Notes under the pieces: generated by a model
What the model saw: the letters and a program-made list of their open reading frames with translations, nothing else
Told to the model about the DNA's origin: nothing
Databases searched by the model: none
DNA from: Curtobacterium poinsettiae
GTDB taxonomy: Bacteria; Actinomycetota; Actinomycetes; Actinomycetales; Microbacteriaceae
Assembly: GCF_025677645.1 (NCBI RefSeq)
Contig: NZ_CP106880.1
Coordinates: 1-64,000, forward strand
DNA length: 64,000 bases
Direction: 5' to 3'
Position numbers and translations under genes: made by a program
Shown here: positions 1-64,000 of the stretch, one piece after another
Layout: each line of letters starts with the position of its first letter
How positions within the stretch are numbered: the first letter of the stretch is position 1

Positions 1-738
1 GTGCAGGCTCGCGTCGACGCGGCCGCCGTGACGTTCGAGGACCTCGGCTCGCTCGAGGCAGGGACGTCCGTGCTGTGGAACGGCCTCACCACGGAGCACG
101 AGGCGACATGGTCCCCGACGCGCAACGAAGTGCCGGCGGACTACTGCGTGTTCGCCGACGACGCGGATCCCGCGCTGGTGCAGGTCATGCACTACGGCCC
201 GCGGGGGATGCTCGCCGAGGATCCCTTCCCCGTCGCCGTAGCGCGGCCGACGGTGGCGGGAATCGTCGACGCGATCGCCGACCGTGGTGCACCGGTGTGC
301 CGGTTCGCCACCGGGATGGAACTCAGCAACGACGGCTGGGACGTCGTCCCCTGCGTGTCGGTCTGGACAGGACCCGTCACCGATGCAGCCGACATTCCCG
401 CGGTCGGGATGAGCCCGGACCTCCACGGTGGCCGCGTGCGGTTCCGCGGCCTGCTGTCACACCGGGTCAACGCCGTCGAGGAGGCCGGGGCCGACCCGTG
501 GGAGCGGCTGCAGCTGCAGCAGCTGCCCGGGGCGGGCGAATGGGTGCTGCAGTCGGGAGCGCACGGTAGCGAGCTCGTCCACGAACACACCCACGACGCG
601 CACACGCTCGAGGACGTGCTGCTCTGGGCACAGGGCTGGCTCCACATCGCGCACGACGTCACCGGCCCGGTGACGCCGACCAGCTTCACGGTCAGCGCCG
701 TCGAGCCCGGCGGTCCGCTGACGGTGAGGATCTGGTGA
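1..738 (+). CDS. Hypothetical protein, possibly 5'-truncated by the window edge
   Basis: The frame opens with GTG at base 1, so the true start may lie upstream. I do not recognise a family. The 245 residues are acidic and soluble, without a signal peptide or membrane segment. The C-terminal half is rich in His and Trp (HEHTHDAHTLEDVLLWAQGW). The stop overlaps the next gene's GTG by four bases (GTGA), so it is probably the first visible gene of a coupled operon running into the exported nuclease, TraG and DUF4913 genes. That context suggests a conjugation or plasmid accessory role, which is inference only. Confidence 0.6.
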   Translation: MQARVDAAAVTFEDLGSLEAGTSVLWNGLTTEHEATWSPTRNEVPADYCVFADDADPALVQVMHYGPRGMLAEDPFPVAVARPTVAGIVDAIADRGAPVCRFATGMELSNDGWDVVPCVSVWTGPVTDAADIPAVGMSPDLHGGRVRFRGLLSHRVNAVEEAGADPWERLQLQQLPGAGEWVLQSGAHGSELVHEHTHDAHTLEDVLLWAQGWLHIAHDVTGPVTPTSFTVSAVEPGGPLTVRIW

Positions 739-956
739 CGATGGCAGGGATGAGCCGCACCATGTCCGGTGTCGCGGAGACCGTGCGCGACGTCGTCGAC
801 ACGTACAAGGAAGCCCGCCGGGACCGGGACGCGACGATCGTGGCCGCCGTGGAGGTCCTGGGGCAGAAGGGCGCCGCGGAAGCATCGGGCCTGTCCCGAC
901 GTCGAGTGCGGCAGATCCTCGCCGAAGCAGCCGCCCGGGAAGGAGACCCCCAGTGA
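735..956 (+). CDS. Small HTH-like protein
   Basis: A 73-residue basic protein starting at a GTG that overlaps the preceding stop; ATG codons at 741 and 750 are alternatives. The C-terminal half (GAAEASGLSRRRVRQILAEA) has the shape of a helix-turn-helix in which a regulator-like motif reads promoters or plasmid DNA. Its stop overlaps the next gene's start (GTGAG), so expression is coupled to the exported nuclease and TraG. It could be a local regulator or a DNA-binding accessory of the transfer genes; nothing in the sequence distinguishes these. Confidence 0.6.
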   Translation: MTMAGMSRTMSGVAETVRDVVDTYKEARRDRDATIVAAVEVLGQKGAAEASGLSRRRVRQILAEAAAREGDPQ

Positions 957-1696
957 GACGCCGCACGCAGTCGCAGCTCCTCACCGCGGCCGCCCTCGTC
1001 GCGGCCGCGGGCATCGCCGCGATCGTCGCGCCCTACATGCACCCGGAGCTCGCTGCGAGTGGGATCGTTCCGCCGTCGACGGCTGGACCATTCACCTCGA
1101 GCACGGTGGCCACGACGCCGGCAGCCGAGGCGCTGCGCGATCTCCGCGCCCTCCCGGTCTCCGACGCGTACGTGCCGGCCCGGTACGACCGGGACGCGTT
1201 CGGGCCAGCGTGGGCCGACACCGACCACAACGGCTGCGACACCCGCAACGACGTCCTCCGCCGGGACCTCACGGCCGTCGTGGTGAAGCCGGGCACCAAC
1301 GGGTGCGTCGTGCTCTCCGGGACGCTCCACGACCCGTACACGGGCCGCACGATCGCCTTCCACCGCGGGCCGACGTCGAGCCTGGCTGTTCAGGTCGACC
1401 ATCGATTCCCGTTGTCGCTTGCGTGGCGGCACGGGGCCGCGTCGTGGACGCCCGAGCAGCGGGAAGCGTTCGCGAACGACCAGGCGACGAACCTCGTGGC
1501 CGTCGACGGGCCCGCGAACGAAGAGAAGTCCGACTCCGGGCCCGCGGAGTGGATGCCGGCGAACACGGGCGACGCCTGCAACTACGCGGCGTCGTTCGTG
1601 ACCGTGGCCACGAAGTGGCACCTGTCGATCGCCACCGACGACAAGCACGCACTCGACCGGACCCTCACCGGATGCACGAGCAAAGGGAACAACTGA
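953..1696 (+). CDS. Exported HNH-family nuclease (DUF1524/GmrSD C-terminal type)
   Basis: This 247-residue protein has one N-terminal hydrophobic segment (about residues 8-28), so it is anchored or exported. The nuclease core carries the family hallmarks: a conserved CDTRNDVLRRDL block, YTGRTI, the metal-site segment VQVDHRFPLSLAW, and FANDQATNLVAVDGPANEEKS, matching the HNH/DUF1524 domain of GmrSD-like and secreted actinobacterial nucleases. It probably hydrolyses DNA outside the membrane. Placement directly before traG suggests a part in conjugation or in degrading extracellular DNA, but secreted nucleases of this type also occur alone. Start and stop are coupled to both neighbours. Confidence 0.85.
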   Translation: MRRRTQSQLLTAAALVAAAGIAAIVAPYMHPELAASGIVPPSTAGPFTSSTVATTPAAEALRDLRALPVSDAYVPARYDRDAFGPAWADTDHNGCDTRNDVLRRDLTAVVVKPGTNGCVVLSGTLHDPYTGRTIAFHRGPTSSLAVQVDHRFPLSLAWRHGAASWTPEQREAFANDQATNLVAVDGPANEEKSDSGPAEWMPANTGDACNYAASFVTVATKWHLSIATDDKHALDRTLTGCTSKGNN

Positions 1697-3282
1697 TGAA
1701 GACGACGACACCGGACCCGTTCCAGACGGCGCTCGAGCAGTTCCAGTGGCCGTGGTGGGGTACTGCGCTGATCATCGCGGTGGTCGTTCTGGCGATCGCG
1801 GCCGCGGTGTGGATGGTCATCCGGAAGGCCGGTAGCGGTGCGATGGATCACCTGCAGTCGAAGATGCTGCACCGCAACGACATTCGCGCGGCGAAGTACC
1901 CGGCCAGGCGGAAGGAAGCGGTGCGGCTGCACCCGAACGCGGTGGGCCTCGCGCCCGGGCAGCAGGTCGGCACGCTCGTGCACGGTGGGCCGATCTTCCA
2001 GGGATGGCGTGACACGTGCATGGCGTTGATGGGTCCAGGACGGGGCAAGACCAGCGGTCAGGTGATCCCGAAGATGGTCAATGCACCCGGGGCGGCGATG
2101 TTCACCTCCCGTCGCATCGATGGGGTCCGGGAGATCATCGCGGGCCGGCCGACGAGCACCGCGTGGGTGTTCGACCCGCAGCGGATCTACCGGAAAGACA
2201 CCCGCCCGGACTTCGTGTTCAACCCGCTGATGGGAATCCGCACCCGCGACGACGCGGACGAGCTCGCGGAGATCTTCGAGACCGCGACGAAGCCCAAGGG
2301 CGCGAAGACGGATGCGCAGTTCGACCCGCAGGGCAAGAGCCTGCTCGCGTTCGCGCTCCTCGCGGCCGCGCGGACGAACAAGACACTCGCTGACGTGCAC
2401 GGCTGGTTGAACACCGAGACCGGCGGCGGCGAGATCCTCGACATTCTTGAACGGTCCGGGGACCCGTCGGCGGCGATGGCCATGAAGGGCATGGAGGAGC
2501 AGTACGACCGCACCCGAAAGAGCGTCTACGCCACCGCACAGCGCATGGCAAGTGCGCTGAGCAACGACCAGGCGATGGCGTGGACGAACACGTCCGGGAT
2601 CCGCCGGTTCGACCCGGAGACGTTCGTCCGCAGCAAGGACACGCTGATCCTGCTGTCGAAGAAGGGCACCGCCGCGTCGTCGGCGTTCCTGACCGCGCTC
2701 GTGCGGGCGGTGTGCAAGGCCGCGGAGCAGCTCGCCGAGGACAACGGTGGCCGGTTGGAGACTCCGTTCGTGGTGGAGCTCGACGAGTGCGCGAACGTGG
2801 TGAAGTGGCCGGAACTGCCGGACCTGTACTCGTACTACGGCGGCTACGGCATCGCGCTGTCGTCGTACTTCCAGTCCTGGGCGCAGGGCGTGAAGGAGTT
2901 CGGCGCCGAAACGATGAACGCGATGTGGAACGCCGCCGGGATCCGCATCTACGGCGGCGGCGAGAGTGCGCAGGGCGACTTCCTCCGACGCCTCTCCGAC
3001 AGCGTCGGCACGTTCAAGGAAGTCATCAAGTCCTACTCCGCCGGCAGCAACAACCGGTCGACGTCGACGAGCACCCAGGTCCGGCCGATCATGACCGCCG
3101 GCGACCTGGAAGGACTGCCATTCTGGCGGGCGATCGTCAGTGTTCCGGGCGCCCGGCCGGTGCTGGTGAAGACCACCCCGTGGTTCCGGGACAAGAAGCT
3201 CAAGGAGCGCATCGGCGACGTGAAGCCGGCTGCGCGCGATGTGGAAGAGACCGAGGAGATCCGCGATGTCCAGCCCGTTTGA
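1696..3282 (+). CDS. traG: TraG/VirD4-type conjugative coupling ATPase
   Basis: A 528-residue protein starting at an ATG that overlaps the previous stop (TGATG). One N-terminal membrane segment (about residues 24-44) is followed by a P-loop GPGRGKT (about residue 115), a Walker B-like VVELDECANVV, and the conserved late block around WNAAGIRIYGGG. Proteins of this family are hexameric inner-membrane ATPases that bring the relaxosome to the type IV secretion channel. It is shorter than many TraG proteins but matches actinobacterial plasmid coupling proteins. The relaxase is encoded 2 kb away on the other strand. No other transfer-channel gene is visible, so the mating-pair genes must lie upstream of the window or be missing. 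Confidence 0.9.
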   Translation: MKTTTPDPFQTALEQFQWPWWGTALIIAVVVLAIAAAVWMVIRKAGSGAMDHLQSKMLHRNDIRAAKYPARRKEAVRLHPNAVGLAPGQQVGTLVHGGPIFQGWRDTCMALMGPGRGKTSGQVIPKMVNAPGAAMFTSRRIDGVREIIAGRPTSTAWVFDPQRIYRKDTRPDFVFNPLMGIRTRDDADELAEIFETATKPKGAKTDAQFDPQGKSLLAFALLAAARTNKTLADVHGWLNTETGGGEILDILERSGDPSAAMAMKGMEEQYDRTRKSVYATAQRMASALSNDQAMAWTNTSGIRRFDPETFVRSKDTLILLSKKGTAASSAFLTALVRAVCKAAEQLAEDNGGRLETPFVVELDECANVVKWPELPDLYSYYGGYGIALSSYFQSWAQGVKEFGAETMNAMWNAAGIRIYGGGESAQGDFLRRLSDSVGTFKEVIKSYSAGSNNRSTSTSTQVRPIMTAGDLEGLPFWRAIVSVPGARPVLVKTTPWFRDKKLKERIGDVKPAARDVEETEEIRDVQPV

Positions 3283-3742
3283 TACCTGGCCTGACCTGTC
3301 CCAGCCCTCCGACGCGGACGCGCCGCCTCCCGAGGACGGGGCGCCGCCGCCAGACGACAGTGCGCCGGTGGACCGCACTGCGGAGACCGAGGGCTTCGTC
3401 CGCTGGGTTGGGGAGCAGCTGGCGAAGATGGAGGGGTTCGGTGTGGAAAAGCGCGGCGAGATCCCGTGGTGTCCGCGCTGGTGGGAGCACCCCGAGGTCG
3501 TGCAGCGGCTCTACGTGTCCTGGCTTGCTCACGGGAAGGCGGTGGAGCTCGCACGCGACGGCGACGGGCAGGCGCTGTCGCAGTGGTGGATTCATCACTG
3601 GGACCACCACGCAGCCCGCATCTTCGACCGCGCACGAGGACCGTTGCGCTTCTGCACCCCGAAGGAGCACCACGGCGATGGCACGCCCAAGCAAACGCCG
3701 TTCCTCACCGTGGCCACTCCTCAGGCCGGTTGGACGCTGTAG
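3266..3742 (+). CDS. DUF4913 family protein
   Basis: The ATG at 3266 lies inside the end of traG, so the genes are coupled. The 158-residue product has a proline/acid-rich N-terminus followed by the DUF4913 core: FVRWVGEQL, a Trp-rich CPRWWEHPEVV segment, and GQALSQWWIHHWDHHAARIF. DUF4913 proteins occur on actinobacterial plasmids and integrative elements next to TraG. Their biochemical role is unknown. It is the last gene before a strong terminator, which closes the leftmost operon. Confidence 0.8.
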   Translation: MSSPFDTWPDLSQPSDADAPPPEDGAPPPDDSAPVDRTAETEGFVRWVGEQLAKMEGFGVEKRGEIPWCPRWWEHPEVVQRLYVSWLAHGKAVELARDGDGQALSQWWIHHWDHHAARIFDRARGPLRFCTPKEHHGDGTPKQTPFLTVATPQAGWTL

Positions 3743-3744
3743 CA

Positions 3745-3802
3745 GCGTCAACTACGAACGGCCCGGCACTCTTCGGGGTGCCGGGCCGTTCGTAGTTGAC
3801 GC
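3745..3802. terminator. Bidirectional terminator with a perfect 25-bp stem
   Basis: Bases 3745-3769 are exactly complementary to 3778-3802, with an 8-nt loop (TCTTCGGG). It sits between two convergent genes (DUF4913 and the CPBP protease), three bases from each stop. A stem this long and perfect with a UUCG-containing loop should terminate both strands. No U-tract follows on either side. Confidence 0.85.
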
Positions 3803-3804
3803 AC

Positions 3805-4701
3805 TTACTCCGCGGCGGGTGACCGCGGCGGTGCCGGTGCGGTCGGAGCGGGTGAGCGTTTGATCACGACGGCGAGGACCGCGATCGCACCGAACGCTGC
3901 GGCGTACATGCGGAGGTCGACGGCAGGCCAGTCCGTATGCACCGAGAGGAACGATGTGAGGTCCCAGAGCGCGTGACCAGCAACGAGGCCCCAGATCGCT
4001 CCCGAACGACGGTAGAGGTAGACGGCGATCGCCGGCCAGATCGCGATCGCGATCGCACCCCACCCGTAGTACAGGTGAAACGGCACACGGACCGCGATCG
4101 CGACCAGGTAGACGACCCACCAGGAGTAGCCCGTCCTGCGAAGCCCAACCACAATCAGACCCAGGAGAGCGAGCTCTTCCGCCGGCCCTGGGAGAGCGCT
4201 GTCGATCGTGGCCAGCGTGAACGCTGACCCGGGAGACACGGCCGGCCACGGGTAGTCGTGTTGGGGCAGCTGCAGCACTGTAGAGAGCAGACCGACAACG
4301 GTGAACGCGATCGCCATCACGAGGATGTAGACCGGGACGGTTGCCAGGCCGTGTGAGAACGGGACGGGGCGCCGGGGGCGCTTCCAGACGAACATCGCCC
4401 ACCCGGCAAGGCCGGCCACGAGAAGCTGGGAGCCAATGTCGAAGGCCTGCCCGGACAAGCTCGATGGATCGTTGGTCAGCGGCGGCGGGTTGGGTACCCA
4501 GCCGAACAGTGTGGCGATCGCAGCGCCAGTCCCGACTCCCCATCCGAGCAGGAAGAGGAGAACGATCGCGATCCACACGGCAATGCGGAGACCAGTCCGG
4601 TTCTTGTCTGCAGGGACCGGGTCAACGCCGACTGCGTCGAGGCGCGGCGCGAACAGCGCATCCAGCGGCGCACGCCATCGTGGCGGGTGGGTGGTGGTCA
4701 T
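3805..4701 (-). CDS. CPBP-family intramembrane metalloprotease
   Basis: A 298-residue membrane protein with about seven or eight hydrophobic segments. The CPBP (CAAX protease and bacteriocin-processing) motifs are in order: PAEELALLGLIVVGLRR (motif 1, paired Glu and later Arg), FHLYYG (motif 2, His) and GHALWDLTSF (motif 3, His and Asp). These residues form the metal site of Rce1-like proteases in the membrane. Bacterial members act in bacteriocin immunity, peptide processing or phage exclusion. It stands alone between a shared terminator and the acetyltransferase-like gene, so the substrate cannot be predicted. Confidence 0.85.
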   Translation of the reverse strand: MTTTHPPRWRAPLDALFAPRLDAVGVDPVPADKNRTGLRIAVWIAIVLLFLLGWGVGTGAAIATLFGWVPNPPPLTNDPSSLSGQAFDIGSQLLVAGLAGWAMFVWKRPRRPVPFSHGLATVPVYILVMAIAFTVVGLLSTVLQLPQHDYPWPAVSPGSAFTLATIDSALPGPAEELALLGLIVVGLRRTGYSWWVVYLVAIAVRVPFHLYYGWGAIAIAIWPAIAVYLYRRSGAIWGLVAGHALWDLTSFLSVHTDWPAVDLRMYAAAFGAIAVLAVVIKRSPAPTAPAPPRSPAAE

Positions 4702-4809
4702 CGGCGCTCCCTCGCGTGTTCATGGACGAGCAGGTTTGGTGTGAGCTCGCGCCAACCACATCGGGACAACGACTGGATGAAGGGGGCGCGCCCACTGCCT
4801 GCGTGACGC

Positions 4810-5256
4810 TCAGCCCGAACGGTGCACGAAAAGAGGTTGGAACCGCGGGTCGCCGTCGCTTCGGCGATGCAAACGCCAGCCGCAGGCGGTCCAAAATTGG
4901 TCCGCCTGCTCAGAGAATGCGGCGAGGACTGTTCGGGGGTAATGCTCTGCAAGAAGCTCCACGGCAGCGCGTCCGAGGCCTTCACGGCGCCGCGGCGCCC
5001 GCACCTCGAAGAACGTCAATCGCGCCACGTCAACTGGGGTGTCGAGGTCTACATACTCGCCCAGGACCGCGTCGTCCGGGTCGACCTCAGCGCGAGCCAC
5101 CTCGACGCCGTCTGCGATGAACGTGAAGGTGTCATATCGGCTCTCACCGACCGGACTGCGGTGCATGTTCCACCACCGGTCGGTGTAGCCGTCGAGAGTG
5201 AGGTCGAACGGGCTGCGGTAATCGTGCGTTTGGAACACCTGGTGGAGTTCGAGCAT
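4810..5256 (-). CDS. GNAT-like acetyltransferase
   Basis: A 148-residue protein starting 7 nt after the traA stop, so it is likely co-transcribed with the relaxase. Its second half matches the GNAT core: a beta-strand ending in RLTFFEVRAPRRREGLGRAA, where RREGLGRAA fits the acetyl-CoA pyrophosphate loop (Q/RxxGxG/A), then an alpha helix and ERA-type FWTACGWRLHRR. GNAT enzymes move acetyl groups from acetyl-CoA to amines. The N-terminal 60 residues are not recognisable. The substrate is unknown. Confidence 0.65.
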   Translation of the reverse strand: MLELHQVFQTHDYRSPFDLTLDGYTDRWWNMHRSPVGESRYDTFTFIADGVEVARAEVDPDDAVLGEYVDLDTPVDVARLTFFEVRAPRRREGLGRAAVELLAEHYPRTVLAAFSEQADQFWTACGWRLHRRSDGDPRFQPLFVHRSG

Positions 5257-5262
5257 GCTGAT

Positions 5263-5844
5263 CTACCGTTCTCGTTCGTCGCCGCCGCGCTCGAGATCAC
5301 GGATGCGCTGCTGCTCCCGTTCGCGGTGCTGCTGCTCACGCATCTGCTGCTCCCGGTGCTGCTGTTCCGCTGCCGGCGACGGCTGCTGCTGGGTGGGGGC
5401 GTCCTGCTCGCGTGCCGCCGATGCGGGCGCGGCCGTGCCGTCGGCGTGACGGGTGTACTGCTCGGGCGGCTGGTTCGTCGCGTCGCGTTCCCATGCCGGC
5501 GTGACGCCGTCCGCGGCAGTCGGGGGCAGGTTCGTGGCGTCGCGTTCCCACTTCGGCATGTTCGTCGGGTCGCCAGTGTGGCGGGCGGCGGCGCGGTCTG
5601 CCTGCTGGCGGTCGCGGTCGGTCTGCTTCTGGGCCTGCTCACGATCCCGGTCGGCCTTGCGCTGGGCGTCGCGGGCGGCGTACTCGGCTTCACGTTCCGC
5701 CTTCCGCTGGGCGTCCTGCTGCTGCCGGCGGCGCTCGTCGTTCGCGCGCTGCAGGGTGCGGCCGAGCTCGTTCGCGACGGTCTGGCCGGCGCGGCCGGCG
5801 TGGCGGCCGACGTGGTCGAGGGTGTCGTCGATGGGGTCGCTCAT
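5263..5844 (-). other. Possible internally initiated C-terminal TraA product
   Basis: Inside traA an in-frame ATG (5844-5842) is preceded by a strong ribosome-binding site (GGAAGGA, with AAGGA six bases before the ATG). Translation there would give a 193-residue protein starting MSDPIDDTLDHVGRHAGRAG, made of a highly charged coiled coil and a low-complexity tail. The segment before this ATG resembles a natural gene end. Either an ancestral separate gene fused to traA, or traA yields two products, as known for some relaxase and primase genes. Confidence 0.4.
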
Positions 5845-8800
5845 GATGCTTCCTTCCGAGGTGATGCGGCGTGCTGCGGTCGTGGCTTCCTGGATCTGAG
5901 TCTGCGCGCGGTCGAGGATCGCCTGCCGTGCGGTGCCGGCGATCTCCTGCGCGTGCTGCTGGTAGTGCTCTCGCGTCGACGGTTCCACTTCCGGCGCCGT
6001 CGACAGCGCGGCCGCCTTGTGGAGCGCGGTCACGCGTTCCTGCAGGTGGTCGGCGACGGGGTTCCCGCGAAGCTTCTCCGGGACGGCCTGCGGTTCGGAC
6101 GGGTCGATGCGGTACTTGGTGCGGAGGACGTCGACCTCGGCCGCGGTGCGGTGCCAGTCGAACATCCGCCACGGCTCCGACGGGAGCCGTCCGAGGTCCT
6201 GTGTCCATGCCGGCTGCTCGAGGGCGAGGGCAGCACCGCGCTCCTTCAACCGGGCACCGATGTAGTGGTGCCGCTCGGCGAGGTGGTCGCGCCACTCGGC
6301 GGGGATGAGTTCGTCCTGGTGGCGGCGGCCATCCGCGATCCAAGCCGGCACCCCGTCGACGGCGGGTCGGTCGACAACGCGGACGATGGGCTGGTCGATG
6401 CCCTCGAGGGCCTTCTCGATGCGCCAGTGCAGCACTGCCGGGACGTCGTCTGCGGTAGCGAGTTCGCGCTGCCCGTAGGCGTCGCGGAGGGTCTTGATGG
6501 GGTCGTGGCCGTAATCCTCTGCGTGGCGGAGTGACGCGGCGAGGGCACCCCACGATTCCTGCCCCTCGAGGGACGTCGCGAGCTCGCGGCCAAGGGCGCG
6601 TTCGACGATGGCGCCGGCGCGGAGCTCGTCGGCGCGTTCGGCGACGTAGGCGTGCTCGTCGATGAGGGTCACGACGTCGTCGACGCGGTCCTGTTCGACG
6701 CGGATGGTCTCGTGGGCGGAGAGCAGCCGCTCGGAGCGGGCGGCGATCTGCTCGAGGGCGTCGGGGACGGTTTCGGCGTCCTCGAGCACCAGATACAGCT
6801 CGTTGCGGTCCTTTCCGCGGGACAGGGCCGTGTAGGCGTCCTCACGGCTCATGCCGGCGGTGCCGAGCACATGGGTGCGTTCGGTGGTGAGGCCCTGGGA
6901 GCGGCTGATGGTGCGGGCGTAGCCGAGCTCGACATGCTGAGCGACGTAGCCGGCGGGCAGGACCACCGGTGCCCCGTGCTGCTTGTGTGCCACCGTCAGG
7001 GAGCCGTCGTCGCCGACGGCGGTGACGTGCCAGAGGTCGCCGTTCTTGACGCGGTCGCGGCCGTTCTGGATCCGAAGGGTTGACTCGTTGCGGCGGGTGG
7101 CGACGAGGTCGCCGACGTGTGCGGAGAGGCCGTCGCGGAGGTCCACGGACCGGGTTGTGTCGACGTCGCCGCCGGTCATCCGGAACGCCTGTGCGCGGGC
7201 ATTGAGCTCGGCGACGGTGTCCGCGGTGGGGGCGAGCATGAGTGAGTCGACGCCGGCAGTGGTGTCGTGCTGCCAGTCGCGGAACACCAGGTCCGTCATC
7301 TTCTCGGCGGACCCGCCGACGATGTGGCCGTGTTCCTGGTACCAGGCGAACGGGTCCCCGGGGCGCAGCGGATCACGGAGCCGCAGCGACGCGTCCGCTT
7401 CCGCGGCGTCGCGGAATCGGTGCACGTGCTCGAGGCGCACCGATCCCACTTCGCGGTCGATCAGGCGGAGCGCGCCGCCAGCTTCGACGGCGGAGAGCTG
7501 CCGGTCGTCGCCGATGAGGCGGACGTGTGCGCCGTGTTCCTGCGCAAGTTCCAGCACGTCGCGGAGGCGACGGGTGCCGGCCATGCCGGCTTCGTCGACG
7601 ACGATCACGTCTCCTGGGTGGAGGGCGTACTTCTCGGATACTTCGTCCTGCTGGTGTGCGACGAGGAAGCCGTGAATCGTGGTCGCGTCGATCCCGACAG
7701 CGTCGGAGAGCACCGACGCTGCTGGCGCTGAGGGGGCGAGCCCGATCATGCGGACACCGCCGGCGTCGAGGGCGTCTGCGGCGAGGCGCAGCGCAGTGGT
7801 CTTCCCCGCCCCGGCGGGACCGATACCGGCAACGAGTTCCATGTCGGACGTGGCGAACGCGCGCGCAAGGTCGCGCTGCCCGGCATCGAGGGGACCGTCG
7901 TGGGCGGCTGCGACGCGCTCGAACACGTCGACGTCGATGGGTCGCATGGTGCGGGTTCGGGCTGCGTCGAGGAGGCCGTCCTCGGCGGCGAGGATCGCAC
8001 GCGAGGTGTACAGGGTCCTGCCCTTGTGCTCCAGGTGCGTGTCACCGGCAGCACCCCTGGTGAGCGGCTGGAAGCCTGCGTGCGGGGACGGCGGGGTCAG
8101 CGACACAGATTCGCGGAGCGCCTCGGCGACGATGCGCTCGACGAGCGGTTCCGCGATCGCGCGGTCGCGGACGCGTTCGGACACCCAGTGCCGAGCCTGG
8201 CTGCGGACGACGTTCGCACCCCACACGGCGTTGCGTTCCTCAACCTCACGGAGCACCCGGCGGGTCGCGTCCTGCACGTCGATCGGTGCGCGTTCGACGG
8301 CACTGGCCTGTTTCGCGATGGCCTGCGCGTCGGCGACGATCGACGCGACACGGGCCGGGTCAACGCGGGCCTGCGCTGCTTCACGGATGGCTTGCGGGGA
8401 CCGGACGTGGTCCTTCTGCGGACGGGACTCCAACGTCGCCTGCTGCGCGAGCTTGATGCGCGTCGTGTCATCCGGGGCTCGGCCGTGATCGCGCCGGTAC
8501 TCCGCGACGAGCCGGTCCGTGCTCTGTCGGATCTGCTGGGACCGGGAGGAGAACATGTCGATCTCGTCCGGATTCACCCCCGTGATCTCCATCACGGAAC
8601 GCTTCCCCGGGGAGGGTTCCCGGGCAACGCTGGTGACGCCAAGTCGTTCGCACACCTCGGACACGACAGTCGCGTTGTAGAACTCCGAACCGGCAACGAT
8701 CTCCCGGTGCATCAGCTTCGAGTCGACGGTGCGCCACTTCCCGTCGGACCCCTTCGCCTTGTTCGCGATGACCATGTGGTCGTGCAGTTGCGGGTCACCG

Positions 8801-9573
8801 TTTCGCGAGTCGAAGTGCCGGAACACCGTTGCCGTGATACCGCCCTGCACCTCGAGCTGCGCGACACCGTTCGTGCCGGCGCGGGTCGCGAGTGCGTGCT
8901 GCTCCAGGTACGCGATCGTGTCGCGGACGGCGGTGTCCTGCGCCGCTTCAATAGCCTTCCGTGTGTTCTCGTCACCGAGCGCCCAGAGCACGGAGACGCT
9001 CTTCGGTGGGGAGCAGACCAGGTCAAACCCGGCGACAGCCTGCTGCGTCGGGCGGGAGGCGGCGGTGATGAACTTCCCGAGCTCTTCCTTGTCCGACGCC
9101 TCACGACCCTTCGCCTCACGGAACGCCTGCGCGCCCTCGCGGGAGCGGATCAGACGCCGCTCCTCCGTGTTCGGCTCGTACCCGTTGACCCGCTCGAACG
9201 CGTCGTATCCGGCCTGGATGCGGCCCTGCAGCGAGTTCTCGTCTGCCTTGTACGCGTAGTAGGACCGGCCGAGTTTCGCGGCTTCCTGCGCCTGCTTCCC
9301 GGTCTTCCCCTCCGCGATCGCGTCGGCGATGATGCGGTCCGCGTCGGGGTGCAGCCCCTCACCGAAGAGGGCCTTCATCTGCTCCTCGGAGACCGTCCCC
9401 GACACCCCAAGAAGCTCCGCGCCGCCACCCATCCACCGTCCGGGAGGGTTCCCCTCAGCGGTGTAGTAGTCGCCGAGCTCGCGGTCATGGTCGCGGCGCG
9501 CATCCCCGGTGGCGACCTCGGACGTGTAGTACGTGTACCCGTCCCCGGCGGACAGGACATGCATGGTCATCAT
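5263..9573 (-). CDS. traA: MobF/TraA relaxase-helicase
   Basis: A 1436-residue conjugative relaxase. The N-terminal TrwC-type domain has paired tyrosines at residues 15-16 for nicking oriT, and the metal-binding histidine triad at about residues 253, 264 and 266 (FRHFD...LHDH). A RecD-like SF1 helicase follows, with Walker A GPAGAGKT near residue 625 and a Walker B-like VIVVDEAGM. The C-terminus is a Gln/Arg/Glu-rich coiled coil. The protein nicks one strand at oriT, stays covalently attached and unwinds the plasmid for export by TraG. The start is the first of two adjacent ATGs; ATG 9564 is also possible. The about 440-bp gap upstream is the expected oriT position. Confidence 0.93.
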   Translation of the reverse strand: MMTMHVLSAGDGYTYYTSEVATGDARRDHDRELGDYYTAEGNPPGRWMGGGAELLGVSGTVSEEQMKALFGEGLHPDADRIIADAIAEGKTGKQAQEAAKLGRSYYAYKADENSLQGRIQAGYDAFERVNGYEPNTEERRLIRSREGAQAFREAKGREASDKEELGKFITAASRPTQQAVAGFDLVCSPPKSVSVLWALGDENTRKAIEAAQDTAVRDTIAYLEQHALATRAGTNGVAQLEVQGGITATVFRHFDSRNGDPQLHDHMVIANKAKGSDGKWRTVDSKLMHREIVAGSEFYNATVVSEVCERLGVTSVAREPSPGKRSVMEITGVNPDEIDMFSSRSQQIRQSTDRLVAEYRRDHGRAPDDTTRIKLAQQATLESRPQKDHVRSPQAIREAAQARVDPARVASIVADAQAIAKQASAVERAPIDVQDATRRVLREVEERNAVWGANVVRSQARHWVSERVRDRAIAEPLVERIVAEALRESVSLTPPSPHAGFQPLTRGAAGDTHLEHKGRTLYTSRAILAAEDGLLDAARTRTMRPIDVDVFERVAAAHDGPLDAGQRDLARAFATSDMELVAGIGPAGAGKTTALRLAADALDAGGVRMIGLAPSAPAASVLSDAVGIDATTIHGFLVAHQQDEVSEKYALHPGDVIVVDEAGMAGTRRLRDVLELAQEHGAHVRLIGDDRQLSAVEAGGALRLIDREVGSVRLEHVHRFRDAAEADASLRLRDPLRPGDPFAWYQEHGHIVGGSAEKMTDLVFRDWQHDTTAGVDSLMLAPTADTVAELNARAQAFRMTGGDVDTTRSVDLRDGLSAHVGDLVATRRNESTLRIQNGRDRVKNGDLWHVTAVGDDGSLTVAHKQHGAPVVLPAGYVAQHVELGYARTISRSQGLTTERTHVLGTAGMSREDAYTALSRGKDRNELYLVLEDAETVPDALEQIAARSERLLSAHETIRVEQDRVDDVVTLIDEHAYVAERADELRAGAIVERALGRELATSLEGQESWGALAASLRHAEDYGHDPIKTLRDAYGQRELATADDVPAVLHWRIEKALEGIDQPIVRVVDRPAVDGVPAWIADGRRHQDELIPAEWRDHLAERHHYIGARLKERGAALALEQPAWTQDLGRLPSEPWRMFDWHRTAAEVDVLRTKYRIDPSEPQAVPEKLRGNPVADHLQERVTALHKAAALSTAPEVEPSTREHYQQHAQEIAGTARQAILDRAQTQIQEATTAARRITSEGSIMSDPIDDTLDHVGRHAGRAGQTVANELGRTLQRANDERRRQQQDAQRKAEREAEYAARDAQRKADRDREQAQKQTDRDRQQADRAAARHTGDPTNMPKWERDATNLPPTAADGVTPAWERDATNQPPEQYTRHADGTAAPASAAREQDAPTQQQPSPAAEQQHREQQMREQQHREREQQRIRDLERGGDERER

Positions 9574-10010
9574 GCGCCGTCACCGCCTCGCAGCGGGCCG
9601 TTCAGGCCGCACTCCACCCAGCCGCGGGGCGGGCTGGTGACGGTGCGCATACGGCGAGTCTAGCCTCATTCATTTGTAATGCCAGAGGTGTGACGCGTTG
9701 ATGACTGGAGATCGGAGCGAGGAACGAGCGCAGATCGGAAGGAGGGATGCGTGGCCGGGAGGATCGGAGGCGGTGGAGCGAAGCGGAACCGGCGGAGTGA
9801 CGAGCGCGGTAGACAGGTGGAGACCGGGAGCGGCGGCCAGCGACGAGGAACGAGGAGCGTCGGGCCGTCAGCATCCGGGTCGATAACTGTCACCGTCCGC
9901 GCCGCCGGCGCGCGGTAGGCTGGGCGACGACAGGAGCGCCGCATGCACCGCCGGCAGGGCGGTGCCGCCCGGATCGGACGGGTGGTGGCCGTTAGGGATT
10001 GGGGAATCGC
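9574..10010. other. Intergenic region, candidate oriT
   Basis: No convincing gene. This divergent gap separates traA (minus) from a coiled-coil/HTH gene (plus), and relaxase genes usually lie beside their nick site. It has two copies of GAGGAACGAG (around 9718 and 9845) in purine-rich DNA. I could not identify a nick site or a convincing nick-flanking inverted repeat. Confidence 0.3.
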
Positions 10011-10451
10011 ATGGCTCAGGTTCGGACGTCAGGGAAGCAGGCTGCTGCGCGCAAGGCCGCACGCGAGCGGGCCGTGGAACGCGCGGCGGAGTTCCGCCGC
10101 CGGCAGGAACAGCTCGAAGAGCTCGCCGCCGAATACTTCGTGGCTGCGGACGCCGTCGATGGGATCAATGAGGATGCCGAGGCGCGCATCCAGAAGATCC
10201 GCGACGAGGCCGCCGCCGCGGTCGCTGACGCGGAAGAGCGCGCGCGGGCGATCATCGGTCGGATGCTCGACACAAAGGTCACCCGCGACGAGGTCGCCGA
10301 ACGCCTCGGGGTCCCCGTCCGGGACGTGAAGCGCGCCAAGACCAAGGCGGCCACCGCGCCCGAGTCGCGCAGCGACGACGTCACGGGCGAGGCGCAGCCC
10401 GGAGGCGGCGACAGTCCGGTTGAGACCGGCGCCGAGTCGTACGCGGCGTAA
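10011..10451 (+). CDS. Coiled-coil protein with HTH, relaxosome-accessory candidate
   Basis: A 146-residue protein. ATG 10011 has GGGGAA five bases upstream and is preferred over a TTG at 9999. A basic Ala/Arg/Glu-rich helix (about residues 5-80) predicts a coiled coil. It is followed by a short helix-turn-helix-like segment, VTRDEVAERLGVPVRDVKRA, and an acidic disordered tail. Divergent from traA across the candidate oriT, it fits a DNA-binding relaxosome accessory or a regulator, which is inference from position. The gene ends in a 20-bp hairpin. Confidence 0.65.
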   Translation: MAQVRTSGKQAAARKAARERAVERAAEFRRRQEQLEELAAEYFVAADAVDGINEDAEARIQKIRDEAAAAVADAEERARAIIGRMLDTKVTRDEVAERLGVPVRDVKRAKTKAATAPESRSDDVTGEAQPGGGDSPVETGAESYAA

Positions 10452-10473
10452 CCGACAGACGCGAAGCAAACGA

Positions 10474-10515
10474 ACGACAAAGCCCCCGACCACACGTGGT
10501 CGGGGGCTTTGTCGT
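10474..10515. terminator. Bidirectional terminator hairpin
   Basis: A 20-bp perfect inverted repeat (10474-10493 with 10496-10515) built on a GCCCCCGACCAC arm followed by CTTTGTCGT. It lies between convergent genes ending at 10451 (plus) and 10528 (minus). Confidence 0.85.
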
Positions 10516-10527
10516 GTGCTGTGGCCG

Positions 10528-10818
10528 TTAGATTCGGCTGGTCGCCCACCACCACACGCAGAGGGCGATGAAGCCACCCCAGAACGTCAGGCACGACCAG
10601 CCGAGCACGATGCCCGCGGTGGCACGGCCGGGTACGTCCGTGCCACGGGCGAGCCCGACGATACCGAACACGATCGCCAGGACCGGGATGGGGATGATGA
10701 GGCCGAACAGGATCGACTGGATGCCGAGGAAGACGCTCCAGCGGGACAAAGTGGTCCCTCGGCGTCGCAGGTAGGTCGGCTGCTGCGGCGCCCTCTGGGA
10801 CGGTGCGTAGTTGGTCAT
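10528..10818 (-). CDS. DUF4190-type small membrane protein
   Basis: A 96-residue protein with a polar N-terminus and two long hydrophobic segments (about residues 28-55 and 66-92), joined by a GLARGTDVPGRATAGIVLGW linker characteristic of DUF4190 membrane proteins. The ATG follows AGGGGA. The function of the family is not established. It is the last gene of the minus-strand cluster below the HNH gene but has its own 57-nt leader. Confidence 0.7.
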   Translation of the reverse strand: MTNYAPSQRAPQQPTYLRRRGTTLSRWSVFLGIQSILFGLIIPIPVLAIVFGIVGLARGTDVPGRATAGIVLGWSCLTFWGGFIALCVWWWATSRI

Positions 10819-10875
10819 GATCGGTGTCCCCTCTTCGGTTGCGGTGACGCTACTGCCGGCGACCGACAGCGCCGC

Positions 10876-11376
10876 TCACCACAACGTCGGTGTGGTGGCC
10901 GCGATCCCCGTCTTGCACGCACGCACCGCGGCGCCGTCCCACCCGTGGTCGCGGAACGCCTCACGCAGCTCACGCGAGAGGCGGACCCGCTCCGAGCGGG
11001 GAAAGCTGACCGTGCGGAGCGCCGTCGATGCGTTTCGGTGACGGCCACGCTGCACCCGCTCGAGCATGTTCCCCCGATGCGTTCCTGGTGCCAGGTGGGA
11101 CACCGACAGGTCGGCGTCGACGTGGACGCACAGCGGCACGTCACACGCATGCAGCAGCAGCGTCGACGGGGTCAGCGCCGTCCCGGTCAGGTGTTCGTAG
11201 AGCCACCGCTGCGGACGCATGGCCCGCTGTCCCCCGTCGGGCTGCGGCACCCAGAATCGGCCGTACCCGTCGTCGCCAACCGCGCCCGTCCAGATCCAAC
11301 AGTCCGACGGCGCCGGCCCCTGCACGACGTGGGACCAGAACCGTTCCGCGGCGCTGACTGGGGTGCGACCACTCAT
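10876..11376 (-). CDS. HNH endonuclease (phage/homing type)
   Basis: A 166-residue protein whose ATG overlaps the fic stop (ATGA). The N-terminal half fits phage-type HNH nucleases: RFWSHVV, the CWIWTGAVGDDGYGRF block, and the His-metal core LLHACDVPLCVHV...HLAPGTHRGNMLER. The C-terminus is a basic helix-turn-helix-like tail. Such enzymes nick or cut DNA, and many are homing endonucleases. Coupled expression with Fic and its antitoxin is unusual: it may be a hitch-hiking selfish gene or a third component. Confidence 0.8.
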   Translation of the reverse strand: MSGRTPVSAAERFWSHVVQGPAPSDCWIWTGAVGDDGYGRFWVPQPDGGQRAMRPQRWLYEHLTGTALTPSTLLLHACDVPLCVHVDADLSVSHLAPGTHRGNMLERVQRGRHRNASTALRTVSFPRSERVRLSRELREAFRDHGWDGAAVRACKTGIAATTPTLW

Positions 11377-12062
11377 CGATCGAAGTCGAGTTCTCGGTCG
11401 TCGTGCTCACGCGGTCGTCGGTGGATCGCGAGTCGATCGAAGCGGGCGGTCCGTTCGTCATTGCCACGCTCGAGAGGGACGGCGATCCGGTCGAACATGC
11501 TCCGCAGTGGGGTGAGGTCGCCCTGTTCAGACGCGGTGCGGGACGCGTGGTCGTTCTCCCGGCCGGCCACGTCACGCCAGTCAAGGGTGTAACCGGCGTC
11601 GCGGCTGATGCGATCCCAGAACAGGCGGCCGGTCCGCCCATTTCCCTCACGGGCCGGGTGGATGTAGTTGAACTGGTCGTAGTGGTACGCCAGGCGGTCC
11701 ACGAACCGGTCCCGGCTCAGGCCGCGGAGCATGTTGTCGGCGCGGAGCTCTCCGGCGGCGAACCCTGCTGCGCGCTCGATCTGAAACTGCGGAAGGAACA
11801 GCTCGGCGCCGTCGACGTTCTTGCGCATGTCGATCGTCCGGATCTCTCCCGCCCAGTCGTAGACGTCCTGGAACAGTGCCCGGTGGATGCCGCGGAGCTC
11901 GTCCAGGTCACCGGTCGGAGCCAGCGGCCGGTCGATCAGCTCGATTGCGCGGACAGCGGTGAGGTCGGCCTCAGCGCGGTCGAGTTCGGCCTGCGTTCGA
12001 GCTCCGACAAGGTTGCGGAGGATGCCGGTATCCGGGTCGATGTATGGGTCGTGTGCGTTCAC
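11373..12062 (-). CDS. Fic-family AMP-transferase toxin
   Basis: The 229-residue protein uses GTG 12062, which has GGAG five bases upstream. The Fic catalytic motif is HPAREGNGRTGRLFW (canonical HPFx[D/E]GNGRxxR), with the beta-hairpin flap and the early DELRGIHRALFQDVYDWAGEIR segment all present. Fic enzymes transfer AMP from ATP to a target hydroxyl; type II-TA members (VbhT-like) poison growth by modifying topoisomerases. The gene directly follows a VbhA-like antitoxin, so this is a class I Fic module with plasmid-maintenance potential. Confidence 0.93.
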   Translation of the reverse strand: MNAHDPYIDPDTGILRNLVGARTQAELDRAEADLTAVRAIELIDRPLAPTGDLDELRGIHRALFQDVYDWAGEIRTIDMRKNVDGAELFLPQFQIERAAGFAAGELRADNMLRGLSRDRFVDRLAYHYDQFNYIHPAREGNGRTGRLFWDRISRDAGYTLDWRDVAGRENDHASRTASEQGDLTPLRSMFDRIAVPLERGNDERTARFDRLAIHRRPREHDDRELDFDR

Positions 12063-12084
12063 ACCGACTCCTATGCGGCGACGC

Positions 12085-12291
12085 TCAGCGCAGCCCGTAG
12101 CGAGCACGGACGCGACGCACGAGCTCGGAGGAGCTGATCGACCCGGCGACGTAATCCTCAGCATCCGCACGAGACTCCGGCGTGACCGTCAGCCCTTCCA
12201 TCTCGCCACTGTGCACCGCGATCTCCACACGGCGGCGACGCTCGTCGACGTCAGCCTTGCCGGTGGTGCGGTGCGTGGTGCTGATGCTCAT
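12085..12291 (-). CDS. VbhA-like antitoxin of Fic
   Basis: A 68-residue protein beginning at ATG 12291 after a clear GGGGAG. The segment VHSGEMEGL contains the inhibitory (S/T)xxxE(G/N) motif of class I Fic antitoxins, whose Glu blocks ATP binding in the Fic active site. The rest (DAEDYVAGSISSSELVRRVRARYG) matches the VbhA C-terminal helices. It lies 22 bp before fic, whose Shine-Dalgarno sequence lies in the short gap. Confidence 0.88.
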   Translation of the reverse strand: MSISTTHRTTGKADVDERRRRVEIAVHSGEMEGLTVTPESRADAEDYVAGSISSSELVRRVRARYGLR

Positions 12292-12360
12292 CAGGACTCC
12301 CCTGCTCGTGGACGATTCTATCAACCGCAGCTGTCTCGTAGCGGGTTACGGGTGCTGGCT

Positions 12361-12594
12361 TCAGTCTCTTCGCCCACGCCGGTCACGCGGTCCGCGAAGA
12401 TCGGACCACCCAACAGCTGCGAGCAACAGCACGGTCAACACCTGGACGAACACCACCGTCACGACCCACGCGCCCGGATCACCGAACGGTCCCCGCACGA
12501 TGGTGTTGACGGTCACGAGCGTCATCGCGATGGCGAGTGCGATGAGCACACCACCTCGGACGAGAGAGCGTCTTCGGTCGCGATCACTCATCAC
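12361..12594 (-). CDS. Small two-helix membrane protein
   Basis: A 77-residue protein (GTG 12594 or the adjacent ATG 12591) with a basic N-terminus, two hydrophobic segments (about residues 14-34 and 43-63) and a basic C-terminal tail. No family is recognised. It follows another membrane protein by 22 bp, so both are likely from one transcript. Confidence 0.55.
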   Translation of the reverse strand: MMSDRDRRRSLVRGGVLIALAIAMTLVTVNTIVRGPFGDPGAWVVTVVFVQVLTVLLLAAVGWSDLRGPRDRRGRRD

Positions 12595-12616
12595 AGGACA
12601 CGTTCTCGTGCGTCGA

Positions 12617-12988
12617 TCACTTGGCTCTCTGCCGGTTGCTCGGGCCCTGGGCGAGGAGGAGCAGGGAGGCCGCGATCAGGACGAATGACACAGTCGTGCC
12701 GGTGCTGTTGTAGATCGGGGTGAACTCCCGGGCAACCACCGGGATGCCGTTGATGATCCCGACGAGCAAGCCGAGGACACCGCCGATCGGCTGCGCGATA
12801 CTCGCGCGCCGGCGTCGGGTGCCGTCGTCGCTGGCCTCGTCCTTCCCTTGGCCGCGGAGACGGAGGACCACGAGTGCCAGGAGGCAGACGATCAAGCCGA
12901 TGCTGACCGCGAGAAGGATCCAGGTCAGCGCTGTCGCCCACGTCGCGAACGGTTCCCAGGTGATCATGGTTCCAGTCTCGGTCATCAT
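12617..12988 (-). CDS. Small three-helix membrane protein
   Basis: A 123-residue protein starting at an ATG that overlaps the previous stop. Hydrophobic segments lie at about residues 14-42, 65-85 and 95-115, with a charged loop (GQGKDEASDDGTRRRR) after the first. No family is recognised. It is part of the minus-strand chain of overlapping genes that starts with the glutaredoxin. Confidence 0.6.
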   Translation of the reverse strand: MMTETGTMITWEPFATWATALTWILLAVSIGLIVCLLALVVLRLRGQGKDEASDDGTRRRRASIAQPIGGVLGLLVGIINGIPVVAREFTPIYNSTGTTVSFVLIAASLLLLAQGPSNRQRAK

Positions 12989-13440
12989 GCGCGGGCGCCG
13001 GCGTACTGGGGGAACATGCGGTCCATCGTCGCTTCGTGGCGGGCGGCGCGGTCGTGTTCGCCGCGGGCGCGGGAGATCTCCGCGAACGTTTCGCGCGAGG
13101 CCGCGGGCTCGGCCGGGGCGGGTCGGCGGCACATCTCGGCGTAGTACCGGTCGGCGTCGTGTTCGGCCTGCTCGAGGCGGGCCCGCAGTTCGAGGACCTC
13201 GGCCTTGAGCTCCGGGGCGGCCATCTGGAACCCGACCATGTAGCCGGCCTCCCAGACCTGCCGCTGCTCGTCGGTGAGTTCCCACTCGCGGACGTGCTCG
13301 GTCGGGTCGGCGGTCGCGGCGTCGATCGCGCGGAACGCTGCGACGGTGTCGCCGGCGTAGAGCTCGTCGACGGCGGCGCGGGTCTCGGGCTGGATGACGT
13401 CGGGGCGGGTGGTGGTCGGACGTTCGAGGGTCATCGTCAT
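12985..13440 (-). CDS. Hypothetical coiled-coil protein
   Basis: A 151-residue soluble protein, coupled at both ends by ATGA overlaps. The middle (APELKAEVLELRARLEQAEHDADRYYAE, cited here by its LELRARLEQAE core) predicts a short coiled coil. The N-terminal VREWELTDEQRQVWEAGYMVGF segment is distinctive but I cannot assign it. Cotranscription with a glutaredoxin and small membrane proteins gives no firm role. Confidence 0.6.
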   Translation of the reverse strand: MTMTLERPTTTRPDVIQPETRAAVDELYAGDTVAAFRAIDAATADPTEHVREWELTDEQRQVWEAGYMVGFQMAAPELKAEVLELRARLEQAEHDADRYYAEMCRRPAPAEPAASRETFAEISRARGEHDRAARHEATMDRMFPQYAGARA

Positions 13441-13688
13441 CACGCGGCCGTGCTCGAGGCGAGTGCGCCGATCTTGTCGGGGCGGAACCCGCTCCAGGAG
13501 CCGGTCTCCGTGTCGGTGACGACGATGGGAGCGTTCATGCCGAGGGTGATCTTCCACTCCTCGATCTGCGCCTGGTCGACGTCGTCGAGGATCGCCTCGG
13601 TGTACTCGATGCCGGCGGAGTCGAGTACACGCTCGGTGGCGAGGCACATGCCGCAGAAACCAGACTTAGTGTAAACCGTGATGCTCAT
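13440..13688 (-). CDS. Glutaredoxin/NrdH-like thiol oxidoreductase
   Basis: An 82-residue thioredoxin-fold protein. ATG 13688 has GGAAGGTGAT upstream. The redox centre is SGFCGMCLAT (CxxC) after the first beta strand, and the cis-Pro segment NAPIVVTD and the terminal GFRPDKIGAL helix match NrdH/glutaredoxins. NrdH-type proteins reduce ribonucleotide reductase. Plasmids and actinophages often carry such genes next to unrelated small proteins. No nrd gene is in the window. Confidence 0.88.
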   Translation of the reverse strand: MSITVYTKSGFCGMCLATERVLDSAGIEYTEAILDDVDQAQIEEWKITLGMNAPIVVTDTETGSWSGFRPDKIGALASSTAA

Positions 13689-14043
13689 CGAAATCACCTT
13701 CCGAAAGATTGTGATGCGGTGGGGGCCCCTCCCCCGTTGCATGCTTCTATTCTATGACGCGCGGGCCTCTATGGGTAGCCTTTTCCGCACATTCTTTGAC
13801 CATTTTTCTGCCGGTCGGCACACCTGCTGTCAACCTATGCGCCTGCATTGTTTGGCACCAGGGCATGACGTTTACGAACGTACGGCTTGGGCATCGAGAA
13901 CAGCGGGAGGGCTGGGAATCCCCAGGAGCTTTAAGCCGGTAATGCAACCACCGAAAGCCGTTAGGAATAGTGGGCCGCGCATTCTCTCACTGTGTCGTCC
14001 CGGCGCTTTTCACCATGTCGAAGACCACCACCGCCGCGGCGGG
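13689..14043. other. Intergenic region, probable promoter region of the grx operon
   Basis: No convincing gene in either strand. The stretch 13745-13850 is markedly more AT-rich than its surroundings and probably holds the promoter of the minus-strand glutaredoxin operon. Short open frames here lack ribosome-binding sites and recognisable sequence. Confidence 0.4.
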
Positions 14044-14484
14044 TCAGCTCGTGGCGGGGTGCGGGGTGCTGGTCGCGGTGGTGGCCACGGTGACGTCGTC
14101 GTGGTCGCACTCCCAGAACACGGAGCGGATCTCGTCGGCGATCGCGTCGGGCAGCTGCTCGTTCGTCCAAGCCGTCGACGGGAACGACACGGTGACGGTA
14201 ACCGTGGTCATGGGGTCGGTGGAGGACGGGCCGTGCCCTGCCCCGCCCCACTCGTACTGCCAGGCAAACCCGACTTGGCCGGTGGGTCCGCCGCCGTGAA
14301 CGTCGAAAGCGGCGCGGTGTTCGTCGTCGGTGTGGTTCGGGCGGCGGGTGCAGCGCCATTCGAGGCCACCGACGTCGTACGTCGTCGCGGCACACTCGGC
14401 ACCGGTCGGGTCGAGGTCCGCGGCAGGGGCTACCGGGTCGATCTGCTCGCCAATGGCGGTCGGGCGTTCGTAGGTGATGTGCAT
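14044..14484 (-). CDS. Hypothetical protein
   Basis: A 146-residue soluble protein; ATG 14484 follows AGAGGA. The centre has CAATTYDVGGLEWRCTRRP and NHTDDEHRAAFD, a C-x-C-H-H pattern reminiscent of a small zinc-binding motif found in other actinobacterial plasmid proteins. The last third resembles a beta-sheet module (VTVTVSFPSTAW). No family is assigned. Confidence 0.55.
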   Translation of the reverse strand: MHITYERPTAIGEQIDPVAPAADLDPTGAECAATTYDVGGLEWRCTRRPNHTDDEHRAAFDVHGGGPTGQVGFAWQYEWGGAGHGPSSTDPMTTVTVTVSFPSTAWTNEQLPDAIADEIRSVFWECDHDDVTVATTATSTPHPATS

Positions 14485-14556
14485 GAGGCGCGATCCTCTC
14501 TAGGCTCCGGGGATGGGTGTGCCCGCCCTGGTCTGTGGGCACCCCCGTGGGTAAGG

Positions 14557-14591
14557 GGGCCGCGTCGCCGTCGCTATCGGCGGCGCGGCCC
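14557..14591. terminator. Terminator hairpin
   Basis: GGGCCGCGTCGCCG pairs with CGGCGGCGCGGCCC across a 7-nt loop, immediately after the stop of the LPD29 gene on the minus strand. Confidence 0.7.
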
Positions 14592-14597
14592 GTCCGG

Positions 14598-15149
14598 CTA
14601 CGCGTGTGCCGGGGTGGGGGTGAGGTCGGTGTGCTGCAGCAGGAACCGGACCGCGGACCAGGCAGAGAGTTGCGGCCGGTCCCAGGCGTGGTGTCCGTCG
14701 TTGAACTCGCAGCCCTGCCCGCCTGTGATGTCGCGACCCTCGACGAGGACGCCGGCGTCGTCGCAGACGATCAGGTGCGGCATGTTGCTGCGTTCGCGGA
14801 TGATCCGCTGGGCTGCGAGGTGCCCTGCCGGAGTGAAGTCGCGTGCAGTGTTGATGCCGTCGCAGCCGTACTGCACTTCGGTCGGCATCTCCCCCGGCTT
14901 CCCGGCAACCAGGGTGGTGCCGTGGTCCGTGTAGGTGTCGGTCATGCCGTCGAACGAACGGCCCTCGAACTGACGGCACACGTCGTCGACCTGCACGGTG
15001 GTGGGGCCGTCCTCGTGGTGGACGTTGATCCACGCCGACGCGGTCCCGGTGGAACAGCGGACCGAGAACTTCACGCCCGGGAACCGGGTTCGGAGCTCCT
15101 TGCGGAGCAGGGCGGCCACCTGCTTGGTGGGGACAATGGTGGTAGTCAT
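14598..15149 (-). CDS. LPD29 domain protein
   Basis: A 183-residue protein starting at ATG 15149. Residues 8-70 match the large polyvalent protein-associated domain LPD29: LLRKELRTRFPGVKFSVRC, then WINVHHEDGPTTVQVDDV and FEGRSFDGMTDTY. LPD domains occur in very large polyvalent proteins of phages and conjugative elements, which are delivered into recipient cells, and also as small stand-alone plasmid proteins. The C-terminal 80 residues are unassigned. Role unknown. Confidence 0.75.
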   Translation of the reverse strand: MTTTIVPTKQVAALLRKELRTRFPGVKFSVRCSTGTASAWINVHHEDGPTTVQVDDVCRQFEGRSFDGMTDTYTDHGTTLVAGKPGEMPTEVQYGCDGINTARDFTPAGHLAAQRIIRERSNMPHLIVCDDAGVLVEGRDITGGQGCEFNDGHHAWDRPQLSAWSAVRFLLQHTDLTPTPAHA

Positions 15150-15195
15150 AGCGGATCGGTTCCTTCCGAGGGATCGTGCGTGGGAGAGTGAGGGG

Positions 15196-15229
15196 GCGGC
15201 CGGGACCAACTTCGATTTGGTCCGGCCGC
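15196..15229. terminator. Terminator hairpin
   Basis: GCGGCCGGGACCAA pairs with TTGGTCCGGCCGC (one bulged G) around a 7-nt loop, 7 bp past the stop of the minus-strand gene at 15236. It separates that gene from the LPD29 gene. Confidence 0.75.
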
Positions 15230-15235
15230 TTTCCG

Positions 15236-15646
15236 TTACTTGCGGGGGTCGAGCGTGGTTCCGGTGAGGTGCAGGTGGTCGACCTCGCGGATCAATTCCG
15301 CGTACGCAGCCTGCGCATCGTCAGATCGTTCCGGCTGGTTGGCGAGGTCGTGCCACGTCTGAGTCAGGTGCTGAATGTGGTCGTCCTGCTCGAGCGAGAC
15401 GGGCACCCCATCGGTGGTGACCATGCCCGCATCGCGTCCGTGGTCCTCGTCGTCGGTGCGGACGAAGGTGTCGACGAAGGTTGTGAAGTCCGGCCCGCTG
15501 ATTGCCACCGTGTGGGTCAGGACATAGCCCATACGGACACGGCTTCGAAGGTCCGTGTCTCGCTCACCGATCTTGTTCAACTGGTGGGGAATGTGGTCCT
15601 CGTCCACGACCGGGACAATGGTGGTGAGCGTGTCGATGTGCTGCAT
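15236..15646 (-). CDS. Hypothetical protein behind a structured leader
   Basis: A 136-residue acidic soluble protein starting at ATG 15646 after a GAGAGGGAGAGGAAAG ribosome-binding region. No known domain is recognised; the N-terminus (TTIVPVVDEDHIPHQLNKIGE) and C-terminus (QAAYAELIREVDHLHLTGTT) predict helices. Its main interest is the 5' leader: a structured RNA element ends 25 nt before the start codon, homologous to the one before the DUF3846 gene. The two genes are therefore probably controlled together. Confidence 0.65.
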   Translation of the reverse strand: MQHIDTLTTIVPVVDEDHIPHQLNKIGERDTDLRSRVRMGYVLTHTVAISGPDFTTFVDTFVRTDDEDHGRDAGMVTTDGVPVSLEQDDHIQHLTQTWHDLANQPERSDDAQAAYAELIREVDHLHLTGTTLDPRK

Positions 15647-15670
15647 TGGGCTTTCCTCTCCCTCTCGTTT

Positions 15671-15861
15671 TTTGCCGTGAAGGCGACTTGTCGCCGCTAG
15701 GACGGGAGGGTGTAGTGCAACCCGAAGGGCGGAGGGGGAGAGAATTTCGGCGCGAAATAAGGGAGCGAAGCGACCGCGTGCCGAAAATCTCGGAGGATCC
15801 GGCGGCTTGCCGCTTGCGCGGAACCCGGACGGACGTACGCTGCCGAAGGCTTCACGGCAAA
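15671..15861 (-). ncRNA. Structured 5' leader RNA, copy 1
   Basis: The element is bounded by a perfect 12-bp helix (15671-15682 with 15850-15861). Inside, 15740-15751 pairs with 15780-15791 (one mismatch), and a GGCGAC/GTCGCC hairpin lies at the 3' end. All three helices recur in the 18345-18555 element with different bases but preserved pairing. Several blocks are identical in the transcript (GCCTTCGGC, GTACG, GGTTCCG, TTGCAC, CGTCCTA). It ends 25 nt before the start codon at 15646, so it is a candidate cis-regulatory RNA. Confidence 0.65.
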
Positions 15862-15958
15862 GAAACGGGCCGCAGGCCCAGCAGTGCCGGCGAAGCCGGT
15901 TCCACCCGGAGCGAAGCGACTCCCGGCCCCCGGCCGGAAGCTCTGGGATACTCGTGGC

Positions 15959-16138
15959 ATGACCGAGCACGCAGGACACACCTCCCCGCGGCCGCGCCGG
16001 CGCCCCTTCCGAGCCGCGCAGCGGTTCCTGGATTCGATCGATCCGCTGCTCGACTTCATTGGGGCTGCCGCCGCCTTGGTGCTGGTCATCAACGTGATGA
16101 TCCGGGCGCTCAGCGGCGAGCCCATCGGGATGCTTTAG
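15959..16138 (+). CDS. Small single-pass membrane protein
   Basis: A 59-residue protein (ATG 15959) with a basic Arg/Pro-rich N-terminus and one hydrophobic helix (FIGAAAALVLVINVMI). It is divergent from the leader-controlled gene. No family is recognised and the ribosome-binding site is weak. Confidence 0.45.
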   Translation: MTEHAGHTSPRPRRRPFRAAQRFLDSIDPLLDFIGAAAALVLVINVMIRALSGEPIGML

Positions 16139-16314
16139 CTCTCCCCCTGGCCCGCCGGAGGCGGTGACAGCCGCGAGCTCCGTCGAGCGGCTCCGGGTTG
16201 GGAGGGGCGAAGCCCTTGCCGCCGTGCCCGGAGGGTGCGGCGCAGCCCACGGACAATCAGACGGCCCGATGGGACATTCTCGAGGCCGGATGGGACACTA
16301 ACCGGTGCCGGGTG

Positions 16315-16347
16315 GGCGTGAGGGCCGCTGGCTGCGACCCTCACGCC
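16315..16347. terminator. Terminator after parB
   Basis: GGCGTGAGGG pairs with CCCTCACGCC across a 13-nt loop, 8 bp beyond the parB-like stop on the minus strand. Confidence 0.75.
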
Positions 16348-16354
16348 GGTTCAT

Positions 16355-17821
16355 CTACTCGGCAGGCGTGGCCTCGCCATCCTCCGGCTCTGCGTCGGGC
16401 TGGATGCCTGCGGCGATCTTCTCGACCTGGCTGAGCGGGTAGCCCCACACGGCCAACTGGTTGAGGTAGCCGCGGGAATCGGCGTTCGGGGTGCGCCACC
16501 ACTCACGGTTCGCCGTGTTCTCGAACCCGGCGAACACCACCGCGAGGGACATGTGCAGCCCCTTCGCGGGGTGCTGCTCGACCCACTGGGAGAGCGTGTC
16601 GCCGTCCCATCCGCTCGACTCGATACCGAGCAGACTGCGGGCGCTCACCATGCCGGAGGCGTACCGGGTGCTGGCGTGGCGCGTGAGCGCGATCGCCAGG
16701 AACCGGGCGGCGTCCTTCGGCGCGTTCTTGCGCTGCAGGAGCGTCGCGATCCACTCGCGGCGCACGTCATCGGCGGCGTCCCACGCCTTGTTGTTGGCGA
16801 CCAGCAGCCGACGTGCGGCCTTTCGTTCCTCGGCCTCGGCGGCGCGGTCTTCCTCGGTCGGCTCCGCCTCCGGCGTCCCGCCGACCGGAATGGTCGCGCG
16901 GAACGACTGGTAGCGGGCGTGGTGGGCGTCCGGGGTCGTGCACACCTGCACCGGCTCCGGCGTCCCCCACTGGCTCACCGTCCACGCGGCACCCGCGCAC
17001 TCGGTGTGGGTGTCGGGGTCGAGGCCGTGGCGCTCGGTGTAGTCGGTCACGTCATCGGCGGCGTCGGTGAGGCGGTCCAACGACTCGTAGTCGTCGTCCT
17101 CCCCCACCAACCGCTTACCCGCGGCCACGAGGTCTGCGCGCACCTGCACGCGGGCCTCCCGACGCTCGGCCTCCTGGCGGAGCCGGGCAGCGGTGTGGGT
17201 CAGTTCGTCATCGTCGTACCCCTCCGCAATGCACTCGGTCAGTTCGGTGACCGCGTCGGGGTCACCGTCGAACTCGGCCAGCAGCAGCGCCTGTGTGAAC
17301 GTCGCCTGACCACTGGAGACGGCAGCGGACGCCGTGTCCGACTTCGCCACCGTGAGGGTCTGCTTCACGGTGTCCCGCTTCGTGCCTGTCTCGCGGGCGA
17401 TCGCGGTGACCGACAGGCCCTCGATTTCCAACTGGCGGTACGCGGCGAGCCGGTCACCGTCCGACAGGGCGGTGCGGCGCTCGTTCGCGACCAACTGCTC
17501 CGCGATCCGCTGAGCGGGGGTGTCGTCACGAGCCGTGACGAACACCGGCACCTCGCGGCCCGTCTCACGGGCGGCGAGGACGCGCATCTGCCCGTCGCGG
17601 ACCACCACGGCCCCGTCAGCGTTCCGGTAGCCGATGGTCGGCAGGAGCACCCCGTGGCGCTTCACGGACGCCAGGAACGCCGGGTCGAGGTCAGCCGCGG
17701 TGCGGACGTTGTCCTCGATCACCACGTCCGCGGCGGGCACGTGCACCAGGTTGACGCCGCTCGCGTCGGGCTGGGGCTGGTCGGTCAGGTGGGTGACGGT
17801 GATGTTCTCGGTCATGGTCAT
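16355..17821 (-). CDS. ParB/RepB/Spo0J-like nuclease-partition protein
   Basis: A 488-residue protein. The N-terminal ParB/Srx domain has VPAADVVIEDNVRT, LLPTIGYRNADGAVVVRDGQMR and RIAEQLVANERRTALSD. A helix-turn-helix (LSVTAIARETGTKRDTVKQT) follows at about residues 132-155. The long C-terminus is unlike chromosomal ParB. Such plasmid ParB-like proteins bind centromere-like sites or act as regulators. No ParA lies beside it, so a role in partition is not certain. It is monocistronic, with a terminator on each side. Confidence 0.85.
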   Translation of the reverse strand: MTMTENITVTHLTDQPQPDASGVNLVHVPAADVVIEDNVRTAADLDPAFLASVKRHGVLLPTIGYRNADGAVVVRDGQMRVLAARETGREVPVFVTARDDTPAQRIAEQLVANERRTALSDGDRLAAYRQLEIEGLSVTAIARETGTKRDTVKQTLTVAKSDTASAAVSSGQATFTQALLLAEFDGDPDAVTELTECIAEGYDDDELTHTAARLRQEAERREARVQVRADLVAAGKRLVGEDDDYESLDRLTDAADDVTDYTERHGLDPDTHTECAGAAWTVSQWGTPEPVQVCTTPDAHHARYQSFRATIPVGGTPEAEPTEEDRAAEAEERKAARRLLVANNKAWDAADDVRREWIATLLQRKNAPKDAARFLAIALTRHASTRYASGMVSARSLLGIESSGWDGDTLSQWVEQHPAKGLHMSLAVVFAGFENTANREWWRTPNADSRGYLNQLAVWGYPLSQVEKIAAGIQPDAEPEDGEATPAE

Positions 17822-17847
17822 GTCGTTTGCTACGCTTTCCGGTAGTG

Positions 17848-17898
17848 ACCGGGTGCGGGTCCTGGCAATTACGAGTTGTCAGGAATTCCGCACCCGGT
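17848..17898. terminator. Strong hairpin between the DUF3846 gene and parB
   Basis: ACCGGGTGCGG (17848-17858) pairs exactly with CCGCACCCGGT (17888-17898), and the loop contains a second stem (TCCTG...CAGGA). On the minus strand it lies just after the DUF3846 gene and before parB. Confidence 0.75.
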
Positions 17899-17925
17899 CT
17901 GTTTTGTGGGTGGGACTGCTAGGTG

Positions 17926-18321
17926 TTACTGCTGGCGGAACACTGCGGTCAGCGCTTCCGCCCGGTCGAGCGCCGCACGGGCGTGCTCGAACGCGGCCAG
18001 GACCGCCTTGTACTGATCCGGCGACAGCGACCGGGTGTCCCCGGCCTCGTCGTAGGTCAGGAACAGGACCGTCCCGAACAGCGGCGACGCCGCCCGGGAA
18101 CGGCCGAGGGCGACCGCTGCGACGGTGGCGAGGTCGTTGCGCTCCCCCGCGTACATGCCCTCGTCATCGATCCACGCATCGATCCGGCCGTCGAGGCGGA
18201 CCACGTCCACCAGGCGGCACCCGATCTGCTCCCGCGTGCCCTGCAGGGTCGACTCACGTGCGTTCACGACGACGCCTTCAACCGCACCATCTGCGGTCGC
18301 TCGAATACCCATCAACTTCAT
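17926..18321 (-). CDS. DUF3846 family protein behind a structured leader
   Basis: A 131-residue protein starting at ATG 18321. The pattern fits DUF3846: a short strand (GAVEGVVVNA), LVDVVRLDGRIDAWIDDEGMYAGERNDLATVAA with the conserved acidic and Asn residues, and PLFGTVLFLTYDEAG. DUF3846 proteins are common on phages and plasmids; their activity is unknown. Its 5' leader contains a structured RNA element ending 24 nt before the ATG. Confidence 0.75.
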   Translation of the reverse strand: MKLMGIRATADGAVEGVVVNARESTLQGTREQIGCRLVDVVRLDGRIDAWIDDEGMYAGERNDLATVAAVALGRSRAASPLFGTVLFLTYDEAGDTRSLSPDQYKAVLAAFEHARAALDRAEALTAVFRQQ

Positions 18322-18344
18322 TCCCTCTTCCTCTCCCTTTCGTT

Positions 18345-18555
18345 GTTTGCCCGGGAAGGCACGAAGTGCCGATAGGACGAGGAGCCGGGGTGCAAGCCCA
18401 AAGCGGCGACGCTCCGAGAAGTTTCGACCGGCGCCGTCCATTGACGAAGGAGATGAGCACGACGGCGCCGGTCGAAAGTTCTCGCGTGCGGCGGTGGCGA
18501 CGGCTTGCGGCCCGGAACCTCGTCCGTACAATCGCCGAAGGCTTCCCGGGCAAAC
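18345..18555 (-). ncRNA. Structured 5' leader RNA, copy 2
   Basis: A perfect 14-bp closing helix (18345-18358 with 18542-18555). The long internal hairpin pairs 18416-18438 with 18461-18483 (one mismatch), and a GGCAC/GTGCC hairpin lies near the 3' end. Compared with copy 1 the closing helix has a compensatory extra base pair and changed bases. The internal helix changes GGC/GCC to ACC/GGT with pairing kept. The leader abuts the DUF3846 ribosome-binding site. Single-stranded blocks are shared with copy 1. Confidence 0.68.
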
Positions 18556-18694
18556 AACGAACCCGTCAGGGTTCGACAAGCACTGGCCGGCTTGCCGGCT
18601 CCCCTCAGACCAGAACAGGCCGCCGCCGGCGGTCCGCTTGGATCCCGCGTGCTCGAGGAGCTCGCCGGCGCGCAGAGGCCAGCGAACGTGAAGC

Positions 18695-18771
18695 GGCCCC
18701 GGCCTGTTGGGGGGAACAGGACCGGGGCCGGCTGCAGCTCGAGCGAATTGGGGGGGGGCTCCTCGAGCTGC
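18695..18771. terminator. Tandem hairpins downstream of the 18857 gene
   Basis: Two stems: GCAGCTCGAG/CTCGAGCTGC (18734-18743 with 18762-18771), and GGCCCCGG plus CCTGTT pairing across 18695-18729. On the minus strand they follow the stop at 18857. No gene is apparent between 18556 and 18856. Confidence 0.6.
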
Positions 18772-18856
18772 GGGCACCCGAAGCCACTGGGGGGAATGGT
18801 CCGGGCGCAGACCACCACGGTACGCACGGCGCGCAGGCGTCGGCAACCGGGGCTGG

Positions 18857-19132
18857 CTATGACGTTGCTGAGACCGCCACGCGGTGCTTCACAGCTGCCC
18901 GCCACACCCACGCCGCGGTCGCGGCCTGGCCGCTCCCCCACTCGATCAGCACGGCGTCACCGGTCGCGGCGATCGCCTTCGCTTCAACGCGGCGATCGAC
19001 ACCGCGGTAGGTGCGAATCCACGCGTGTACGGGCGCGGCCGGCACGACGTCGGCCGCTGGGCCGCCACGGGCATCTGCCGGCAGCGACACGGCTTCCTCG
19101 GGCACCCAGCGTCCACGCCGGCGCACGCCCAT
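18857..19132 (-). CDS. Hypothetical protein
   Basis: A 91-residue protein starting at ATG 19132, overlapping the upstream gene's stop (ATGA). The second half (VHAWIRTYRGVDRRVEAKAI, then VLIEWGSGQAATAAWVWRAAVKHR) reads as a small beta-rich domain seen in actinobacterial plasmid proteins, but I cannot name the family. It forms an operon with the frameshifted gene upstream. Confidence 0.6.
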   Translation of the reverse strand: MGVRRRGRWVPEEAVSLPADARGGPAADVVPAAPVHAWIRTYRGVDRRVEAKAIAATGDAVLIEWGSGQAATAAWVWRAAVKHRVAVSATS

Positions 19133-19414
19133 CAGCGGCGCCCCTGCGGCTTCAGGGACCGCTTCTTGATCCGGTCCATCGGCAGCCACACGTGGTGCAC
19201 GAAGCCCATGTGCACCAGCTGCACGTAGACGACGTCGCCATCCGCCTGCTCAACGAACCCGGGCAGGTCTGCAGGCCAGACCGGGTGAACTCGACCGCAC
19301 CCACACCGCCGGGTAGCCGGACACCTTCTCCGGCGCCGGCGGGGCGTCGATGCCGAGAGGCTGGTCCTCGGGCGGATCGGGGTGGATCGGTGGCGCCCAC
19401 CGGTGTTCGGGCAT
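19132..19414 (-). pseudogene. Small gene interrupted by a frameshift
   Basis: Frame one runs MPEHRWAPPIHPDPPEDQPL to about codon 40 (PAVWVR). Frame two continues from about 19300 as HPVWPADLPGFVEQADGDVV to KKRSLKPQGRR, and ends in an ATGA overlap with the next gene. Each half looks coding, but neither is complete alone. A one-base indel near 19300-19310 would give a gene of about 94 residues. It could be a true pseudogene or a sequencing error in GC-rich DNA. Confidence 0.5.
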
Positions 19415-19450
19415 GCCACCGATGATGACCGCGGCCGCCGACGCACAGCC

Positions 19451-19657
19451 TCAGTAGTCGCGGCGGCGGCCGTCTTGCACGTCACCAATCTGCCGCATCA
19501 CACGCTGCAGGACCGCTTCCCGCTGTTCCACGTCCGGCTGTGAACGATCGAGCCGGTTCAACTGGCGGATCACGCTCCTCCGCGCGGCCGCGAGCTCGTC
19601 GACGGACATCCACTGCAACCGCTCGAGCTCATCGTCCACACCCAGCAGGCTAGACAC
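19451..19657 (-). CDS. Small helical hypothetical protein
   Basis: A 68-residue protein from GTG 19657. It is rich in Glu, Arg and Leu with a heptad-like pattern (DELAAARRSVIRQLNRLD), predicting two helices. No family is recognised. Reading frame and codon use fit the neighbouring plasmid genes. Confidence 0.45.
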   Translation of the reverse strand: MSSLLGVDDELERLQWMSVDELAAARRSVIRQLNRLDRSQPDVEQREAVLQRVMRQIGDVQDGRRRDY

Positions 19658-19837
19658 GCGAACCGATCACCTAACCACCATGACCCCGCCACCTCGAGCA
19701 GCTGGAACCGACGCCGCCGAACCGGCCACCACCCCTCCGAGGGCCTGCGCAGCGCAGCGAAGACAGGGCGCACGCGCGCAGCGCACATCCCACACTCCGT
19801 GATCCGCGGTGTCGGCGCGATCGGTGAGGATGGATCC

Positions 19838-20140
19838 ATGACCACCGTCCGCGGCACAATCCGCTCCACGAACACCATCACCGCAGACGAACACGCAGAC
19901 GACCAGAGCACCGCCCGAGCCCGCGCCATCGACGGCCTGGAGGCCACCGGGTACGACGTGGTGCAGACGAACACGCTCAGCTCGACCGCGGCAGGGAACA
20001 TCACCGTCCGCGCTGTTGCCCGGTCAACCGAGATCCAGCCGCACGAGGCGTCCGCGCCGAACGACGACGCCGCCCTTTCGGCGTACCTGCAGTCGGTCCC
20101 CGACGGGTGGATCAGCCTGGGCATCACGGTCGACGCCTAA
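19838..20140 (+). CDS. Hypothetical protein
   Basis: A 100-residue acidic protein from ATG 19838. It has a beta-rich start (TTVRGTIRSTNTITADEH), then a helix and a strand pair (GYDVVQTNTLSSTAAGNITVRAVA, cited by its NTLSSTAAGNITVRAVA core) ending in VPDGWISLGITVDA. No family is recognised. It is first in a run of four short plus-strand genes with small gaps. Confidence 0.5.
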   Translation: MTTVRGTIRSTNTITADEHADDQSTARARAIDGLEATGYDVVQTNTLSSTAAGNITVRAVARSTEIQPHEASAPNDDAALSAYLQSVPDGWISLGITVDA

Positions 20141-20162
20141 CGCCGGCGAGAGACGAGACGGC

Positions 20163-20357
20163 ATGGCAATTCACCCCGCGATCGTGCTCACTTGCGATGG
20201 CTACCAGTGCAGCACAACACTCGCCCTGATCGGCCCCAACGCCGTGAGTTACGCCGGTGCTCGAGGACATGCCGAGTCGTACGGGTGGGACTGCTCAGCA
20301 GACGACGTCGACTGGTGCCCCAGCTGCAGGGCGGCGCAGGCAGCACTCGGCTCCTAG
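20163..20357 (+). CDS. Small zinc-ribbon-like protein
   Basis: A 64-residue protein from ATG 20163, 20 bp after the previous stop. Two cysteine pairs (LTCDGYQCST and VDWCPSCRAA) fit a zinc knuckle or ribbon. Such small proteins are frequent in actinophages and plasmids; no specific function can be assigned. Confidence 0.55.
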   Translation: MAIHPAIVLTCDGYQCSTTLALIGPNAVSYAGARGHAESYGWDCSADDVDWCPSCRAAQAALGS

Positions 20358-20451
20358 CCCATCGTCCAGTAGGGGGTGGAGGTCGTTACCCTGGCGTGTG
20401 CGTGGGGGCGCGAGCAGCGCTGTCCCTGGCATCAACAGGAAGGCAGCAGTC

Positions 20452-20775
20452 ATGCTCCAGTTCACTCCCCGCTTACGAGTCATGCGACACACCGAGATCG
20501 CCGGCTTCCTCGAACTACCCGCTCACACGGGGGCCGTCCTCCCCCACGTCGGCGAAATTGTCGTCCTCAGCGACACCAGCTTCGACCCTGACAGCTTGCT
20601 CGCCATCTCGGCCGCGGACGCTCCGAAGGTGATCTCGGTCTGGCACTTCGTCGGCGAAGACCCCGAACCGGAGTACGCCGTCGAGATCGAGGTCCGCACG
20701 CGCGCCAGCGATGACGCTCTCCGCTCGAGCTTCGTCGGGACCGGTCGCGGCCGTTGGATCGCCTCGTCGCGCTGA
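20452..20775 (+). CDS. Hypothetical protein
   Basis: A 107-residue protein from ATG 20452, with AGGAAGG eight bases upstream. The centre (HVGEIVVLSDTSFDPDSLL) and VISVWHFVGEDPEPEYAVEI suggest an alternating beta domain. No family is recognised. Confidence 0.5.
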   Translation: MLQFTPRLRVMRHTEIAGFLELPAHTGAVLPHVGEIVVLSDTSFDPDSLLAISAADAPKVISVWHFVGEDPEPEYAVEIEVRTRASDDALRSSFVGTGRGRWIASSR

Positions 20776-20851
20776 CATCGCGGGGAGTGCCAACATCGGC
20801 GGGCCACGGCGAGTCGGCCTAGACGCCCGTTCAGATCGGCATGCTGGAGTG

Positions 20852-21133
20852 ATGAGTAGTTCAGAACGCTCCGCAGCTGACGCCGTCATGATCCTCGAAA
20901 GCCTCGCCCGCGTCCTGCGAACGTCCCCACACGGTTCGCCCGGCGCCGACAACGAGATCCAGGCCGGATACGTCGATGACGCCGTTGGTGCCCTGATCCG
21001 TGACGCCAACGTGTCAGCCGATGAACTCGACAACCATCGGAGAATGGGCGGCCGCGAGTGGGACGGTGCGCTGCTGTACGCACTGTTCCCCGACACGATG
21101 ATCCAGGAGTTGCACGCCCGCCTCCCTCGCTAG
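20852..21133 (+). CDS. Hypothetical helical protein
   Basis: A 93-residue protein from ATG 20852. It is mostly helical, with a conserved-looking MGGREWDGALLYALFPDTMI segment near the C-terminus. No family is recognised. It is the last gene of the short plus-strand run before the insertion-sequence junction. Confidence 0.5.
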   Translation: MSSSERSAADAVMILESLARVLRTSPHGSPGADNEIQAGYVDDAVGALIRDANVSADELDNHRRMGGREWDGALLYALFPDTMIQELHARLPR

Positions 21134-21215
21134 TCTCGCCCGGCACGTTCCGGCAGCCGACATTCACAACTAGCAACGGGCCCGCCGATGGCCTGCACGC
21201 AGCGAAGCGATGTTC

Positions 21216-21707
21216 CTAGAGGATGGCGGCCGCAACTGCAGGCACACCGAAAACGACCGCGAACAGCGAGCAGATCGCTGCGCTGTCCTCGAGCCCAGAT
21301 TTGTCAGGCGCAAGTCCCCGGTCCCGGGCAAAGGCGCTCAGGAGCTCCTTGACCACCACCAGGATGCCCGCGATGGCGGCGTACCCCTTCGCCCAGGACG
21401 GGTTCGACTGAGTCAGCAGTAACAGGCCAATCAGGGCCCCAACGGCGAGGACGGCGATGAACGCCTTCCAGCGTGTGCGTATCTGTAGCGTTCGTCGCGT
21501 CAGAGCCTCATCGGTACCCGCCGACTCATCCGCACCCGCCGCGCCATCACCGTCCGTCGTCGGCGCTTGTGCAGTAGCTCCGGTCGAACCACGGGCTATC
21601 GCGATGGCCAAACCGCCACCAGCGAACACCCGGGTCTGCTGTCGGTTCGGTTGACTCCTGACCTGTGGGGACGCGGTCCTCGCTGGAAGGATGTCGATCA
21701 TGGCCAA
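21216..21707 (-). CDS. Membrane protein whose 5' end was replaced by an IS element
   Basis: The body of the protein has two or three membrane segments (KAFIAVLAVGALIGLLLLT, YAAIAGILVVVKELLSAFA, FAVVFGVPAVAAAIL). The IS end lies at 21632-21637, so the first about 25 codons of the open frame, and its ATG at 21707, lie inside the IS. The native start is therefore lost. The gene may be silent or expressed as an IS-fused protein. No family is recognised. Confidence 0.55.
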   Translation of the reverse strand: MAMIDILPARTASPQVRSQPNRQQTRVFAGGGLAIAIARGSTGATAQAPTTDGDGAAGADESAGTDEALTRRTLQIRTRWKAFIAVLAVGALIGLLLLTQSNPSWAKGYAAIAGILVVVKELLSAFARDRGLAPDKSGLEDSAAICSLFAVVFGVPAVAAAIL

Positions 21708-21984
21708 GCCCTATCCGGACGAGTTCCGACGCGACGTGATCGCGGTCGCGCGAAGGGGTGAGATCCCGTTGACGCAGGTCGCGAAGGACTTCGGGATCTC
21801 CGAGGGGACCGTGACGAACTGGCTGCGTCGAGCCGACATCGACGACGGGGTCAGGTCCGGGACCACGACGACCGAGAACGTCGAGCTGCGAGAGCTTCGG
21901 AAACGGAACCGACTGCTAGAGCAGGAGAACGAGATCCTTCGCCGTGCCGCCGCGTATCTCTCCCAAGCGCACCTCCCAAAATGA
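21700..21984 (+). CDS. IS3 transposase orfA
   Basis: A 94-residue protein; ATG 21700 has GGAAGGA eight bases upstream, and ATG 21691 is in frame. The HTH (ITQ-type QVAKDFGISEGTVTNWLRRA) is followed by a leucine-zipper region (ELRELRKRNRLLEQENEILR). It binds the IS ends. The stop overlaps orfB, and an AAAATG stretch at the overlap could allow a -1 frameshift to the OrfAB transposase. Confidence 0.9.
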   Translation: MAKPYPDEFRRDVIAVARRGEIPLTQVAKDFGISEGTVTNWLRRADIDDGVRSGTTTTENVELRELRKRNRLLEQENEILRRAAAYLSQAHLPK

Positions 21985-22850
21985 TGTACCCGCTGGTCCT
22001 TGAACTCGCCGCCGACCAGATCCCGGTCGCGGTGACCTGCCGGGTCCTGGGTTTTTCGAAGCAGGCGTTCTACGCCTGGCGAAAGAGCCCGGTGAGCCGT
22101 CGTGATTGGGAGAACGCGCACCTGACCAACGCCGCCGTCGATGCGCACCGCGACGACCCGACGTTCGGGTACCGGTTCATCGCCGACGACCTCGGCGCCG
22201 CCGGCCACCGAGTCTCGGAGCGACGCGTGTGGCGGTTGTGCTCGCAGCAGCGGCTCTGGTCATTGCATGCCAAGAAACGGGGACTGACCCGGAAAGCGGG
22301 CCCGCCGGTGCACGATGACCGGGTCCGGCGGGCGTTCACCGCCCCGGACCTGGACCGGCTGTGGTTGACCGACATCACCGAGCACAGCACGGCCGAGGGC
22401 AAGCTCTATCTCTGCGCCGTCAAGGACGCCTGCTCCCGCCGCATCGTGGGCTACTCGATCGACGCCCGGATGCGGTCCTCTCTCGCGGTTGCGGCGCTGC
22501 AGATGGCGATCTCGCGCCGGAACCCGTCCGGAACAGTCATTCATTCCGACCGAGGCAGCCAGTTTCGCTCCAAGAAGTTCGTTCGGGCGCTCTCTGACGC
22601 CGGGCTCCTGGGGTCGATGGGCAGGGTCGGCGCGTGCGCGGACAACGCGGCGATGGAGTCCTTCTTCGCGCTCCTGCAGCAGAACGTCCTCAACCGGCGC
22701 CGGTGGGCGTCGCGGGAGCAGCTGCGCCTCGCGATCGTGCACTGGATCGAGGGCACCTACCACCGCAAGCGTCGGCAACGCGGGCTCGGGAAGTTGACGC
22801 CCATCGAGTACGAAGCAATCATCAACCCACAGGTCGCACCCGCGGCCTAA
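21981..22850 (+). CDS. IS3 transposase orfB (DDE integrase)
   Basis: A 289-residue rve-type catalytic protein. The DDE triad is visible: LWLTDITEH (Asp), VIHSDRGSQF (Asp) and NAAMESFFALLQQ (Glu). An HTH_21-like N-terminal part precedes it (FGYRFIADDLGAAGHRVSER). The start overlaps orfA. It cuts and joins IS ends by copy-paste transposition and appears intact. Confidence 0.92.
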   Translation: MMYPLVLELAADQIPVAVTCRVLGFSKQAFYAWRKSPVSRRDWENAHLTNAAVDAHRDDPTFGYRFIADDLGAAGHRVSERRVWRLCSQQRLWSLHAKKRGLTRKAGPPVHDDRVRRAFTAPDLDRLWLTDITEHSTAEGKLYLCAVKDACSRRIVGYSIDARMRSSLAVAALQMAISRRNPSGTVIHSDRGSQFRSKKFVRALSDAGLLGSMGRVGACADNAAMESFFALLQQNVLNRRRWASREQLRLAIVHWIEGTYHRKRRQRGLGKLTPIEYEAIINPQVAPAA

Positions 22851-23134
22851 ATCAACGAGTCAACTGAATCGACAGCAGACCCAGACTCCGAAAACGCGAT
22901 CGTGCCCCTTGGCGGAAATCCGTGCCAGGAACGCCCGTACTCCCGTCCGGTCCACCAGAGCTAACGGTGCAGGTAGGTCGCGGTCGGATATGACCAACTC
23001 AGCATCCGCAGCTCCTAAATACACGGATAACTTCGCGGCGAAGTCAACACGAACAGGTTCCTCTGGACAGTGGGCGCGGCGGTTGCGCTCGCTGGAGTGG
23101 AGTAGACAGGACGTTCTAACATGCCTATGGTGGT

Positions 23135-23158
23135 TTCGTCAGACGATCGTCTGACGAA
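23135..23158. promoter_or_regulatory. 24-bp perfect palindrome upstream of the GH12-expansin operon
   Basis: TTCGTCAGACGA is followed directly by its exact complement, giving a 24-bp perfect dyad 57 bp before the GH12 start. An 18-nt identical stretch recurs before the 25405 protease gene. The form suits a TetR- or MarR-type dimer operator. The 22883-23134 stretch before it holds no recognisable gene. Confidence 0.65.
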
Positions 23159-23214
23159 GGTTCGGGCGCTCGTGCGTTTTGCGAGTACCCGCTAAGAAAC
23201 CCTGAGGTGGGCCT

Positions 23215-23973
23215 GTGCGACTCATGAAGATTCCAGTTACCCTGCTCGCTCTGGCATCTGCCGTGAGCCTTGTTTCTGGTGCTGTGGTGGCGAGCAGTTC
23301 GCCGAACGCTAAGATTCCGATTTTTGATAAAGGCAGTTATCTCTTCAACAACAAGTGGGGCGGAAACTCCGGTTTTCAAGCCATCCGGAAACAGAACGGC
23401 CAAGGACACTTCACCTGGGACTGGGGTAACTCCGGCACTAGTGTCCAGGGGTATCCGTCGATCGTCCGCGGATGGCACTGGGACACCCCGGGCTTCGAAA
23501 GCCACACCCTTCCGATCTCCATCGCTAGCCCTGCGACCTGCTCATTGCGGAGCACAGTCCGTTACGACCTACGCGCATCCGGCGCATACGACGTCGCCTA
23601 CGATCTCTGGGCAGCCACAGACCAAACGTTGTCGTGGCAAACGCACCCGTCTCTCGAGGTGATGATCTGGGGGGAACATCAGGGCATGAATCCCGCTGGG
23701 TCGCCCGAAGGCACCGTGACCATCGCGGGGCAGCAGTGGACGGTCTGGCGCGGAACCGGTGCGTTCGGCGGCCCCGTAGTCTCTTTTGTTGCCGGCTCCA
23801 ATGCCCTGCGGAGACCACTCGACCTCATGCAGTTCATGCGCAGCGCCGCTGGACCGCACGCCGACCGAAACCTTCGGCTGATCAGTACGGAATTCGGCGT
23901 CGAAGTGACCCGGGGAAACGGATCCGCGACGATCCAGAAGTGGACGCAGCAGCGCTCGAGGAGTTGCAAATGA
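23215..23973 (+). CDS. Secreted GH12 endoglucanase
   Basis: A 252-residue protein from GTG 23215 (ATG 23224 possible) with a signal peptide (about residues 1-27). The GH12 features are in order: FNNKWGG, FTWDWGN, YPSIVRGWHW, STVRYDLRASGAYDVAYDLW, the nucleophile segment LEVMIWGEH, and the probable acid/base region ISTEFGVEV near the end. GH12 enzymes cleave beta-1,4-glucan or xyloglucan in plant cell walls. The stop overlaps the expansin start, so both are made together. The 24-bp palindrome lies upstream. Confidence 0.92.
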   Translation: MRLMKIPVTLLALASAVSLVSGAVVASSSPNAKIPIFDKGSYLFNNKWGGNSGFQAIRKQNGQGHFTWDWGNSGTSVQGYPSIVRGWHWDTPGFESHTLPISIASPATCSLRSTVRYDLRASGAYDVAYDLWAATDQTLSWQTHPSLEVMIWGEHQGMNPAGSPEGTVTIAGQQWTVWRGTGAFGGPVVSFVAGSNALRRPLDLMQFMRSAAGPHADRNLRLISTEFGVEVTRGNGSATIQKWTQQRSRSCK

Positions 23974-24701
23974 ACCGAGCCAAGTGCGGCGTCAGCACGA
24001 CAATTTGCGCCCTCCTCGTGGCGACCGCAGTGCTCGACGTCATGTCGGTGCCAACGCGTACGCCCGTACTGACGCCAACGCCCGCAGCAGAAGTCGCCAA
24101 TGCCTCGTCCAAATATGCGACCCACTACGACTTCGGACCGGGCGGCGGTGGCACCAACGGCAACTGCTCGTTTCCAGAGATACCCAAGGGCGAGCTCTAC
24201 GTAGCCGTCGGCCCCGACAAGTACCGGCATGGCGCTGGATGCGGGACGTACCTAGAGGTCACAGGGCCTAAAGGCAAGGTCGCCGTAGTGGTGATGGACC
24301 AGTGTCACGAGTGCGAACCCGGCCACCTAGATCTCAGTGATACCGCGTTCCGGAAAATCGGGAACTACAACGACGGCAAGATCCCAGTGAAGTTCAAAGC
24401 GATCAAGAACCCGACCGTCCCCCCCATCGCACTCCGCTTCAAGGAAGGCTCCTCGGCGTCCTGGTTGGCGCTACAGATCATCAACAACGGTAACGTGCTC
24501 CGCGGGGTCGCGATTAGCAGAAAAGATCGGATGCAATGGTTGCGACGAACCGAGTACGGCTACTGGCTAGCACCACGCGCAACCGGCCGTGGACCGTACT
24601 CAATCACCATTCGTGACGTACTCGGGCACCAAGCGACCATCCGCAACGTTCCGCTGAAACCAGGAGAGCTCCAGGATACGAAGACCCGACTCTACCGCTG
24701 A
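23970..24701 (+). CDS. Secreted bacterial expansin
   Basis: A 243-residue protein from the ATG overlapping the GH12 stop (ATGA), with an N-terminal hydrophobic signal. The double-psi beta-barrel domain has YDFGPGGGGTNGNCSF, a DQC...HLDLSDTAFRKIG segment with the two functional Asp residues of EXLX1-type expansins, then a C-terminal beta-sandwich with the aromatic surface WLRRTEYGYW. Expansins loosen cellulose-xyloglucan contacts without hydrolysis. In plant-pathogenic actinobacteria they aid xylem colonisation (established for Clavibacter). Pairing with GH12 fits concerted wall loosening. Confidence 0.93.
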   Translation: MNRAKCGVSTTICALLVATAVLDVMSVPTRTPVLTPTPAAEVANASSKYATHYDFGPGGGGTNGNCSFPEIPKGELYVAVGPDKYRHGAGCGTYLEVTGPKGKVAVVVMDQCHECEPGHLDLSDTAFRKIGNYNDGKIPVKFKAIKNPTVPPIALRFKEGSSASWLALQIINNGNVLRGVAISRKDRMQWLRRTEYGYWLAPRATGRGPYSITIRDVLGHQATIRNVPLKPGELQDTKTRLYR

Positions 24702-25217
24702 ACGCGGCAGCAACGGGCCAGTCGTAGCATCCAAACATTATCCACCCCATACTCGTACGCAGATTTGAAGACTGACAGTGCAGATGCGCCAATTTACAGC
24801 TTCCCTGAGTGCGACTGCCACAGAACCTGCCTACCTTTCCGCACACCACCACACCGGCCGCGTGGAAGAGCTCGAGAGAACTCGATCAGGTCAGCGATTG
24901 CGGGCCGCTCCTACAGGCACACAGAAGTTACGCACAACCGCGCCCCGACCGGTCAAGACCATCCTATCGCCGGAGGTACTGGCGATCATTGAGATCGCAA
25001 GTCCGAGTACGGCAATCGATTTCGCAGCCCGCGACCGGAAGGCTTGCTTCTAGGGCTTTACAGTTGTCCACATAGATGAAACTCGCTCCTGCAGCCACGA
25101 CGATACTTGCAATTCTCAAGCATCGCAAATGCAGCATTCGTAGCTCGTGCTTGATGAGGAGCCCACTGGTCGTCTCTGAGAGAACACTCATTGCCTCTGA
25201 AACCGCTTCGCGCTATC
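24702..25217. other. Intergenic region
   Basis: No convincing gene. Short overlapping plus-strand frames between 24765 and 25075 have no ribosome-binding site or recognisable sequence. The region ends in the operator-like sequence before the protease gene. Confidence 0.4.
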
Positions 25218-25240
25218 TTCGTCAGACGATCGTCTTGTGA
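25218..25240. promoter_or_regulatory. Imperfect copy of the 24-bp palindrome
   Basis: The left half TTCGTCAGACGA is identical to the site at 23135 and identity runs 18 nt (to CGTCT). The rest of the right half is altered (TGTGA instead of GACGA). It lies about 165 bp before the serine protease start. Confidence 0.6.
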
Positions 25241-25404
25241 CCCTTGCCACTAACGGATCAGCGAACTCGAATGAGTCACGCGGCGGCCCTGACTGGTCTC
25301 GCTCCCGTAAAAGGAAGCAGCAGGCAGGGACGCGGCACGTGCCCGCACAGATCGCATAAGCCTAACTCAGCTCGACTCACTTAGCAGCAAGACCGAGGAG
25401 CGTT

Positions 25405-26214
25405 ATGATGCCAAAAGAATCGCGACGTCGTCGTCAGCTATTTTCCGCTATCGGCACCCTGCTTCTCGTAGGTACGGTAGTCTCTCTGACCGGCGCGAGC
25501 CCTGCGAGCGCGCAGGACCTGCGATCCGAGCTACCAATTGTGGCCGGAACCAGACTAGAGGTGCCGGGAATGAGGCAGTGCACCGTCGGAGCGGTGCTGC
25601 GTTCGACATCCATTTTCAGCCGACTGACAGCATTCTCCCGCGGGAAGCGCTACCTCCTCATCGCGAAGCACTGTGCTCCAGATGGTGCGGACATCAAAGT
25701 GGGCGGTCAGAGTGTTGGGAAGGTCATCTGGACCGCCCCGTCCGATGACCTTGAGCTGGTGCAAGTTGATCCGAATTTCAATCGGCAAGTAGTATGTCAG
25801 CCCGGTTCAGTCCATCGATGCACGATTGTCGAGCACGTATATCCGCGCGCATTCGGCCGCGTCTTTCTGGCTCCGAACGGCCGTCCCCGGACGATCCCGA
25901 TGACAGCTTCTTCCGTCCCGGGTGGAGACGAACGCTTCTGTACGAGTGGCTCCTCGACTGGTGTGAACTGTTCGTGGTCCACCGCGCCTACCCCTCGGAC
26001 AGGCTTCGCACCAGGAGAGGCAGCAGCCTCGCACACACAGGGTATCGGCGTAATTGCCGGCGACTCCGGCGGTCCTGTTGTGGGAGCAAATGGCCAATTT
26101 TATGGGATTATCGTAACGAGAGGCATCGGTCCGCTTCTGGGCCTCATGGGCTACATTCCTTCTTCCCGAGCCCTGAGCGCCGTGGGCTCATACGAGATTG
26201 CCCCGCCTAATTGA
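25405..26214 (+). CDS. Secreted chymotrypsin-fold serine protease 1
   Basis: A 269-residue preprotein; ATG 25405 or 25408 follows GAGGAG. A signal peptide with an ASPASAQD-like cleavage region ends near residue 37. The catalytic triad is His in LIAKHCAPDG, Asp in SDDLELVQV, and Ser in IAGDSGGPVVG. Extra cysteines suggest disulfides. It resembles the Pat-1/Chp/Php family of secreted proteases of Clavibacter and relatives, which govern virulence and recognition by the host; the resemblance is by architecture only. An operator-like palindrome lies upstream. Confidence 0.88.
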   Translation: MMPKESRRRRQLFSAIGTLLLVGTVVSLTGASPASAQDLRSELPIVAGTRLEVPGMRQCTVGAVLRSTSIFSRLTAFSRGKRYLLIAKHCAPDGADIKVGGQSVGKVIWTAPSDDLELVQVDPNFNRQVVCQPGSVHRCTIVEHVYPRAFGRVFLAPNGRPRTIPMTASSVPGGDERFCTSGSSTGVNCSWSTAPTPRTGFAPGEAAASHTQGIGVIAGDSGGPVVGANGQFYGIIVTRGIGPLLGLMGYIPSSRALSAVGSYEIAPPN

Positions 26215-26459
26215 ATGATCGGTTATATCTAGCAGAGAAGCCAGCATCGGGACCCCTCGGCTCGTGAAACGCTCGCATTCCTACAATGCCCCACGAATCA
26301 CGGAAAGCGAGTATTTTGGCTGGCTCGCGATTAACCGGGGCTCAACGGTTTCACGCCAATGGCCGTGGATCTGAACCGAACGCGATGGCCGGGGCAACGA
26401 GGCGTCTACACTACTAGACAAGGCTATTTTTGTAACTTAACGAGGATAACGCGGGAACG

Positions 26460-26654
26460 ATGCAAAAGGACTCCCCTACAGAGCACATCGATGACATTAC
26501 AAAAGAGCCGATCACCGAGGAAAGCGGCCGCACCATTCCCTTTTCCTTCGATGGCAACGATTATGAGATAACGCTCACTAACCGCCACGCCGAAGCGCTT
26601 CGCGAGACCTTCTCGAAATACATAGCAGCCGCTCGTCGGGCTCATAAGAGCTAG
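26460..26654 (+). CDS. Truncated Lsr2: dimerisation domain only
   Basis: The 64 residues align with the N-terminal domain of the full-length Lsr2 at 39884. Shared segments include IDDITKEPITEESGRTIPFS versus VDDLTGDTIEDGHGRTVTFS, FDG..YEI.L, and AEALRETFSKY/AETLRETFSDY. The protein ends right after the dimerisation domain (AAARRAHKS), with no AT-hook-like DNA-binding domain. Such a protein could pair with full-length Lsr2 and poison or modulate its silencing of AT-rich genes. Frame and start appear intact; the nearest GAGGA is 13 bases away. Confidence 0.82.
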   Translation: MQKDSPTEHIDDITKEPITEESGRTIPFSFDGNDYEITLTNRHAEALRETFSKYIAAARRAHKS

Positions 26655-26872
26655 CCAACACGCCCCGATGACTCGCACACGCGCAACCAGCCGCTAGATT
26701 CGAAGCCAGCGGCCCCAAGGCGCGAATGTAGCCAAGGTGAGAGCAGAGCGGGCTATAGCGTTACCGCCGGACGTTCAAACCTAACTCGGGCCACTCGCAC
26801 CGATCGATATTCGGTGCCCGCTGGCTGACAGTTACGCTGCCGACTGAGGCGTCTGAGAAAGGAAGTAGCAAG

Positions 26873-27871
26873 TTGCCGAAATTCATTAGCACGTCGATCA
26901 ATGAAGGTAGACGATCTAATACTGGAAGGGTGAAGCAGCGTTTTTGGGCTCGATCCCTTTTAGCTGGATTTCTTTTCATCAATGCCGCAATGGTGATTAT
27001 TGCGCCGTGCGTCGGCAACCAAGCCGCCTCCGCAGTTGAACCTGTTCTCCCTCAGAATCCAGACCGGGGGGTACTTCCGATTATTTCGGGGTCGAAGGTA
27101 TTGGGACCGGAGTCATACGGTTCATGCTCTGCGGGAGCAGTTCTCATTCCTTCCGCTTGGTATTCACGGCTCACACCGTATCAGCGTGCTACACGATGGG
27201 TTGTGATCGCTAAACATTGCGCACCTATGTATGCGAGCATCCATGTAGGTGCGAGATCGATCGGAAACGTAGTGTGGCAATCAGCTGCATCGGATATTGA
27301 GCTGGTTAGGGTGTCCCCGGAGCCCGAGAACATGCGGGCAGTTTGCGTAGGTTCAAGTCACCCAGAAGTCTGCGTTCTACACCCCCGCTACAGGCCCCTC
27401 GCTAACAACCGAGTATTTGTCTCGGCTGGTGGGGGCGAGGCGCGTATGCCTGTTAGTGGGTGGCAGGACGCACCTGACGATGAACGATTCTGCATCAGTG
27501 CTTGGCGATCCGGCGTCAAATGCCTATTTAGCAAAATGACCCTAGTTCCCGGGATGTATCAAGGACCTTACCAGCACCTCTTGGCAGCCGCTAGTAATCG
27601 AATCAATAGCGTTGCCCCAGGCGACTCAGGAGGGCCGGCTCTCACGACCGACCGGCACCTTGTTGGTATTATCTCGTCAGGCCTGGGGACCGAGCGGCTT
27701 CCCCGTTACGGTTTCTACTACACACCGATGCGTCAGGTGATGCAGGAGCTGCATGCGTACACACTTGGACCGGCGGATATTCCGTCTGCAGAGGATGAAG
27801 ACAATCCACTCTCACTATCCGACGCCGGCTCTGACGCAGGATGGGCTCTAGCACCTGACATCGAAGAATGA
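26873..27871 (+). CDS. Secreted chymotrypsin-fold serine protease 2
   Basis: A 332-residue preprotein starting at TTG 26873 (GGAAG seven bases upstream), with a hydrophobic signal segment at about residues 25-47. The triad is His in VIAKHCAPM, Asp in ASDIELVRV, and Ser in APGDSGGPAL. It shares the SYGSCSAGAVL and RYYL/RWVVIAKHC architecture with protease 1, but it is longer and has an acidic C-terminal tail (PSAEDEDNPLSLSDAGSD). Its DNA is notably AT-richer than the backbone. Likely a virulence factor of the same class. Confidence 0.87.
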   Translation: MPKFISTSINEGRRSNTGRVKQRFWARSLLAGFLFINAAMVIIAPCVGNQAASAVEPVLPQNPDRGVLPIISGSKVLGPESYGSCSAGAVLIPSAWYSRLTPYQRATRWVVIAKHCAPMYASIHVGARSIGNVVWQSAASDIELVRVSPEPENMRAVCVGSSHPEVCVLHPRYRPLANNRVFVSAGGGEARMPVSGWQDAPDDERFCISAWRSGVKCLFSKMTLVPGMYQGPYQHLLAAASNRINSVAPGDSGGPALTTDRHLVGIISSGLGTERLPRYGFYYTPMRQVMQELHAYTLGPADIPSAEDEDNPLSLSDAGSDAGWALAPDIEE

Positions 27872-28034
27872 TCGGGTGGGCGCATCAACTTCTAGCGGGA
27901 GAAAGGTGATTGATTACGTACCACGTCGCACTGTTTCGCATTACGCTGGGTCATCCACGTCATCGCAAAGCGGAGCACGCCTAGCGGTCGCCTCTCTCGG
28001 GGCTTACATCAAAAGAACCTCAGCACGATGAATA

Positions 28035-28070
28035 GGAACGGCCCTATCAGGAATCGGGTAGGGCCGTTCC
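28035..28070. terminator. Terminator hairpin
   Basis: GGAACGGCCCTA pairs with TAGGGCCGTTCC around a 12-nt loop. It follows the protease 2 gene by about 160 bp. No gene is visible between 27872 and 28287. Confidence 0.7.
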
Positions 28071-28287
28071 GGGAATGCCCGTGGCGTCACTATTAAGCGC
28101 GAAGCGGATAGTCCAGGCGTTTAATCACCGAACGTTAGCAACGGCGAAGACAACAAAAACTGGGGCTGGGCGAACGGTATCGCAACCCCTGCCCCTCGCC
28201 TCAATAAATTTGCGCAGTTTCGCATTCGACTGAAATAATCAGGTCGTTTTCGCGGCTCAAATGTCGGTCTAGAAAAGGTTCATCGCG

Positions 28288-28734
28288 ATGGCCATCTTCC
28301 CATTTTCCGCTGACGCCTGGCCGCCGCGCTCGCAGTTGGCGCGGATTTGCGGAGTTGGAATCATAGTAGGCGTTACGGTCCTGTCAGGGATCGTCCCGCA
28401 ATCGGCTGCTCAGGCGGTCGCAGGTCACTACGTTGAAGTCCAGTTTCAGACGCATTGGGTTGGGAACGTGAAAACAGACCTACAGTCCTTCCGGGTTCTG
28501 AAGGACGAGACAACCGTGCGCTGCGTCACTCTTCGTCCCTACAATCCCGGACAGACGCGGTGGCCTTTTGTTCGGATCCCTCTACCCGCGAACACGGATT
28601 TTAGCGTTGTTTCGTACAACGGACCAAGCTGCTATGTTGGTAACGCAACCGCAGGTGGATCAGGTGACATTAACACCAGTGTTAGGAACTGGTCACTGGC
28701 TACCAATCGGCCCCCTGTGAAGCAGGGGCCGTGA
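28288..28734 (+). CDS. Small secreted protein of unknown function
   Basis: A 148-residue preprotein from ATG 28288 with a signal peptide ending near SAAQAVA (residues 37-45). The mature part is about 100 residues, beta-rich (HYVEVQFQTHWVGN, SFRVLKDETTVRCVTLRPY), with two cysteines that could pair. No family is recognised. It sits in the protease/wall-degradation cluster, so a role outside the cell is likely. Confidence 0.65.
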   Translation: MAIFPFSADAWPPRSQLARICGVGIIVGVTVLSGIVPQSAAQAVAGHYVEVQFQTHWVGNVKTDLQSFRVLKDETTVRCVTLRPYNPGQTRWPFVRIPLPANTDFSVVSYNGPSCYVGNATAGGSGDINTSVRNWSLATNRPPVKQGP

Positions 28735-29757
28735 CTGATAGGCGAGATTCGGCTGTAGTTACTTGTGAGTTGGACGTAATCGGAGACGGTCTAGGTACCG
28801 AGACGCCAGCGCGCGGTCACTAGTGATCGGACGAGGCAACCCGTGCACGTAGTTTGCGGTCATGGCTTCGTCCCGGCTTTTGACAGCCGAATGCTTTCTC
28901 CCTCGCAAGGGTCGGGTCTAACAGCTCGCCCTTCCCGTCAGTCTAGGTCTGGTAGCGAGGAGTGAAGCGATACTTCGCCTGGCCGCGCGGCAGCGAAGGC
29001 ACTGGAGCGGAAGCAAGCGCCGTCGTCCAGCATCGCGGCGAAAGTAGTGATACCTCCATCTGCGAAGAACCCCCTCCCTCTGTCCCAGAATTTGGCCAAG
29101 GTATCACCACGTTCGTCTTCGAGCGTCCCTGGATACGCCAACGGAAGTGGCCTTTGACTGGGTAGTGACAGCAACAGGAACCTACGATGCCCGGTGCAGC
29201 GGGCTGCGGGGGGCTCGAGGTGGAGCGAGACACTGAAGTTGCCCGATCCTCGCGCGGCGGCGACGTACGCTCCTGCGTCTCGGGTCGCAGCACAAAATCG
29301 GACCGCGCGGCAATGACCCCCTGTGGCATGCGATTGCGCCTGATCCCTGCACTCGTCGGTGGCATGTGCTCCAGCACGGCGTATCCCCTCCCCTTAACCG
29401 TGCGACACGCTGACGGGGACCACACTTTTCTGCTTTGACTTATCAAGTTCTGGCACGCTTGTGGTTATCGGCAAGGATGCCGGGCAGTCAGTCGTCGATA
29501 GCATTGTGGGAGATCGCCTTCGCGCTGTCGACGCCGCGGAGCTTGTCACCCTCCGCACGGAGCAAGTCGTTTTCAACGGCCACGCTCGCTGCGGGCGAAA
29601 TTTCGACAGGATCGCGCGCTGGAGGACACGGGTCACGTCAGGCGTCCTGAGAGACAGGTAGGCAGGGAATCAACATTCCTCGGTAGGAACCGGTAAAGGG
29701 ATGGACACCGCCCCTGGCGTCCGCCGGAGGGGTACAAGTCCGTGGAATAGTAACAGG
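28735..29757. other. Degenerate or non-coding stretch
   Basis: About 1 kb without a convincing gene. Short frames on both strands (28938-29174 minus, 29187-29438 plus, 29461-29661 plus) have no recognisable domain or proper ribosome-binding site. The composition looks like decayed coding sequence. It ends at the promoter region of the SDR gene. Confidence 0.45.
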
Positions 29758-30468
29758 ATGACCCAGACAGATCAGTCCATACGCCGAACCGCTGTGGTGA
29801 TCGGCGCAAGCCGCGGAATCGGTGCCGCAACCGCTCGACGGCTTCTCGCCGAGGGCTACAAGGTCGCAGGCACGCACCGCGCGGGCGGGCAAATTCCGGA
29901 TGGTGTCGTGCCTGTAGAGCTCGACATCCGAGACGAAACCTCGATCAAGGATGGGATGCGGACGGCGCTGGACGAGCTGGGGCGGCTGGACGTGTTGGTG
30001 ATCGCCTCCGGCATCACGCGCGACACGCTCCTGATGCGGATGAGCGAGGGGGACCTCGTTGAGGTGCTTCGAGTGAACACGATCGGCCCGATCCTGGCGA
30101 GCAAGGCCGCTCTGAGGCCGATGCTCAAGCAGCGGTCCGGCTCAATCGTTCTGCTGTCCTCAATGTCCGTCAAATACGGCGTGCCTGGCCAGACGAACTA
30201 CACGGCGTCGAAGGGCGCGATCGAGGCGTTCGCTCGATCCCTCGCACGCGAACATGCACAGCAGGGCATCCGAGTCAACGTCGTAGCCCCCGGTGCGACT
30301 GATACGGACATGATGTCGAACATGCCGGAAGCAGAACGGGAGGCGATGGTCGAGGAGATTCCCTTGAAGCGTCTCGGACACGTCGACGAGATTGCTGCAG
30401 CAATCGTCCACACCGCCGAGAACACGTACATGAGCGGCGCCGTCGTCCAGGTCGGGGGCGGCCTGTGA
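29758..30468 (+). CDS. SDR-family oxidoreductase, FabG-like
   Basis: A 236-residue Rossmann enzyme. The cofactor loop is IGASRGIG (about residue 15); the region has an IASG (NAG-like) segment, catalytic Ser in VLLSSMS, and Tyr/Lys in YTASK. The C-terminal APGATDTDMM fits 3-oxoacyl-ACP reductases and related ketoreductases, using NADPH. The start is ATG 29758. The GTG of the next gene overlaps the stop. The substrate is unknown. Composition is closer to the backbone than to the neighbouring protease genes. Confidence 0.9.
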   Translation: MTQTDQSIRRTAVVIGASRGIGAATARRLLAEGYKVAGTHRAGGQIPDGVVPVELDIRDETSIKDGMRTALDELGRLDVLVIASGITRDTLLMRMSEGDLVEVLRVNTIGPILASKAALRPMLKQRSGSIVLLSSMSVKYGVPGQTNYTASKGAIEAFARSLAREHAQQGIRVNVVAPGATDTDMMSNMPEAEREAMVEEIPLKRLGHVDEIAAAIVHTAENTYMSGAVVQVGGGL

Positions 30469-30857
30469 CCGCACTACTCGAGCCCGGCCAGTGGGGCCTG
30501 TTCTGCGGGCGCACGGGCAGCTCACTGGTTGCCGCAAACGGTGAGCCAATGGGACCAAGCTCGGCACGGAAGAGCGTCACACTGTTGCCACGCCGCCTGC
30601 TGCTCGACACGAAGATCATCGAGCAAGCATTCGGCTCCAACGAGGCACCCGCCGACTCGTCGGCGGAGCTCAACGGGGAGACGTGGGCGCTGCGCTTCCG
30701 ACCAATTTTCTCCCCCCGCACCTTCACCGCAGTGGGCTGCGAACATTGCAAGCGGTCCGCGACGCTACGGATGGACCAACGATTCTCAACGACCAGTCGC
30801 GGGAACGCGTTGCCGGTCAGTCGGAGTGAATGTCGATTCCAGTTAGCTCTAGACTAA
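30465..30857 (+). CDS. Hypothetical protein coupled to the SDR gene
   Basis: Starts at GTG 30465, overlapping the SDR stop (GTGA). It has 130 residues. The first about 95 (GQWGLFCGRTGSSLVAANGE, then WALRFRPIFSPRTFTAVGCEHC) look like a real domain, while the last 35 are low-quality and may be read-through of a decayed 3' end. No family is recognised. Confidence 0.45.
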   Translation: MTALLEPGQWGLFCGRTGSSLVAANGEPMGPSSARKSVTLLPRRLLLDTKIIEQAFGSNEAPADSSAELNGETWALRFRPIFSPRTFTAVGCEHCKRSATLRMDQRFSTTSRGNALPVSRSECRFQLALD

Positions 30858-31473
30858 GCAAACAAATTGCTGTTGTGGTGGACCATCCGGCGCCACGCAG
30901 GGCACCAATCCACTGCGTTTGTGCCGCGAGAGGCCGGTGGTAGTCGACCATGGGGCCTGTCCCACCGTCCCGCAACGTGACGATGCCGGGATAGACCGCG
31001 GCCCTCCCGAATGAATTCTTGGCACTCGTCGGGATGCCCGTACACGAGCTGGCCTATTCGCATTGGTCAAAGGAGTTGTCAACATAAAAGTGCTCACGAA
31101 AGTCTGTCACAGCTACCCGCTTTGTGCCCTGCATGCCGCGATTGGGCTAGGGCTGATGAACCTGAATTGCGCACGTCTATCATCCCTGTCGCAGGAAGTG
31201 CGTCGTTCTCACGCACCCCCGTGCTCGTCGGGGCCAGCTGACGACAGAGCCGCCAACGCGTAGCGCACCATCAGACCTTCTGTTCCCTATCTGAGACAAC
31301 CGCCTGAAGAGCCCCTCACTGACAACAGTTCACGGCTGCCGGCTATCTCAGGTGAACGAAGCAGACAGCACCAGTTCCCTACGCCGTTGCGCTTATCGAC
31401 GCACGCCCGGGGATCGATTACTATTGAGAGAAGCCGGCTCGCTCGGCATTACTCGACCACCAAAGGGATAGGA
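30858..31473. other. Intergenic stretch with a possible coding remnant
   Basis: On the minus strand, two frames across 31063-30854 read GQLVYGHPDECQEFIREGR and then VYPGIVTLRDGGTGPMVDYH. They look like one gene joined by a frameshift, but I cannot assign a family. The rest, up to the ribosome-binding site at 31465, has no recognisable feature. Confidence 0.3.
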
Positions 31474-31956
31474 ATGATTACCCGTAAATTCACCTCTCAC
31501 AGGCGAACGGCTCTACTCACTGCCGGCGTCGCAGCCACTCTTGTCACAACCATGGCTGGTCCAACCCAGGCTCAGGCTCACATCTCCGAAGTAGCCCCAC
31601 GCTCAGCCGCTTCGAGCGTGAAGAGCACGACAACAACTTCGTTCACCGTTAGTACCGAAGCCGGGCCTAACAAGAAATCCTTCGAGGGCCAACGCTTCTT
31701 CGGGACGGGAAAGCCCGGTGCACTCGTGATCGTTTGGTACGAAGCGCCGCCCAAAGCAGAGGGCGTCCTCAAGCGTCACATCGCCCAGACACTAGATGGA
31801 GACCCTCAAGTCAGTGGTGCAGGACGTTACAGTTTCACCGCATCCTTTCCGAAGTTGCCACGAGGGGCCACCGAGCTTAAGTGGCATGCCCGTCTCTGCG
31901 ACCCAGAGACACTAGCAGTAATTGCCCGAGTCGATGGTCAGAATTCACTGCAGTAA
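31474..31956 (+). CDS. Secreted protein of unknown function
   Basis: A 160-residue preprotein from ATG 31474 (GGGATAGGA upstream) with a basic n-region, hydrophobic core and GPTQAQA cleavage site near residue 34. The mature part looks like a small beta-sandwich (SFTVSTEAGPNKKSFEGQRF, FFGTGKPGALVIVWYE, LKWHARLCDPETLAVIARVD). No family is recognised. A strong terminator follows. Confidence 0.65.
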   Translation: MITRKFTSHRRTALLTAGVAATLVTTMAGPTQAQAHISEVAPRSAASSVKSTTTTSFTVSTEAGPNKKSFEGQRFFGTGKPGALVIVWYEAPPKAEGVLKRHIAQTLDGDPQVSGAGRYSFTASFPKLPRGATELKWHARLCDPETLAVIARVDGQNSLQ

Positions 31957-32020
31957 GAACGTGCTTGTTTTCAAGTCCTCGCTTTCGATCGAGGGCACAC
32001 AGGAGGTCTAATCGAGCGGA

Positions 32021-32058
32021 AGGTGGCCCGGTCGACGGATCAACCGGGCCACCTTTTG
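32021..32058 (+). terminator. Intrinsic terminator
   Basis: AGGTGGCCCGGT pairs with ACCGGGCCACCT over a 10-nt loop and is followed by TTTTG. It ends the 31474 gene. The following 32059-32467 holds nothing I can support. Confidence 0.85.
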
Positions 32059-32467
32059 TGATTTGTAATTACTAATGAATACCAATACGTAACGAACCGG
32101 CTGGATTGCATTACCTTCCTCGTTGCTAACTACAAGGATCACGAATCAACCTTGATTCGACCATTTCCGTGACTGTCGGATTCTAAAGCTTAGGCCCGGG
32201 TTTCCCGGACCATCGCCCGGACCGCGATCCGTCGGCCAGCAAATACTTTCCAACAAGGAGCTCATGTCGCTCGCGCGTCTCCGGTTCTGGCCTGGCCCGC
32301 ATTCGAGCAGCTCGCCGGTTTCGAGCAGCGCCGAGTAATTAGTGCCGGCCTCGCAAAGGGCAATAAGGATCATGGCACGGCAACAGGTAGCCAACTCACA
32401 TTTCTGAGTGACAAAACAGCAAGCTCATCCTCCTACGCAATTAATTATTTTGCGCGCCTACACCATG

Positions 32468-33151
32468 TCACCGGCAACGGCTATGATTGAGATCCGGGAT
32501 CGCGATGTCCACTCCTCGCCCTAGGCACGTTCGAAGCAAGCTATAGGTAGTCAGAAATGCAATCAGCGCGCCGGCGAAAGCACAAGCAATCGCTGAAACA
32601 CCTGGAAGGGCGCAAATAAGCCCCGAAGTCAGGGCACCACCGGTACTGAGGATAAGTCGCGCAGAGTCGGACGACAGATGCCACGTAGTCCAATGGGTGA
32701 AACGATGCCAGAACGAGCGCCAGCTGTCGGTTGAAGCATGATCATCTACCACACGAAGACCGTCAAGAGTCGTATTGACGTAGAGCAAAGAACCCGGAGC
32801 CGTCGACGAAAGAGGCCCGGAATCCGCGATTTCGGCTCTGACCTCGCGCTTGATTGCGCCGAATGTCTCGGCCCTCTTCTCCTCGTCACTCATCTTGAGG
32901 TTTCGATACTCAAACGTCAGTCCGGCAAGGTATTCCACGGAAAGTTTGCCACTGGCGACATCCTCATCGAACGTACCTGCCGCGACGGAGGCGACGGCCG
33001 CCGCAGGAGATGCCAAATGAGGGGTCTCGGCGCGAGCCGGATCTACATGACTCACCTCGACAGAAGCAGCCAATACGAACGCCAAGATAGTGACAACTAG
33101 ATGTTTCGTTCTCCGATTCCTAGAATGAATGTGCATGACTGTCTGCTTCAT
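32468..33151 (-). CDS. Secreted four-cysteine family protein, copy 1
   Basis: A 227-residue preprotein; ATG 33151 follows a very strong GGAGGT. A signal peptide ends at about residue 43 (DPARAETP). The N-terminal mature part SVAAGTFDEDVASGKLSVEYL parallels SIEHGTIAADIDAGRVSTDAL of the 40700 gene. The C-terminal 75 residues share HW..W, a Gly/Ala-rich hydrophobic stretch, and four cysteines in the same order, ending CLGRG...P....S.C. The family is not recognised; the hydrophobic C-terminus suggests membrane insertion or a bacteriocin-like toxin. Confidence 0.7.
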   Translation of the reverse strand: MKQTVMHIHSRNRRTKHLVVTILAFVLAASVEVSHVDPARAETPHLASPAAAVASVAAGTFDEDVASGKLSVEYLAGLTFEYRNLKMSDEEKRAETFGAIKREVRAEIADSGPLSSTAPGSLLYVNTTLDGLRVVDDHASTDSWRSFWHRFTHWTTWHLSSDSARLILSTGGALTSGLICALPGVSAIACAFAGALIAFLTTYSLLRTCLGRGVDIAIPDLNHSRCR

Positions 33152-33382
33152 AATTACCTCCATCCGATCCCGTGAACTGCCGAGAAACCGGAGAACCGTC
33201 CTGCGGGAATTACGGGTAAACACTTTAGCTCGAATTATAGTGATACAGGTGATAACAGATGATCCGCGGAACTTTTATTCTGTGGGTAATCTCATCGCGA
33301 CCGTTCTATTCGAACTCTTGGGCAGCCGAAAGCAACGTTTGTTCCAGACAAACGTAACAGCGGTCGTGCCGGAGACACGAGC

Positions 33383-33529
33383 ATGGCAGCCCGGGAAAGC
33401 TCGTCGAAGAGACGCACTAATGACGAGGCCGCATCTCGCGCCCAAGAGTCCGACAAGTTCGTCCTCCTACGAGGCTTCGTAGGCATTGCCAATTTAGCGA
33501 CTACTGCTCAAAGAACCATTACTACCTAG
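33383..33529 (+). CDS. Possible small protein
   Basis: A 48-codon frame (MAARESSSKRRTNDEAASR...) from ATG 33383 with GGAG eight bases upstream. The sequence looks coding, but no family is known. It lies in the 33152-33608 gap, which otherwise holds only the leader of the minus-strand secreted gene. Confidence 0.3.
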   Translation: MAARESSSKRRTNDEAASRAQESDKFVLLRGFVGIANLATTAQRTITT

Positions 33530-33608
33530 TACTGTCGCCTGGGAACTGGAGGACCCACCTCTGCGCTTGAGGAAAGCGGGTGAGGGAAGCCGCGTTAGGG
33601 CCTGCGGA

Positions 33609-35069
33609 TCATCCGGCAGCGCAATCTGGAACATTTCCGCGTGCGGGCTCTCTACTGATGTGCACAGTCGGGCCCAGCGGGCCGAGGGGGCGGCCTCCAA
33701 AGCGGACGCCAGCATCTACAATTTTCGCATTGCTAGCTTTCAGATTTGTGGTATCGATTGCGGTTCCGCTGAACTTCACACCAAGAGCATGCTGATTATC
33801 CCAGCCGTTTAGCTCCACGTACCCATTGCGCAGGGTGCTGCTCGACTGGAATCCGTCAACAACTATATCTTCATACCAAGGGATTGCGTGACCTCCGCCG
33901 GAGCTGTAATGCGTGTCGAACGACAGCGGAATCTTCGTGTTTAGAACACAGGTATTTTTATAGGTTATCTGGCGCACAACGCCGCCGACAGCCGCAGAAC
34001 TTTTGATGCGAATACCGGCTGCCGTCCCGCCCATTTTGCCCGTGCTATCCATCCCGTTGATGGTATTGTCGACCACAAGTACGTCACTCACTCCAGCGGT
34101 GGTCTCACTTCCAATGGAAATTCCGTGACTACCATCGACAATATTGTCCTTGATGGTGATATGGGCCGAAGGTTGCGAGCCGGCTTTGATTGCAATCCCG
34201 TCGTCACCGTCCATTATCGACGAGTGGATCACTGTCACGTCGCTGGCACCCGCGGGGTCAATGCCATCTGTATTTCTGGCCGTAACTGGCGTCTTGATGT
34301 GGACGCCCCAAGCCGTAAACCCGGTGCCGTCCTTAAACGAGACGTGACTTCCCGGAGAGTTAATCAAATCGAGGCTATAGAGTGTTACATCGTTCACCTT
34401 TTGGGCCTGTAGCAAACGTGGAACGTTCTGATATCCTCGGTCTTTCGCCGCCTGTGCAAGCTGCCACCAAGACAGTCCTCGTCCAATCATCTCTTGGTCC
34501 CCGCGGCCATCGATGGCCCCGCGCGCCCCATTGCGGTTCTCAGTCGATTCGATTCCGGAGTGATTGGCTAGGCTTATGAAAGGAACGCAACCATTCTCTT
34601 TCGAAGAAATCGTTCCGCAAGCTACCCCACCAGGGGCTTGGAAGTCAGCCGGATTGCGTGAAGCGAAAAGCGTGACCTCGGGCGCCAGAAGAAGGATCTC
34701 GCCGGCGTGGAGTTGAAGAGGTCCGCTTAGGAAGTCCCGGCTCTCTCCCGACGGCGAGAGCTGGATTACAACCTGATTGCCGCCTGATTTCGCGCATTCG
34801 TCGAGTGCTTGTTGTATACGATGAGTGTCAGGGGGAACACTTTCAGTCTCCGCATTCGCTTGCCGATCGTGCATAGACACTGCCGCCGTGAGCGTTGCGC
34901 AGACGCTTTCTGGGATTGACGGTTCCTTGACTTCTCGGCGGTCGCCAGAAGCGACCGAGAACGACCCAGGACCGACTTCACTGTTGAACGGTTGGACATT
35001 GGATAGGAACGAAGTAATGATAGTGGAACAGATAGCAAATGTGACTGCTAGGACTTGACGGCGGTTCAA
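33609..35069 (-). CDS. Secreted GH28 polygalacturonase
   Basis: A 486-residue preprotein using TTG 35069 (GAGGG seven bases upstream), with an N-terminal hydrophobic signal. It is a parallel beta-helix with the GH28 catalytic blocks: NTDGIDPAG (motif NTD), GDDGIAIKAG (DD), SHGISIGSE (HG) and GIRIKSS (RIK). These hydrolyse alpha-1,4-galacturonan in pectin. The gene is monocistronic and lower in GC than the backbone. With GH12, expansin and proteases it makes a plant cell-wall attack set. Confidence 0.93.
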   Translation of the reverse strand: MNRRQVLAVTFAICSTIITSFLSNVQPFNSEVGPGSFSVASGDRREVKEPSIPESVCATLTAAVSMHDRQANAETESVPPDTHRIQQALDECAKSGGNQVVIQLSPSGESRDFLSGPLQLHAGEILLLAPEVTLFASRNPADFQAPGGVACGTISSKENGCVPFISLANHSGIESTENRNGARGAIDGRGDQEMIGRGLSWWQLAQAAKDRGYQNVPRLLQAQKVNDVTLYSLDLINSPGSHVSFKDGTGFTAWGVHIKTPVTARNTDGIDPAGASDVTVIHSSIMDGDDGIAIKAGSQPSAHITIKDNIVDGSHGISIGSETTAGVSDVLVVDNTINGMDSTGKMGGTAAGIRIKSSAAVGGVVRQITYKNTCVLNTKIPLSFDTHYSSGGGHAIPWYEDIVVDGFQSSSTLRNGYVELNGWDNQHALGVKFSGTAIDTTNLKASNAKIVDAGVRFGGRPLGPLGPTVHISREPARGNVPDCAAG

Positions 35070-35631
35070 TTACAACCCTCTCGCTGGTTAGCGTGGCTAC
35101 GAATGGGGAGAAGAATAGAATAAAATCGCCTCCGTAGGAGACTCCGCTATTGACGGCTTTCGTACAGACGAGCCGAAGACATAATTTTCCCCTTCGAACG
35201 CGTCTTGACCCTCAAATGTCTTTCTGCAGTGGCGCGCAAAGACCCGCTCGATGTCTCAAATCAGTTTTAGCTCACGCTGGGGTCTTCGCACTCCAGGCAC
35301 GGTTGTAATGTACATCGCAATATACCGCTCAATAATGAAGGTTCACTCAGGCCTCCCGTCTCGTCGTGCATCTCCGCGATGAATGAGATCTCGCGCGGAT
35401 AGAACTGTTCGCGCGACACTTCCTGTGGTCTGTCCGGTCAAAGAACGCTGACGAAACCGACGTTTGCCATTGACGGGAGGGCGCAGTTGACGGTTCCGCT
35501 CACGAGACGGGTCGCTTTGGGAACGACGAGCGACAACCAGTGTCTAAATATTGCCCATCCCACGTCCGACGGCGTAATGCAACTGTTGCGCATCTGGCAT
35601 CACCCGAGACGGTCCCTTTGTACGCAGGGAC
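35070..35631. other. Intergenic region upstream of the GH28 gene
   Basis: No gene seen. It contains the promoter side of the minus-strand GH28 gene. TTCGTACAGACGA near 35157 resembles one half of the virulence palindrome with one inserted base. It ends at mini-IS copy A. Confidence 0.35.
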
Positions 35632-35889
35632 TGCTGCTGGTTCGGTTGGCTCCTGACAGGTAGGCGAATGCATTCCTTCGCACTTCTGCAGAAGAACGTT
35701 CTGAACCTGAAACGTTGGGAGACCCGGGAAGAGCTCCGGCGCGCGATCGTTACGTGGATCGAGGGGATTTACGACCGGAAACGGCGCCAACGTGGTGTGG
35801 GGAAGTTGACCCCGAATGAGTACGCGGCAATCATCGACCGAACGGTCACCCTCGCGGCATAAACGAACGAGTCAAACAAACCTCCAGCA
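35632..35889 (+). mobile_element. Mini-IS copy A (258 bp, non-autonomous)
   Basis: The ends are TGCTGCTGGTTCGGTTGGCTC and, inverted, TGCTGGAGGTTTGTTTGACTC, similar to those of the intact IS3-type element at 21632. The interior keeps only the end of an orfB-like frame (FALLQKNVLNLKRWETREEL) joined directly to the left end, so about 1 kb is deleted. It has the same length and junction as the inverted copy at 37594. A residual 64-codon frame spans 35668-35862. Confidence 0.8.
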
Positions 35890-36250
35890 ATCCGCAACTC
35901 CTGGCAACTTGGTGAACGACGCTATGCGCACCTGGAGTGCGAGGCTCCCCATTCCACTAAGGCAGGACGCAGGCAACTTAGGAGAAGGCCATGCGCCTGC
36001 CCGATCGTCTCTTTCGCACCCTCGGCCCTCCACAGCTAACTGGGCGCGGGGGCAGATTGGACGAAGTGGTGCTGGCATCTCGTGCGTCACCCGCTTGTCT
36101 CGTGAACAGCGGAGAGTCGGAGTGCGGGGCCGTTGCAGACGTGCTTAAGCCGGGTATACCTCATCCGATATACGAGCAATATCGCTAACCAAACGACTCG
36201 TTAGCCTCTACCGCAAAGCTGCCTCAAGTTACAAATACTCACTTCGGGCA
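35890..36250. other. Intergenic region
   Basis: No supported gene between mini-IS copy A and the end of protease 3; only unrecognisable short frames. Confidence 0.4.
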
Positions 36251-37108
36251 TCAGTCACGCACGACCTCATACGCTGGCTGCTCACGAAAAAACAGACCGA
36301 TGGGAATGTAAGCTTCGATAGTTGGGAACCGGCTTTCGGGGTCGCCGCCTTGAACATGAACTCCATAAATCCTACCTGACTGGCTAACCACGGGTCCGCC
36401 AGAGTCCCCGTCGCTCGTATTGGCCCCAAAAGTCTCGGAAAAAGCTTGACCGGCACCGGGCTCGAGATCGGGCGGTTTAGGGACGCTTCGGAAAGAGCAA
36501 ATTACACCACTGCTTCGACCACTTACGCAGTAAATCTCTCGCGGTGCAGGCGTTCCAGTTCCTTGGACCGCTACAGATTGCTCATGCCCAGCCCGATTGC
36601 GAATCAGAATTACTTGACCAGAAGCACGAGGTTGCCAATCGACCACGATATGGCATCGCACGAAACCGCCAGATGTACTGTGGCACTGCTGGTGACGGCT
36701 GGACAAAGGCTCGATACGGACAAGGGCGAGGTCGTAACGCCCGGAGATCCAGGTGACGGCCCCGACGCTTACAGTGCCAACACGCACCGTCTGGCCAGTC
36801 TCCGATGCGCAGTGCCCAGCCGTTACAACGTAGCGAACCGCTCGCGCATACTGGGATAGCCGCGCAAATATGCCTGTGGAGCGAACGACCGGGCCAGCCG
36901 TGCAGACAGCATCTGGTGAAAAGTGTGGACCCGATCGAGTTCCGGCGAATACGAGCTGAGTTCCGGCTCTCACTGGCAAACTGTTCCGTGCAAGCGAATC
37001 AGCCGCATCTGCCGATTCCGAGATGACAGCGGGTGCGGCAAACGCAACAATCATCGCGACTATAGCGACAATTGCAGTCGGATGATTACGTGAACTTCGA
37101 ATACCCAT
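36251..37108 (-). CDS. Secreted chymotrypsin-fold serine protease 3
   Basis: A 285-residue preprotein from ATG 37108 (GGAG five bases upstream); further ATGs upstream lack a site. A signal peptide ends near ESADAADS (about residue 38). The triad is His in VVTAGHCASE, Asp in GRYDLALVRIE, and Ser in SDGDSGGPVV. It is more divergent from proteases 1 and 2, which have AKHC rather than AGHC. It lies between two inverted mini-IS copies, which may have moved or rearranged the segment. Confidence 0.88.
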   Translation of the reverse strand: MGIRSSRNHPTAIVAIVAMIVAFAAPAVISESADAADSLARNSLPVRAGTQLVFAGTRSGPHFSPDAVCTAGPVVRSTGIFARLSQYARAVRYVVTAGHCASETGQTVRVGTVSVGAVTWISGRYDLALVRIEPLSSRHQQCHSTSGGFVRCHIVVDWQPRASGQVILIRNRAGHEQSVAVQGTGTPAPREIYCVSGRSSGVICSFRSVPKPPDLEPGAGQAFSETFGANTSDGDSGGPVVSQSGRIYGVHVQGGDPESRFPTIEAYIPIGLFFREQPAYEVVRD

Positions 37109-37375
37109 TAATACTCCATTACCCTGTGATCGCATTTGCCACGATCGCAAATTGCCAGCATAAAACGCCTGCGGACTCGTAGCCGGCATTCTCCGGAATA
37201 GTACAGCTATCCATAACGCTATACCGATGAAGCGAGTTGGGCGCTGAGGTTATGCTCAGGCGGGTATATGTGTCCCAGCGGAATCTGCGGCATGCTGCTT
37301 CGAGGCCGCGATCCGTCTAGAAGGGTCCCGCGGGCGTCCCGTTAGCGACTGGCTGCTCTTAGGCAACGCGGTCGA

Positions 37376-37409
37376 CGATCGATTTCGCCCACCGATCGAT
37401 TTCGCCCAC
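37376..37409. repeat. Tandem 17-bp repeat
   Basis: Two perfect adjacent copies of CGATCGATTTCGCCCAC. They lie in the 37109-37593 gap upstream of protease 3, which otherwise shows no gene. Confidence 0.85.
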
Positions 37410-37593
37410 CGTGTTCAGCGATCTGTCGCACCTAATCTATTCAGCCGCTTCCATCGTTGACGTGCGCGCAGAGATGTATCGCTGCTGGCGATGTTCAATT
37501 GTCAGATTCGATGACCCACAAGGTTGGTGTTATCGGTCACGACTCCACGCTTCGCCAAAGCCAACCACATCCGCCACTGGTTAAGAACAGGAC

Positions 37594-37851
37594 TGCTGGA
37601 GGTTTGTTTGACTCGTTCGTTTATGCCGCGAGGGTGACCGTTCGGTCGATGATTGCCGCGTACTCATTCGGGGTCAACTTCCCCACACCACGTTGGCGCC
37701 GTTTCCGGTCGTAAATCCCCTCGATCCACGTAACGATCGCGCGCCGGAGCTCTTCCCGGGTCTCCCAACGTTTCAGGTTCAGAACGTTCTTCTGCAGAAG
37801 TGCGAAGGAACGCATTCGCCTACCTGTCAGGAGCCAACCGAACCAGCAGCA
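37594..37851 (-). mobile_element. Mini-IS copy B (258 bp, inverted)
   Basis: Same length, ends and internal junction as copy A, on the opposite strand, with few base differences (for example CGCATT versus TGCATT near the junction). An in-frame remnant of orfB reaches 37621. No target duplication is visible. The 37852-38276 stretch beyond it holds only the left-end side of an IS110-like remnant. Confidence 0.8.
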
Positions 37852-38276
37852 CCTCCGCTTCAGACGCTTGTACCCGCCTGGGCAACCCCTGCAGTAAGCG
37901 GAGGGCAGGAGTGTCCCAGACCGCGTGCCTGCCGCCCACCATCCAAAGGCTCCCGCGTCCAATAGCTGAAACCAACACATTTCGGTCAAAGCATCGGCTG
38001 TCTCTAATGGTCCTTGGCTGGCCGCAGGCCTGCTGACAGGCTGGCGCGGTCCCGGCTCGTGGTGTGACTCTTCGGCTATCTGTCCGGCCCTGCGGCGTGA
38101 CACTCGTCCGACTCGTTCGCCGCGGGAAGTGGGGCTGGTGCCAGCTCGTCCGCTGCGATGGCTTGATAGAAGGTCGTCCAACCCGTCACCTGGCTGTGAA
38201 TCGTTAGAGATCCGCCCCGCAACGGCTCTCCCCGGGCCGGGAACCAACACGGTTCCCGTCTTGGAAGGAGTCCCGC

Positions 38277-38585
38277 ATGCCCTTCGTCGCAGACGAGTAC
38301 ACGCATGTCATCGGCGTCGACACGCACGCCAGAACCCACACCTACGTCGTCCTCGCCCCCCCGCACCGGCGGCATCGTTGATATAGCGACTCTTCCAACA
38401 AGTCCGGCGGGTGTCACCCGCGCACTGGCATGGATCGACCGTAGAACCGCCAGTCGACTCGCCGTGTCGAGGGGACTAGCTCTTCGTGTCGAGGGAACTA
38501 GCTCTTATTGAGCGTCCTTGACGGAAGCGCTGCAGCAGGCTCATATCCCTGTCGTCGAAGCGGCCGCCAAACGCAAGCCAGTTTT
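38277..38585 (+). pseudogene. IS110-family transposase remnant
   Basis: The start ATG 38277 reads VIGVDTHARTHTYVVLA, the RuvC-like N-terminus of IS110 transposases. A frameshift near 38360 moves to GIVDIATLPTSPAGVTRALAW. A TGA interrupts EGTSSY/ASLTEALQQAHIPVVEAA at 38508. Homology stops near 38585. Three lesions make it inactive. A later HFYNYVRTHPPA segment (about 38617-38655) may be a fragment of another transposase. Confidence 0.7.
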
Positions 38586-38720
38586 GAGGCTTCCAAGAGG
38601 AAGGCGCTCCCCAGCTCGCTCCACTTTTACAATTACGTCAGGACCCATCCGCCGGCTCAACAATCTGCCTGGACATCACAGCTAGCAAGGCTCAAAGGAA
38701 GCTTTCAGTGGCACTCCAGG

Positions 38721-39775
38721 TCAGGGTTCGAGAGTGTCGGTCTCCGTCGCCAGTGCGGCTGCGAGGTCGGCTTCCGAGGGCAGGGCAGCGCGGACCGCGG
38801 GTGGGAGGAGGTCGTAGCTGGCGACACCGATCGGGGTCTGCTGACCCGCGAGGGAGTACCGGACAACGGCGTCGTTCTTACCCGCCACCAGCAGCAGGCC
38901 GACGGTGTCAGCGTGCTGGGGGCGGCGGAGCTTGTCGTCGACGAGGGCGACGTAGAAGCCGAGCTGGCCGAGGTACTCGGGCTTAAACTTCCCGGTCTTG
39001 AGCTCGACGACCACCCACCGGAGCTGTCGATGACCACGTACCGGAGCTGCTCGACGTGGAAGAACAGCAGGTCGACGTAGAAATCGTCCCCGTCGACGTC
39101 GAAGTGCACCTGCCGGCCCACAAACGCGAACCCTTCGCCGAGCTCGCGGAGAGTGTCGATGATCCGGTCGACGAGTGGCTGCTCGAGGTGGCGTTCCTTC
39201 GCGTCGCCATCCAGGGCGATGAAGTCCAGCACATATGGGTCTTTCGTGATCTGCTGCGCCAAGTCCGACTCGGCCGGTGGAAGGACCTCGGCGAAGTTCG
39301 TCGGCGCCGCCTCCAATCGGGTATGCGCATCGGACCGGATCTAGTGCCCGAGGACATTCCGGGACCAGCCATGCGCAGCCGCTTGGGCGGCGTACCAGTC
39401 CCGGAGCTCACGATCGTCGAGCCGGTCCAGGAGGACGGTGATGTGACCCCATGGCAGTTGTGCAACAGCCTGTTGCAAAGTCTGCTCCTCCGGCCAAGCC
39501 GCCCCGAACGCACGCATGTACGCAAGGTTGCGTGGGGAGAACCCCTTGATCTCCGGGAACTCCGCACGCAGATCCGCCGCGAGCCGACCGATGACGTTAC
39601 TCCCCCACCCCTCATCGCCCTGACGCTGCAAGATCGTCGCACCGATCCCCCAGTACAGACTGACAAGCTCAGTGTTCACGCGGCGCTACGCGGCAAACCG
39701 GGCAGCGCGCACTTGCTGCTTCAACTCCGCAAGAGCAGCGGCGTAGCCGGATACGGATGGCAACGAATCAGTCAT
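38721..39775 (-). pseudogene. YhcG/DUF1016 PDDEXK nuclease, inactivated
   Basis: From ATG 39775 the reading is SGYAAALAELKQQVRAARFA, TAG (39688-39686), VNTELVSLYWGIGATI..., TAG (39343-39341), then LEAAPTNFAEVLPP...FVGRQVHFDVDGDDFYVDLLFFH, then a frameshift near 39014 and VVELKTGKFKPEYLGQLGFY to the end. The DUF1016 N-terminal and PDDEXK halves are both present. Both TAGs fit CAG-to-TAG changes. The frameshift is a 23-bp tandem duplication. YhcG proteins are DNA-repair or defence-associated nucleases. Confidence 0.85.
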
Positions 39776-39883
39776 CACCACTCAGTCTGCCCGACTGAGG
39801 GATCGAACGAGCGCTCAACAATGCGCCTCACGGGAACACCTATGCCAGAGTGGATACGACCCAGAGCGAAAGGCCACCTCACT

Positions 39884-40228
39884 ATGGCGCAGAAAGTCAC
39901 CACGCACCTCGTCGACGACCTCACCGGCGACACCATCGAAGACGGCCACGGCCGCACCGTCACGTTCAGCTTCGACGGCAGGCACTACGAGATCGACCTC
40001 AGCGACGCCAACGCCGAAACCCTCCGCGAAACGTTCTCCGACTATACCGCCGCAGCCCGCAAGGTCACCGGCCGAGCCGGCCGTGGCAGCGCCGGCGGCG
40101 CGCCGAAGCGCGGGAACTCGGAAGAGCTCGCGAAGATCCGCGAGTGGGCGAACGCGAACGGCCACGAAGTCTCCTCCCGCGGCCGCATCAGCCAGGCCGT
40201 CCGCGACGCGTACGACGCCGCACACTGA
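39884..40228 (+). CDS. lsr2: Lsr2 nucleoid-associated xenogeneic silencer
   Basis: A 114-residue protein from ATG 39884. The N-terminal dimerisation domain (VTTHLVDDLTGDTIEDGHG to about residue 60) is joined by a Gly/Ala/Arg linker to the C-terminal DNA-binding domain. The latter includes IREWANANGHEVSSRGRIS and the RGR core that enters the AT-rich minor groove. Lsr2 is the actinobacterial H-NS analogue; it coats AT-rich acquired DNA and silences it. Here it neighbours a lower-GC virulence block and a truncated relative at 26460, an arrangement suited to silencing and counter-silencing. Confidence 0.93.
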   Translation: MAQKVTTHLVDDLTGDTIEDGHGRTVTFSFDGRHYEIDLSDANAETLRETFSDYTAAARKVTGRAGRGSAGGAPKRGNSEELAKIREWANANGHEVSSRGRISQAVRDAYDAAH

Positions 40229-40699
40229 CGCCACTCCCCAACGAGAAGAGCCGCCCCCCCTTCATGGTGGCCAGCTCTTCGCGTTGGCGCCGATACGGCC
40301 CTCTTATGACGGTCCAGGTGGCCGCTCAGCAGCCGAATGCGCGTTGCAAAGCGAGTTCTATGATCGCTGACCCGCGCTGCTCGTCGCTGCCATCAATGCG
40401 GCAGGTTCCGTCACGGATGAGCCGGATCTTGCAAGACGATCGCGTGAGAGCGCCCGGTCGGCCCGTGTGATTCGCGTGGCTTGATCGGTCTGCGGTGCCG
40501 GAGCGGAGAGCGCACTCAGCCCTTGACCGCCCGGACCACTCGAGTTGCACAGCGCACTGAGTGCCGTTTCAACAGACGTTCGTCTAATCAAACCCGTCGA
40601 TTTGTCTGCGAGTCACCCGACAGTTTCCACACCGTCGTCTGACGCCCGGACCATCAATGCCGGGTGATCGCCACCCGAACAGCATTTCGAAGGGATCCG
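40229..40699. promoter_or_regulatory. Leader with operator-like half sites
   Basis: Apart from unassignable short frames, this gap carries AGACGTTCGTCT (about 40573-40584) and GTCGTCTGACG (about 40633-40643). These differ by a base or two from parts of the palindrome at 23135. They lie about 60-130 bp before the secreted four-cysteine gene. Confidence 0.4.
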
Positions 40700-41365
40700 A
40701 TGATGGAACACGCCGTCCGACCGCGCACCACAGCACGGGTGCGGAAGAACCTGCTCACCACCGCCGTCTTTGCCACGGCGACGCTGCTCGCCGCCCTCGG
40801 CGCACCCAGTCCCGCGGCAACGGCCGCCACGATCCCCGGCACCACCGAAGGTCACACTGCCGCGCAGAGCGCCGTCATCGAATCGATCGAGCACGGAACC
40901 ATCGCCGCGGACATCGACGCGGGACGGGTCTCCACGGACGCACTCGAGCAGCTCGCCAGCACCGGCTTCACGGCCAACGGCCACACCGTCGCCCCGTGGC
41001 TGAACCTGGACGGCTCGGCCACCACCACTGCTGACGTCGCAGCAGCACACCTCAGCAAGAACGACGTCCGCCAGGTGCAGGCTGCACCTCCCGCGAGCTC
41101 GGGCACCGCTGCAGGAATCACGGAGAGCAAGCACTGGTGGAACAACCACGAGTTCTACATCTCGGGCCCCGTCGTGAAGACGATCATCACCGTGGGCGCC
41201 GGCACCTACCTCGCCGCCGTGTGCATCACCCTCGACCTATCGAAGATCTCGTGCGCGGCACTCGGCGCGGTCGTGGCTGGATCGGCCGAATTCATCAAGA
41301 GCGGAGGCTGCGGCCGCGGCTACTACTTCGACTTCCCGAAGGTGTGGAAGTCGCACTGCTCCTGA
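40700..41365 (+). CDS. Secreted four-cysteine family protein, copy 2
   Basis: A 221-residue preprotein; ATG 40700 (or 40703) follows AAGGGA. The signal peptide ends near ATAATIPG (about residue 43). It is homologous along its length to the 32468 protein: GT...D...G..S...L.QL near the mature N-terminus, then HWWNNHEFYISG, a Gly/Ala-rich hydrophobic region and cysteines in VCIT, SCAA, GCGRGYYFDFP and SHC. Family unrecognised. Operator-like half sites lie upstream and a terminator follows. Confidence 0.72.
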   Translation: MMEHAVRPRTTARVRKNLLTTAVFATATLLAALGAPSPAATAATIPGTTEGHTAAQSAVIESIEHGTIAADIDAGRVSTDALEQLASTGFTANGHTVAPWLNLDGSATTTADVAAAHLSKNDVRQVQAAPPASSGTAAGITESKHWWNNHEFYISGPVVKTIITVGAGTYLAAVCITLDLSKISCAALGAVVAGSAEFIKSGGCGRGYYFDFPKVWKSHCS

Positions 41366-41376
41366 TCCACAACGAC

Positions 41377-41413
41377 GGGGCGAAGGTACCCACAAAGCCG
41401 GGACCTTCGCCCC
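41377..41413 (+). terminator. Terminator hairpin
   Basis: GGGGCGAAGGT pairs with ACCTTCGCCCC over a 15-nt loop, 11 bp after the four-cysteine gene. The stretch 41414-41882 beyond it holds no gene I can support. Confidence 0.8.
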
Positions 41414-41882
41414 TCGGGCTGCAACGGCGACCCCTCGCAGCACCTCCAACAACGACCAGCCCGGAAGTCGATTCAGCCGTCCCATCCACAGCGGTCAGGG
41501 CCGATCGGACGCTGGCTCCGTCCGGTCGCGGCGTAAAGGGCGCGCGTTGCGGGCCGGTGAGATCGACGACGGAATCACGGTCGATGCCATTTGCGTGTGT
41601 GACCTGAGTGATGCTGCGGTCGGTACCGTGGGAGCTGATGACCTGCCAAGGCGACATAGAAGGGCTGTATCGTCCGGCTATCCGACGCGGTGAGAGACGA
41701 AAAGCGGCTCGTGATCATCAGCGGTGCCTTCCAAAGCGACAACGATCGGCGCGCGGTACTCGCTGCCGCAGCCTATGCAGCCCGGCTGCGCCGCGTACTC
41801 GTCGTCGTTGATCGGGCTCATACCCTTTGTCGCCTCTCCGAGGCCGTTGCTACGACCAGCGTTATCACCGCGTCACAACCGC

Positions 41883-42420
41883 TCAGGGGTGATGCCGCCG
41901 CGGTCGAGCGTGCCCGTGATGGCGATGAGGACCGCCGGGGCGCATCGAGCCGAACGAGCCGACAACGGTGTCCCGGTGAGCCGGATCGATGACGCCGACG
42001 CTCCACGGGTCGTTGCCGCGGTGGTGGCCACGAACGAGGACGTCACCGCCGGCGCTGATCATCCAGTCTCCGGCCCCGCCCTCCGCGGTGTCGAGAACCG
42101 CACCGGCATCGCGGGGTGTGAGCGCCTTGACGACGCCGGAAAGGTCGATCACCCCATCGGGGCGGTGGGGGGGTGAACGATCCGCCGGTCCGTTCCCGCC
42201 AGTCGAGCGCGAGTGCGTACACGTCGCGAACTTCGGTGGGGGTGTCCGCGAGCCGGAGCGATACGTCGGCGACACGGCTGAGCACGTACGACGGGTCGTA
42301 GAGGCTGTACCGGTGGTCGTAGCCGGCGAACACTGCGCGCACCGCTGACGCCGTCTCCGGAGTCGCGCCCCGGAGACTCACGACGGTGCCCATCGTCTCG
42401 AAAGTCGCGACGCCGCTCAC
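41883..42420 (-). pseudogene. ApbE-like FAD:protein FMN transferase, broken
   Basis: Frame one gives FETMGTVVSLRGATPETASA and YALALDWRERTGGSFTP. Near 42170, at a run of G, the sense moves to another frame: DGVIDLSGVVKALTPRDAGA and GGAGDWMISAGGDVLVRG, the ApbE core. It then decays before 41883. ApbE attaches FMN covalently to exported proteins, fitting the FMN-binding remnant just upstream on the same strand. Confidence 0.75.
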
Positions 42421-42801
42421 AGTCCGGCCTTGTCGATCGCGGACTGAACGGACGTCGTGTAGCCCTCGCTGGTGAAGGTCGCGCCGCTGACGGACGGATC
42501 TGGGCGGACTGCGCCTGCAGCGCCTCCTGCCGGAGGATTGGGGCGGCCTGTTGGCTTGATCTGCACCGACCGGCCGTCGCTGTTCGTGAGCTGCAGCGCG
42601 GTGGCGTCAGTGATCTCCCCTGTTCGCAACGGCGATCTCGACCTGCGCCGGACCGTACCGGGTCTGGGTCGTGTCGCCGGGAAAGGTGCCGGTGGCGGAC
42701 GACCCACCGGTCTTCCCGGTGCCGGTGGTGCCTCCGCTGGTCCCGCTGCTGGCGCTGTCGCCCGTCAACACGGTTCCGGTCGTACCGGCCGACTCTCTCA
42801 C
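42417..42801 (-). pseudogene. FMN-binding domain protein remnant
   Basis: The C-terminus VSGATFTSEGYTTSVQSAID is the FMN-binding domain signature, with the Thr that ApbE flavinylates. Upstream, QTRYGPAQVEIAVA lies in a different frame, so a frameshift sits near 42620. The N-terminal membrane part is missing: the sequence stops at the recombinase gene at 42808. Its coupled order with ApbE is the normal operon order. Confidence 0.75.
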
Positions 42802-42807
42802 CCAAAG

Positions 42808-43794
42808 CTATCGGTTGCTATCAGTTGCGATCTGATGGTTCCGTGTGCTGGCGCTGGATTCGAAGGCAGCGTCGAGCGCTCGAGCGTCGCTCCAGAGGGC
42901 CGTGATCCGAGCGAGAATCTCGTCAGCGGTGGCGTCCACGGCACCGAGCTCGTCGTAGGTCTCCTGCAAGGTGAGTTGCGCGAACCGGTACGGTTGGCGA
43001 ACCACCGGTCCGACAGCCTCTCGATCCGTCTCGTGTGCGGCGGCGGCGGCGCGTCTACTGGAGATGATGCTCGTCATCGACCTGCTAGACAAGGTGAGCC
43101 CGGTACGGGCCCAGCCGTGCACGTCTAACGGCAACAGCAGCTGCTCTGCTCGGCGCCACTGCCCCGGCAGTGGCTGCTCGCAGTCATGCTGATCGAGATT
43201 GCCCTTGGTGGGATCGAGCAGGCCGATGACGTCGCCTCTAAATCCGGCCCAGACCAGGCCCACAATCCGCAACCACCGGGTCACCGCGCACGCCGCACAC
43301 GCCGCTGGGTCGTCGGCGGAGGGGACGACCGTGCCGCGGATGCGCACGATGCTCGTCACTGCGACATCGTCCGCCGTGATGGCTTGCGCCTGCTGGCGGG
43401 TCAGGCGCAGTACGCCGAGGAGGACGATGAGGAACGCGTCGCGCCGGCCGCGGAGCCCGATCGGGTACCGGTACTTCGGGATCGCCGCGAGCACCTCGCC
43501 CACAGCATCAGCCTCGGCGTCAGTGAGTGATGGTCGCGGCCACACACGGTCTTCGATGACGGGGAGCGGGTTCAGGTGGCCGGCGGCGAGGTGGTGCGCG
43601 CGGATCGCGCGTCGGCGGAGCCGCTGCGTCGACGCAGCCCCAGGGAACTGGGTCAGGAACTGCTCGATCGTGGCTGCCGTCGCCGGCAGCGGCTCGTGCC
43701 CGGTGGCGCTGCACCACGCTATGAACCTGCCCCAGTGCGCCTCGAGCAGGACCTCCGTGTCGGGGTGAGGTGTGGGTGGGGTGTGCGGGGTCAT
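42808..43794 (-). CDS. Degenerate tyrosine-recombinase-like protein
   Basis: A 328-residue protein from ATG 43794, overlapping the stop of the complete recombinase (ATGA). The order is a SAM-like N-terminal domain (FIAWCSATGHEPLPATAATI) and then GLRGRRDAFLIVLLGVLRLT, matching the start of a tyrosine recombinase catalytic domain (GxRDxALLLLGxxGALR). A later ARTGLTLSSRSMTSII segment follows. The HxxR and Tyr blocks are absent, so it is probably inactive. It may be a DNA-binding partner of the upstream enzyme. Confidence 0.65.
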   Translation of the reverse strand: MTPHTPPTPHPDTEVLLEAHWGRFIAWCSATGHEPLPATAATIEQFLTQFPGAASTQRLRRRAIRAHHLAAGHLNPLPVIEDRVWPRPSLTDAEADAVGEVLAAIPKYRYPIGLRGRRDAFLIVLLGVLRLTRQQAQAITADDVAVTSIVRIRGTVVPSADDPAACAACAVTRWLRIVGLVWAGFRGDVIGLLDPTKGNLDQHDCEQPLPGQWRRAEQLLLPLDVHGWARTGLTLSSRSMTSIISSRRAAAAAHETDREAVGPVVRQPYRFAQLTLQETYDELGAVDATADEILARITALWSDARALDAAFESSASTRNHQIATDSNR

Positions 43795-45056
43795 AGCCGC
43801 ATCCGGGTGACGGCGTTGCGGACCAGGGGTGTGTATTCGCGGTCGTAGATCTGCAAGGTCGAGGCGTTGGTGTGGTGGGTCTGGTTCATGATCTCCACGT
43901 CGGTCGCGCCGGCGTTGCGTGCTTCGGTGACGAACCCGGCACGGAGGGAGTGCCCAGACCAGCCCTCTTCCCCGAGCCCGGCGGCGTGTGCGCGGCGGGC
44001 GGCGGCTTTGCCGACCGTGGTGGGGCTGATGCCGGTGTTCCGGAACAGGCCCCACTTCGACACGGCGCGGAAGAACGGCATCGATGGCGGTAGCCGGTCC
44101 GGGCCGAGCCCGTCGGTGCAGACGTGGACGGCAAGGGTGGCGCCGGTGAGCGCGGCGAACAGGCCGGCTTCGCCTCGTGCGTCCTGCGCGGCCATGAGCC
44201 GGGAGAGCCGGATGAACGCGCACGGGGCGCAGGTGACCGGGTTCGCGCCCTGCTGCAGCACCTTGATGCGGCCGGCACCGTCCTGGTCCGTTTTCGACTT
44301 CCGGATTCGGGCGTAGACGCCTTCACCGTCGACGAGGCGGAGATCTCCGACGGTCAGTGCGGTGAGTTCGGACTCGCGGAACGCGCCGACGAACCCGAAG
44401 AGCAGCAACGCCTGATCTCGTGTTCCGAGGGCGCCGGTCTGCAGGTCGGCGACGTCGATCTGCAGCAGGGTCGTCTGCAGCGCCTTCAAGGTCATCGGTT
44501 TCGCTCGCCGGACCGGCACGGACCGGGTGCGGCGGATCCCCTTGAGGACGTCGCGGACGATCGGCGTGGTGCCGGGTGGGGTGTGGCCGCGGCGGGCGTG
44601 CTCCCAGTCGATCGCGGCGACGTAACGACTGATCGTGCCGGGTGCGTACCGCTGGGCCCCGTCCGGCAGGACCGCGTTGGCCTTGTCGGCGAGGAACGCC
44701 GCGACCTCCGCCGGGTCCACCGGTGCCGTGGTGATCTGCTCGAGCTCATGCGGTTCGGAGATCTCGTGGTCGCGGAACCCGGCGCGCCACCGGGCGAACT
44801 GCCGCAGGTCCGATCGGTACGCGCGAACGGTGTTCGGCGACAAGGACGCTTCGGCAAAGACCTGCGGTGACGCGTCCGCCGGCACCACCACGGCACCCGA
44901 GCCGCTCGGGCGCCCCTCCCCCGCTGCGGTGCGGAGCCGCGCGAACGCCGTCCGGGAACGCTCCACTGCGGCGCGCTCCTCAGCAGACGCCGCACGACCG
45001 ACTACGCGGACGCCCGGCGAGCTCGTTCGGACGCTCGCCTCGCTCGCCTCGTCCAC
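43791..45056 (-). CDS. Tyrosine recombinase/integrase
   Basis: A 421-residue enzyme. The N-terminal SAM-like core-binding domain (LSPNTVRAYRSDLRQFARW) is followed by the catalytic domain with all active-site residues: Arg in GAFRESEL, Lys in RKSKTDQ, HxxR in GHSLRAGF, His in THHTN, and the nucleophile Tyr in LQIYDRE. It cuts and rejoins DNA by a 3'-phosphotyrosine link. It is coupled to a degenerate second recombinase gene. Related sequence TATCAGTTSCGAT occurs at both ends of the pair. Confidence 0.92.
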   Translation of the reverse strand: MDEASEASVRTSSPGVRVVGRAASAEERAAVERSRTAFARLRTAAGEGRPSGSGAVVVPADASPQVFAEASLSPNTVRAYRSDLRQFARWRAGFRDHEISEPHELEQITTAPVDPAEVAAFLADKANAVLPDGAQRYAPGTISRYVAAIDWEHARRGHTPPGTTPIVRDVLKGIRRTRSVPVRRAKPMTLKALQTTLLQIDVADLQTGALGTRDQALLLFGFVGAFRESELTALTVGDLRLVDGEGVYARIRKSKTDQDGAGRIKVLQQGANPVTCAPCAFIRLSRLMAAQDARGEAGLFAALTGATLAVHVCTDGLGPDRLPPSMPFFRAVSKWGLFRNTGISPTTVGKAAARRAHAAGLGEEGWSGHSLRAGFVTEARNAGATDVEIMNQTHHTNASTLQIYDREYTPLVRNAVTRMRL

Positions 45057-45161
45057 ATGACCTCGCTCCTGCCAGCGGCACTGTGTACACCTACCGTATC
45101 AGTTCCGATAATAGTCATTCTCGGAACGTCTTGGCGGGGGCGGAAGCGACCAGAGCGACCA

Positions 45162-45210
45162 AGATGTCGCCGCGCAAACAACTTGTCTCCTTCGCGCAGA
45201 ACTTGTCGCC
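45162..45210. repeat. Three near-repeats spaced about 20 bp
   Basis: AGATGTCGCC (45162), ACTTGTCTCC (45181) and ACTTGTCGCC (45201) lie in the 45057-45392 gap upstream of the recombinase gene, at a spacing close to two helical turns. They may be arm-type recombinase sites. No gene is seen in this gap. Confidence 0.4.
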
Positions 45211-45392
45211 GATGGCTCCTATGAGTTCCAAGGAATCTGTCGAATTCCACACTGTCGCGTCGCAAGCGCCACCAGCAGAGAATTCTTTGAGAATTCACGG
45301 CTGGGGACAGCCGCGCGATGAACCTCAGCGGATTGCCGATGGGACGACCGAGAGCCCGAACGCCGCGGTCGCCGCACGCGGCCGGCTGGGCA

Positions 45393-47081
45393 TCACGAGC
45401 CCTTCATTCCGGCTGTTGGGGCGTCGACCCACAGTGCCGGGGGTGCGTCGGCAGCGCCGGTCGGCAGCGCGAACAAATGCGCCCCCGTCGACGTGCCGCC
45501 TCGGTGCCTCCCTAGCGCCGAGACCGCCATCGCTGCGACGGCCGCTTCGTCGGCGGCGGACCCGTGAAACGTCGGAATCGAGCAGCCGCGAACTGGTGTG
45601 ACTTGATCACTGGGTGCAGCCCTCCTCCAAAACCCGTGGTAGGCCTCCAGCTGCGGCTGCTCGAGTACAGACCGCCCAATCGTGTGATCGATGGACGCCA
45701 AGGAACGGGTGTCGCCGATGCCGCGCACCGTGACGATCCCACGGGACCCGGTGGAAGGGTCCGTCGCCAGCTGAGCCACAACGGCACCATCGCATTCGAG
45801 GTGCGTCAACGCGGTCTCAAGATCGACGCCGGCCGCGAGATTCGCGGTTGCGTCGACGATGAAATCGGCACTGGTGAACGCTGCGACGGCTGCGGAGTGA
45901 TCGAGGTCAGTCAGTACATCGACATTGACATCGTCGGCGATGGCTTGCAGTCGCGCGGCGAGGGCGTCATCCTTTGGACGACCGACATCCAGTTCGACGT
46001 AGTTCTGACGCACGAGTAGTCCCCGGGTGATCATCGCCGGATCTGCCAGCACGATCCGCGCGACCCCAGCGCGCACGACGAACTCGGCGAACCAAGAACC
46101 GAGCGCCCCGCATCCGATGAGGGTCACCGTGCTGCCAAGGAATCCAGCGGCGTGGGTTCCAACGTCGCGCCGGGTCGAGACGCCAGGCCGGTCGTCAGAC
46201 ATAGCCCGCCATGTGATCGCCGCCATCGCCGTCGCAGGAGTGATGGCCCGCAGCGCGGTGATCCCGTCTTCGTCGATCCAGCCGGCCGCGACGTGGCGTT
46301 CTCCGCCAGCGGGATGAGGGATGCCGAGGAGCATGTACATGCCATCCGCAGCGGCGGGCCGGTTCGCGGCGTTTTGCAACGTCCGCACCATCATTGCGAT
46401 GTTGGAGTCCTCCGCCGCCCTGAGCCGGTTGATGAGCGTGCCGATCGTGTCCCCGACGCCATAGGGCAGGGGCGCCGCGACGGGAAGGAACACAGCGGGG
46501 ACGGCGCCTTCGACGGCATTGCCCCGAACATCAATGCGTCGGGCCGACCGGCGGGTGGCCCAAAACAGCGCCGGTTTGTCTGGCATCTGCGATCGCACGG
46601 ATAGCATCTCGCCGTTCTCTGCGCCCGCCGGGACGCCGCCGATCGCGTGGTACAGCGAATCGCGTGCCGAGAACCGGCCCTCGGCAGCGTCCGCCAGCCA
46701 GTCGTAGAGTCGGTTGAAGAATCCGATAGCACCGCCGGCAGGATCCCACTCGCGGGCCGGATCTAAGTACAGACACAGTTCGCGGCCGTAGAGGACATGT
46801 GGTGCCCCGACGAACCGGTCGTGGGCAACCGTCACGGCCGGTGGTCGAGCCGAGTCCTTGCGGACGTGAACTTCGACCTGTTCATGCAAGTCCAGGGCGA
46901 GCCCGCCTGGTTCGCGGGCGACGTTGCCGGTATTGATGGTGATCAGCAGCACGAGGTGGCCAAGCGAGTCGACTTGTCGACGTTCATTCAGCCGGATTGG
47001 GAAGTGCGGGTCGTTCGCGAGCGTGCGCGTCTCGCCCAGGAATGCCATCTGCCAGTCGGTCGGCTGGCGATGAGCGGTCAT
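45393..47081 (-). CDS. cap2: CBASS E1/E2-like ubiquitin-transfer fusion (Cap2)
   Basis: A 562-residue protein from ATG 47081, overlapping the CD-NTase stop (ATGA). The N-terminal E2-like domain has a Cys in GRELCLYLDPAREW. The C-terminal E1/ThiF domain has the ATP loop TLIGCGALGSWFAEF (about residue 325), IVLADPAMITRGLLVRQNY, and a catalytic Cys in RGCSIPTF. Cap2 conjugates the CD-NTase C-terminus to target proteins and primes it for signalling. No JAB peptidase (Cap3) follows; the next gene downstream is the recombinase. Confidence 0.9.
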   Translation of the reverse strand: MTAHRQPTDWQMAFLGETRTLANDPHFPIRLNERRQVDSLGHLVLLITINTGNVAREPGGLALDLHEQVEVHVRKDSARPPAVTVAHDRFVGAPHVLYGRELCLYLDPAREWDPAGGAIGFFNRLYDWLADAAEGRFSARDSLYHAIGGVPAGAENGEMLSVRSQMPDKPALFWATRRSARRIDVRGNAVEGAVPAVFLPVAAPLPYGVGDTIGTLINRLRAAEDSNIAMMVRTLQNAANRPAAADGMYMLLGIPHPAGGERHVAAGWIDEDGITALRAITPATAMAAITWRAMSDDRPGVSTRRDVGTHAAGFLGSTVTLIGCGALGSWFAEFVVRAGVARIVLADPAMITRGLLVRQNYVELDVGRPKDDALAARLQAIADDVNVDVLTDLDHSAAVAAFTSADFIVDATANLAAGVDLETALTHLECDGAVVAQLATDPSTGSRGIVTVRGIGDTRSLASIDHTIGRSVLEQPQLEAYHGFWRRAAPSDQVTPVRGCSIPTFHGSAADEAAVAAMAVSALGRHRGGTSTGAHLFALPTGAADAPPALWVDAPTAGMKGS

Positions 47082-48094
47082 CCAGCGCGACCCGCGATGA
47101 AGGACGACGCTGCCGACTCCTCCGGCTTCCCAAAACGCTGCCGGCCAGTAGAGACGCCGGCCTCTTTGAACCCCGGGCCGAACAGGCTCTGCCACAGCTC
47201 GACGCTCTCGTCCTTGTCTGTCGACTCGTACGCCTGAGTGGTGGTGTCGGCGATCGTGTGCAGCCGCTGACGGAAGTTCGCGTACGTCTCTTGGGTCCAG
47301 CGATGGTCGAACGTGAGACCCGTCCCGGACGGGTCTGTCACCGACGGCTTGTTCTCGCGTGCCCACACGTAAGCGTCGAGGTCATTGACGAGGTGGAAGA
47401 ACGAAGATGGCAGATCGGCGTAGTAGCCAGAGTCGTGGATCTCGTTGGCAGAGGACACGCGATCGCCAAGCATCGTCGTCAGCAAGATGGAGCGGACCCC
47501 GTTGAAGCTGTTGCGGTTGTCCCGTACCCACTTGAACAAGCGAATCACCTTACGGAGGTTGCCATGTGTGTCGGCGTCCTTCGCCTGCATCCAGGTGGTA
47601 AACCCGGACGGGTTCGTCGGCTCCCAGATGTTGTCGTCGTAATTTGCAATGTGGCGGACACCGCCGCGCTCGATGGACGGGACGACGTCAACGTGGAAGT
47701 CGTTTGCGTAGAGGACGCGGACGCAGCGCGTCTTCCGATTCAGCGTCATCCCGGTGTAGTCGTGGTGGTCGTTCAGCGCCTTGCGGGTGGCGTTGAGGTA
47801 GTCCTTCGGGGTCCACGACGAATCGTCGGCGAGGTGCAGCGTGAAGTCCGCATCGAAGTCGCGCCCACCTGACGGGTTGATGATGGTTTTCTGCGCCCAG
47901 GAACCCTGCTGCGACATGTCGTGCACCATCGGACCGAGCGTTTCGTCCCGGTTCAACGCGGCGTAGATACTACCCGCGCGGTTTTCGAGTGACTGAAGAC
48001 GAGACGCGCTGAGGTTGACGCGATCCGTCAACAGCGTGTCAAAGTGGGCGGCGAGCTTCACGAGGGCTCCGTTCGGGTCGGGCCGGCAGAACAT
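47078..48094 (-). CDS. CBASS CD-NTase (SMODS nucleotidyltransferase)
   Basis: A 338-residue enzyme from ATG 48094. The nucleotidyltransferase core has QQGSWAQKT (GS motif), FDADFTLHL (paired acidic metal ligands) and DFHVDVVPSIE (third acidic residue). The helical PAP/OAS1-like C-terminal half follows. On phage sensing it makes a cyclic oligonucleotide that activates the effector. It is paired with Cap2 and transcribed divergently from the Cap5 effector, 68 bp apart. I cannot assign the clade or product. Confidence 0.9.
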   Translation of the reverse strand: MFCRPDPNGALVKLAAHFDTLLTDRVNLSASRLQSLENRAGSIYAALNRDETLGPMVHDMSQQGSWAQKTIINPSGGRDFDADFTLHLADDSSWTPKDYLNATRKALNDHHDYTGMTLNRKTRCVRVLYANDFHVDVVPSIERGGVRHIANYDDNIWEPTNPSGFTTWMQAKDADTHGNLRKVIRLFKWVRDNRNSFNGVRSILLTTMLGDRVSSANEIHDSGYYADLPSSFFHLVNDLDAYVWARENKPSVTDPSGTGLTFDHRWTQETYANFRQRLHTIADTTTQAYESTDKDESVELWQSLFGPGFKEAGVSTGRQRFGKPEESAASSFIAGRAG

Positions 48095-48162
48095 GACCGC
48101 TTATCGTGTTCCGTGGGTGTTCATAGCCTAATCCCGACCACCGACACGCCTGGGAGTGCGCA

Positions 48163-49326
48163 GTGACTGATGACGATGTGGCCGCACCAATGAGACGGGT
48201 GCGCCCCACGCCGCTCGCGGAACGGGAAATCTGGGCCAAGTCAGCAGGCCGGTGCAACTTCTGCGCCAAGTACCTCTTCGCCGAGGAATTTGACTACAAG
48301 CCCATTGCGGTCGGCCAGATCGCCCACCAGGTCGGTGCTACAGACGGTCCGAAGTCACCCCGAGGCCAGGCGCCCCTTACGGCAGACGAGCGATCGGAGC
48401 CCTCGAACCTGATGCTGCTGTGCCAGCCCCATCATCAGATGATCGACGGCGATCCCGACCGTTTCCCCGTGGACTGGCTGCAGCAGACGAAGCACGATTT
48501 TGAGACCCGCGTACGAGAGGCCACGAACTTCGCCTCACTCGAGCCCAGCGCCGCCGTCGTGCTGACGGCTCCGATCCGCGGCAACGACGTATCGATCACG
48601 CGGGAGCAGATCTCCGAGGCGTTGCAGTTCGAGAGCCTTCGCTTCGCTGGTGAGCACTACCGGGACTCAACTCTAGAGGTCCGACTTCAGCTACCCGAGA
48701 GCCGCGAGGAGTCGTGGAACGCGGGACAGATGACCATCCATCACAGGCTTGAACGACTTCAGTCGATGGTCGATGATGTCGGGGCGGAGTCTGTGAGTCT
48801 GTTCGCGCTAGGGCCTATCCCATTCCTCGTCGACCTTGGTGCATCGGTTGGCAACAAGTACCCCGTCAACGTGTTCGAGCCGCACAGCGTGGGCAGTCGA
48901 ACCCGCTGGCGGTGGCCTGTCGAGCCCGGCGAGCCGAACGAGTTCGCCATCGATGTCCCGTCCCCAGACCAATCAGCAACCGAGCTGGTCGTATCCGTGT
49001 CGCTAACGGCGGCGGTCCAACTCGATCGGGTGCCAGGTCCGGTCGCCGCGCTGCCGCGGGCAAGTCTTCGCATTGATGGCGAGCCGCGAGTCGGCGCGAT
49101 CAACTCGCAAGAGACGCTTCGAAACTTCGTCCGAGCTTGGCGGACGCTTCTGCAACGGGTCGAGGACGCGTTCCCTTCTGCAACGAGGGTCCACCTCGTC
49201 GCGGCCGTCGGATGCGCCGCCGCGATCGAACTTGGCCGATGGCGTATGCGCGACGCCCACCCCGAGTTCGTCGTCTATCAGCTACTCGAAGACCACACGT
49301 ACCAAGAGGCGATCACTATTCGTTGA
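48163..49326 (+). CDS. cap5: CBASS effector: HNH-SAVED nuclease (Cap5)
   Basis: A 387-residue protein from GTG 48163, with GGGAG six bases upstream. The N-terminal HNH nuclease has zinc-type cysteines in CNFC, a GQIAHQVGA His and the SNLMLLCQPHHQMIDGD block. From about residue 140 it is a SAVED domain that binds the cyclic nucleotide (SLFALGPIPFLVDLGASVG, TRVHLVAAVGCAAAIELGR). Ligand binding makes the HNH domains degrade DNA, killing the infected cell. The divergent promoter is shared with the CD-NTase. Confidence 0.92.
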   Translation: MTDDDVAAPMRRVRPTPLAEREIWAKSAGRCNFCAKYLFAEEFDYKPIAVGQIAHQVGATDGPKSPRGQAPLTADERSEPSNLMLLCQPHHQMIDGDPDRFPVDWLQQTKHDFETRVREATNFASLEPSAAVVLTAPIRGNDVSITREQISEALQFESLRFAGEHYRDSTLEVRLQLPESREESWNAGQMTIHHRLERLQSMVDDVGAESVSLFALGPIPFLVDLGASVGNKYPVNVFEPHSVGSRTRWRWPVEPGEPNEFAIDVPSPDQSATELVVSVSLTAAVQLDRVPGPVAALPRASLRIDGEPRVGAINSQETLRNFVRAWRTLLQRVEDAFPSATRVHLVAAVGCAAAIELGRWRMRDAHPEFVVYQLLEDHTYQEAITIR

Positions 49327-49440
49327 GCTGCCCGTCACTGGCTCAGGGATGCGAGAACCAGAACCGAGCGATCCTGTGTGGCGGACGAACAAGCCTGACG
49401 ACACACAGCAAAGCGGTTTACACGTCAGACGTGAGCCCGC

Positions 49441-49992
49441 TCAGGGGGTCCTTGACAAAGCGGCATCGATGCTCTCGTACGCCGATCGCACGGTGGCGGT
49501 GACGTCAAGACCGGCGGCGGCGACGTTCCGGACGACAATGGCGGACGAGTTGGTGTGTTCGACTCGTCGACCGATCGCTTGCGTCTTTTCCGATGTGAGC
49601 TCTCGCGCCCAGATCAGGTCGTACGAGGTTGCGTCGAAGAGGAGGAAGAGGGCGTCATCGAAGTCGAAGGACCTGAACGCTGAGAAGTTCTGAGACCGGC
49701 GGTCAGCGGGATCAACAAGGCGCGCCTTGACCTGGATGCGCCGGCCGTTGGGTGTAGTGAGGTCGTAGCTCTTCTCTGAAATGGGCGCAAGCGTGCCACA
49801 GTAGGCGCGGAGCGCGATCGTCTCAGCAAGATCACCCAGTGGCGCGTTGCGTGTGCGGACGACCCCTCGCCGCAGGAGCTCGTCGAGGACAGCGACGTGT
49901 GATGCGAGCAGCTGCCGAACGGTCAGCTCCTGCGGGCGGAACGCAAGCGTCACCCCTTCCGCCGGGCCTACGCCCAAGTCGGTCGGGGTCAT
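49441..49992 (-). CDS. Partner of the type ISP enzyme, PDDEXK-like
   Basis: A 183-residue protein whose ATG overlaps the stop of the 1595-residue ISP enzyme. The segment GDLAETIALRAYCGTLAPIS with SYDLTTPNGRRIQVKARL has the E...D...xVK shape of a restriction-like PDDEXK core. The later VNFSAFRSFDFDDALFLLFD-type region resembles DUF6998 proteins. It could be an accessory nuclease or a DNA-binding specificity helper. The coupled position points to co-function with the type ISP enzyme. Confidence 0.65.
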   Translation of the reverse strand: MTPTDLGVGPAEGVTLAFRPQELTVRQLLASHVAVLDELLRRGVVRTRNAPLGDLAETIALRAYCGTLAPISEKSYDLTTPNGRRIQVKARLVDPADRRSQNFSAFRSFDFDDALFLLFDATSYDLIWARELTSEKTQAIGRRVEHTNSSAIVVRNVAAAGLDVTATVRSAYESIDAALSRTP

Positions 49993-52900
49993 TCAGCGGA
50001 TTCCTGGTACCGCAGTGCCGGCAGGCTCTGCACGATGCGCACCGTTTCGACACTGACGGTCACGATGCGTTGGATTAGCTCAACGATGTACGCCGGATTG
50101 CCGTGCTCGGCACCCCAGTCGTTGGGGTCGTTGACGATGCCTGAGGCCTTGTCGGTCTTGACTTGGTATCGCTCGAGGATCCAGTCGAGTGCCGACCGAG
50201 AGCCAAGCTTGTATTCGTGCGCCATGGCTGGGATGCCACTGATCGTCACGCCGGGCGCTACGTGAATGACCGTACGGTCCCAGTTGCCCGCCTTGCCGCC
50301 GTACCGCATCTTCGTCACGCGCAGGTCAGCGGGAATCGGCCCACTGAGCTCTACCGGGTACAAGTCGGCGCTTTCGTACCCAATGTGCAGCTCGGACAGC
50401 GCCCGACCTGCCGCCGCAAACGCCCGGAAGTCGGCCGGATCTGTCAGTTCCGGGATGCGCGGCAGCATTTTCTTCAGATCAGCGTCGAACTCGCGTCGGT
50501 AGTCCTCGGAGTGCAAGAGTCCGTAAACAGCGAAGAACACGTCATCAGCAGTGACTTCCTGCCCGTACAGCTGTCGGTAGGTGGCGAGGGCGGCGTCGGT
50601 GATGTTGTCGCGCCGCTGTGGTCCGTCGAACAGCGCAAACGTTCCGCCCTGTGGCTCGACGTCGTACACGTACCGAGGGAAGAACTGACCGCCCGACCCG
50701 GCTCCGGTCACATGCAGATCAGGGATTGCGTCGATCATCAAGACCGAGAAAGGGACTGCCGAACCGGCTCCCACGTAGTAGAAGCCATGGTTGCGCTGGC
50801 CCGAGTGGAAGTACGACGCGTGCTGAGCGGGCCGGTGAATGAGGCGAGGGTCGAAGCACAGCTGCTGACGGTTGAAGGGACGATAAATACTTGTTGTGAT
50901 TTGGTTGCTGCCGACGTTGATTCGCTCTTTACGTTTGAAGCGGGCGAGTAGCGACGAAGACCAGCTGATGCGTTGGGGATCGGTGTCGATGAAGTTTTCG
51001 ACAGGTTGGGGTTGGCCGGCGCGTTGCCAGCGGTCGAGTTCGGCGTTGTAGGCGTCGATCATGCTGGTGACGTTGCCGCGAAGGGCTGGTTCAGACGAGT
51101 TGTATACCCAGGCGTCCCGGTTGGTTTGTAGCCCGGCTGAGAAGCTACGGAAGATCGCCGTCTCGGGCGCTTTGCGATCCCCGATCGCGGTGAAGGCCTC
51201 GAAGGCGTCGTTGCGTTGGTTGATCCAGTCGCCGTGTTCGTTCGGGGTAATCTGCCGCCACGGGACGCCGTCGGAGTCTCCATACTGCTCGAGGAGTCCG
51301 AGTTTGTCGTCGCGGGTGAGGTAGTCCCCGATGTCGCGGTAGTGGATCGTTCTGGAGGACGGCCGGTCCGGGTTCTTCACCAGCAGGGAGATGACGATCG
51401 TGGCGCGGCTGCCAGGGCCGAAGGTCTGGCCGCCCTCTCTGAGTGCCTGCTCGCCGGAGGTGCGGGTGTTGCCGCGGAGGTTGAGGATGTAGAGCTCGGT
51501 GAACTCGTCTTGGAGGGCGAGGCGGAGGCCGGCGGCGGTGTTGCCGTCGAGGAAGCCGCCATTGGTGACGTAGGCGACGATGCCGTGGTCTTTGATCCGG
51601 TCGGATGCCCACCGGATGGCGCGGATGTAGGAGTCGTAGAGGCTGTTCTTGTTCTGCCCCGTGGACCGGGCCGCGTAGGTGGTGGCGATGCGCTTGTCGA
51701 GGTAGGGGTATTTGAGGTTCTGGTTGTTGTCGTTGGCGGAGTCCTGCCCAGATGAGTAGGGCGGGTTACCGACGATGATGCGGATATCGAGGGCGTTCTG
51801 CTGCTTCACGCGTTCGTTATTGTCGCCGAACACGCCTTGATCGTCGTAGGTGTCGTCGTCCTCAGCGGTCTGGAACGTGTCGGTGAGGACCACGCCGGGG
51901 AACGGCACGTACTCACCGCCCTGGAGGCCGTTGTACGTGGCCTCGATGTTCACGGCGGCGACGTAGTACGCCAGGAGCACGATCTCGTTCGCGTGGAGCT
52001 CGTGACGGTACTTGTGCGCGAGATCACTCGGGGTGATCAGGCCGGATTGCAGGAGTCGGACGATGAAGGTGCCGGTACCGGTGAATGGGTCGAGGACGTG
52101 GACGCCGTGGTCGGTGAGGCCGGCGCCGAAGTGGTCGCGGGAGAGCCGGTCGGCGCTGCGGAGGATGAAGTCGACGATCTCGTTGGGTGTGTAGACGATG
52201 CCGAGCCGTTCGGAGGTGCCGCGGAAGGCGCCGGTGAAGAACTTCTCGTACAGCCGCTTGATGATCGTCTGCCGGCCGGACGCGTCGGTGATCCCGGCGA
52301 CGGTGCGTTGCACGCCGGCGTAGAAGCCAGCGAGGTCGCTGGTTTCGGTGGTGAGGTTCTGCTCTTCGAGGGCGTCGACCATGCGCTGCATGACCTGCGA
52401 CACCGGGTTGTGGTCACTGAAGGCGTGGCCGGCGAAGAGGGCATCGAAGACGGGTTGGGTGATGAGGTGCTGGGAGAGCATCTCGATCGCCTGCGGCTCG
52501 CTGACGCCCGGGTTGAGGTTGTCCTGCAGTCCCTTCACGAAGCGAGTGAACTCGGTCCGCAGACTCTCGTTGGAGCCGTCGACGAGGCTGGTGATGCGCG
52601 CGATCTGCCGGCCGGCGATGTCGGCGACGTCTTTGGCCCAGTTCTCCCAGTAGTCGCGTTCGCCGACCTTGTCGACGATGCGGGCGTAGATGGCGTTCTG
52701 CCAGTCCGCCCCCAGAACGCTCATGTCGAGCGGAATCTGCGACGTCTCTGGGGTCGCCGTGCCCGGTGCTGGCTCGGGCAGGTCGTGGTCGTCATAGTGC
52801 GTGCCTATGACGGGGCCGGTGTCCGTGCGGCCGTTGAGGTCGATCTGTTCGATCTTCGCTTCGAACCGTTCATCATGCGCACGGAGCGCACGGAGGACGT

Positions 52901-54776
52901 CCCAGACGACCTTGAACTTGGTGTTGTCGTTGAGTGCCTGCTCGGGTGACTGCCCCGCGGGCACTGCGATCGGGAGGACGATGTAGCCGTAGTCCTTGCC
53001 AGGGGCCTTTCGCATGACGCGGCCGACGGACTGGACGACGTCGACGGGGCTGTCGCGGGAGTTGAGGAAGATGACCGCATCCAAGCTGGGCACGTCGACA
53101 CCTTCGGAGAGGCAGCGGGCGTTGGTGAGGATGCGGCACACGTTCTCACCCGCCGTGTCGGCCTTCAACCAGTCGAGCTTCTGGTTCCGTTCGAGGATGT
53201 TCATCCCGCCGTCGACGTGGTCCGCTTCGAGGCGAAACGTCTGCTCGTCGCCGTCGGCGTCCCGGTCGATGCGGGCTCCGGCGAGGCTGTCCGCACGGAC
53301 GCCGTCGACACCGTCATAGCCGTTGAGGTATCCGCGGACGGTTTTCGAGTCAGCGATGGAACGGGAGAACGCAACCGCCCGGCGCAGCGGCTTGTGCGCG
53401 TTCGGGGCGGTCGTGTCGATGCCCTGCACGCCCCGCTTCGCAAGGCCGTTGTAGATCCCGACGATGCGGGCAGCGTCGGGGATGTTCAGTTCCCCGTCGG
53501 CGGCGAAGGTTTCCTGGAAAGCGGACCCGATGGAGTCCTCATCGATCGTGAGGACCAGGACCCGGTAGTCGGTGAGGAGGTCCCGTTCGACAGCTTCCCC
53601 AAACCCAAGCCGATGGAACACGGGCCCGAACACGGCTTCGTCGTCCATCGAGTACAGCACCGCCGCGTTCTCGTCCGCCTGGCTGCGGGCGGACTCGGCG
53701 TAGATCTTCGGCGTCGCGGTCATGTAGAGCCGCGCCTGCGTCTGGATCGAATCGTCCGAATGGACCCGGAGGAACGCGGACTCTTCCGCGCCTTGCCGGA
53801 TGAACCCGGCGGTGCGGTGCGCTTCGTCACAGATCACCAGATCGAACGGCGCCAGCCCCTCGGCCTGCGCCTTCGCGATGACGTCAATCGACTGGTAGGT
53901 GGAGAAGAACACAGTCAGTCCGTCGGGCGCTGAGCTTTTCGCGACCTCCGTCAACAGCTGCGCGGTGTTGGTTGTCGCCGGGTAGGCGAGGTCGGCGACG
54001 GTGAAGTCCTCAGAGACACGGCCGACCTTGCTGTCCGAGCAGACCGCGAACGCCCGCATGTCCATCGCGCGTTCCGCGGACCACTCCTTCAACGTTTGCG
54101 ACAGCAACGCGATCGAGGGCACCAGGAACAGAACCGACCCCCCGGCACCGGCGACGTCTTCCGCGATGCGGAGACTGGTGAACGTCTTCCCGGTCCCGCA
54201 CGCCATGATCAGCTTTCCGCGGTCATGGTCAGCGAACCCAGACCGGACGGCGTCGAGCGCTTCCTGCTGATGGGGGCGGAGCTGCTTCTTCTTCGGCGGT
54301 GCGACCTCGTCGGGCTTGTCGAAGGAGTATGTCGACCAGTCGATGTCGGACTGGTCGAACTCATCGATCGGGATCTGGTTCGACGGCAGACCCTGCCCGA
54401 CCATCGCGTCCTGCGCGTTCTTGCCCAGCGGGGCCGTCGCGACCACGATCCGCGACGTGAACGGGTGCTTCCCCGACGCGGTGAAGAACGAGTCCAGGTC
54501 CCCCTTCTGAATGGTGGAGGTGGGGGCGTAGAACTTGCACTGGATCGCACACCAGCCCCCGCCGTGCCGCTCGCGGGCGACGAGGTCGATACCGGTGTCG
54601 GGCTTGCCGTCGCGGCCGGGCCAGTCCTGCCACAGCCACACCTCGTCGAACCGGGCCGTCCACGTGGGGTCCGTCGTCAGGAACACCTTCGTCAGACGCT
54701 CGAACAGGCGCCCCTTCGTGCGGGTGTCCGGCGCAATCTGCGCGTACTCGGCAAGCAGGTCATGGATCGATGTCAT
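49989..54776 (-). CDS. Type ISP restriction-modification enzyme
   Basis: A 1595-residue single-polypeptide RM enzyme. In order: Mrr-like nuclease (Asp at about residue 64, QxK at 79-81 in AIQCKFY); SF2 translocase (Walker A MACGTGKT at 191-198, VICDEAHR); N6-adenine methyltransferase (DPFTGTGTF, catalytic NPPYSSG); and a C-terminal target-recognition region. It resembles LlaBIII/LlaGI: it methylates one strand of its site and cuts unmodified DNA after one-dimensional translocation and collision. It appears intact, without frameshift. The recognition site is not predictable here. Confidence 0.93.
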   Translation of the reverse strand: MTSIHDLLAEYAQIAPDTRTKGRLFERLTKVFLTTDPTWTARFDEVWLWQDWPGRDGKPDTGIDLVARERHGGGWCAIQCKFYAPTSTIQKGDLDSFFTASGKHPFTSRIVVATAPLGKNAQDAMVGQGLPSNQIPIDEFDQSDIDWSTYSFDKPDEVAPPKKKQLRPHQQEALDAVRSGFADHDRGKLIMACGTGKTFTSLRIAEDVAGAGGSVLFLVPSIALLSQTLKEWSAERAMDMRAFAVCSDSKVGRVSEDFTVADLAYPATTNTAQLLTEVAKSSAPDGLTVFFSTYQSIDVIAKAQAEGLAPFDLVICDEAHRTAGFIRQGAEESAFLRVHSDDSIQTQARLYMTATPKIYAESARSQADENAAVLYSMDDEAVFGPVFHRLGFGEAVERDLLTDYRVLVLTIDEDSIGSAFQETFAADGELNIPDAARIVGIYNGLAKRGVQGIDTTAPNAHKPLRRAVAFSRSIADSKTVRGYLNGYDGVDGVRADSLAGARIDRDADGDEQTFRLEADHVDGGMNILERNQKLDWLKADTAGENVCRILTNARCLSEGVDVPSLDAVIFLNSRDSPVDVVQSVGRVMRKAPGKDYGYIVLPIAVPAGQSPEQALNDNTKFKVVWDVLRALRAHDERFEAKIEQIDLNGRTDTGPVIGTHYDDHDLPEPAPGTATPETSQIPLDMSVLGADWQNAIYARIVDKVGERDYWENWAKDVADIAGRQIARITSLVDGSNESLRTEFTRFVKGLQDNLNPGVSEPQAIEMLSQHLITQPVFDALFAGHAFSDHNPVSQVMQRMVDALEEQNLTTETSDLAGFYAGVQRTVAGITDASGRQTIIKRLYEKFFTGAFRGTSERLGIVYTPNEIVDFILRSADRLSRDHFGAGLTDHGVHVLDPFTGTGTFIVRLLQSGLITPSDLAHKYRHELHANEIVLLAYYVAAVNIEATYNGLQGGEYVPFPGVVLTDTFQTAEDDDTYDDQGVFGDNNERVKQQNALDIRIIVGNPPYSSGQDSANDNNQNLKYPYLDKRIATTYAARSTGQNKNSLYDSYIRAIRWASDRIKDHGIVAYVTNGGFLDGNTAAGLRLALQDEFTELYILNLRGNTRTSGEQALREGGQTFGPGSRATIVISLLVKNPDRPSSRTIHYRDIGDYLTRDDKLGLLEQYGDSDGVPWRQITPNEHGDWINQRNDAFEAFTAIGDRKAPETAIFRSFSAGLQTNRDAWVYNSSEPALRGNVTSMIDAYNAELDRWQRAGQPQPVENFIDTDPQRISWSSSLLARFKRKERINVGSNQITTSIYRPFNRQQLCFDPRLIHRPAQHASYFHSGQRNHGFYYVGAGSAVPFSVLMIDAIPDLHVTGAGSGGQFFPRYVYDVEPQGGTFALFDGPQRRDNITDAALATYRQLYGQEVTADDVFFAVYGLLHSEDYRREFDADLKKMLPRIPELTDPADFRAFAAAGRALSELHIGYESADLYPVELSGPIPADLRVTKMRYGGKAGNWDRTVIHVAPGVTISGIPAMAHEYKLGSRSALDWILERYQVKTDKASGIVNDPNDWGAEHGNPAYIVELIQRIVTVSVETVRIVQSLPALRYQESAE

Positions 54777-54872
54777 CGTTCGTGCCCCTCATCACAGCCA
54801 ACACACTCAGAACCGCTAGATCGGCACGAGCACCCCCGAAATCGTATCCGCCCGACCGGGCCACTTTGCCTA

Positions 54873-55220
54873 CTAGATTGCGTCTGGAGACGGCGGCGAC
54901 GGCTGATCCCAAACCGCCGCGTACGGTTCCCTGACCTCGTCCCACAGCGTTCGACGTGCAGCGGCTGCGTCCTGCAGATTGGCGTGATCTGGTGCGAGAA
55001 CGACGAACTCGTGCGGGATGACCCGCCCTGCTCGGTCTGTACGTCCATCGGGATCAGGGAAGCGCACCGCAAGCGTTCCGTTGCGTCTCGTGAAGGTCTC
55101 TGGTGTGCCTTCTGTCCCGGCGAACGCGTCTTCGTAGACCGCGAGCGGGTTGGCCAGGCCTGCCGTGTGGAGGAAGCGGAATCCCCACGTCTTCCCGCGG
55201 GTGGACCAGAGGAAGTTCAC
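54873..55220 (-). CDS. Small partner of the TRAFAC GTPase
   Basis: A 115-residue protein from GTG 55220, overlapping the GTPase stop (GTGA). It reads as a compact alpha/beta domain (NFLWSTRGKTWGFRFLHTAG, AVRFPDPDGR, IPHEFVVLAPDHANL). No family is recognised. Its tight coupling and position between two defence systems suggest it works with the GTPase. Confidence 0.6.
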   Translation of the reverse strand: MNFLWSTRGKTWGFRFLHTAGLANPLAVYEDAFAGTEGTPETFTRRNGTLAVRFPDPDGRTDRAGRVIPHEFVVLAPDHANLQDAAAARRTLWDEVREPYAAVWDQPSPPSPDAI

Positions 55221-56362
55221 TTCGGGCTCTCGATCAACACCTTGTCATCGACAGCGTGGTCGAGCTCGAGGCGGAAGCCGAGCAGCACCGCGGTGAGGAA
55301 GTCGTGCCGAACCTTCGCCGTGTTGTACGCGTCCTCCAGCTTGTCTCGGCTGTGGTCAAGGAGAGGGTCCATGACGAACGGCAACGCCACCGTGATGAGC
55401 TTCAACGGGCCCGGCAGCTTCAACTTCGTCGCGACGAACGCAAGGACGGGACCGGACCGGTCCAGTAGCTCCTTCGCCACCTTGCTGCCACGGCGCATGG
55501 CCCCTGCCCACCGCACGTACCGAGAGAACGGCAAAATCGCAGCGATCGGCAACATCAGCTTGACCCCGACCTGCTGGTCAACGTCGATCTTCCCCGGCTC
55601 GAAGCGCGCTGAGGACAGCAGCACGAAGTCCTCGCCAAGCGCGAATGCGTCCGGCTCCTCGACGAACGCCGCGAGCTCTTCGTGTAGCAGCGTCATCTCC
55701 TGCCCGGCCTTCTCCACCAGCAGGTCGCGGAACCCCGTCACGTCCATCTCCGGCAGCAAGTCCGCCTTCGACAGCCCGAAGAGCCAGACCCTGGGGAAGC
55801 GCGCTAGCCGCTTCCCATCGGGTAAGAGCTCGCCGCGCACCTTCGAGACGTGGGCGATGTAGTTCGTCAGCAGCGCCTTCAAGTACCGCTCTTCTTCGCC
55901 GGCGTTGTCGACCAGCCGCTGCGCGTCGACTAACAGGACTGCCACGTCTGAGCCGACCAGCGCCTTGAACGTCTCACCCCGACGGACAAGTTCCTCCGCG
56001 GTCGAGGGATCCTCCTCAAACCACTCCCCTGGGTAGTCGTGCCAGACCAACCGCAACTCCTCCGTCGCTGGCTTCTTGCCCTTCCCCCCTGCCGTGGGGC
56101 GACGGGTGATCGAGAACACGTACCGGGTCGCGGTGTAGCGAGTCGACTCAGGAGCGATGCCAGAGTTTCGCATCCCGAGGAAGTTCTGATGCAGCCGATT
56201 CCTCTGCGCGGTGTCGTCCGCGGTGATCTTGTACACACTGTCTCGAACGAACGCCGGCTCCTGCGCCGCTCCGTAGAACGACGACAGCAACACTGTCTTC
56301 CCACTACCCGACTCACCGAACACGGCAATCTGCTGTTCCCGAGCAACCTTCAACGGTTTCAT
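55217..56362 (-). CDS. TRAFAC-like GTPase domain protein, defence-island candidate
   Basis: A 381-residue protein. A P-loop lies at about residues 15-22 (GESGSGKT), a switch/G3-like WHDYPGEWF at about 118, and a G4-like LSKADLL at about 205. A hydrophobic C-terminal stretch (LKLITVALPFVMDPLL) may contact membrane. This fits the TRAFAC-clade GTPases recently associated with conflict and phage-defence systems. It sits between the type ISP enzyme and an orphan antitoxin. GTPase identity is clear from motifs; defence function is inference. Confidence 0.7.
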   Translation of the reverse strand: MKPLKVAREQQIAVFGESGSGKTVLLSSFYGAAQEPAFVRDSVYKITADDTAQRNRLHQNFLGMRNSGIAPESTRYTATRYVFSITRRPTAGGKGKKPATEELRLVWHDYPGEWFEEDPSTAEELVRRGETFKALVGSDVAVLLVDAQRLVDNAGEEERYLKALLTNYIAHVSKVRGELLPDGKRLARFPRVWLFGLSKADLLPEMDVTGFRDLLVEKAGQEMTLLHEELAAFVEEPDAFALGEDFVLLSSARFEPGKIDVDQQVGVKLMLPIAAILPFSRYVRWAGAMRRGSKVAKELLDRSGPVLAFVATKLKLPGPLKLITVALPFVMDPLLDHSRDKLEDAYNTAKVRHDFLTAVLLGFRLELDHAVDDKVLIESPK

Positions 56363-56594
56363 CCCTCGAACCTAGACGAAGTCCTGCTAAGTGCCGCCGG
56401 CGCGATCGAGCCTCAAGGCGCGTAGATCGAGCGGAGGCCACAATTAGTTGGCCGTCCGATCGTCGGCGTCGTGATGCAGACGACAGGCACACCGGCGGTC
56501 GAAGCAATCGCCGTCGACGAGGAACGCATCGCGCCGCATCTGTCTCGACGGTCGGGGCGGCGAACTGCAACCGCACGTCGCCGTCCAGCGTGTC

Positions 56595-57539
56595 TCATCC
56601 AGATCGGAACGCTCCCGCTTGACGAGCGAGACGGATCACGTCGTCGGCTCGCTCAGTTCGGAGCGCCGCTGCGGGGGTGAGGCCGTCGAGGTCATCGCTT
56701 GGAGCGTTCAGCCATACGGCGTCGCCCCACGGATCGTCCGCTTCTGGATCGAGTTCCACGAGTACCTCGGACAGTCGAGGAAGAGGTTGGCCGACCGCAT
56801 CGAACTGAAACGCGGGGAACAGGCGGAAGTCATCCGCAGTCACAACGGCAAGCAGCTGGCCTCCTTGAACCCGCGCGTCGACTGCCTCGTTGCTGATCTG
56901 AAACCAGCCGCGCAGGCCCGCGGCGTCGTAGAACGGCCCGATCCGGTCAGAGAGCGCGTTTGGGTGGGAGTTCGAGGGGAACTGCGCGGCGCCCGAGTTG
57001 CGACGCGGCGCAGTGATGGGGTCCGCTTGGTTTCCGGACTCCGACTGGGCATCCTCGGAAGAGCGAGCTGAGAGTGCGGGCTTCAGGACGTCGCCGCGTT
57101 TGACCACGTGGGGCGGATCAATACCCGGTGGCGCCGTTGCAACCTGGTAGTCGGGCTCTGGCGGCCTATCCGGATCCACGAGGTTTGCTCCGGCATCGAT
57201 GAGTGCGGTGACGAAGGCAACCGCTTCGTCGCCGCTCATTCGTCCCTCGGCGACCCAGCGGGCGAGCTCCCGGGCGTACGGGTCTAAAACGGCAATGCCC
57301 TCAGCCCCATGGGCGGCATCCGCCAGCGCCATCGCGCGGGTGGCAGTTGTGTCATCGGTTCTGTTCGGGCGGCTGCCTTCGAGGTGGTCAGAGATCAGCG
57401 CCATCGCTTCGGACGGACGGAGCGCCCCGGACACGATCGCGTCACGCAAGGCGACCAGCACCGGATCGGTGACCTGCTGCCCTGCGTGTCGAGGGGCCTT
57501 GCCCTCCCACGCCTCAGGGTTCGATGGCACGCCCGTCAC
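56595..57539 (-). CDS. MbcA/ParS/Xre-type antitoxin-like protein, orphan
   Basis: The C-terminal about 110 residues fit the MbcA/ParS/Xre toxin-binding antitoxin layout: RIGPFYDAAGLRGWFQISNE, VTADDFRLFPAFQF, DDPWGDAVWLNAPSDDLDGL and TPAAALRTERADDVIRLARQ. The N-terminus has two similar helical blocks (VALRDAIVSGALRPSEAMAL and LARWVAEGRMSGDEAVAFV). GTG 57539 or 57530 is the likely start; the longer frame is low-quality. No RES-type toxin gene follows at 56363-56594, so it is an orphan or has another partner. Confidence 0.6.
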   Translation of the reverse strand: MTGVPSNPEAWEGKAPRHAGQQVTDPVLVALRDAIVSGALRPSEAMALISDHLEGSRPNRTDDTTATRAMALADAAHGAEGIAVLDPYARELARWVAEGRMSGDEAVAFVTALIDAGANLVDPDRPPEPDYQVATAPPGIDPPHVVKRGDVLKPALSARSSEDAQSESGNQADPITAPRRNSGAAQFPSNSHPNALSDRIGPFYDAAGLRGWFQISNEAVDARVQGGQLLAVVTADDFRLFPAFQFDAVGQPLPRLSEVLVELDPEADDPWGDAVWLNAPSDDLDGLTPAAALRTERADDVIRLARQAGAFRSG

Positions 57540-57734
57540 GTCCAGAGCCGTGTCTCGAGCAGGTCCGGCGGCGGCTGCACATCCCGGCGTGCGGTGAGCC
57601 ATTCCACCGGCGACGCCGCCCGGCCGCGGGCAGCCTCCCCCCGGTATCCGTCGATTCTGCTCGTAAACGAGGAAGAATAGAGCCGCCCAGGTACGAGGCC
57701 GGAGCAGGGGCAATGACAGAGGGCGGGAGCTAGG

Positions 57735-57929
57735 ATGACTTGCAGGCACGACTCGCAAGGGTCGATGTCGACCCCGCGGCAAACGATCGGCAAATCGTGC
57801 GCCGTGCAGACTGAAACCGAGAAGGCTACTTCCGATTCGAGCGGACTCCGCGTCGGATACTTCCATGTGCCCGCCCGTGGCGCAAGTGCGGTTCCGACGC
57901 TCCTCACGCAGATCGGAACAGGTCGATGA
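57735..57929 (+). CDS. Small ORF with a serine-resolvase-like end
   Basis: A 64-codon frame that overlaps the next ATG (ATGA). Its last 27 residues (LRVGYFHVPARGASAVPTLL) resemble the start of Tn3-type resolvases (xRxGYxRVSTxDQ), but with Pro where the catalytic Ser belongs. It may be a decayed resolvase fragment or a chance match. Confidence 0.3.
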   Translation: MTCRHDSQGSMSTPRQTIGKSCAVQTETEKATSDSSGLRVGYFHVPARGASAVPTLLTQIGTGR

Positions 57930-58198
57930 CCACACCCACCCCGCCACGTCGAGCAGGTAAGCCTCGGAAGACCGTCACTGACGAGGCTCGTGCAGAGCAA
58001 CTCCTCGACGAGCTTCGTCAGGCCGAAGCCCTCTTCCGCGAAACGGCAGAACGACGCGTTCAGCTCGCGATCGAGGCGCATGCCATCGGACTGACGACGA
58101 CAAGGATCGCTGAGGCGGTCGGAGTGAGCCAACCCTCGGTCTCCAACTGGGTGCGCGCTGCCCGCGCAACAGATGCTCATAGCAACCCCAACGACTAA
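57926..58198 (+). CDS. Small HTH protein, transposon regulator candidate
   Basis: A 90-residue basic protein: a helical linker (EQLLDELRQAEALFRETAER) then an HTH of sigma-70 region 4 or IS630-like type (LTTTRIAEAVGVSQPSVSNWV). It lies 47 bp before tnsA in the same direction. A regulator or end-binding cofactor of the Tn7-like operon is plausible. Confidence 0.65.
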   Translation: MTTPTPPRRAGKPRKTVTDEARAEQLLDELRQAEALFRETAERRVQLAIEAHAIGLTTTRIAEAVGVSQPSVSNWVRAARATDAHSNPND

Positions 58199-58245
58199 TA
58201 AAAACCACTTGTATAAGCAGACCATAGCCTCTACGGTCTGATCCT

Positions 58246-59388
58246 GTGCAGAACCCTCCGCCATACGGACAGCCGACGAACAGCGATCCGCGAAGCAAGC
58301 CAGAGCTCCGTTTCGCTGGCGGCCCAGCCGGTATCGGACAACCCTCGCCGAGGGGCGAGGCGCCATTGCGGCGCCGACTTCCACCGCGGGTAGTTCCGGT
58401 GACCGACTCGCCGAGCTGGGCTGGCGAGCACGGTGAAGAGCTGGTCCGACGCTCCAAGCGCAAAGCGCAGGCGAGCGCGCCCGATCCCTTCGAGCATGCA
58501 GATCCCTTACGGGTCCTCACGGATTGGTTTGGGCCCGGCGACGCCGCTTCGAAACCCGTGTTCGATCCGTCATTTGAAGGGTGGCACCCGCGTCGTATCC
58601 GAGTGGGGAGCCCTTCGAGAGGGCGACGGCGTCTCGATATCGATCCGGCCCCCGGCATGCAGGACGTCGTGACGGTCTCGTACTCCCTCGACGGGAGACA
58701 TGTCGAGACCGAACGCTTCAGCGACTTCGATCAAGACGCGCTGTGGTCGGTGCTGCCAATGAGGAACTTCGCGCGCCGGCTCGAGCAAGAGAACAAGCCG
58801 GTCAGCACCTGGCTGCACACGAACGGCCACCATGTCGGCTGCGAGTCTCACCACGAGCGGACCATGATGACCGTCGCGGACTTCCACTCCGCCATCCACC
58901 ACATCGCCGGTCAACCGTTCACTCTGACCTGGCCAAAGAACTCACCTGCAGTCAGCCACACCCCTGATTCGGCGCTCCTCAGCCCCGGCCGCATCCCTCT
59001 GGTTCTCGACGTCAAGACCCCCGAGGACGCTATGAGCGAGGACTGGGTTGCCAAGCGTCCTCACGTCGAGGCTGCGGTCCACGCGATGGGCATGGGGTAT
59101 CTGGTGTGGACGGGGATATCGCGGCGCTACCGACGGAATCTGGAACTGCTCACTGAGGCGAGGGTGCCGGAAGAGTCATACGCTCTCTGGAGTGCCGCTG
59201 CGCTAGCGCTATGCGACGAAGCTCTACCGGCGCGGGTGCTTGCAGAGCGTCTTGAGGCTTCGGGATACCGCCTCGAGTGGGCGCTCATGCTGATCCGACG
59301 GATGTTGTGGCGGCGCGCGCTTCTGACTGACATGTTCCGCCCGTTCGACTCGATGTCCGTCGTATGGCGTGCTGATGTCGAAGTCTGA
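58246..59388 (+). CDS. tnsA: TnsA-like endonuclease of a Tn7-like transposon
   Basis: A 380-residue protein from GTG 58246. The TnsA nuclease core is seen around residues 200-260: Glu in CESHHERTMM, Asp in HTPDSALLS, and the xxK in VLDVKTPEDA, the acidic-Lys set of restriction-like nucleases. An HTH-like C-terminal region follows. TnsA cuts the 5' ends of the element so that it leaves by cut-and-paste. It is longer than E. coli TnsA (about 270 residues). The gene overlaps tnsB by 14 bases. Confidence 0.85.
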   Translation: MQNPPPYGQPTNSDPRSKPELRFAGGPAGIGQPSPRGEAPLRRRLPPRVVPVTDSPSWAGEHGEELVRRSKRKAQASAPDPFEHADPLRVLTDWFGPGDAASKPVFDPSFEGWHPRRIRVGSPSRGRRRLDIDPAPGMQDVVTVSYSLDGRHVETERFSDFDQDALWSVLPMRNFARRLEQENKPVSTWLHTNGHHVGCESHHERTMMTVADFHSAIHHIAGQPFTLTWPKNSPAVSHTPDSALLSPGRIPLVLDVKTPEDAMSEDWVAKRPHVEAAVHAMGMGYLVWTGISRRYRRNLELLTEARVPEESYALWSAAALALCDEALPARVLAERLEASGYRLEWALMLIRRMLWRRALLTDMFRPFDSMSVVWRADVEV

Positions 59389-61450
59389 GTGGCGGCGATC
59401 AGTGGAGGTCGGCGAGACGGTCGTCGTCGAGGGACAACCGCTCGTCATTCAACGGCGCAGCGGCGGTTGGGTGCAGCTCAGGGACGCTGCCGGGATGACG
59501 CCGCCGATGATGCGCGAAGCAGAGGTCGCCGCACTCATGTCGCGCGACGACGCGGCCCCGCCGATGGTCAGCGATCGTCTCGATGCGATCCACGACAACT
59601 TGTCCGAGGTTGCTAAGCGAAACTTTCAGAGCAAGAGGGATCTGCTGGCGTGGATCGAGACCGGCCGGCGCCCGGGCGATGCTGCCGACACCTCTATCGA
59701 ACCGAGCTGGGATCCGGCGAAGTTCGACGAGAAGCGGCGGAAGCGCGCGATCGCTCAAGAGATCGCTCGACAGCGCGGCGTCGATGTGAAAAGTGCGCAG
59801 CGTTACATCTCACGCACCTTGAGCGACGCGACGCTCGGTGAGGACAATCTGCTGGACGGTCGCGTGTTCGCCAATCGCGGGCACCGCGTACATCCGCGGA
59901 TGGAGCACTGGGTGGAGGAGTTCCTTACCGAGGGCGAGTTCGGCTCGTACCTCCCATCGGAGAGCAAGTACGTCCTGTTCGCCGCCTGGCTGCAGACGGA
60001 GCACGGCGAAACCGCCCCAAGTCAGAGCGTCTACGACCGCATCCAGAGCGACGTGTTCGCACGGAAACCGCACCTTCGGCTGAAACGTTGCAAGACCGCT
60101 GAGCTGCAGACGAAGTCCAAGAGCCCCAAACCTGCCCTGCAGCGACGACTGCCGAAGCGCGCCGGCGAGCTGTGGTTCATCGACAGCACGACTTCCAACG
60201 TCTATGTCTGGGACCCCTACGCGCCCGACCCGAAGGCTTCTACGTTCCGCCCGACGATGACGAAAACCATGGACGTTGCCTCCCGCCTCATCACCGGACG
60301 CGCCATCAGCAATAACGTCGGAGGCCTCGCTGCGAATCTTGCACTCGCGGACGCCTTCCGCAGCATGGTCCACGACCAAGGACCCGTGCTCGTTGACGGC
60401 AAACCCCACCCGCGAGCTCTTGCCGGAATCCCTCGTGCGATCACCCGGTTCCCGATCCCCCCGCGAAGGCTGCTCACCGACAACGGGACGGAGTTCCTCA
60501 ACCGACTCGTTCTCGCGGCGCTGCACCGGCTCGGCATCGACGTGGAACCAGCGCGTGTCACGGACCCTCGAATGAAGGCTGCGCTCGAGCGGCATTTCGG
60601 CACAGACAAGACGAAGTTCGAGTCCAAGCAGCCGGGCTACGTGTCCGGGTCAGTTGACACCCGCGGGAGCGCCGCCGAGCGGGAAGCGTGCCTGACCTGG
60701 GAAGAGCTCTTCGACCGCGACGGCGAATGGACGGACCTCCACAACACATCCGTACACGGAGGCCTCCTCCCTCTCACCGGACGCCGAATCAGCCCCAACG
60801 CGCGGTGGATCGAACTCGCGGAAGAGTACGGATGCGTCCAGATCCCTGCCTGGCGGAACGAGTGGATCCGTTTCCTCGACAGTGACGTGCTCGCCATCAG
60901 TCCGTTCGGTGTGACGAGAAAGAAGTTCGTCTACTACGCCCCGATCCTTGAGACCCTCCTCGCTGTTCCCGGAGCGGCGCCAGGCGGGGTCGCCCGCATG
61001 TTCTACGATCCGTCGGACCTGCGTCGGATGTACTGCTTCGACCCCGATGGCAACGCTTGGGAAGTTCCTTGGGTTGGACTCGACGACGACACCGAGCCGT
61101 TCAGCGACTTCACGGTGGACCGTGCTCGCGCATACATCCAACCGGGCTCGTTCTCACCTCGAGAAGCGCAGAAGCGGCTCATCGAACTCGTGACCACATG
61201 GCGCCACCAGAACGCCCTCCTTGCTGTCCGACGAGCAGGCAGTACCCGAAACGAGGAGATGTACGCCGCTCAATTCGATCGGCTGCTTGCCGCTGATCAC
61301 GGCACCGTCCGGTCGGAGCGCACCACCTCCCCCGGTGATGGCATCGAAGCGTTGCCCGACGCGGGAGCAGACTTGCCGGACTCCGTCCTGGAGTTCCTGA
61401 CCGATGGCGCTGACGACTTCGACTCGGACCTCTTCGAGGAGTATGCGTGA
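59375..61450 (+). CDS. tnsB: TnsB/TniA-like DDE transposase
   Basis: A 691-residue protein; ATG 59375 is preferred, with GTG 59369 an alternative. An N-terminal HTH domain precedes the rve catalytic core: Asp in LWFIDSTT, Asp in LLTDNGTEF, Glu in MKAALERHFG. The C-terminal Mu-type beta-barrel and a tail (TDGADDFDSDLFEEYA) suited to TnsC contact follow. It binds the ends and joins the 3' ends to target DNA. It overlaps tnsC by GTGA. Confidence 0.92.
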   Translation: MSKSEWRRSVEVGETVVVEGQPLVIQRRSGGWVQLRDAAGMTPPMMREAEVAALMSRDDAAPPMVSDRLDAIHDNLSEVAKRNFQSKRDLLAWIETGRRPGDAADTSIEPSWDPAKFDEKRRKRAIAQEIARQRGVDVKSAQRYISRTLSDATLGEDNLLDGRVFANRGHRVHPRMEHWVEEFLTEGEFGSYLPSESKYVLFAAWLQTEHGETAPSQSVYDRIQSDVFARKPHLRLKRCKTAELQTKSKSPKPALQRRLPKRAGELWFIDSTTSNVYVWDPYAPDPKASTFRPTMTKTMDVASRLITGRAISNNVGGLAANLALADAFRSMVHDQGPVLVDGKPHPRALAGIPRAITRFPIPPRRLLTDNGTEFLNRLVLAALHRLGIDVEPARVTDPRMKAALERHFGTDKTKFESKQPGYVSGSVDTRGSAAEREACLTWEELFDRDGEWTDLHNTSVHGGLLPLTGRRISPNARWIELAEEYGCVQIPAWRNEWIRFLDSDVLAISPFGVTRKKFVYYAPILETLLAVPGAAPGGVARMFYDPSDLRRMYCFDPDGNAWEVPWVGLDDDTEPFSDFTVDRARAYIQPGSFSPREAQKRLIELVTTWRHQNALLAVRRAGSTRNEEMYAAQFDRLLAADHGTVRSERTTSPGDGIEALPDAGADLPDSVLEFLTDGADDFDSDLFEEYA

Positions 61451-62613
61451 GCAGCACGCTGCCCGAAGAGATCGTCGAACTGTTCGGCGATGACCCACAC
61501 CCGGAGAGGAGCTGGCGACTGCTTGCACCGGTCGATCAGCACTTCGTCGAGCAGATCGCACTGCGCGCCGGTACCGACCCCGGCCGCATGACCCGAGTTG
61601 ACTTCCTCCGCCTCGACGCTGACGCTCGACGCCGACGGGAACGCCGCATGCAGCAGTGGTACCAGTCATGGCCCTACATGCGGACCGGCCAATACCGCCT
61701 CGCCGAACGGCGCATCGCGGCCCTCCCCGAACCGAAACCGGGACGAGCACCCGACCTCCTCGCAGCTCCCTTCATCACCGGTGAGTCAGGCGTCGGAAAG
61801 ACCTTCTTCCTGAAACACGTCGCGATGCGCGCCATAACCGAGTCCGCATGGAACCGCCGGCTTGATCTCGAAGACGGTCTCGTCGAGTCCGACCCCACGT
61901 ACCGGTCAACCTGGCGACCGGTCATCTGGCACTCGCTGCAGGGCAACCCCACACCGAAGTCCCTCTTCCGAACGCTTTGCTCGAGTCTCGGCGTCCCCAC
62001 CGGCGACGACCCGCATGCGTCCTTCACCATGGCCGCGCAGCGTCACGGGGTGCGGTGGATCTTCCTCGACGAGATGCAGATGGTCAACTACGACGGCCAA
62101 TACGGGCGATACCTCCACGACGCGCTCAAAGCGCTCCAGAACCAGGGTTTCCGGCTCGTGATGGGCGGCCACAACATGCGCAGCGTGTTCCGGCGGCAGA
62201 AGACCGCGGCGCAGAACGCCGCACGCATGCAATCAGAGGCGCGGTGGGCGTTCATCGACTTCTCACGGTACGAGCACCGGACGCCGCAACAGGTGAAGGA
62301 ATGGCGAACGCTCCTGGGCCGGCTGGACGACCGACTGCGGCTCGAGGGTCACGAACCCGGGGAACGAGTCCTCAGCGAGCGGTTCGAGGAATATCTCTGG
62401 GTGTCCACGCTTGGATACGCCAACTCTCTTGCAACCCTCGTCACCGACGCCTGCATCGGGGCGATGCGAACCCCATCTCAGCGCATCACACGGGCGCTGC
62501 TCGATGACGGTGGCGTGGAAGACCGCGTAGCGCAGGGCCGACAAGAGCGAATACGGCTCTGGGAGTCGGGCCGGCTCTCGTGGTCCACCGACTGGCCGGC
62601 ATGGGCAGTATGA
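61447..62613 (+). CDS. tnsC: TnsC/TniB-like AAA+ ATPase
   Basis: A 388-residue AAA+ protein from GTG 61447. Walker A is GESGVGKTFFLK (about residue 118), Walker B WIFLDEMQMV (about 204), and a sensor-like LVMGGHNMRSVFRRQ follows. TnsC forms ATP-bound filaments on target DNA and recruits TnsAB to the site chosen by TniQ. It overlaps tniQ by ATGA. Confidence 0.92.
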   Translation: MSSTLPEEIVELFGDDPHPERSWRLLAPVDQHFVEQIALRAGTDPGRMTRVDFLRLDADARRRRERRMQQWYQSWPYMRTGQYRLAERRIAALPEPKPGRAPDLLAAPFITGESGVGKTFFLKHVAMRAITESAWNRRLDLEDGLVESDPTYRSTWRPVIWHSLQGNPTPKSLFRTLCSSLGVPTGDDPHASFTMAAQRHGVRWIFLDEMQMVNYDGQYGRYLHDALKALQNQGFRLVMGGHNMRSVFRRQKTAAQNAARMQSEARWAFIDFSRYEHRTPQQVKEWRTLLGRLDDRLRLEGHEPGERVLSERFEEYLWVSTLGYANSLATLVTDACIGAMRTPSQRITRALLDDGGVEDRVAQGRQERIRLWESGRLSWSTDWPAWAV

Positions 62614-64000
62614 CCCGCGCACCCAACCAGCCCTACAAAATCGGCGCAGCCGACGTCCGTCCACTGGGAACTACGATCACCGTGTTCGAGCACGAATGGT
62701 TGCCGAGCCTCTTCCGCCGGATCGGGTACTTCTACGGTCAACCGGCCGTCGTCATCGCCCACTGGTGCGGCTTGTACGACCTCCCCCGCACGTTCCGGGA
62801 CCGGCTGCCAAACGTGCTCCACCCCAAAGCCACCGCAGGCATCACGGGCGGACTCGACTGCGACCCGCAGCTACTCCAAACAACCGTGATGTCGCACCTC
62901 GCACCGGACCTCGTCGCGATACGCCCAGACGGGAAGCCCTCCCAATCACATAACTGGACTCGCGGCGGCGGGACAAGGTACTGCCCGGAGTGCCTCGCGG
63001 AACGACCCGGCGTCTTCTACACCTACTGGCGCACATGGTGGGCCTTCCTCTGCCTGAAGCACCACACACCCCTCCGCGACGACTGCCCCGCGTGCAGTAG
63101 CCCCATCATCGAAGCCAACATCATGGAGGTCGAGAGCCGTAACCCGAACCAGTGCCACGCAGCACTCCCCTTCGGAGGCATCTGCGGGCACACCCTCACC
63201 AAAAGCTGGCCTGAAGCGCCGGTTCTCGACTCGAGCCCCGCCTATCGGGCTCAGGTCGCTTTATCGAAGGCCTGGGTCGAAACGGACCGCCGCCGGCGTG
63301 TGGTCGACACGAGCACGCTTCGCGGTATCGCCATCGCACTTCTTGGAACGCGGGACATCGACCTGGTCAGCAGCCTGTCGGACGTCCCACGAGACGCGCT
63401 CGAGGGACTCATTGAGGACACCGAACGGATCGGCACCACACCGCCTCGCGACGCGCTCGCGATGAGCGCGCTCATTGGGGCGGCACACCGCCTTGCAACT
63501 GACCCCGAGCCAGAGGTCAGTGCGACGATTCGGCGCATCACGTTCTCGCGACCCGTCCGCACCACCCAGGAGCTGTCGGGCCCCGGCAGCGCATCGCACC
63601 TCCTCGAGTTCTGGCCAGGCATCGGCGCGCCCATGCGAGGGAGAGTGCTCCGGGCGCTCGACGGAGACCTTCCCGACATGCAACGGCTCGTGCACGCCAC
63701 CGCCGTGTCGCCCGGCTTCGCGGAACTCATCGTCGCTTTTGAGAAACCGGACCCACGGATCGAGCGCACCGGGTGGTCGTGGAACACCCTCGCCCTGGCG
63801 ACCGAACAACCCCTCACCGACGTCCTCATTCCACCTCTCATGTGGCCGACCTGGGCGAACCCCCTCGGCGTCGACAACATCACCGATCCCTCCGCTTTAC
63901 AGCGAGGACTCGCGGACGCGCTCCGTGTCGCCGGTGTTGGAATCGAAGGCGGTAGCGAACGAATCGCCGGGATCGGCCGGAAGCTCCGCCCTTCCATGCT
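62610..64000 (+). CDS. tniQ: TniQ/TnsD-like target selector (partial at window end)
   Basis: An open frame of 463 codons reaching the window end. TniQ-family marks are the N-terminal FEHEWLPSLFRRIGYFYGQP and a zinc module with YCPECLAERPGVFYTYWRTW, FLCLKHHTPL and CPACSS. In Tn7-like elements TniQ/TnsD binds a specific DNA site or a partner complex and loads TnsC. Its length beyond 460 residues suggests a TnsD-type protein that reads DNA itself. No CRISPR or Cas12k/Cascade gene is nearby. Confidence 0.88.
   Translation, partial: MTRAPNQPYKIGAADVRPLGTTITVFEHEWLPSLFRRIGYFYGQPAVVIAHWCGLYDLPRTFRDRLPNVLHPKATAGITGGLDCDPQLLQTTVMSHLAPDLVAIRPDGKPSQSHNWTRGGGTRYCPECLAERPGVFYTYWRTWWAFLCLKHHTPLRDDCPACSSPIIEANIMEVESRNPNQCHAALPFGGICGHTLTKSWPEAPVLDSSPAYRAQVALSKAWVETDRRRRVVDTSTLRGIAIALLGTRDIDLVSSLSDVPRDALEGLIEDTERIGTTPPRDALAMSALIGAAHRLATDPEPEVSATIRRITFSRPVRTTQELSGPGSASHLLEFWPGIGAPMRGRVLRALDGDLPDMQRLVHATAVSPGFAELIVAFEKPDPRIERTGWSWNTLALATEQPLTDVLIPPLMWPTWANPLGVDNITDPSALQRGLADALRVAGVGIEGGSERIAGIGRKLRPSM

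What the first reader, a model, noticed from the sequence alone, without database searches (positions are those of the whole stretch)
15671..18555. Two paralogous 200-nt structured 5' leader elements with compensatory changes
The elements at 15671-15861 and 18345-18555 (minus strand) each end about 25 nt before the start codon of two unrelated plasmid genes. Three helices are kept while their bases differ: closing stem TTTGCCGTGAAG in copy 1 versus TTTGCCCGGGAAG in copy 2; internal helix with GGC/GCC versus ACC/GGT; 3' hairpin GGCGAC/GTCGCC versus GGCAC/GTGCC. Conserved unpaired blocks (GGTTCCG, TTGCAC, CGTCCTA) lie between. This is the pattern of a selected RNA, perhaps a riboswitch-like or trans-responsive leader coordinating plasmid accessory genes.
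Basis: seen in the sequence. Interest (0 to 1): 0.85.

Follow-up and report, generated by a model that had tools for sequence, protein, structure and literature searches.

The report
Plasmid promoters working on single-stranded DNA
Two look-alike 200-base folded DNA elements on a Curtobacterium plasmid look like promoters that work only while the plasmid is still single-stranded after entering a new cell, which would switch on protective genes at once and then switch themselves off.

Summary
The two elements are real. They sit a median 27 nt before start codons (78 of 80) of unrelated establishment-type genes: ArdC anti-restriction, DUF3846, ParB-like, NrdH and others. Helices are kept by compensatory change. 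The RNA-leader reading does not hold. Wobble replacements fit the strand complementary to the mRNA (20 A·C against 3 G·U events); a loose sense -35/-10 pattern is found upstream in 0 of 80; a terminator-like hairpin sits at the 5' edge in 73 of 80. The antisense strand carries TTGNNN-N15/16-TANNNT in 59 of 80 copies, against 0.3 in shuffles. When that strand folds back, this promoter points into the gene; as duplex DNA it points away. Of 14 plasmids examined, 10 had an identified relaxase gene; in all 10 the elements read toward it, as expected if the transferred strand is the template. Best explanation: a new, sequence-unrelated family of Frpo-like single-stranded-DNA promoters in Actinomycetota. 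Evidence is from sequence only; transcription from ssDNA and the nick site were not measured.

The parts
15671..15899 (-). Element copy 1, including the upstream hairpins
15887..15899 (-). Upstream hairpin A (CCGGC-TTC-GCCGG)
   Evidence: similar GC hairpins are visible in the upstream listing, not counted
15859..15879 (-). Hairpin B (GGGCC-TGC-GGCCC) plus T-rich tract, terminator-like
   Evidence: 73 of 80 copies have one; 12-21 of 80 in eight shuffles
15850..15861 (-). Closing stem H1, 5' arm
15842..15850 (-). Mini-hairpin H2 (GCC-TTC-GGC)
15836..15841 (+). -10-like TACGCT on the antisense (inferred transferred) strand
15814..15819 (+). -35-like TTGCGC on the antisense strand, 16 nt from the -10
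15740..15791 (-). Central hairpin GAGATTTTCGGC...GCCGAAATTCTC with conserved loop
15715..15720 (-). TTGCAC, conserved counterpart of the -35 block (pairing not predicted in this copy)
15682..15695 (-). 3' hairpin H4
15671..15682 (-). Closing stem H1, 3' arm
15236..15646 (-). Gene following copy 1: 136-aa protein, no Pfam match; its family follows 10 of the 78 ORF-bearing copies, itself included
18339..18599 (-). Element copy 2, including the upstream hairpins
18586..18599 (-). Upstream hairpin A of copy 2
18551..18574 (-). Hairpin B (GAACCC-TGAC-GGGTTC) plus T-rich tract
18542..18561 (-). Closing stem H1, 5' arm (20 bp)
18534..18542 (-). Mini-hairpin H2
18527..18532 (+). -10-like TACAAT on the antisense strand
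18505..18510 (+). -35-like TTGCGG on the antisense strand, 16 nt from the -10
18415..18484 (-). Central 24-bp stem of copy 2
   Evidence: I1
18390..18395 (-). TTGCAC, fold partner of the -35 block
18358..18370 (-). 3' hairpin H4
18339..18358 (-). Closing stem H1, 3' arm (20 bp)
17926..18321 (-). Gene following copy 2: DUF3846 protein, 131 aa
16355..17821 (-). ParB-like gene further downstream in the same direction
   Evidence: annotation of NZ_CP104931.1; no Pfam match here
5263..9573 (-). MobF/TrwC relaxase toward which both elements point

Best explanation
Each element is a promoter that works only on single-stranded plasmid DNA. During conjugation the window's + strand (inferred transferred strand) enters the recipient and the element folds back on itself. 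In the fold, the 3' half of that strand supplies a -35-like (TTGCGC/TTGCGG) and a -10-like (TACGCT/TACAAT) sequence as non-template strand. Host RNA polymerase binds, moves out through the closing stem H1, and copies the rest of the transferred strand, which is the template of the gene. The side hairpins H2 and H4 sit where the start-site bubble would form and may leave it pre-opened. Once the second strand is made the fold is lost, the same -35/-10 pair points away from the gene, and a terminator-like hairpin at the 5' edge would block read-through, so the gene goes silent. The result is a burst of establishment proteins (ArdC, DUF3846, ParB-like, NrdH, others). Shown here by sequence: the family, its conserved closing stem and 3' hairpin, the strand preference, the antisense -35/-10 pair, gene adjacency, orientation toward the relaxase. 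Inferred: which strand is transferred, RNA polymerase use, the start site, switching off.
For: 80 distinct full-length copies. In closing stem H1 plus hairpin H4 (70 and 67 of 80 copies usable), 52 pair-to-pair changes on one tree, and 20 changes to sense A·C against 3 to G·U (p 0.0005 against 1:1). H1 Watson-Crick cells 888 of 936 in 78 copies against at most 793 in 1000 shuffles. Antisense fold more stable in 29 of 29 copies tested; beyond shuffles by mean z about -1, negative in 24 of 29 (RNA) and 18 of 29 (DNA energies). Antisense TTGNNN-N15/16-TANNNT in 59 of 80, shuffles 0.3. With the -10 placed from H2, and 11 copies with an insertion there set aside, A2 and T6 are in 69 of 69 and T1 in 63 of 69 while positions 3-5 vary; this allows one extra base next to H2 in 15 copies. 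78 of 80 copies precede an ORF within 75 nt, median 27 nt. Loose sense -35/-10 in 140 nt upstream: 0 of 80. Terminator-like hairpin at the 5' edge: 73 of 80, shuffles 12-21. All 20 elements, partial ones included, on the 10 of 14 examined plasmids with an identified relaxase gene lie on its strand and read toward it. SSB, anti-restriction and ParB-like genes share these gene runs, as in F's leading region; ArdC is needed in the recipient, not the donor (PMC7213743, abstract).
Against: No transcription was measured. The nick site is not mapped; the strand assignment rests on gene layout and an oriT-like repeat read by eye. 21 of 80 copies lack the strict signature, 11 of them copies with an insertion; 12 more distant copies that I scanned had it in 0 of 12. 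The -35 block is predicted paired (P above 0.5) in 32 of 59 copies on the antisense strand and 27 of 59 on the sense strand, and not in copy 1. Most of the antisense stability advantage follows from composition, and in the strand-neutral fold the A·C share is 65% against 58-60% in shuffles, a small excess. My strict pattern finds no boxes upstream of F's ssb (Frpo2); of seven F stretches scanned one, before the anti-restriction gene, has it on the antisense strand. The copies are related, so 59 of 80 is not 59 independent cases.
Confidence: 0.8

Rival explanations
1. Structured 5' leader RNA (riboswitch-like, attenuator or trans-responsive) acting on the mRNA.
For: Position just before the ribosome-binding site; conserved helices with compensatory change; in copy 1 the RNA fold of lowest energy pairs the ribosome-binding site with a pyrimidine tract.
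Against: Replacements fit the opposite strand (20 against 3); loose sense promoter pattern upstream in 0 of 80; terminator-like hairpin at the 5' edge (73 of 80); no Rfam match in the window; copy 1 with its ribosome-binding site not exceptional as RNA.
Confidence: 0.08
2. Single-strand origin or initiation site: RNA polymerase makes a primer on the folded transferred strand to start second-strand synthesis, with gene expression a by-product or absent.
For: Same fold and promoter logic; Frpo is named as acting in transcription and primer synthesis (title of Masai and Arai 1997 in a reference list; a review passage in PMC9024699); ICEBs1 carries an sso (PMC4595007, start of abstract in the listing).
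Against: 78 of 80 copies lie directly before an ORF, with several unrelated gene families and up to four copies on one plasmid (L029); priming alone would not need that.
Confidence: 0.08
3. Ordinary double-stranded promoter on the antisense strand for a divergent gene or an antisense RNA.
For: The -35/-10 pair is also intact in duplex DNA.
Against: It points away from the adjacent gene; by the annotation tables the upstream neighbour runs in the same direction as the element for 16 of the 19 elements that I looked up (18 full length, one truncated; further partial elements not looked up); it gives no reason for the partner arm, H4 and the near-constant distance to the start codon to be kept.
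Confidence: 0.04

Closest known systems
Frpo1/Frpo2 and ssi promoters of plasmids F and ColIb-P9
   Same: Multi-copy structured element before leading-region genes (SSB, PsiB and others) that read toward the tra end; ssDNA fold said to rebuild -10 and -35 boxes; early, transient expression (PMC9849209, passages; PMC11541004, passages; F layout).
   Different: No Frpo-like sequence: 7 of 80 copies have a 25-26 nt match to F's leading region, one type being an edge hairpin with T tract and the other a short piece of the centre, neither in the stretch upstream of ssb. About 200 nt with two side hairpins at the presumed start site, TANNNT-type -10, terminator-like hairpin at the edge. Not shown to work.
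EGeRS1 sequences of pLS20-family plasmids (Bacillus)
   Same: Several GC-rich, heavily structured copies directly before the ribosome-binding site of ardC and other establishment genes, no strong ordinary promoter, read-through prevented (PMC8708921, passages and section 20).
   Different: There the transferred strand is the non-template strand, so ssDNA promotion was judged highly unlikely and the mechanism is unknown; EGeRS1 is 400-600 bp. Here the layout puts the transferred strand as template and a -35/-10 pair is found. Sequences not compared.
Single-strand origins (sso) such as that of ICEBs1
   Same: An element acting on a transferred single strand (PMC4595007, start of abstract).
   Different: Here tied to start codons of many genes. 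Sequences not compared.

Membership tests
Frpo-like single-stranded-DNA promoter | Lies before genes of the conjugative leading region | tested here: met
   20 of 20 elements on the 10 of 14 plasmids with an identified relaxase gene read toward it; SSB, anti-restriction and ParB-like genes in these runs
Frpo-like single-stranded-DNA promoter | Transferred strand is the template of the gene | tested here: inconclusive
   Layout fits, and an oriT-like repeat lies upstream of mobC in 7 of 7 plasmids examined (read by eye; nick consensus recalled); nick site not mapped
Frpo-like single-stranded-DNA promoter | ssDNA fold containing -35 and -10 boxes directed at the hairpin base | tested here: met
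   59 of 80 copies; -10 columns; but pairing of the -35 block predicted in only 32 of 59
Frpo-like single-stranded-DNA promoter | Sequence similarity to known Frpo/ssi | tested here: not met
   only 25-26 nt matches of 7 of 80 copies to F's leading region; other known Frpo/ssi sequences not compared
Frpo-like single-stranded-DNA promoter | Transcription from ssDNA, transient in the recipient | not testable with these tools
   needs experiment
cis-regulatory leader RNA | Structure constrained on the mRNA strand (G-U tolerated) | tested here: not met
   20 A·C against 3 G·U events
cis-regulatory leader RNA | Promoter upstream of the leader | tested here: not met
   0 of 80 by a loose -35/-10 pattern in 140 nt; other promoter types not covered
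cis-regulatory leader RNA | Match to a described Rfam family | tested here: not met
   0 matches at gathering score in the window
EGeRS1 | 400-600 bp conserved region | tested here: not met
   about 200-260 nt here; against PMC8708921 section 20
EGeRS1 | Sequence similarity to EGeRS1 | not tested
   pLS20 sequences were not fetched

The most novel reading that the evidence does not exclude
Conjugative plasmids of Actinomycetota carry their own class of single-stranded-DNA promoter, unrelated in sequence to Frpo, in which two side hairpins form a four-way junction exactly where the transcription bubble belongs, so that the folded transferred strand presents RNA polymerase with a pre-opened start site; duplex formation erases the promoter, reverses its direction relative to the gene and leaves a terminator-like hairpin, giving a self-limiting pulse of establishment proteins from several operons at once.
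Probability: 0.5. Interest if true: 0.88.

Novelty: new variant of a known kind. Interest (0 to 1): 0.8.

Why it matters
Promoters that work on ssDNA have been shown for plasmid F (PMC9849209, passages). An analogue studied in Bacillus (EGeRS1) has no known mechanism, and ssDNA promotion was judged unlikely there (PMC8708921, section 20). A family with a readable -35/-10 pair, a covarying closing stem and several recognisable target gene families makes the question directly testable in another phylum, and gives a sequence handle for finding establishment and anti-defence genes, several of unknown function.

Tried and rejected
RNA leader/riboswitch: rejected on strand preference, lack of a sense promoter pattern and the edge terminator. 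Rfam: no match in the window. Phage origin: only 22-30 nt matches in 5 records at E up to 1. Coding or transposon sequence: no annotated gene under the match in 26 of 26 rows (copy 2) and in 55 of the 60 listed of 109 records (copy 1; the other five are 27-nt matches in Phaeobacter); one search lists genes because that query ran into the gene. Whole-element folding energy as the strand test: mostly explained by composition, so given little weight. Strand-neutral fold: A·C share 65% against 58-60% in shuffles. F's Frpo2 as a positive control for the strict pattern: not found; one of seven F stretches has it. Distant copies: 0 of 12. Spread by an exact, narrow pattern: 2 of 394 genomes of the class, one the window's own, the other (G1006) not followed up. 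Rows dropped: 16 loci left out of the second profile search as duplicates, among them by mistake L035, which the first search had covered without a hit; identical cores (83 to 80); 10 copies with a poorly placed H1 and 3 more for H4 in the event count; 2 copies in the shuffle test; 11 insertion-type copies in the -10 columns. Literature: searches list no report of this element or of ssDNA promoters in Actinomycetota, judged by titles and starts of abstracts; the one paper with Frpo, Actinobacteria and plasmid is a soil review that names them apart (passages). The library lacks most subscription papers.
Full report
What is there. The window is the first 64,000 bases of a contig of 107,927 bases; a plasmid record of almost the same length, NZ_CP104931.1 of Curtobacterium flaccumfaciens, carries both elements at 100%. 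Both copies are as described, on the minus strand; the 12-bp core of the closing stem ends 24 and 25 nt before ATG 15646 and ATG 18321. Copy 2 is a long near-perfect rod (z -8.6); copy 1 with its ribosome-binding site is not exceptional as RNA (z -1.0; core alone -2.7).

A family. blastn of copy 1 found 93 plasmid records with 149 places at E up to 0.1, most often in Clavibacter, Curtobacterium and Microbacterium, with others such as Arthrobacter, Cutibacterium and Dietzia, and 58 of 398 genomes of the family, the window's own included, have a match. Gulosibacter plasmid pARLON1 has four, all on one strand and each before a gene.

Gene context. 78 of 80 copies precede an ORF of at least 50 codons within 75 nt, median 27 nt (the start was chosen by a simple rule, and some of the weaker choices are doubtful). 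By single-linkage blastp the ORFs fall into groups of 20, 18, 10, 8, 4 and smaller ones; representatives are ArdC, DUF3846, the window's 136-aa protein (no Pfam match), glutaredoxin NrdH and a protein with a ParB N-terminal domain. One single ORF is a DUF6349 protein.

Structure. The closing stem H1 and the 3' hairpin H4 are kept while their bases change: 52 pair-to-pair changes on one FastTree tree. In H1, 888 of 936 cells in 78 copies are Watson-Crick against at most 793 in 1000 shuffles of the partners. With a strand-neutral energy model of my own 68 of 80 copies fold better than all of their 10 shuffles.

Which strand. In an RNA leader, changes that leave A·C are costly and G·U is tolerated. 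The opposite is seen: 20 changes to A·C against 3 to G·U in the sense reading (p 0.0005 against 1:1; raw cells 25 against 5 in H1 and 7 against 0 in H4). A·C in the sense strand is G·T in the complement, so the constrained strand is the one complementary to the mRNA. Whole-fold energies agree in direction (29 of 29), but most of that is composition, and in the strand-neutral fold the excess is small (65% A·C against 58-60%).

A promoter in the fold. On that same strand the half distant from the gene carries TTGNNN-N15/16-TANNNT in 59 of 80 copies, with a mean of 0.3 in shuffles. The sense reading of the same 100 nt has the looser 15-18 nt form in 8 of 80, and the other half has it in 0 on either strand. 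If the -10 is located from hairpin H2, and the 11 copies with an insertion there are set aside, A2 and T6 hold in 69 of 69 and T1 in 63 of 69 while positions 3 to 5 vary. This allows one extra base beside H2 in 15 copies, chosen by a TC ending and so not blind to T6; without it A2 and T6 hold in 54 of 69. It is the pattern of a bacterial -10 box (consensus TANNNT, recalled). In window 10-24 kb the pattern, with 15-17 nt spacing and TTGC or TTGANC starts, occurs three times on the + strand, two of them the elements, and not on the minus strand. In duplex DNA this promoter points away from the gene. In the folded strand it points to the base of the hairpin, and beyond the base lies the template of the gene. 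By usual spacing (recalled) the start would fall in H2/H4, the side hairpins that keep the two strands unpaired with each other there; this is inference.

Off in duplex. A loose -35/-10 pattern is found in 0 of 80 copies in the 140 nt upstream on the sense strand. A hairpin followed by T's lies at the 5' edge in 73 of 80 copies against 12 to 21 in shuffles. The comparable EGeRS1 sequence of pLS20 was reported to hold no regular promoter and to prevent read-through (PMC8708921, passages).

Orientation. I examined 14 plasmids (the window's, L028-L032, L036-L043). For ten a relaxase gene was identified in what I fetched (the window's, L028, L029, L030, L032, L037, L038, L039, L040, L042); for L031, L036, L041 and L043 none was. 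On the ten, all 20 elements found by the profile, partial ones included, are on the relaxase's strand and read toward it before reaching the secretion genes. Plasmid F has the same layout of leading genes, and there the transferred strand is the template of those genes, ygfA excepted (PMC9849209, passages). An oriT-like repeat lies upstream of mobC in the seven plasmids with mobC that I read; its reading as an oriT is mine.

Limits. 21 of 80 copies lack the strict signature; 12 more distant copies lacked it in 12 of 12; the -35 block is predicted paired in 32 of 59 copies on the antisense strand and 27 of 59 on the sense strand, and not in the window's copy 1; the strict pattern is not found upstream of F's ssb. 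The copies share ancestry. Nothing here measures transcription or transfer.

Known or new. ssDNA promoters are known from F and ColIb-P9 (PMC9849209 and PMC11541004, passages). A large survey searched Frpo sequences by BLAST in leading regions (PMC11541004, passages); its held text does not contain words beginning 'Actinomy' or 'Actinobacter', nor does PMC12826799 contain 'actino'. My searches list no such element in Actinomycetota. I therefore call it a new variant of a known kind: works like Frpo, not a sequence member.

Noticed in passing
window 17926-18321: The element and its ribosome-binding site suggest that the DUF3846 gene starts at ATG 18321 (131 aa), upstream of the start annotated in NZ_CP104931.1 (43758, about window 18267).
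   Followed up: partly
L028:14841-14941, L028:18988-19088, L039:47035-47149, L040, L042, L043, L113, L120-L122, L125: A more distant subtype keeps the central GCGGTCGC...CTCCCTTATTTCGC hairpin and seems by eye to have its own closing stem (for example CCTGTCTGGC/GCCAGACAGG in L028); members precede DUF3846, ParB, ArdC and NrdH genes but lack the strict antisense signature (0 of 12).
   Followed up: partly
L072, L100, L037:15116-15330, L071: Some copies are followed by CTTGAC-type sequence that looks like an ordinary -35 region just downstream of the element.
   Followed up: no
L038, L074, L076, L109 after the element: Several copies have a TAACAGTACTAATACCGT-like sequence between element and start codon, perhaps a second control site.
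   Followed up: no
G001:C1:2834503-2834690, G411:C1 and others: Some copies lie on Mb-sized contigs, so integrated elements or relics may exist in chromosomes.
   Followed up: no
F plasmid L131:9002-9026 and 18317-18342: F's leading region shares 25-26 nt with a few copies (an edge-hairpin type and a CGCGGCATAT piece of the centre), E 7e-4 to 0.003, perhaps chance; and the stretch before its anti-restriction gene has the antisense -35/-10 pattern.
   Followed up: partly
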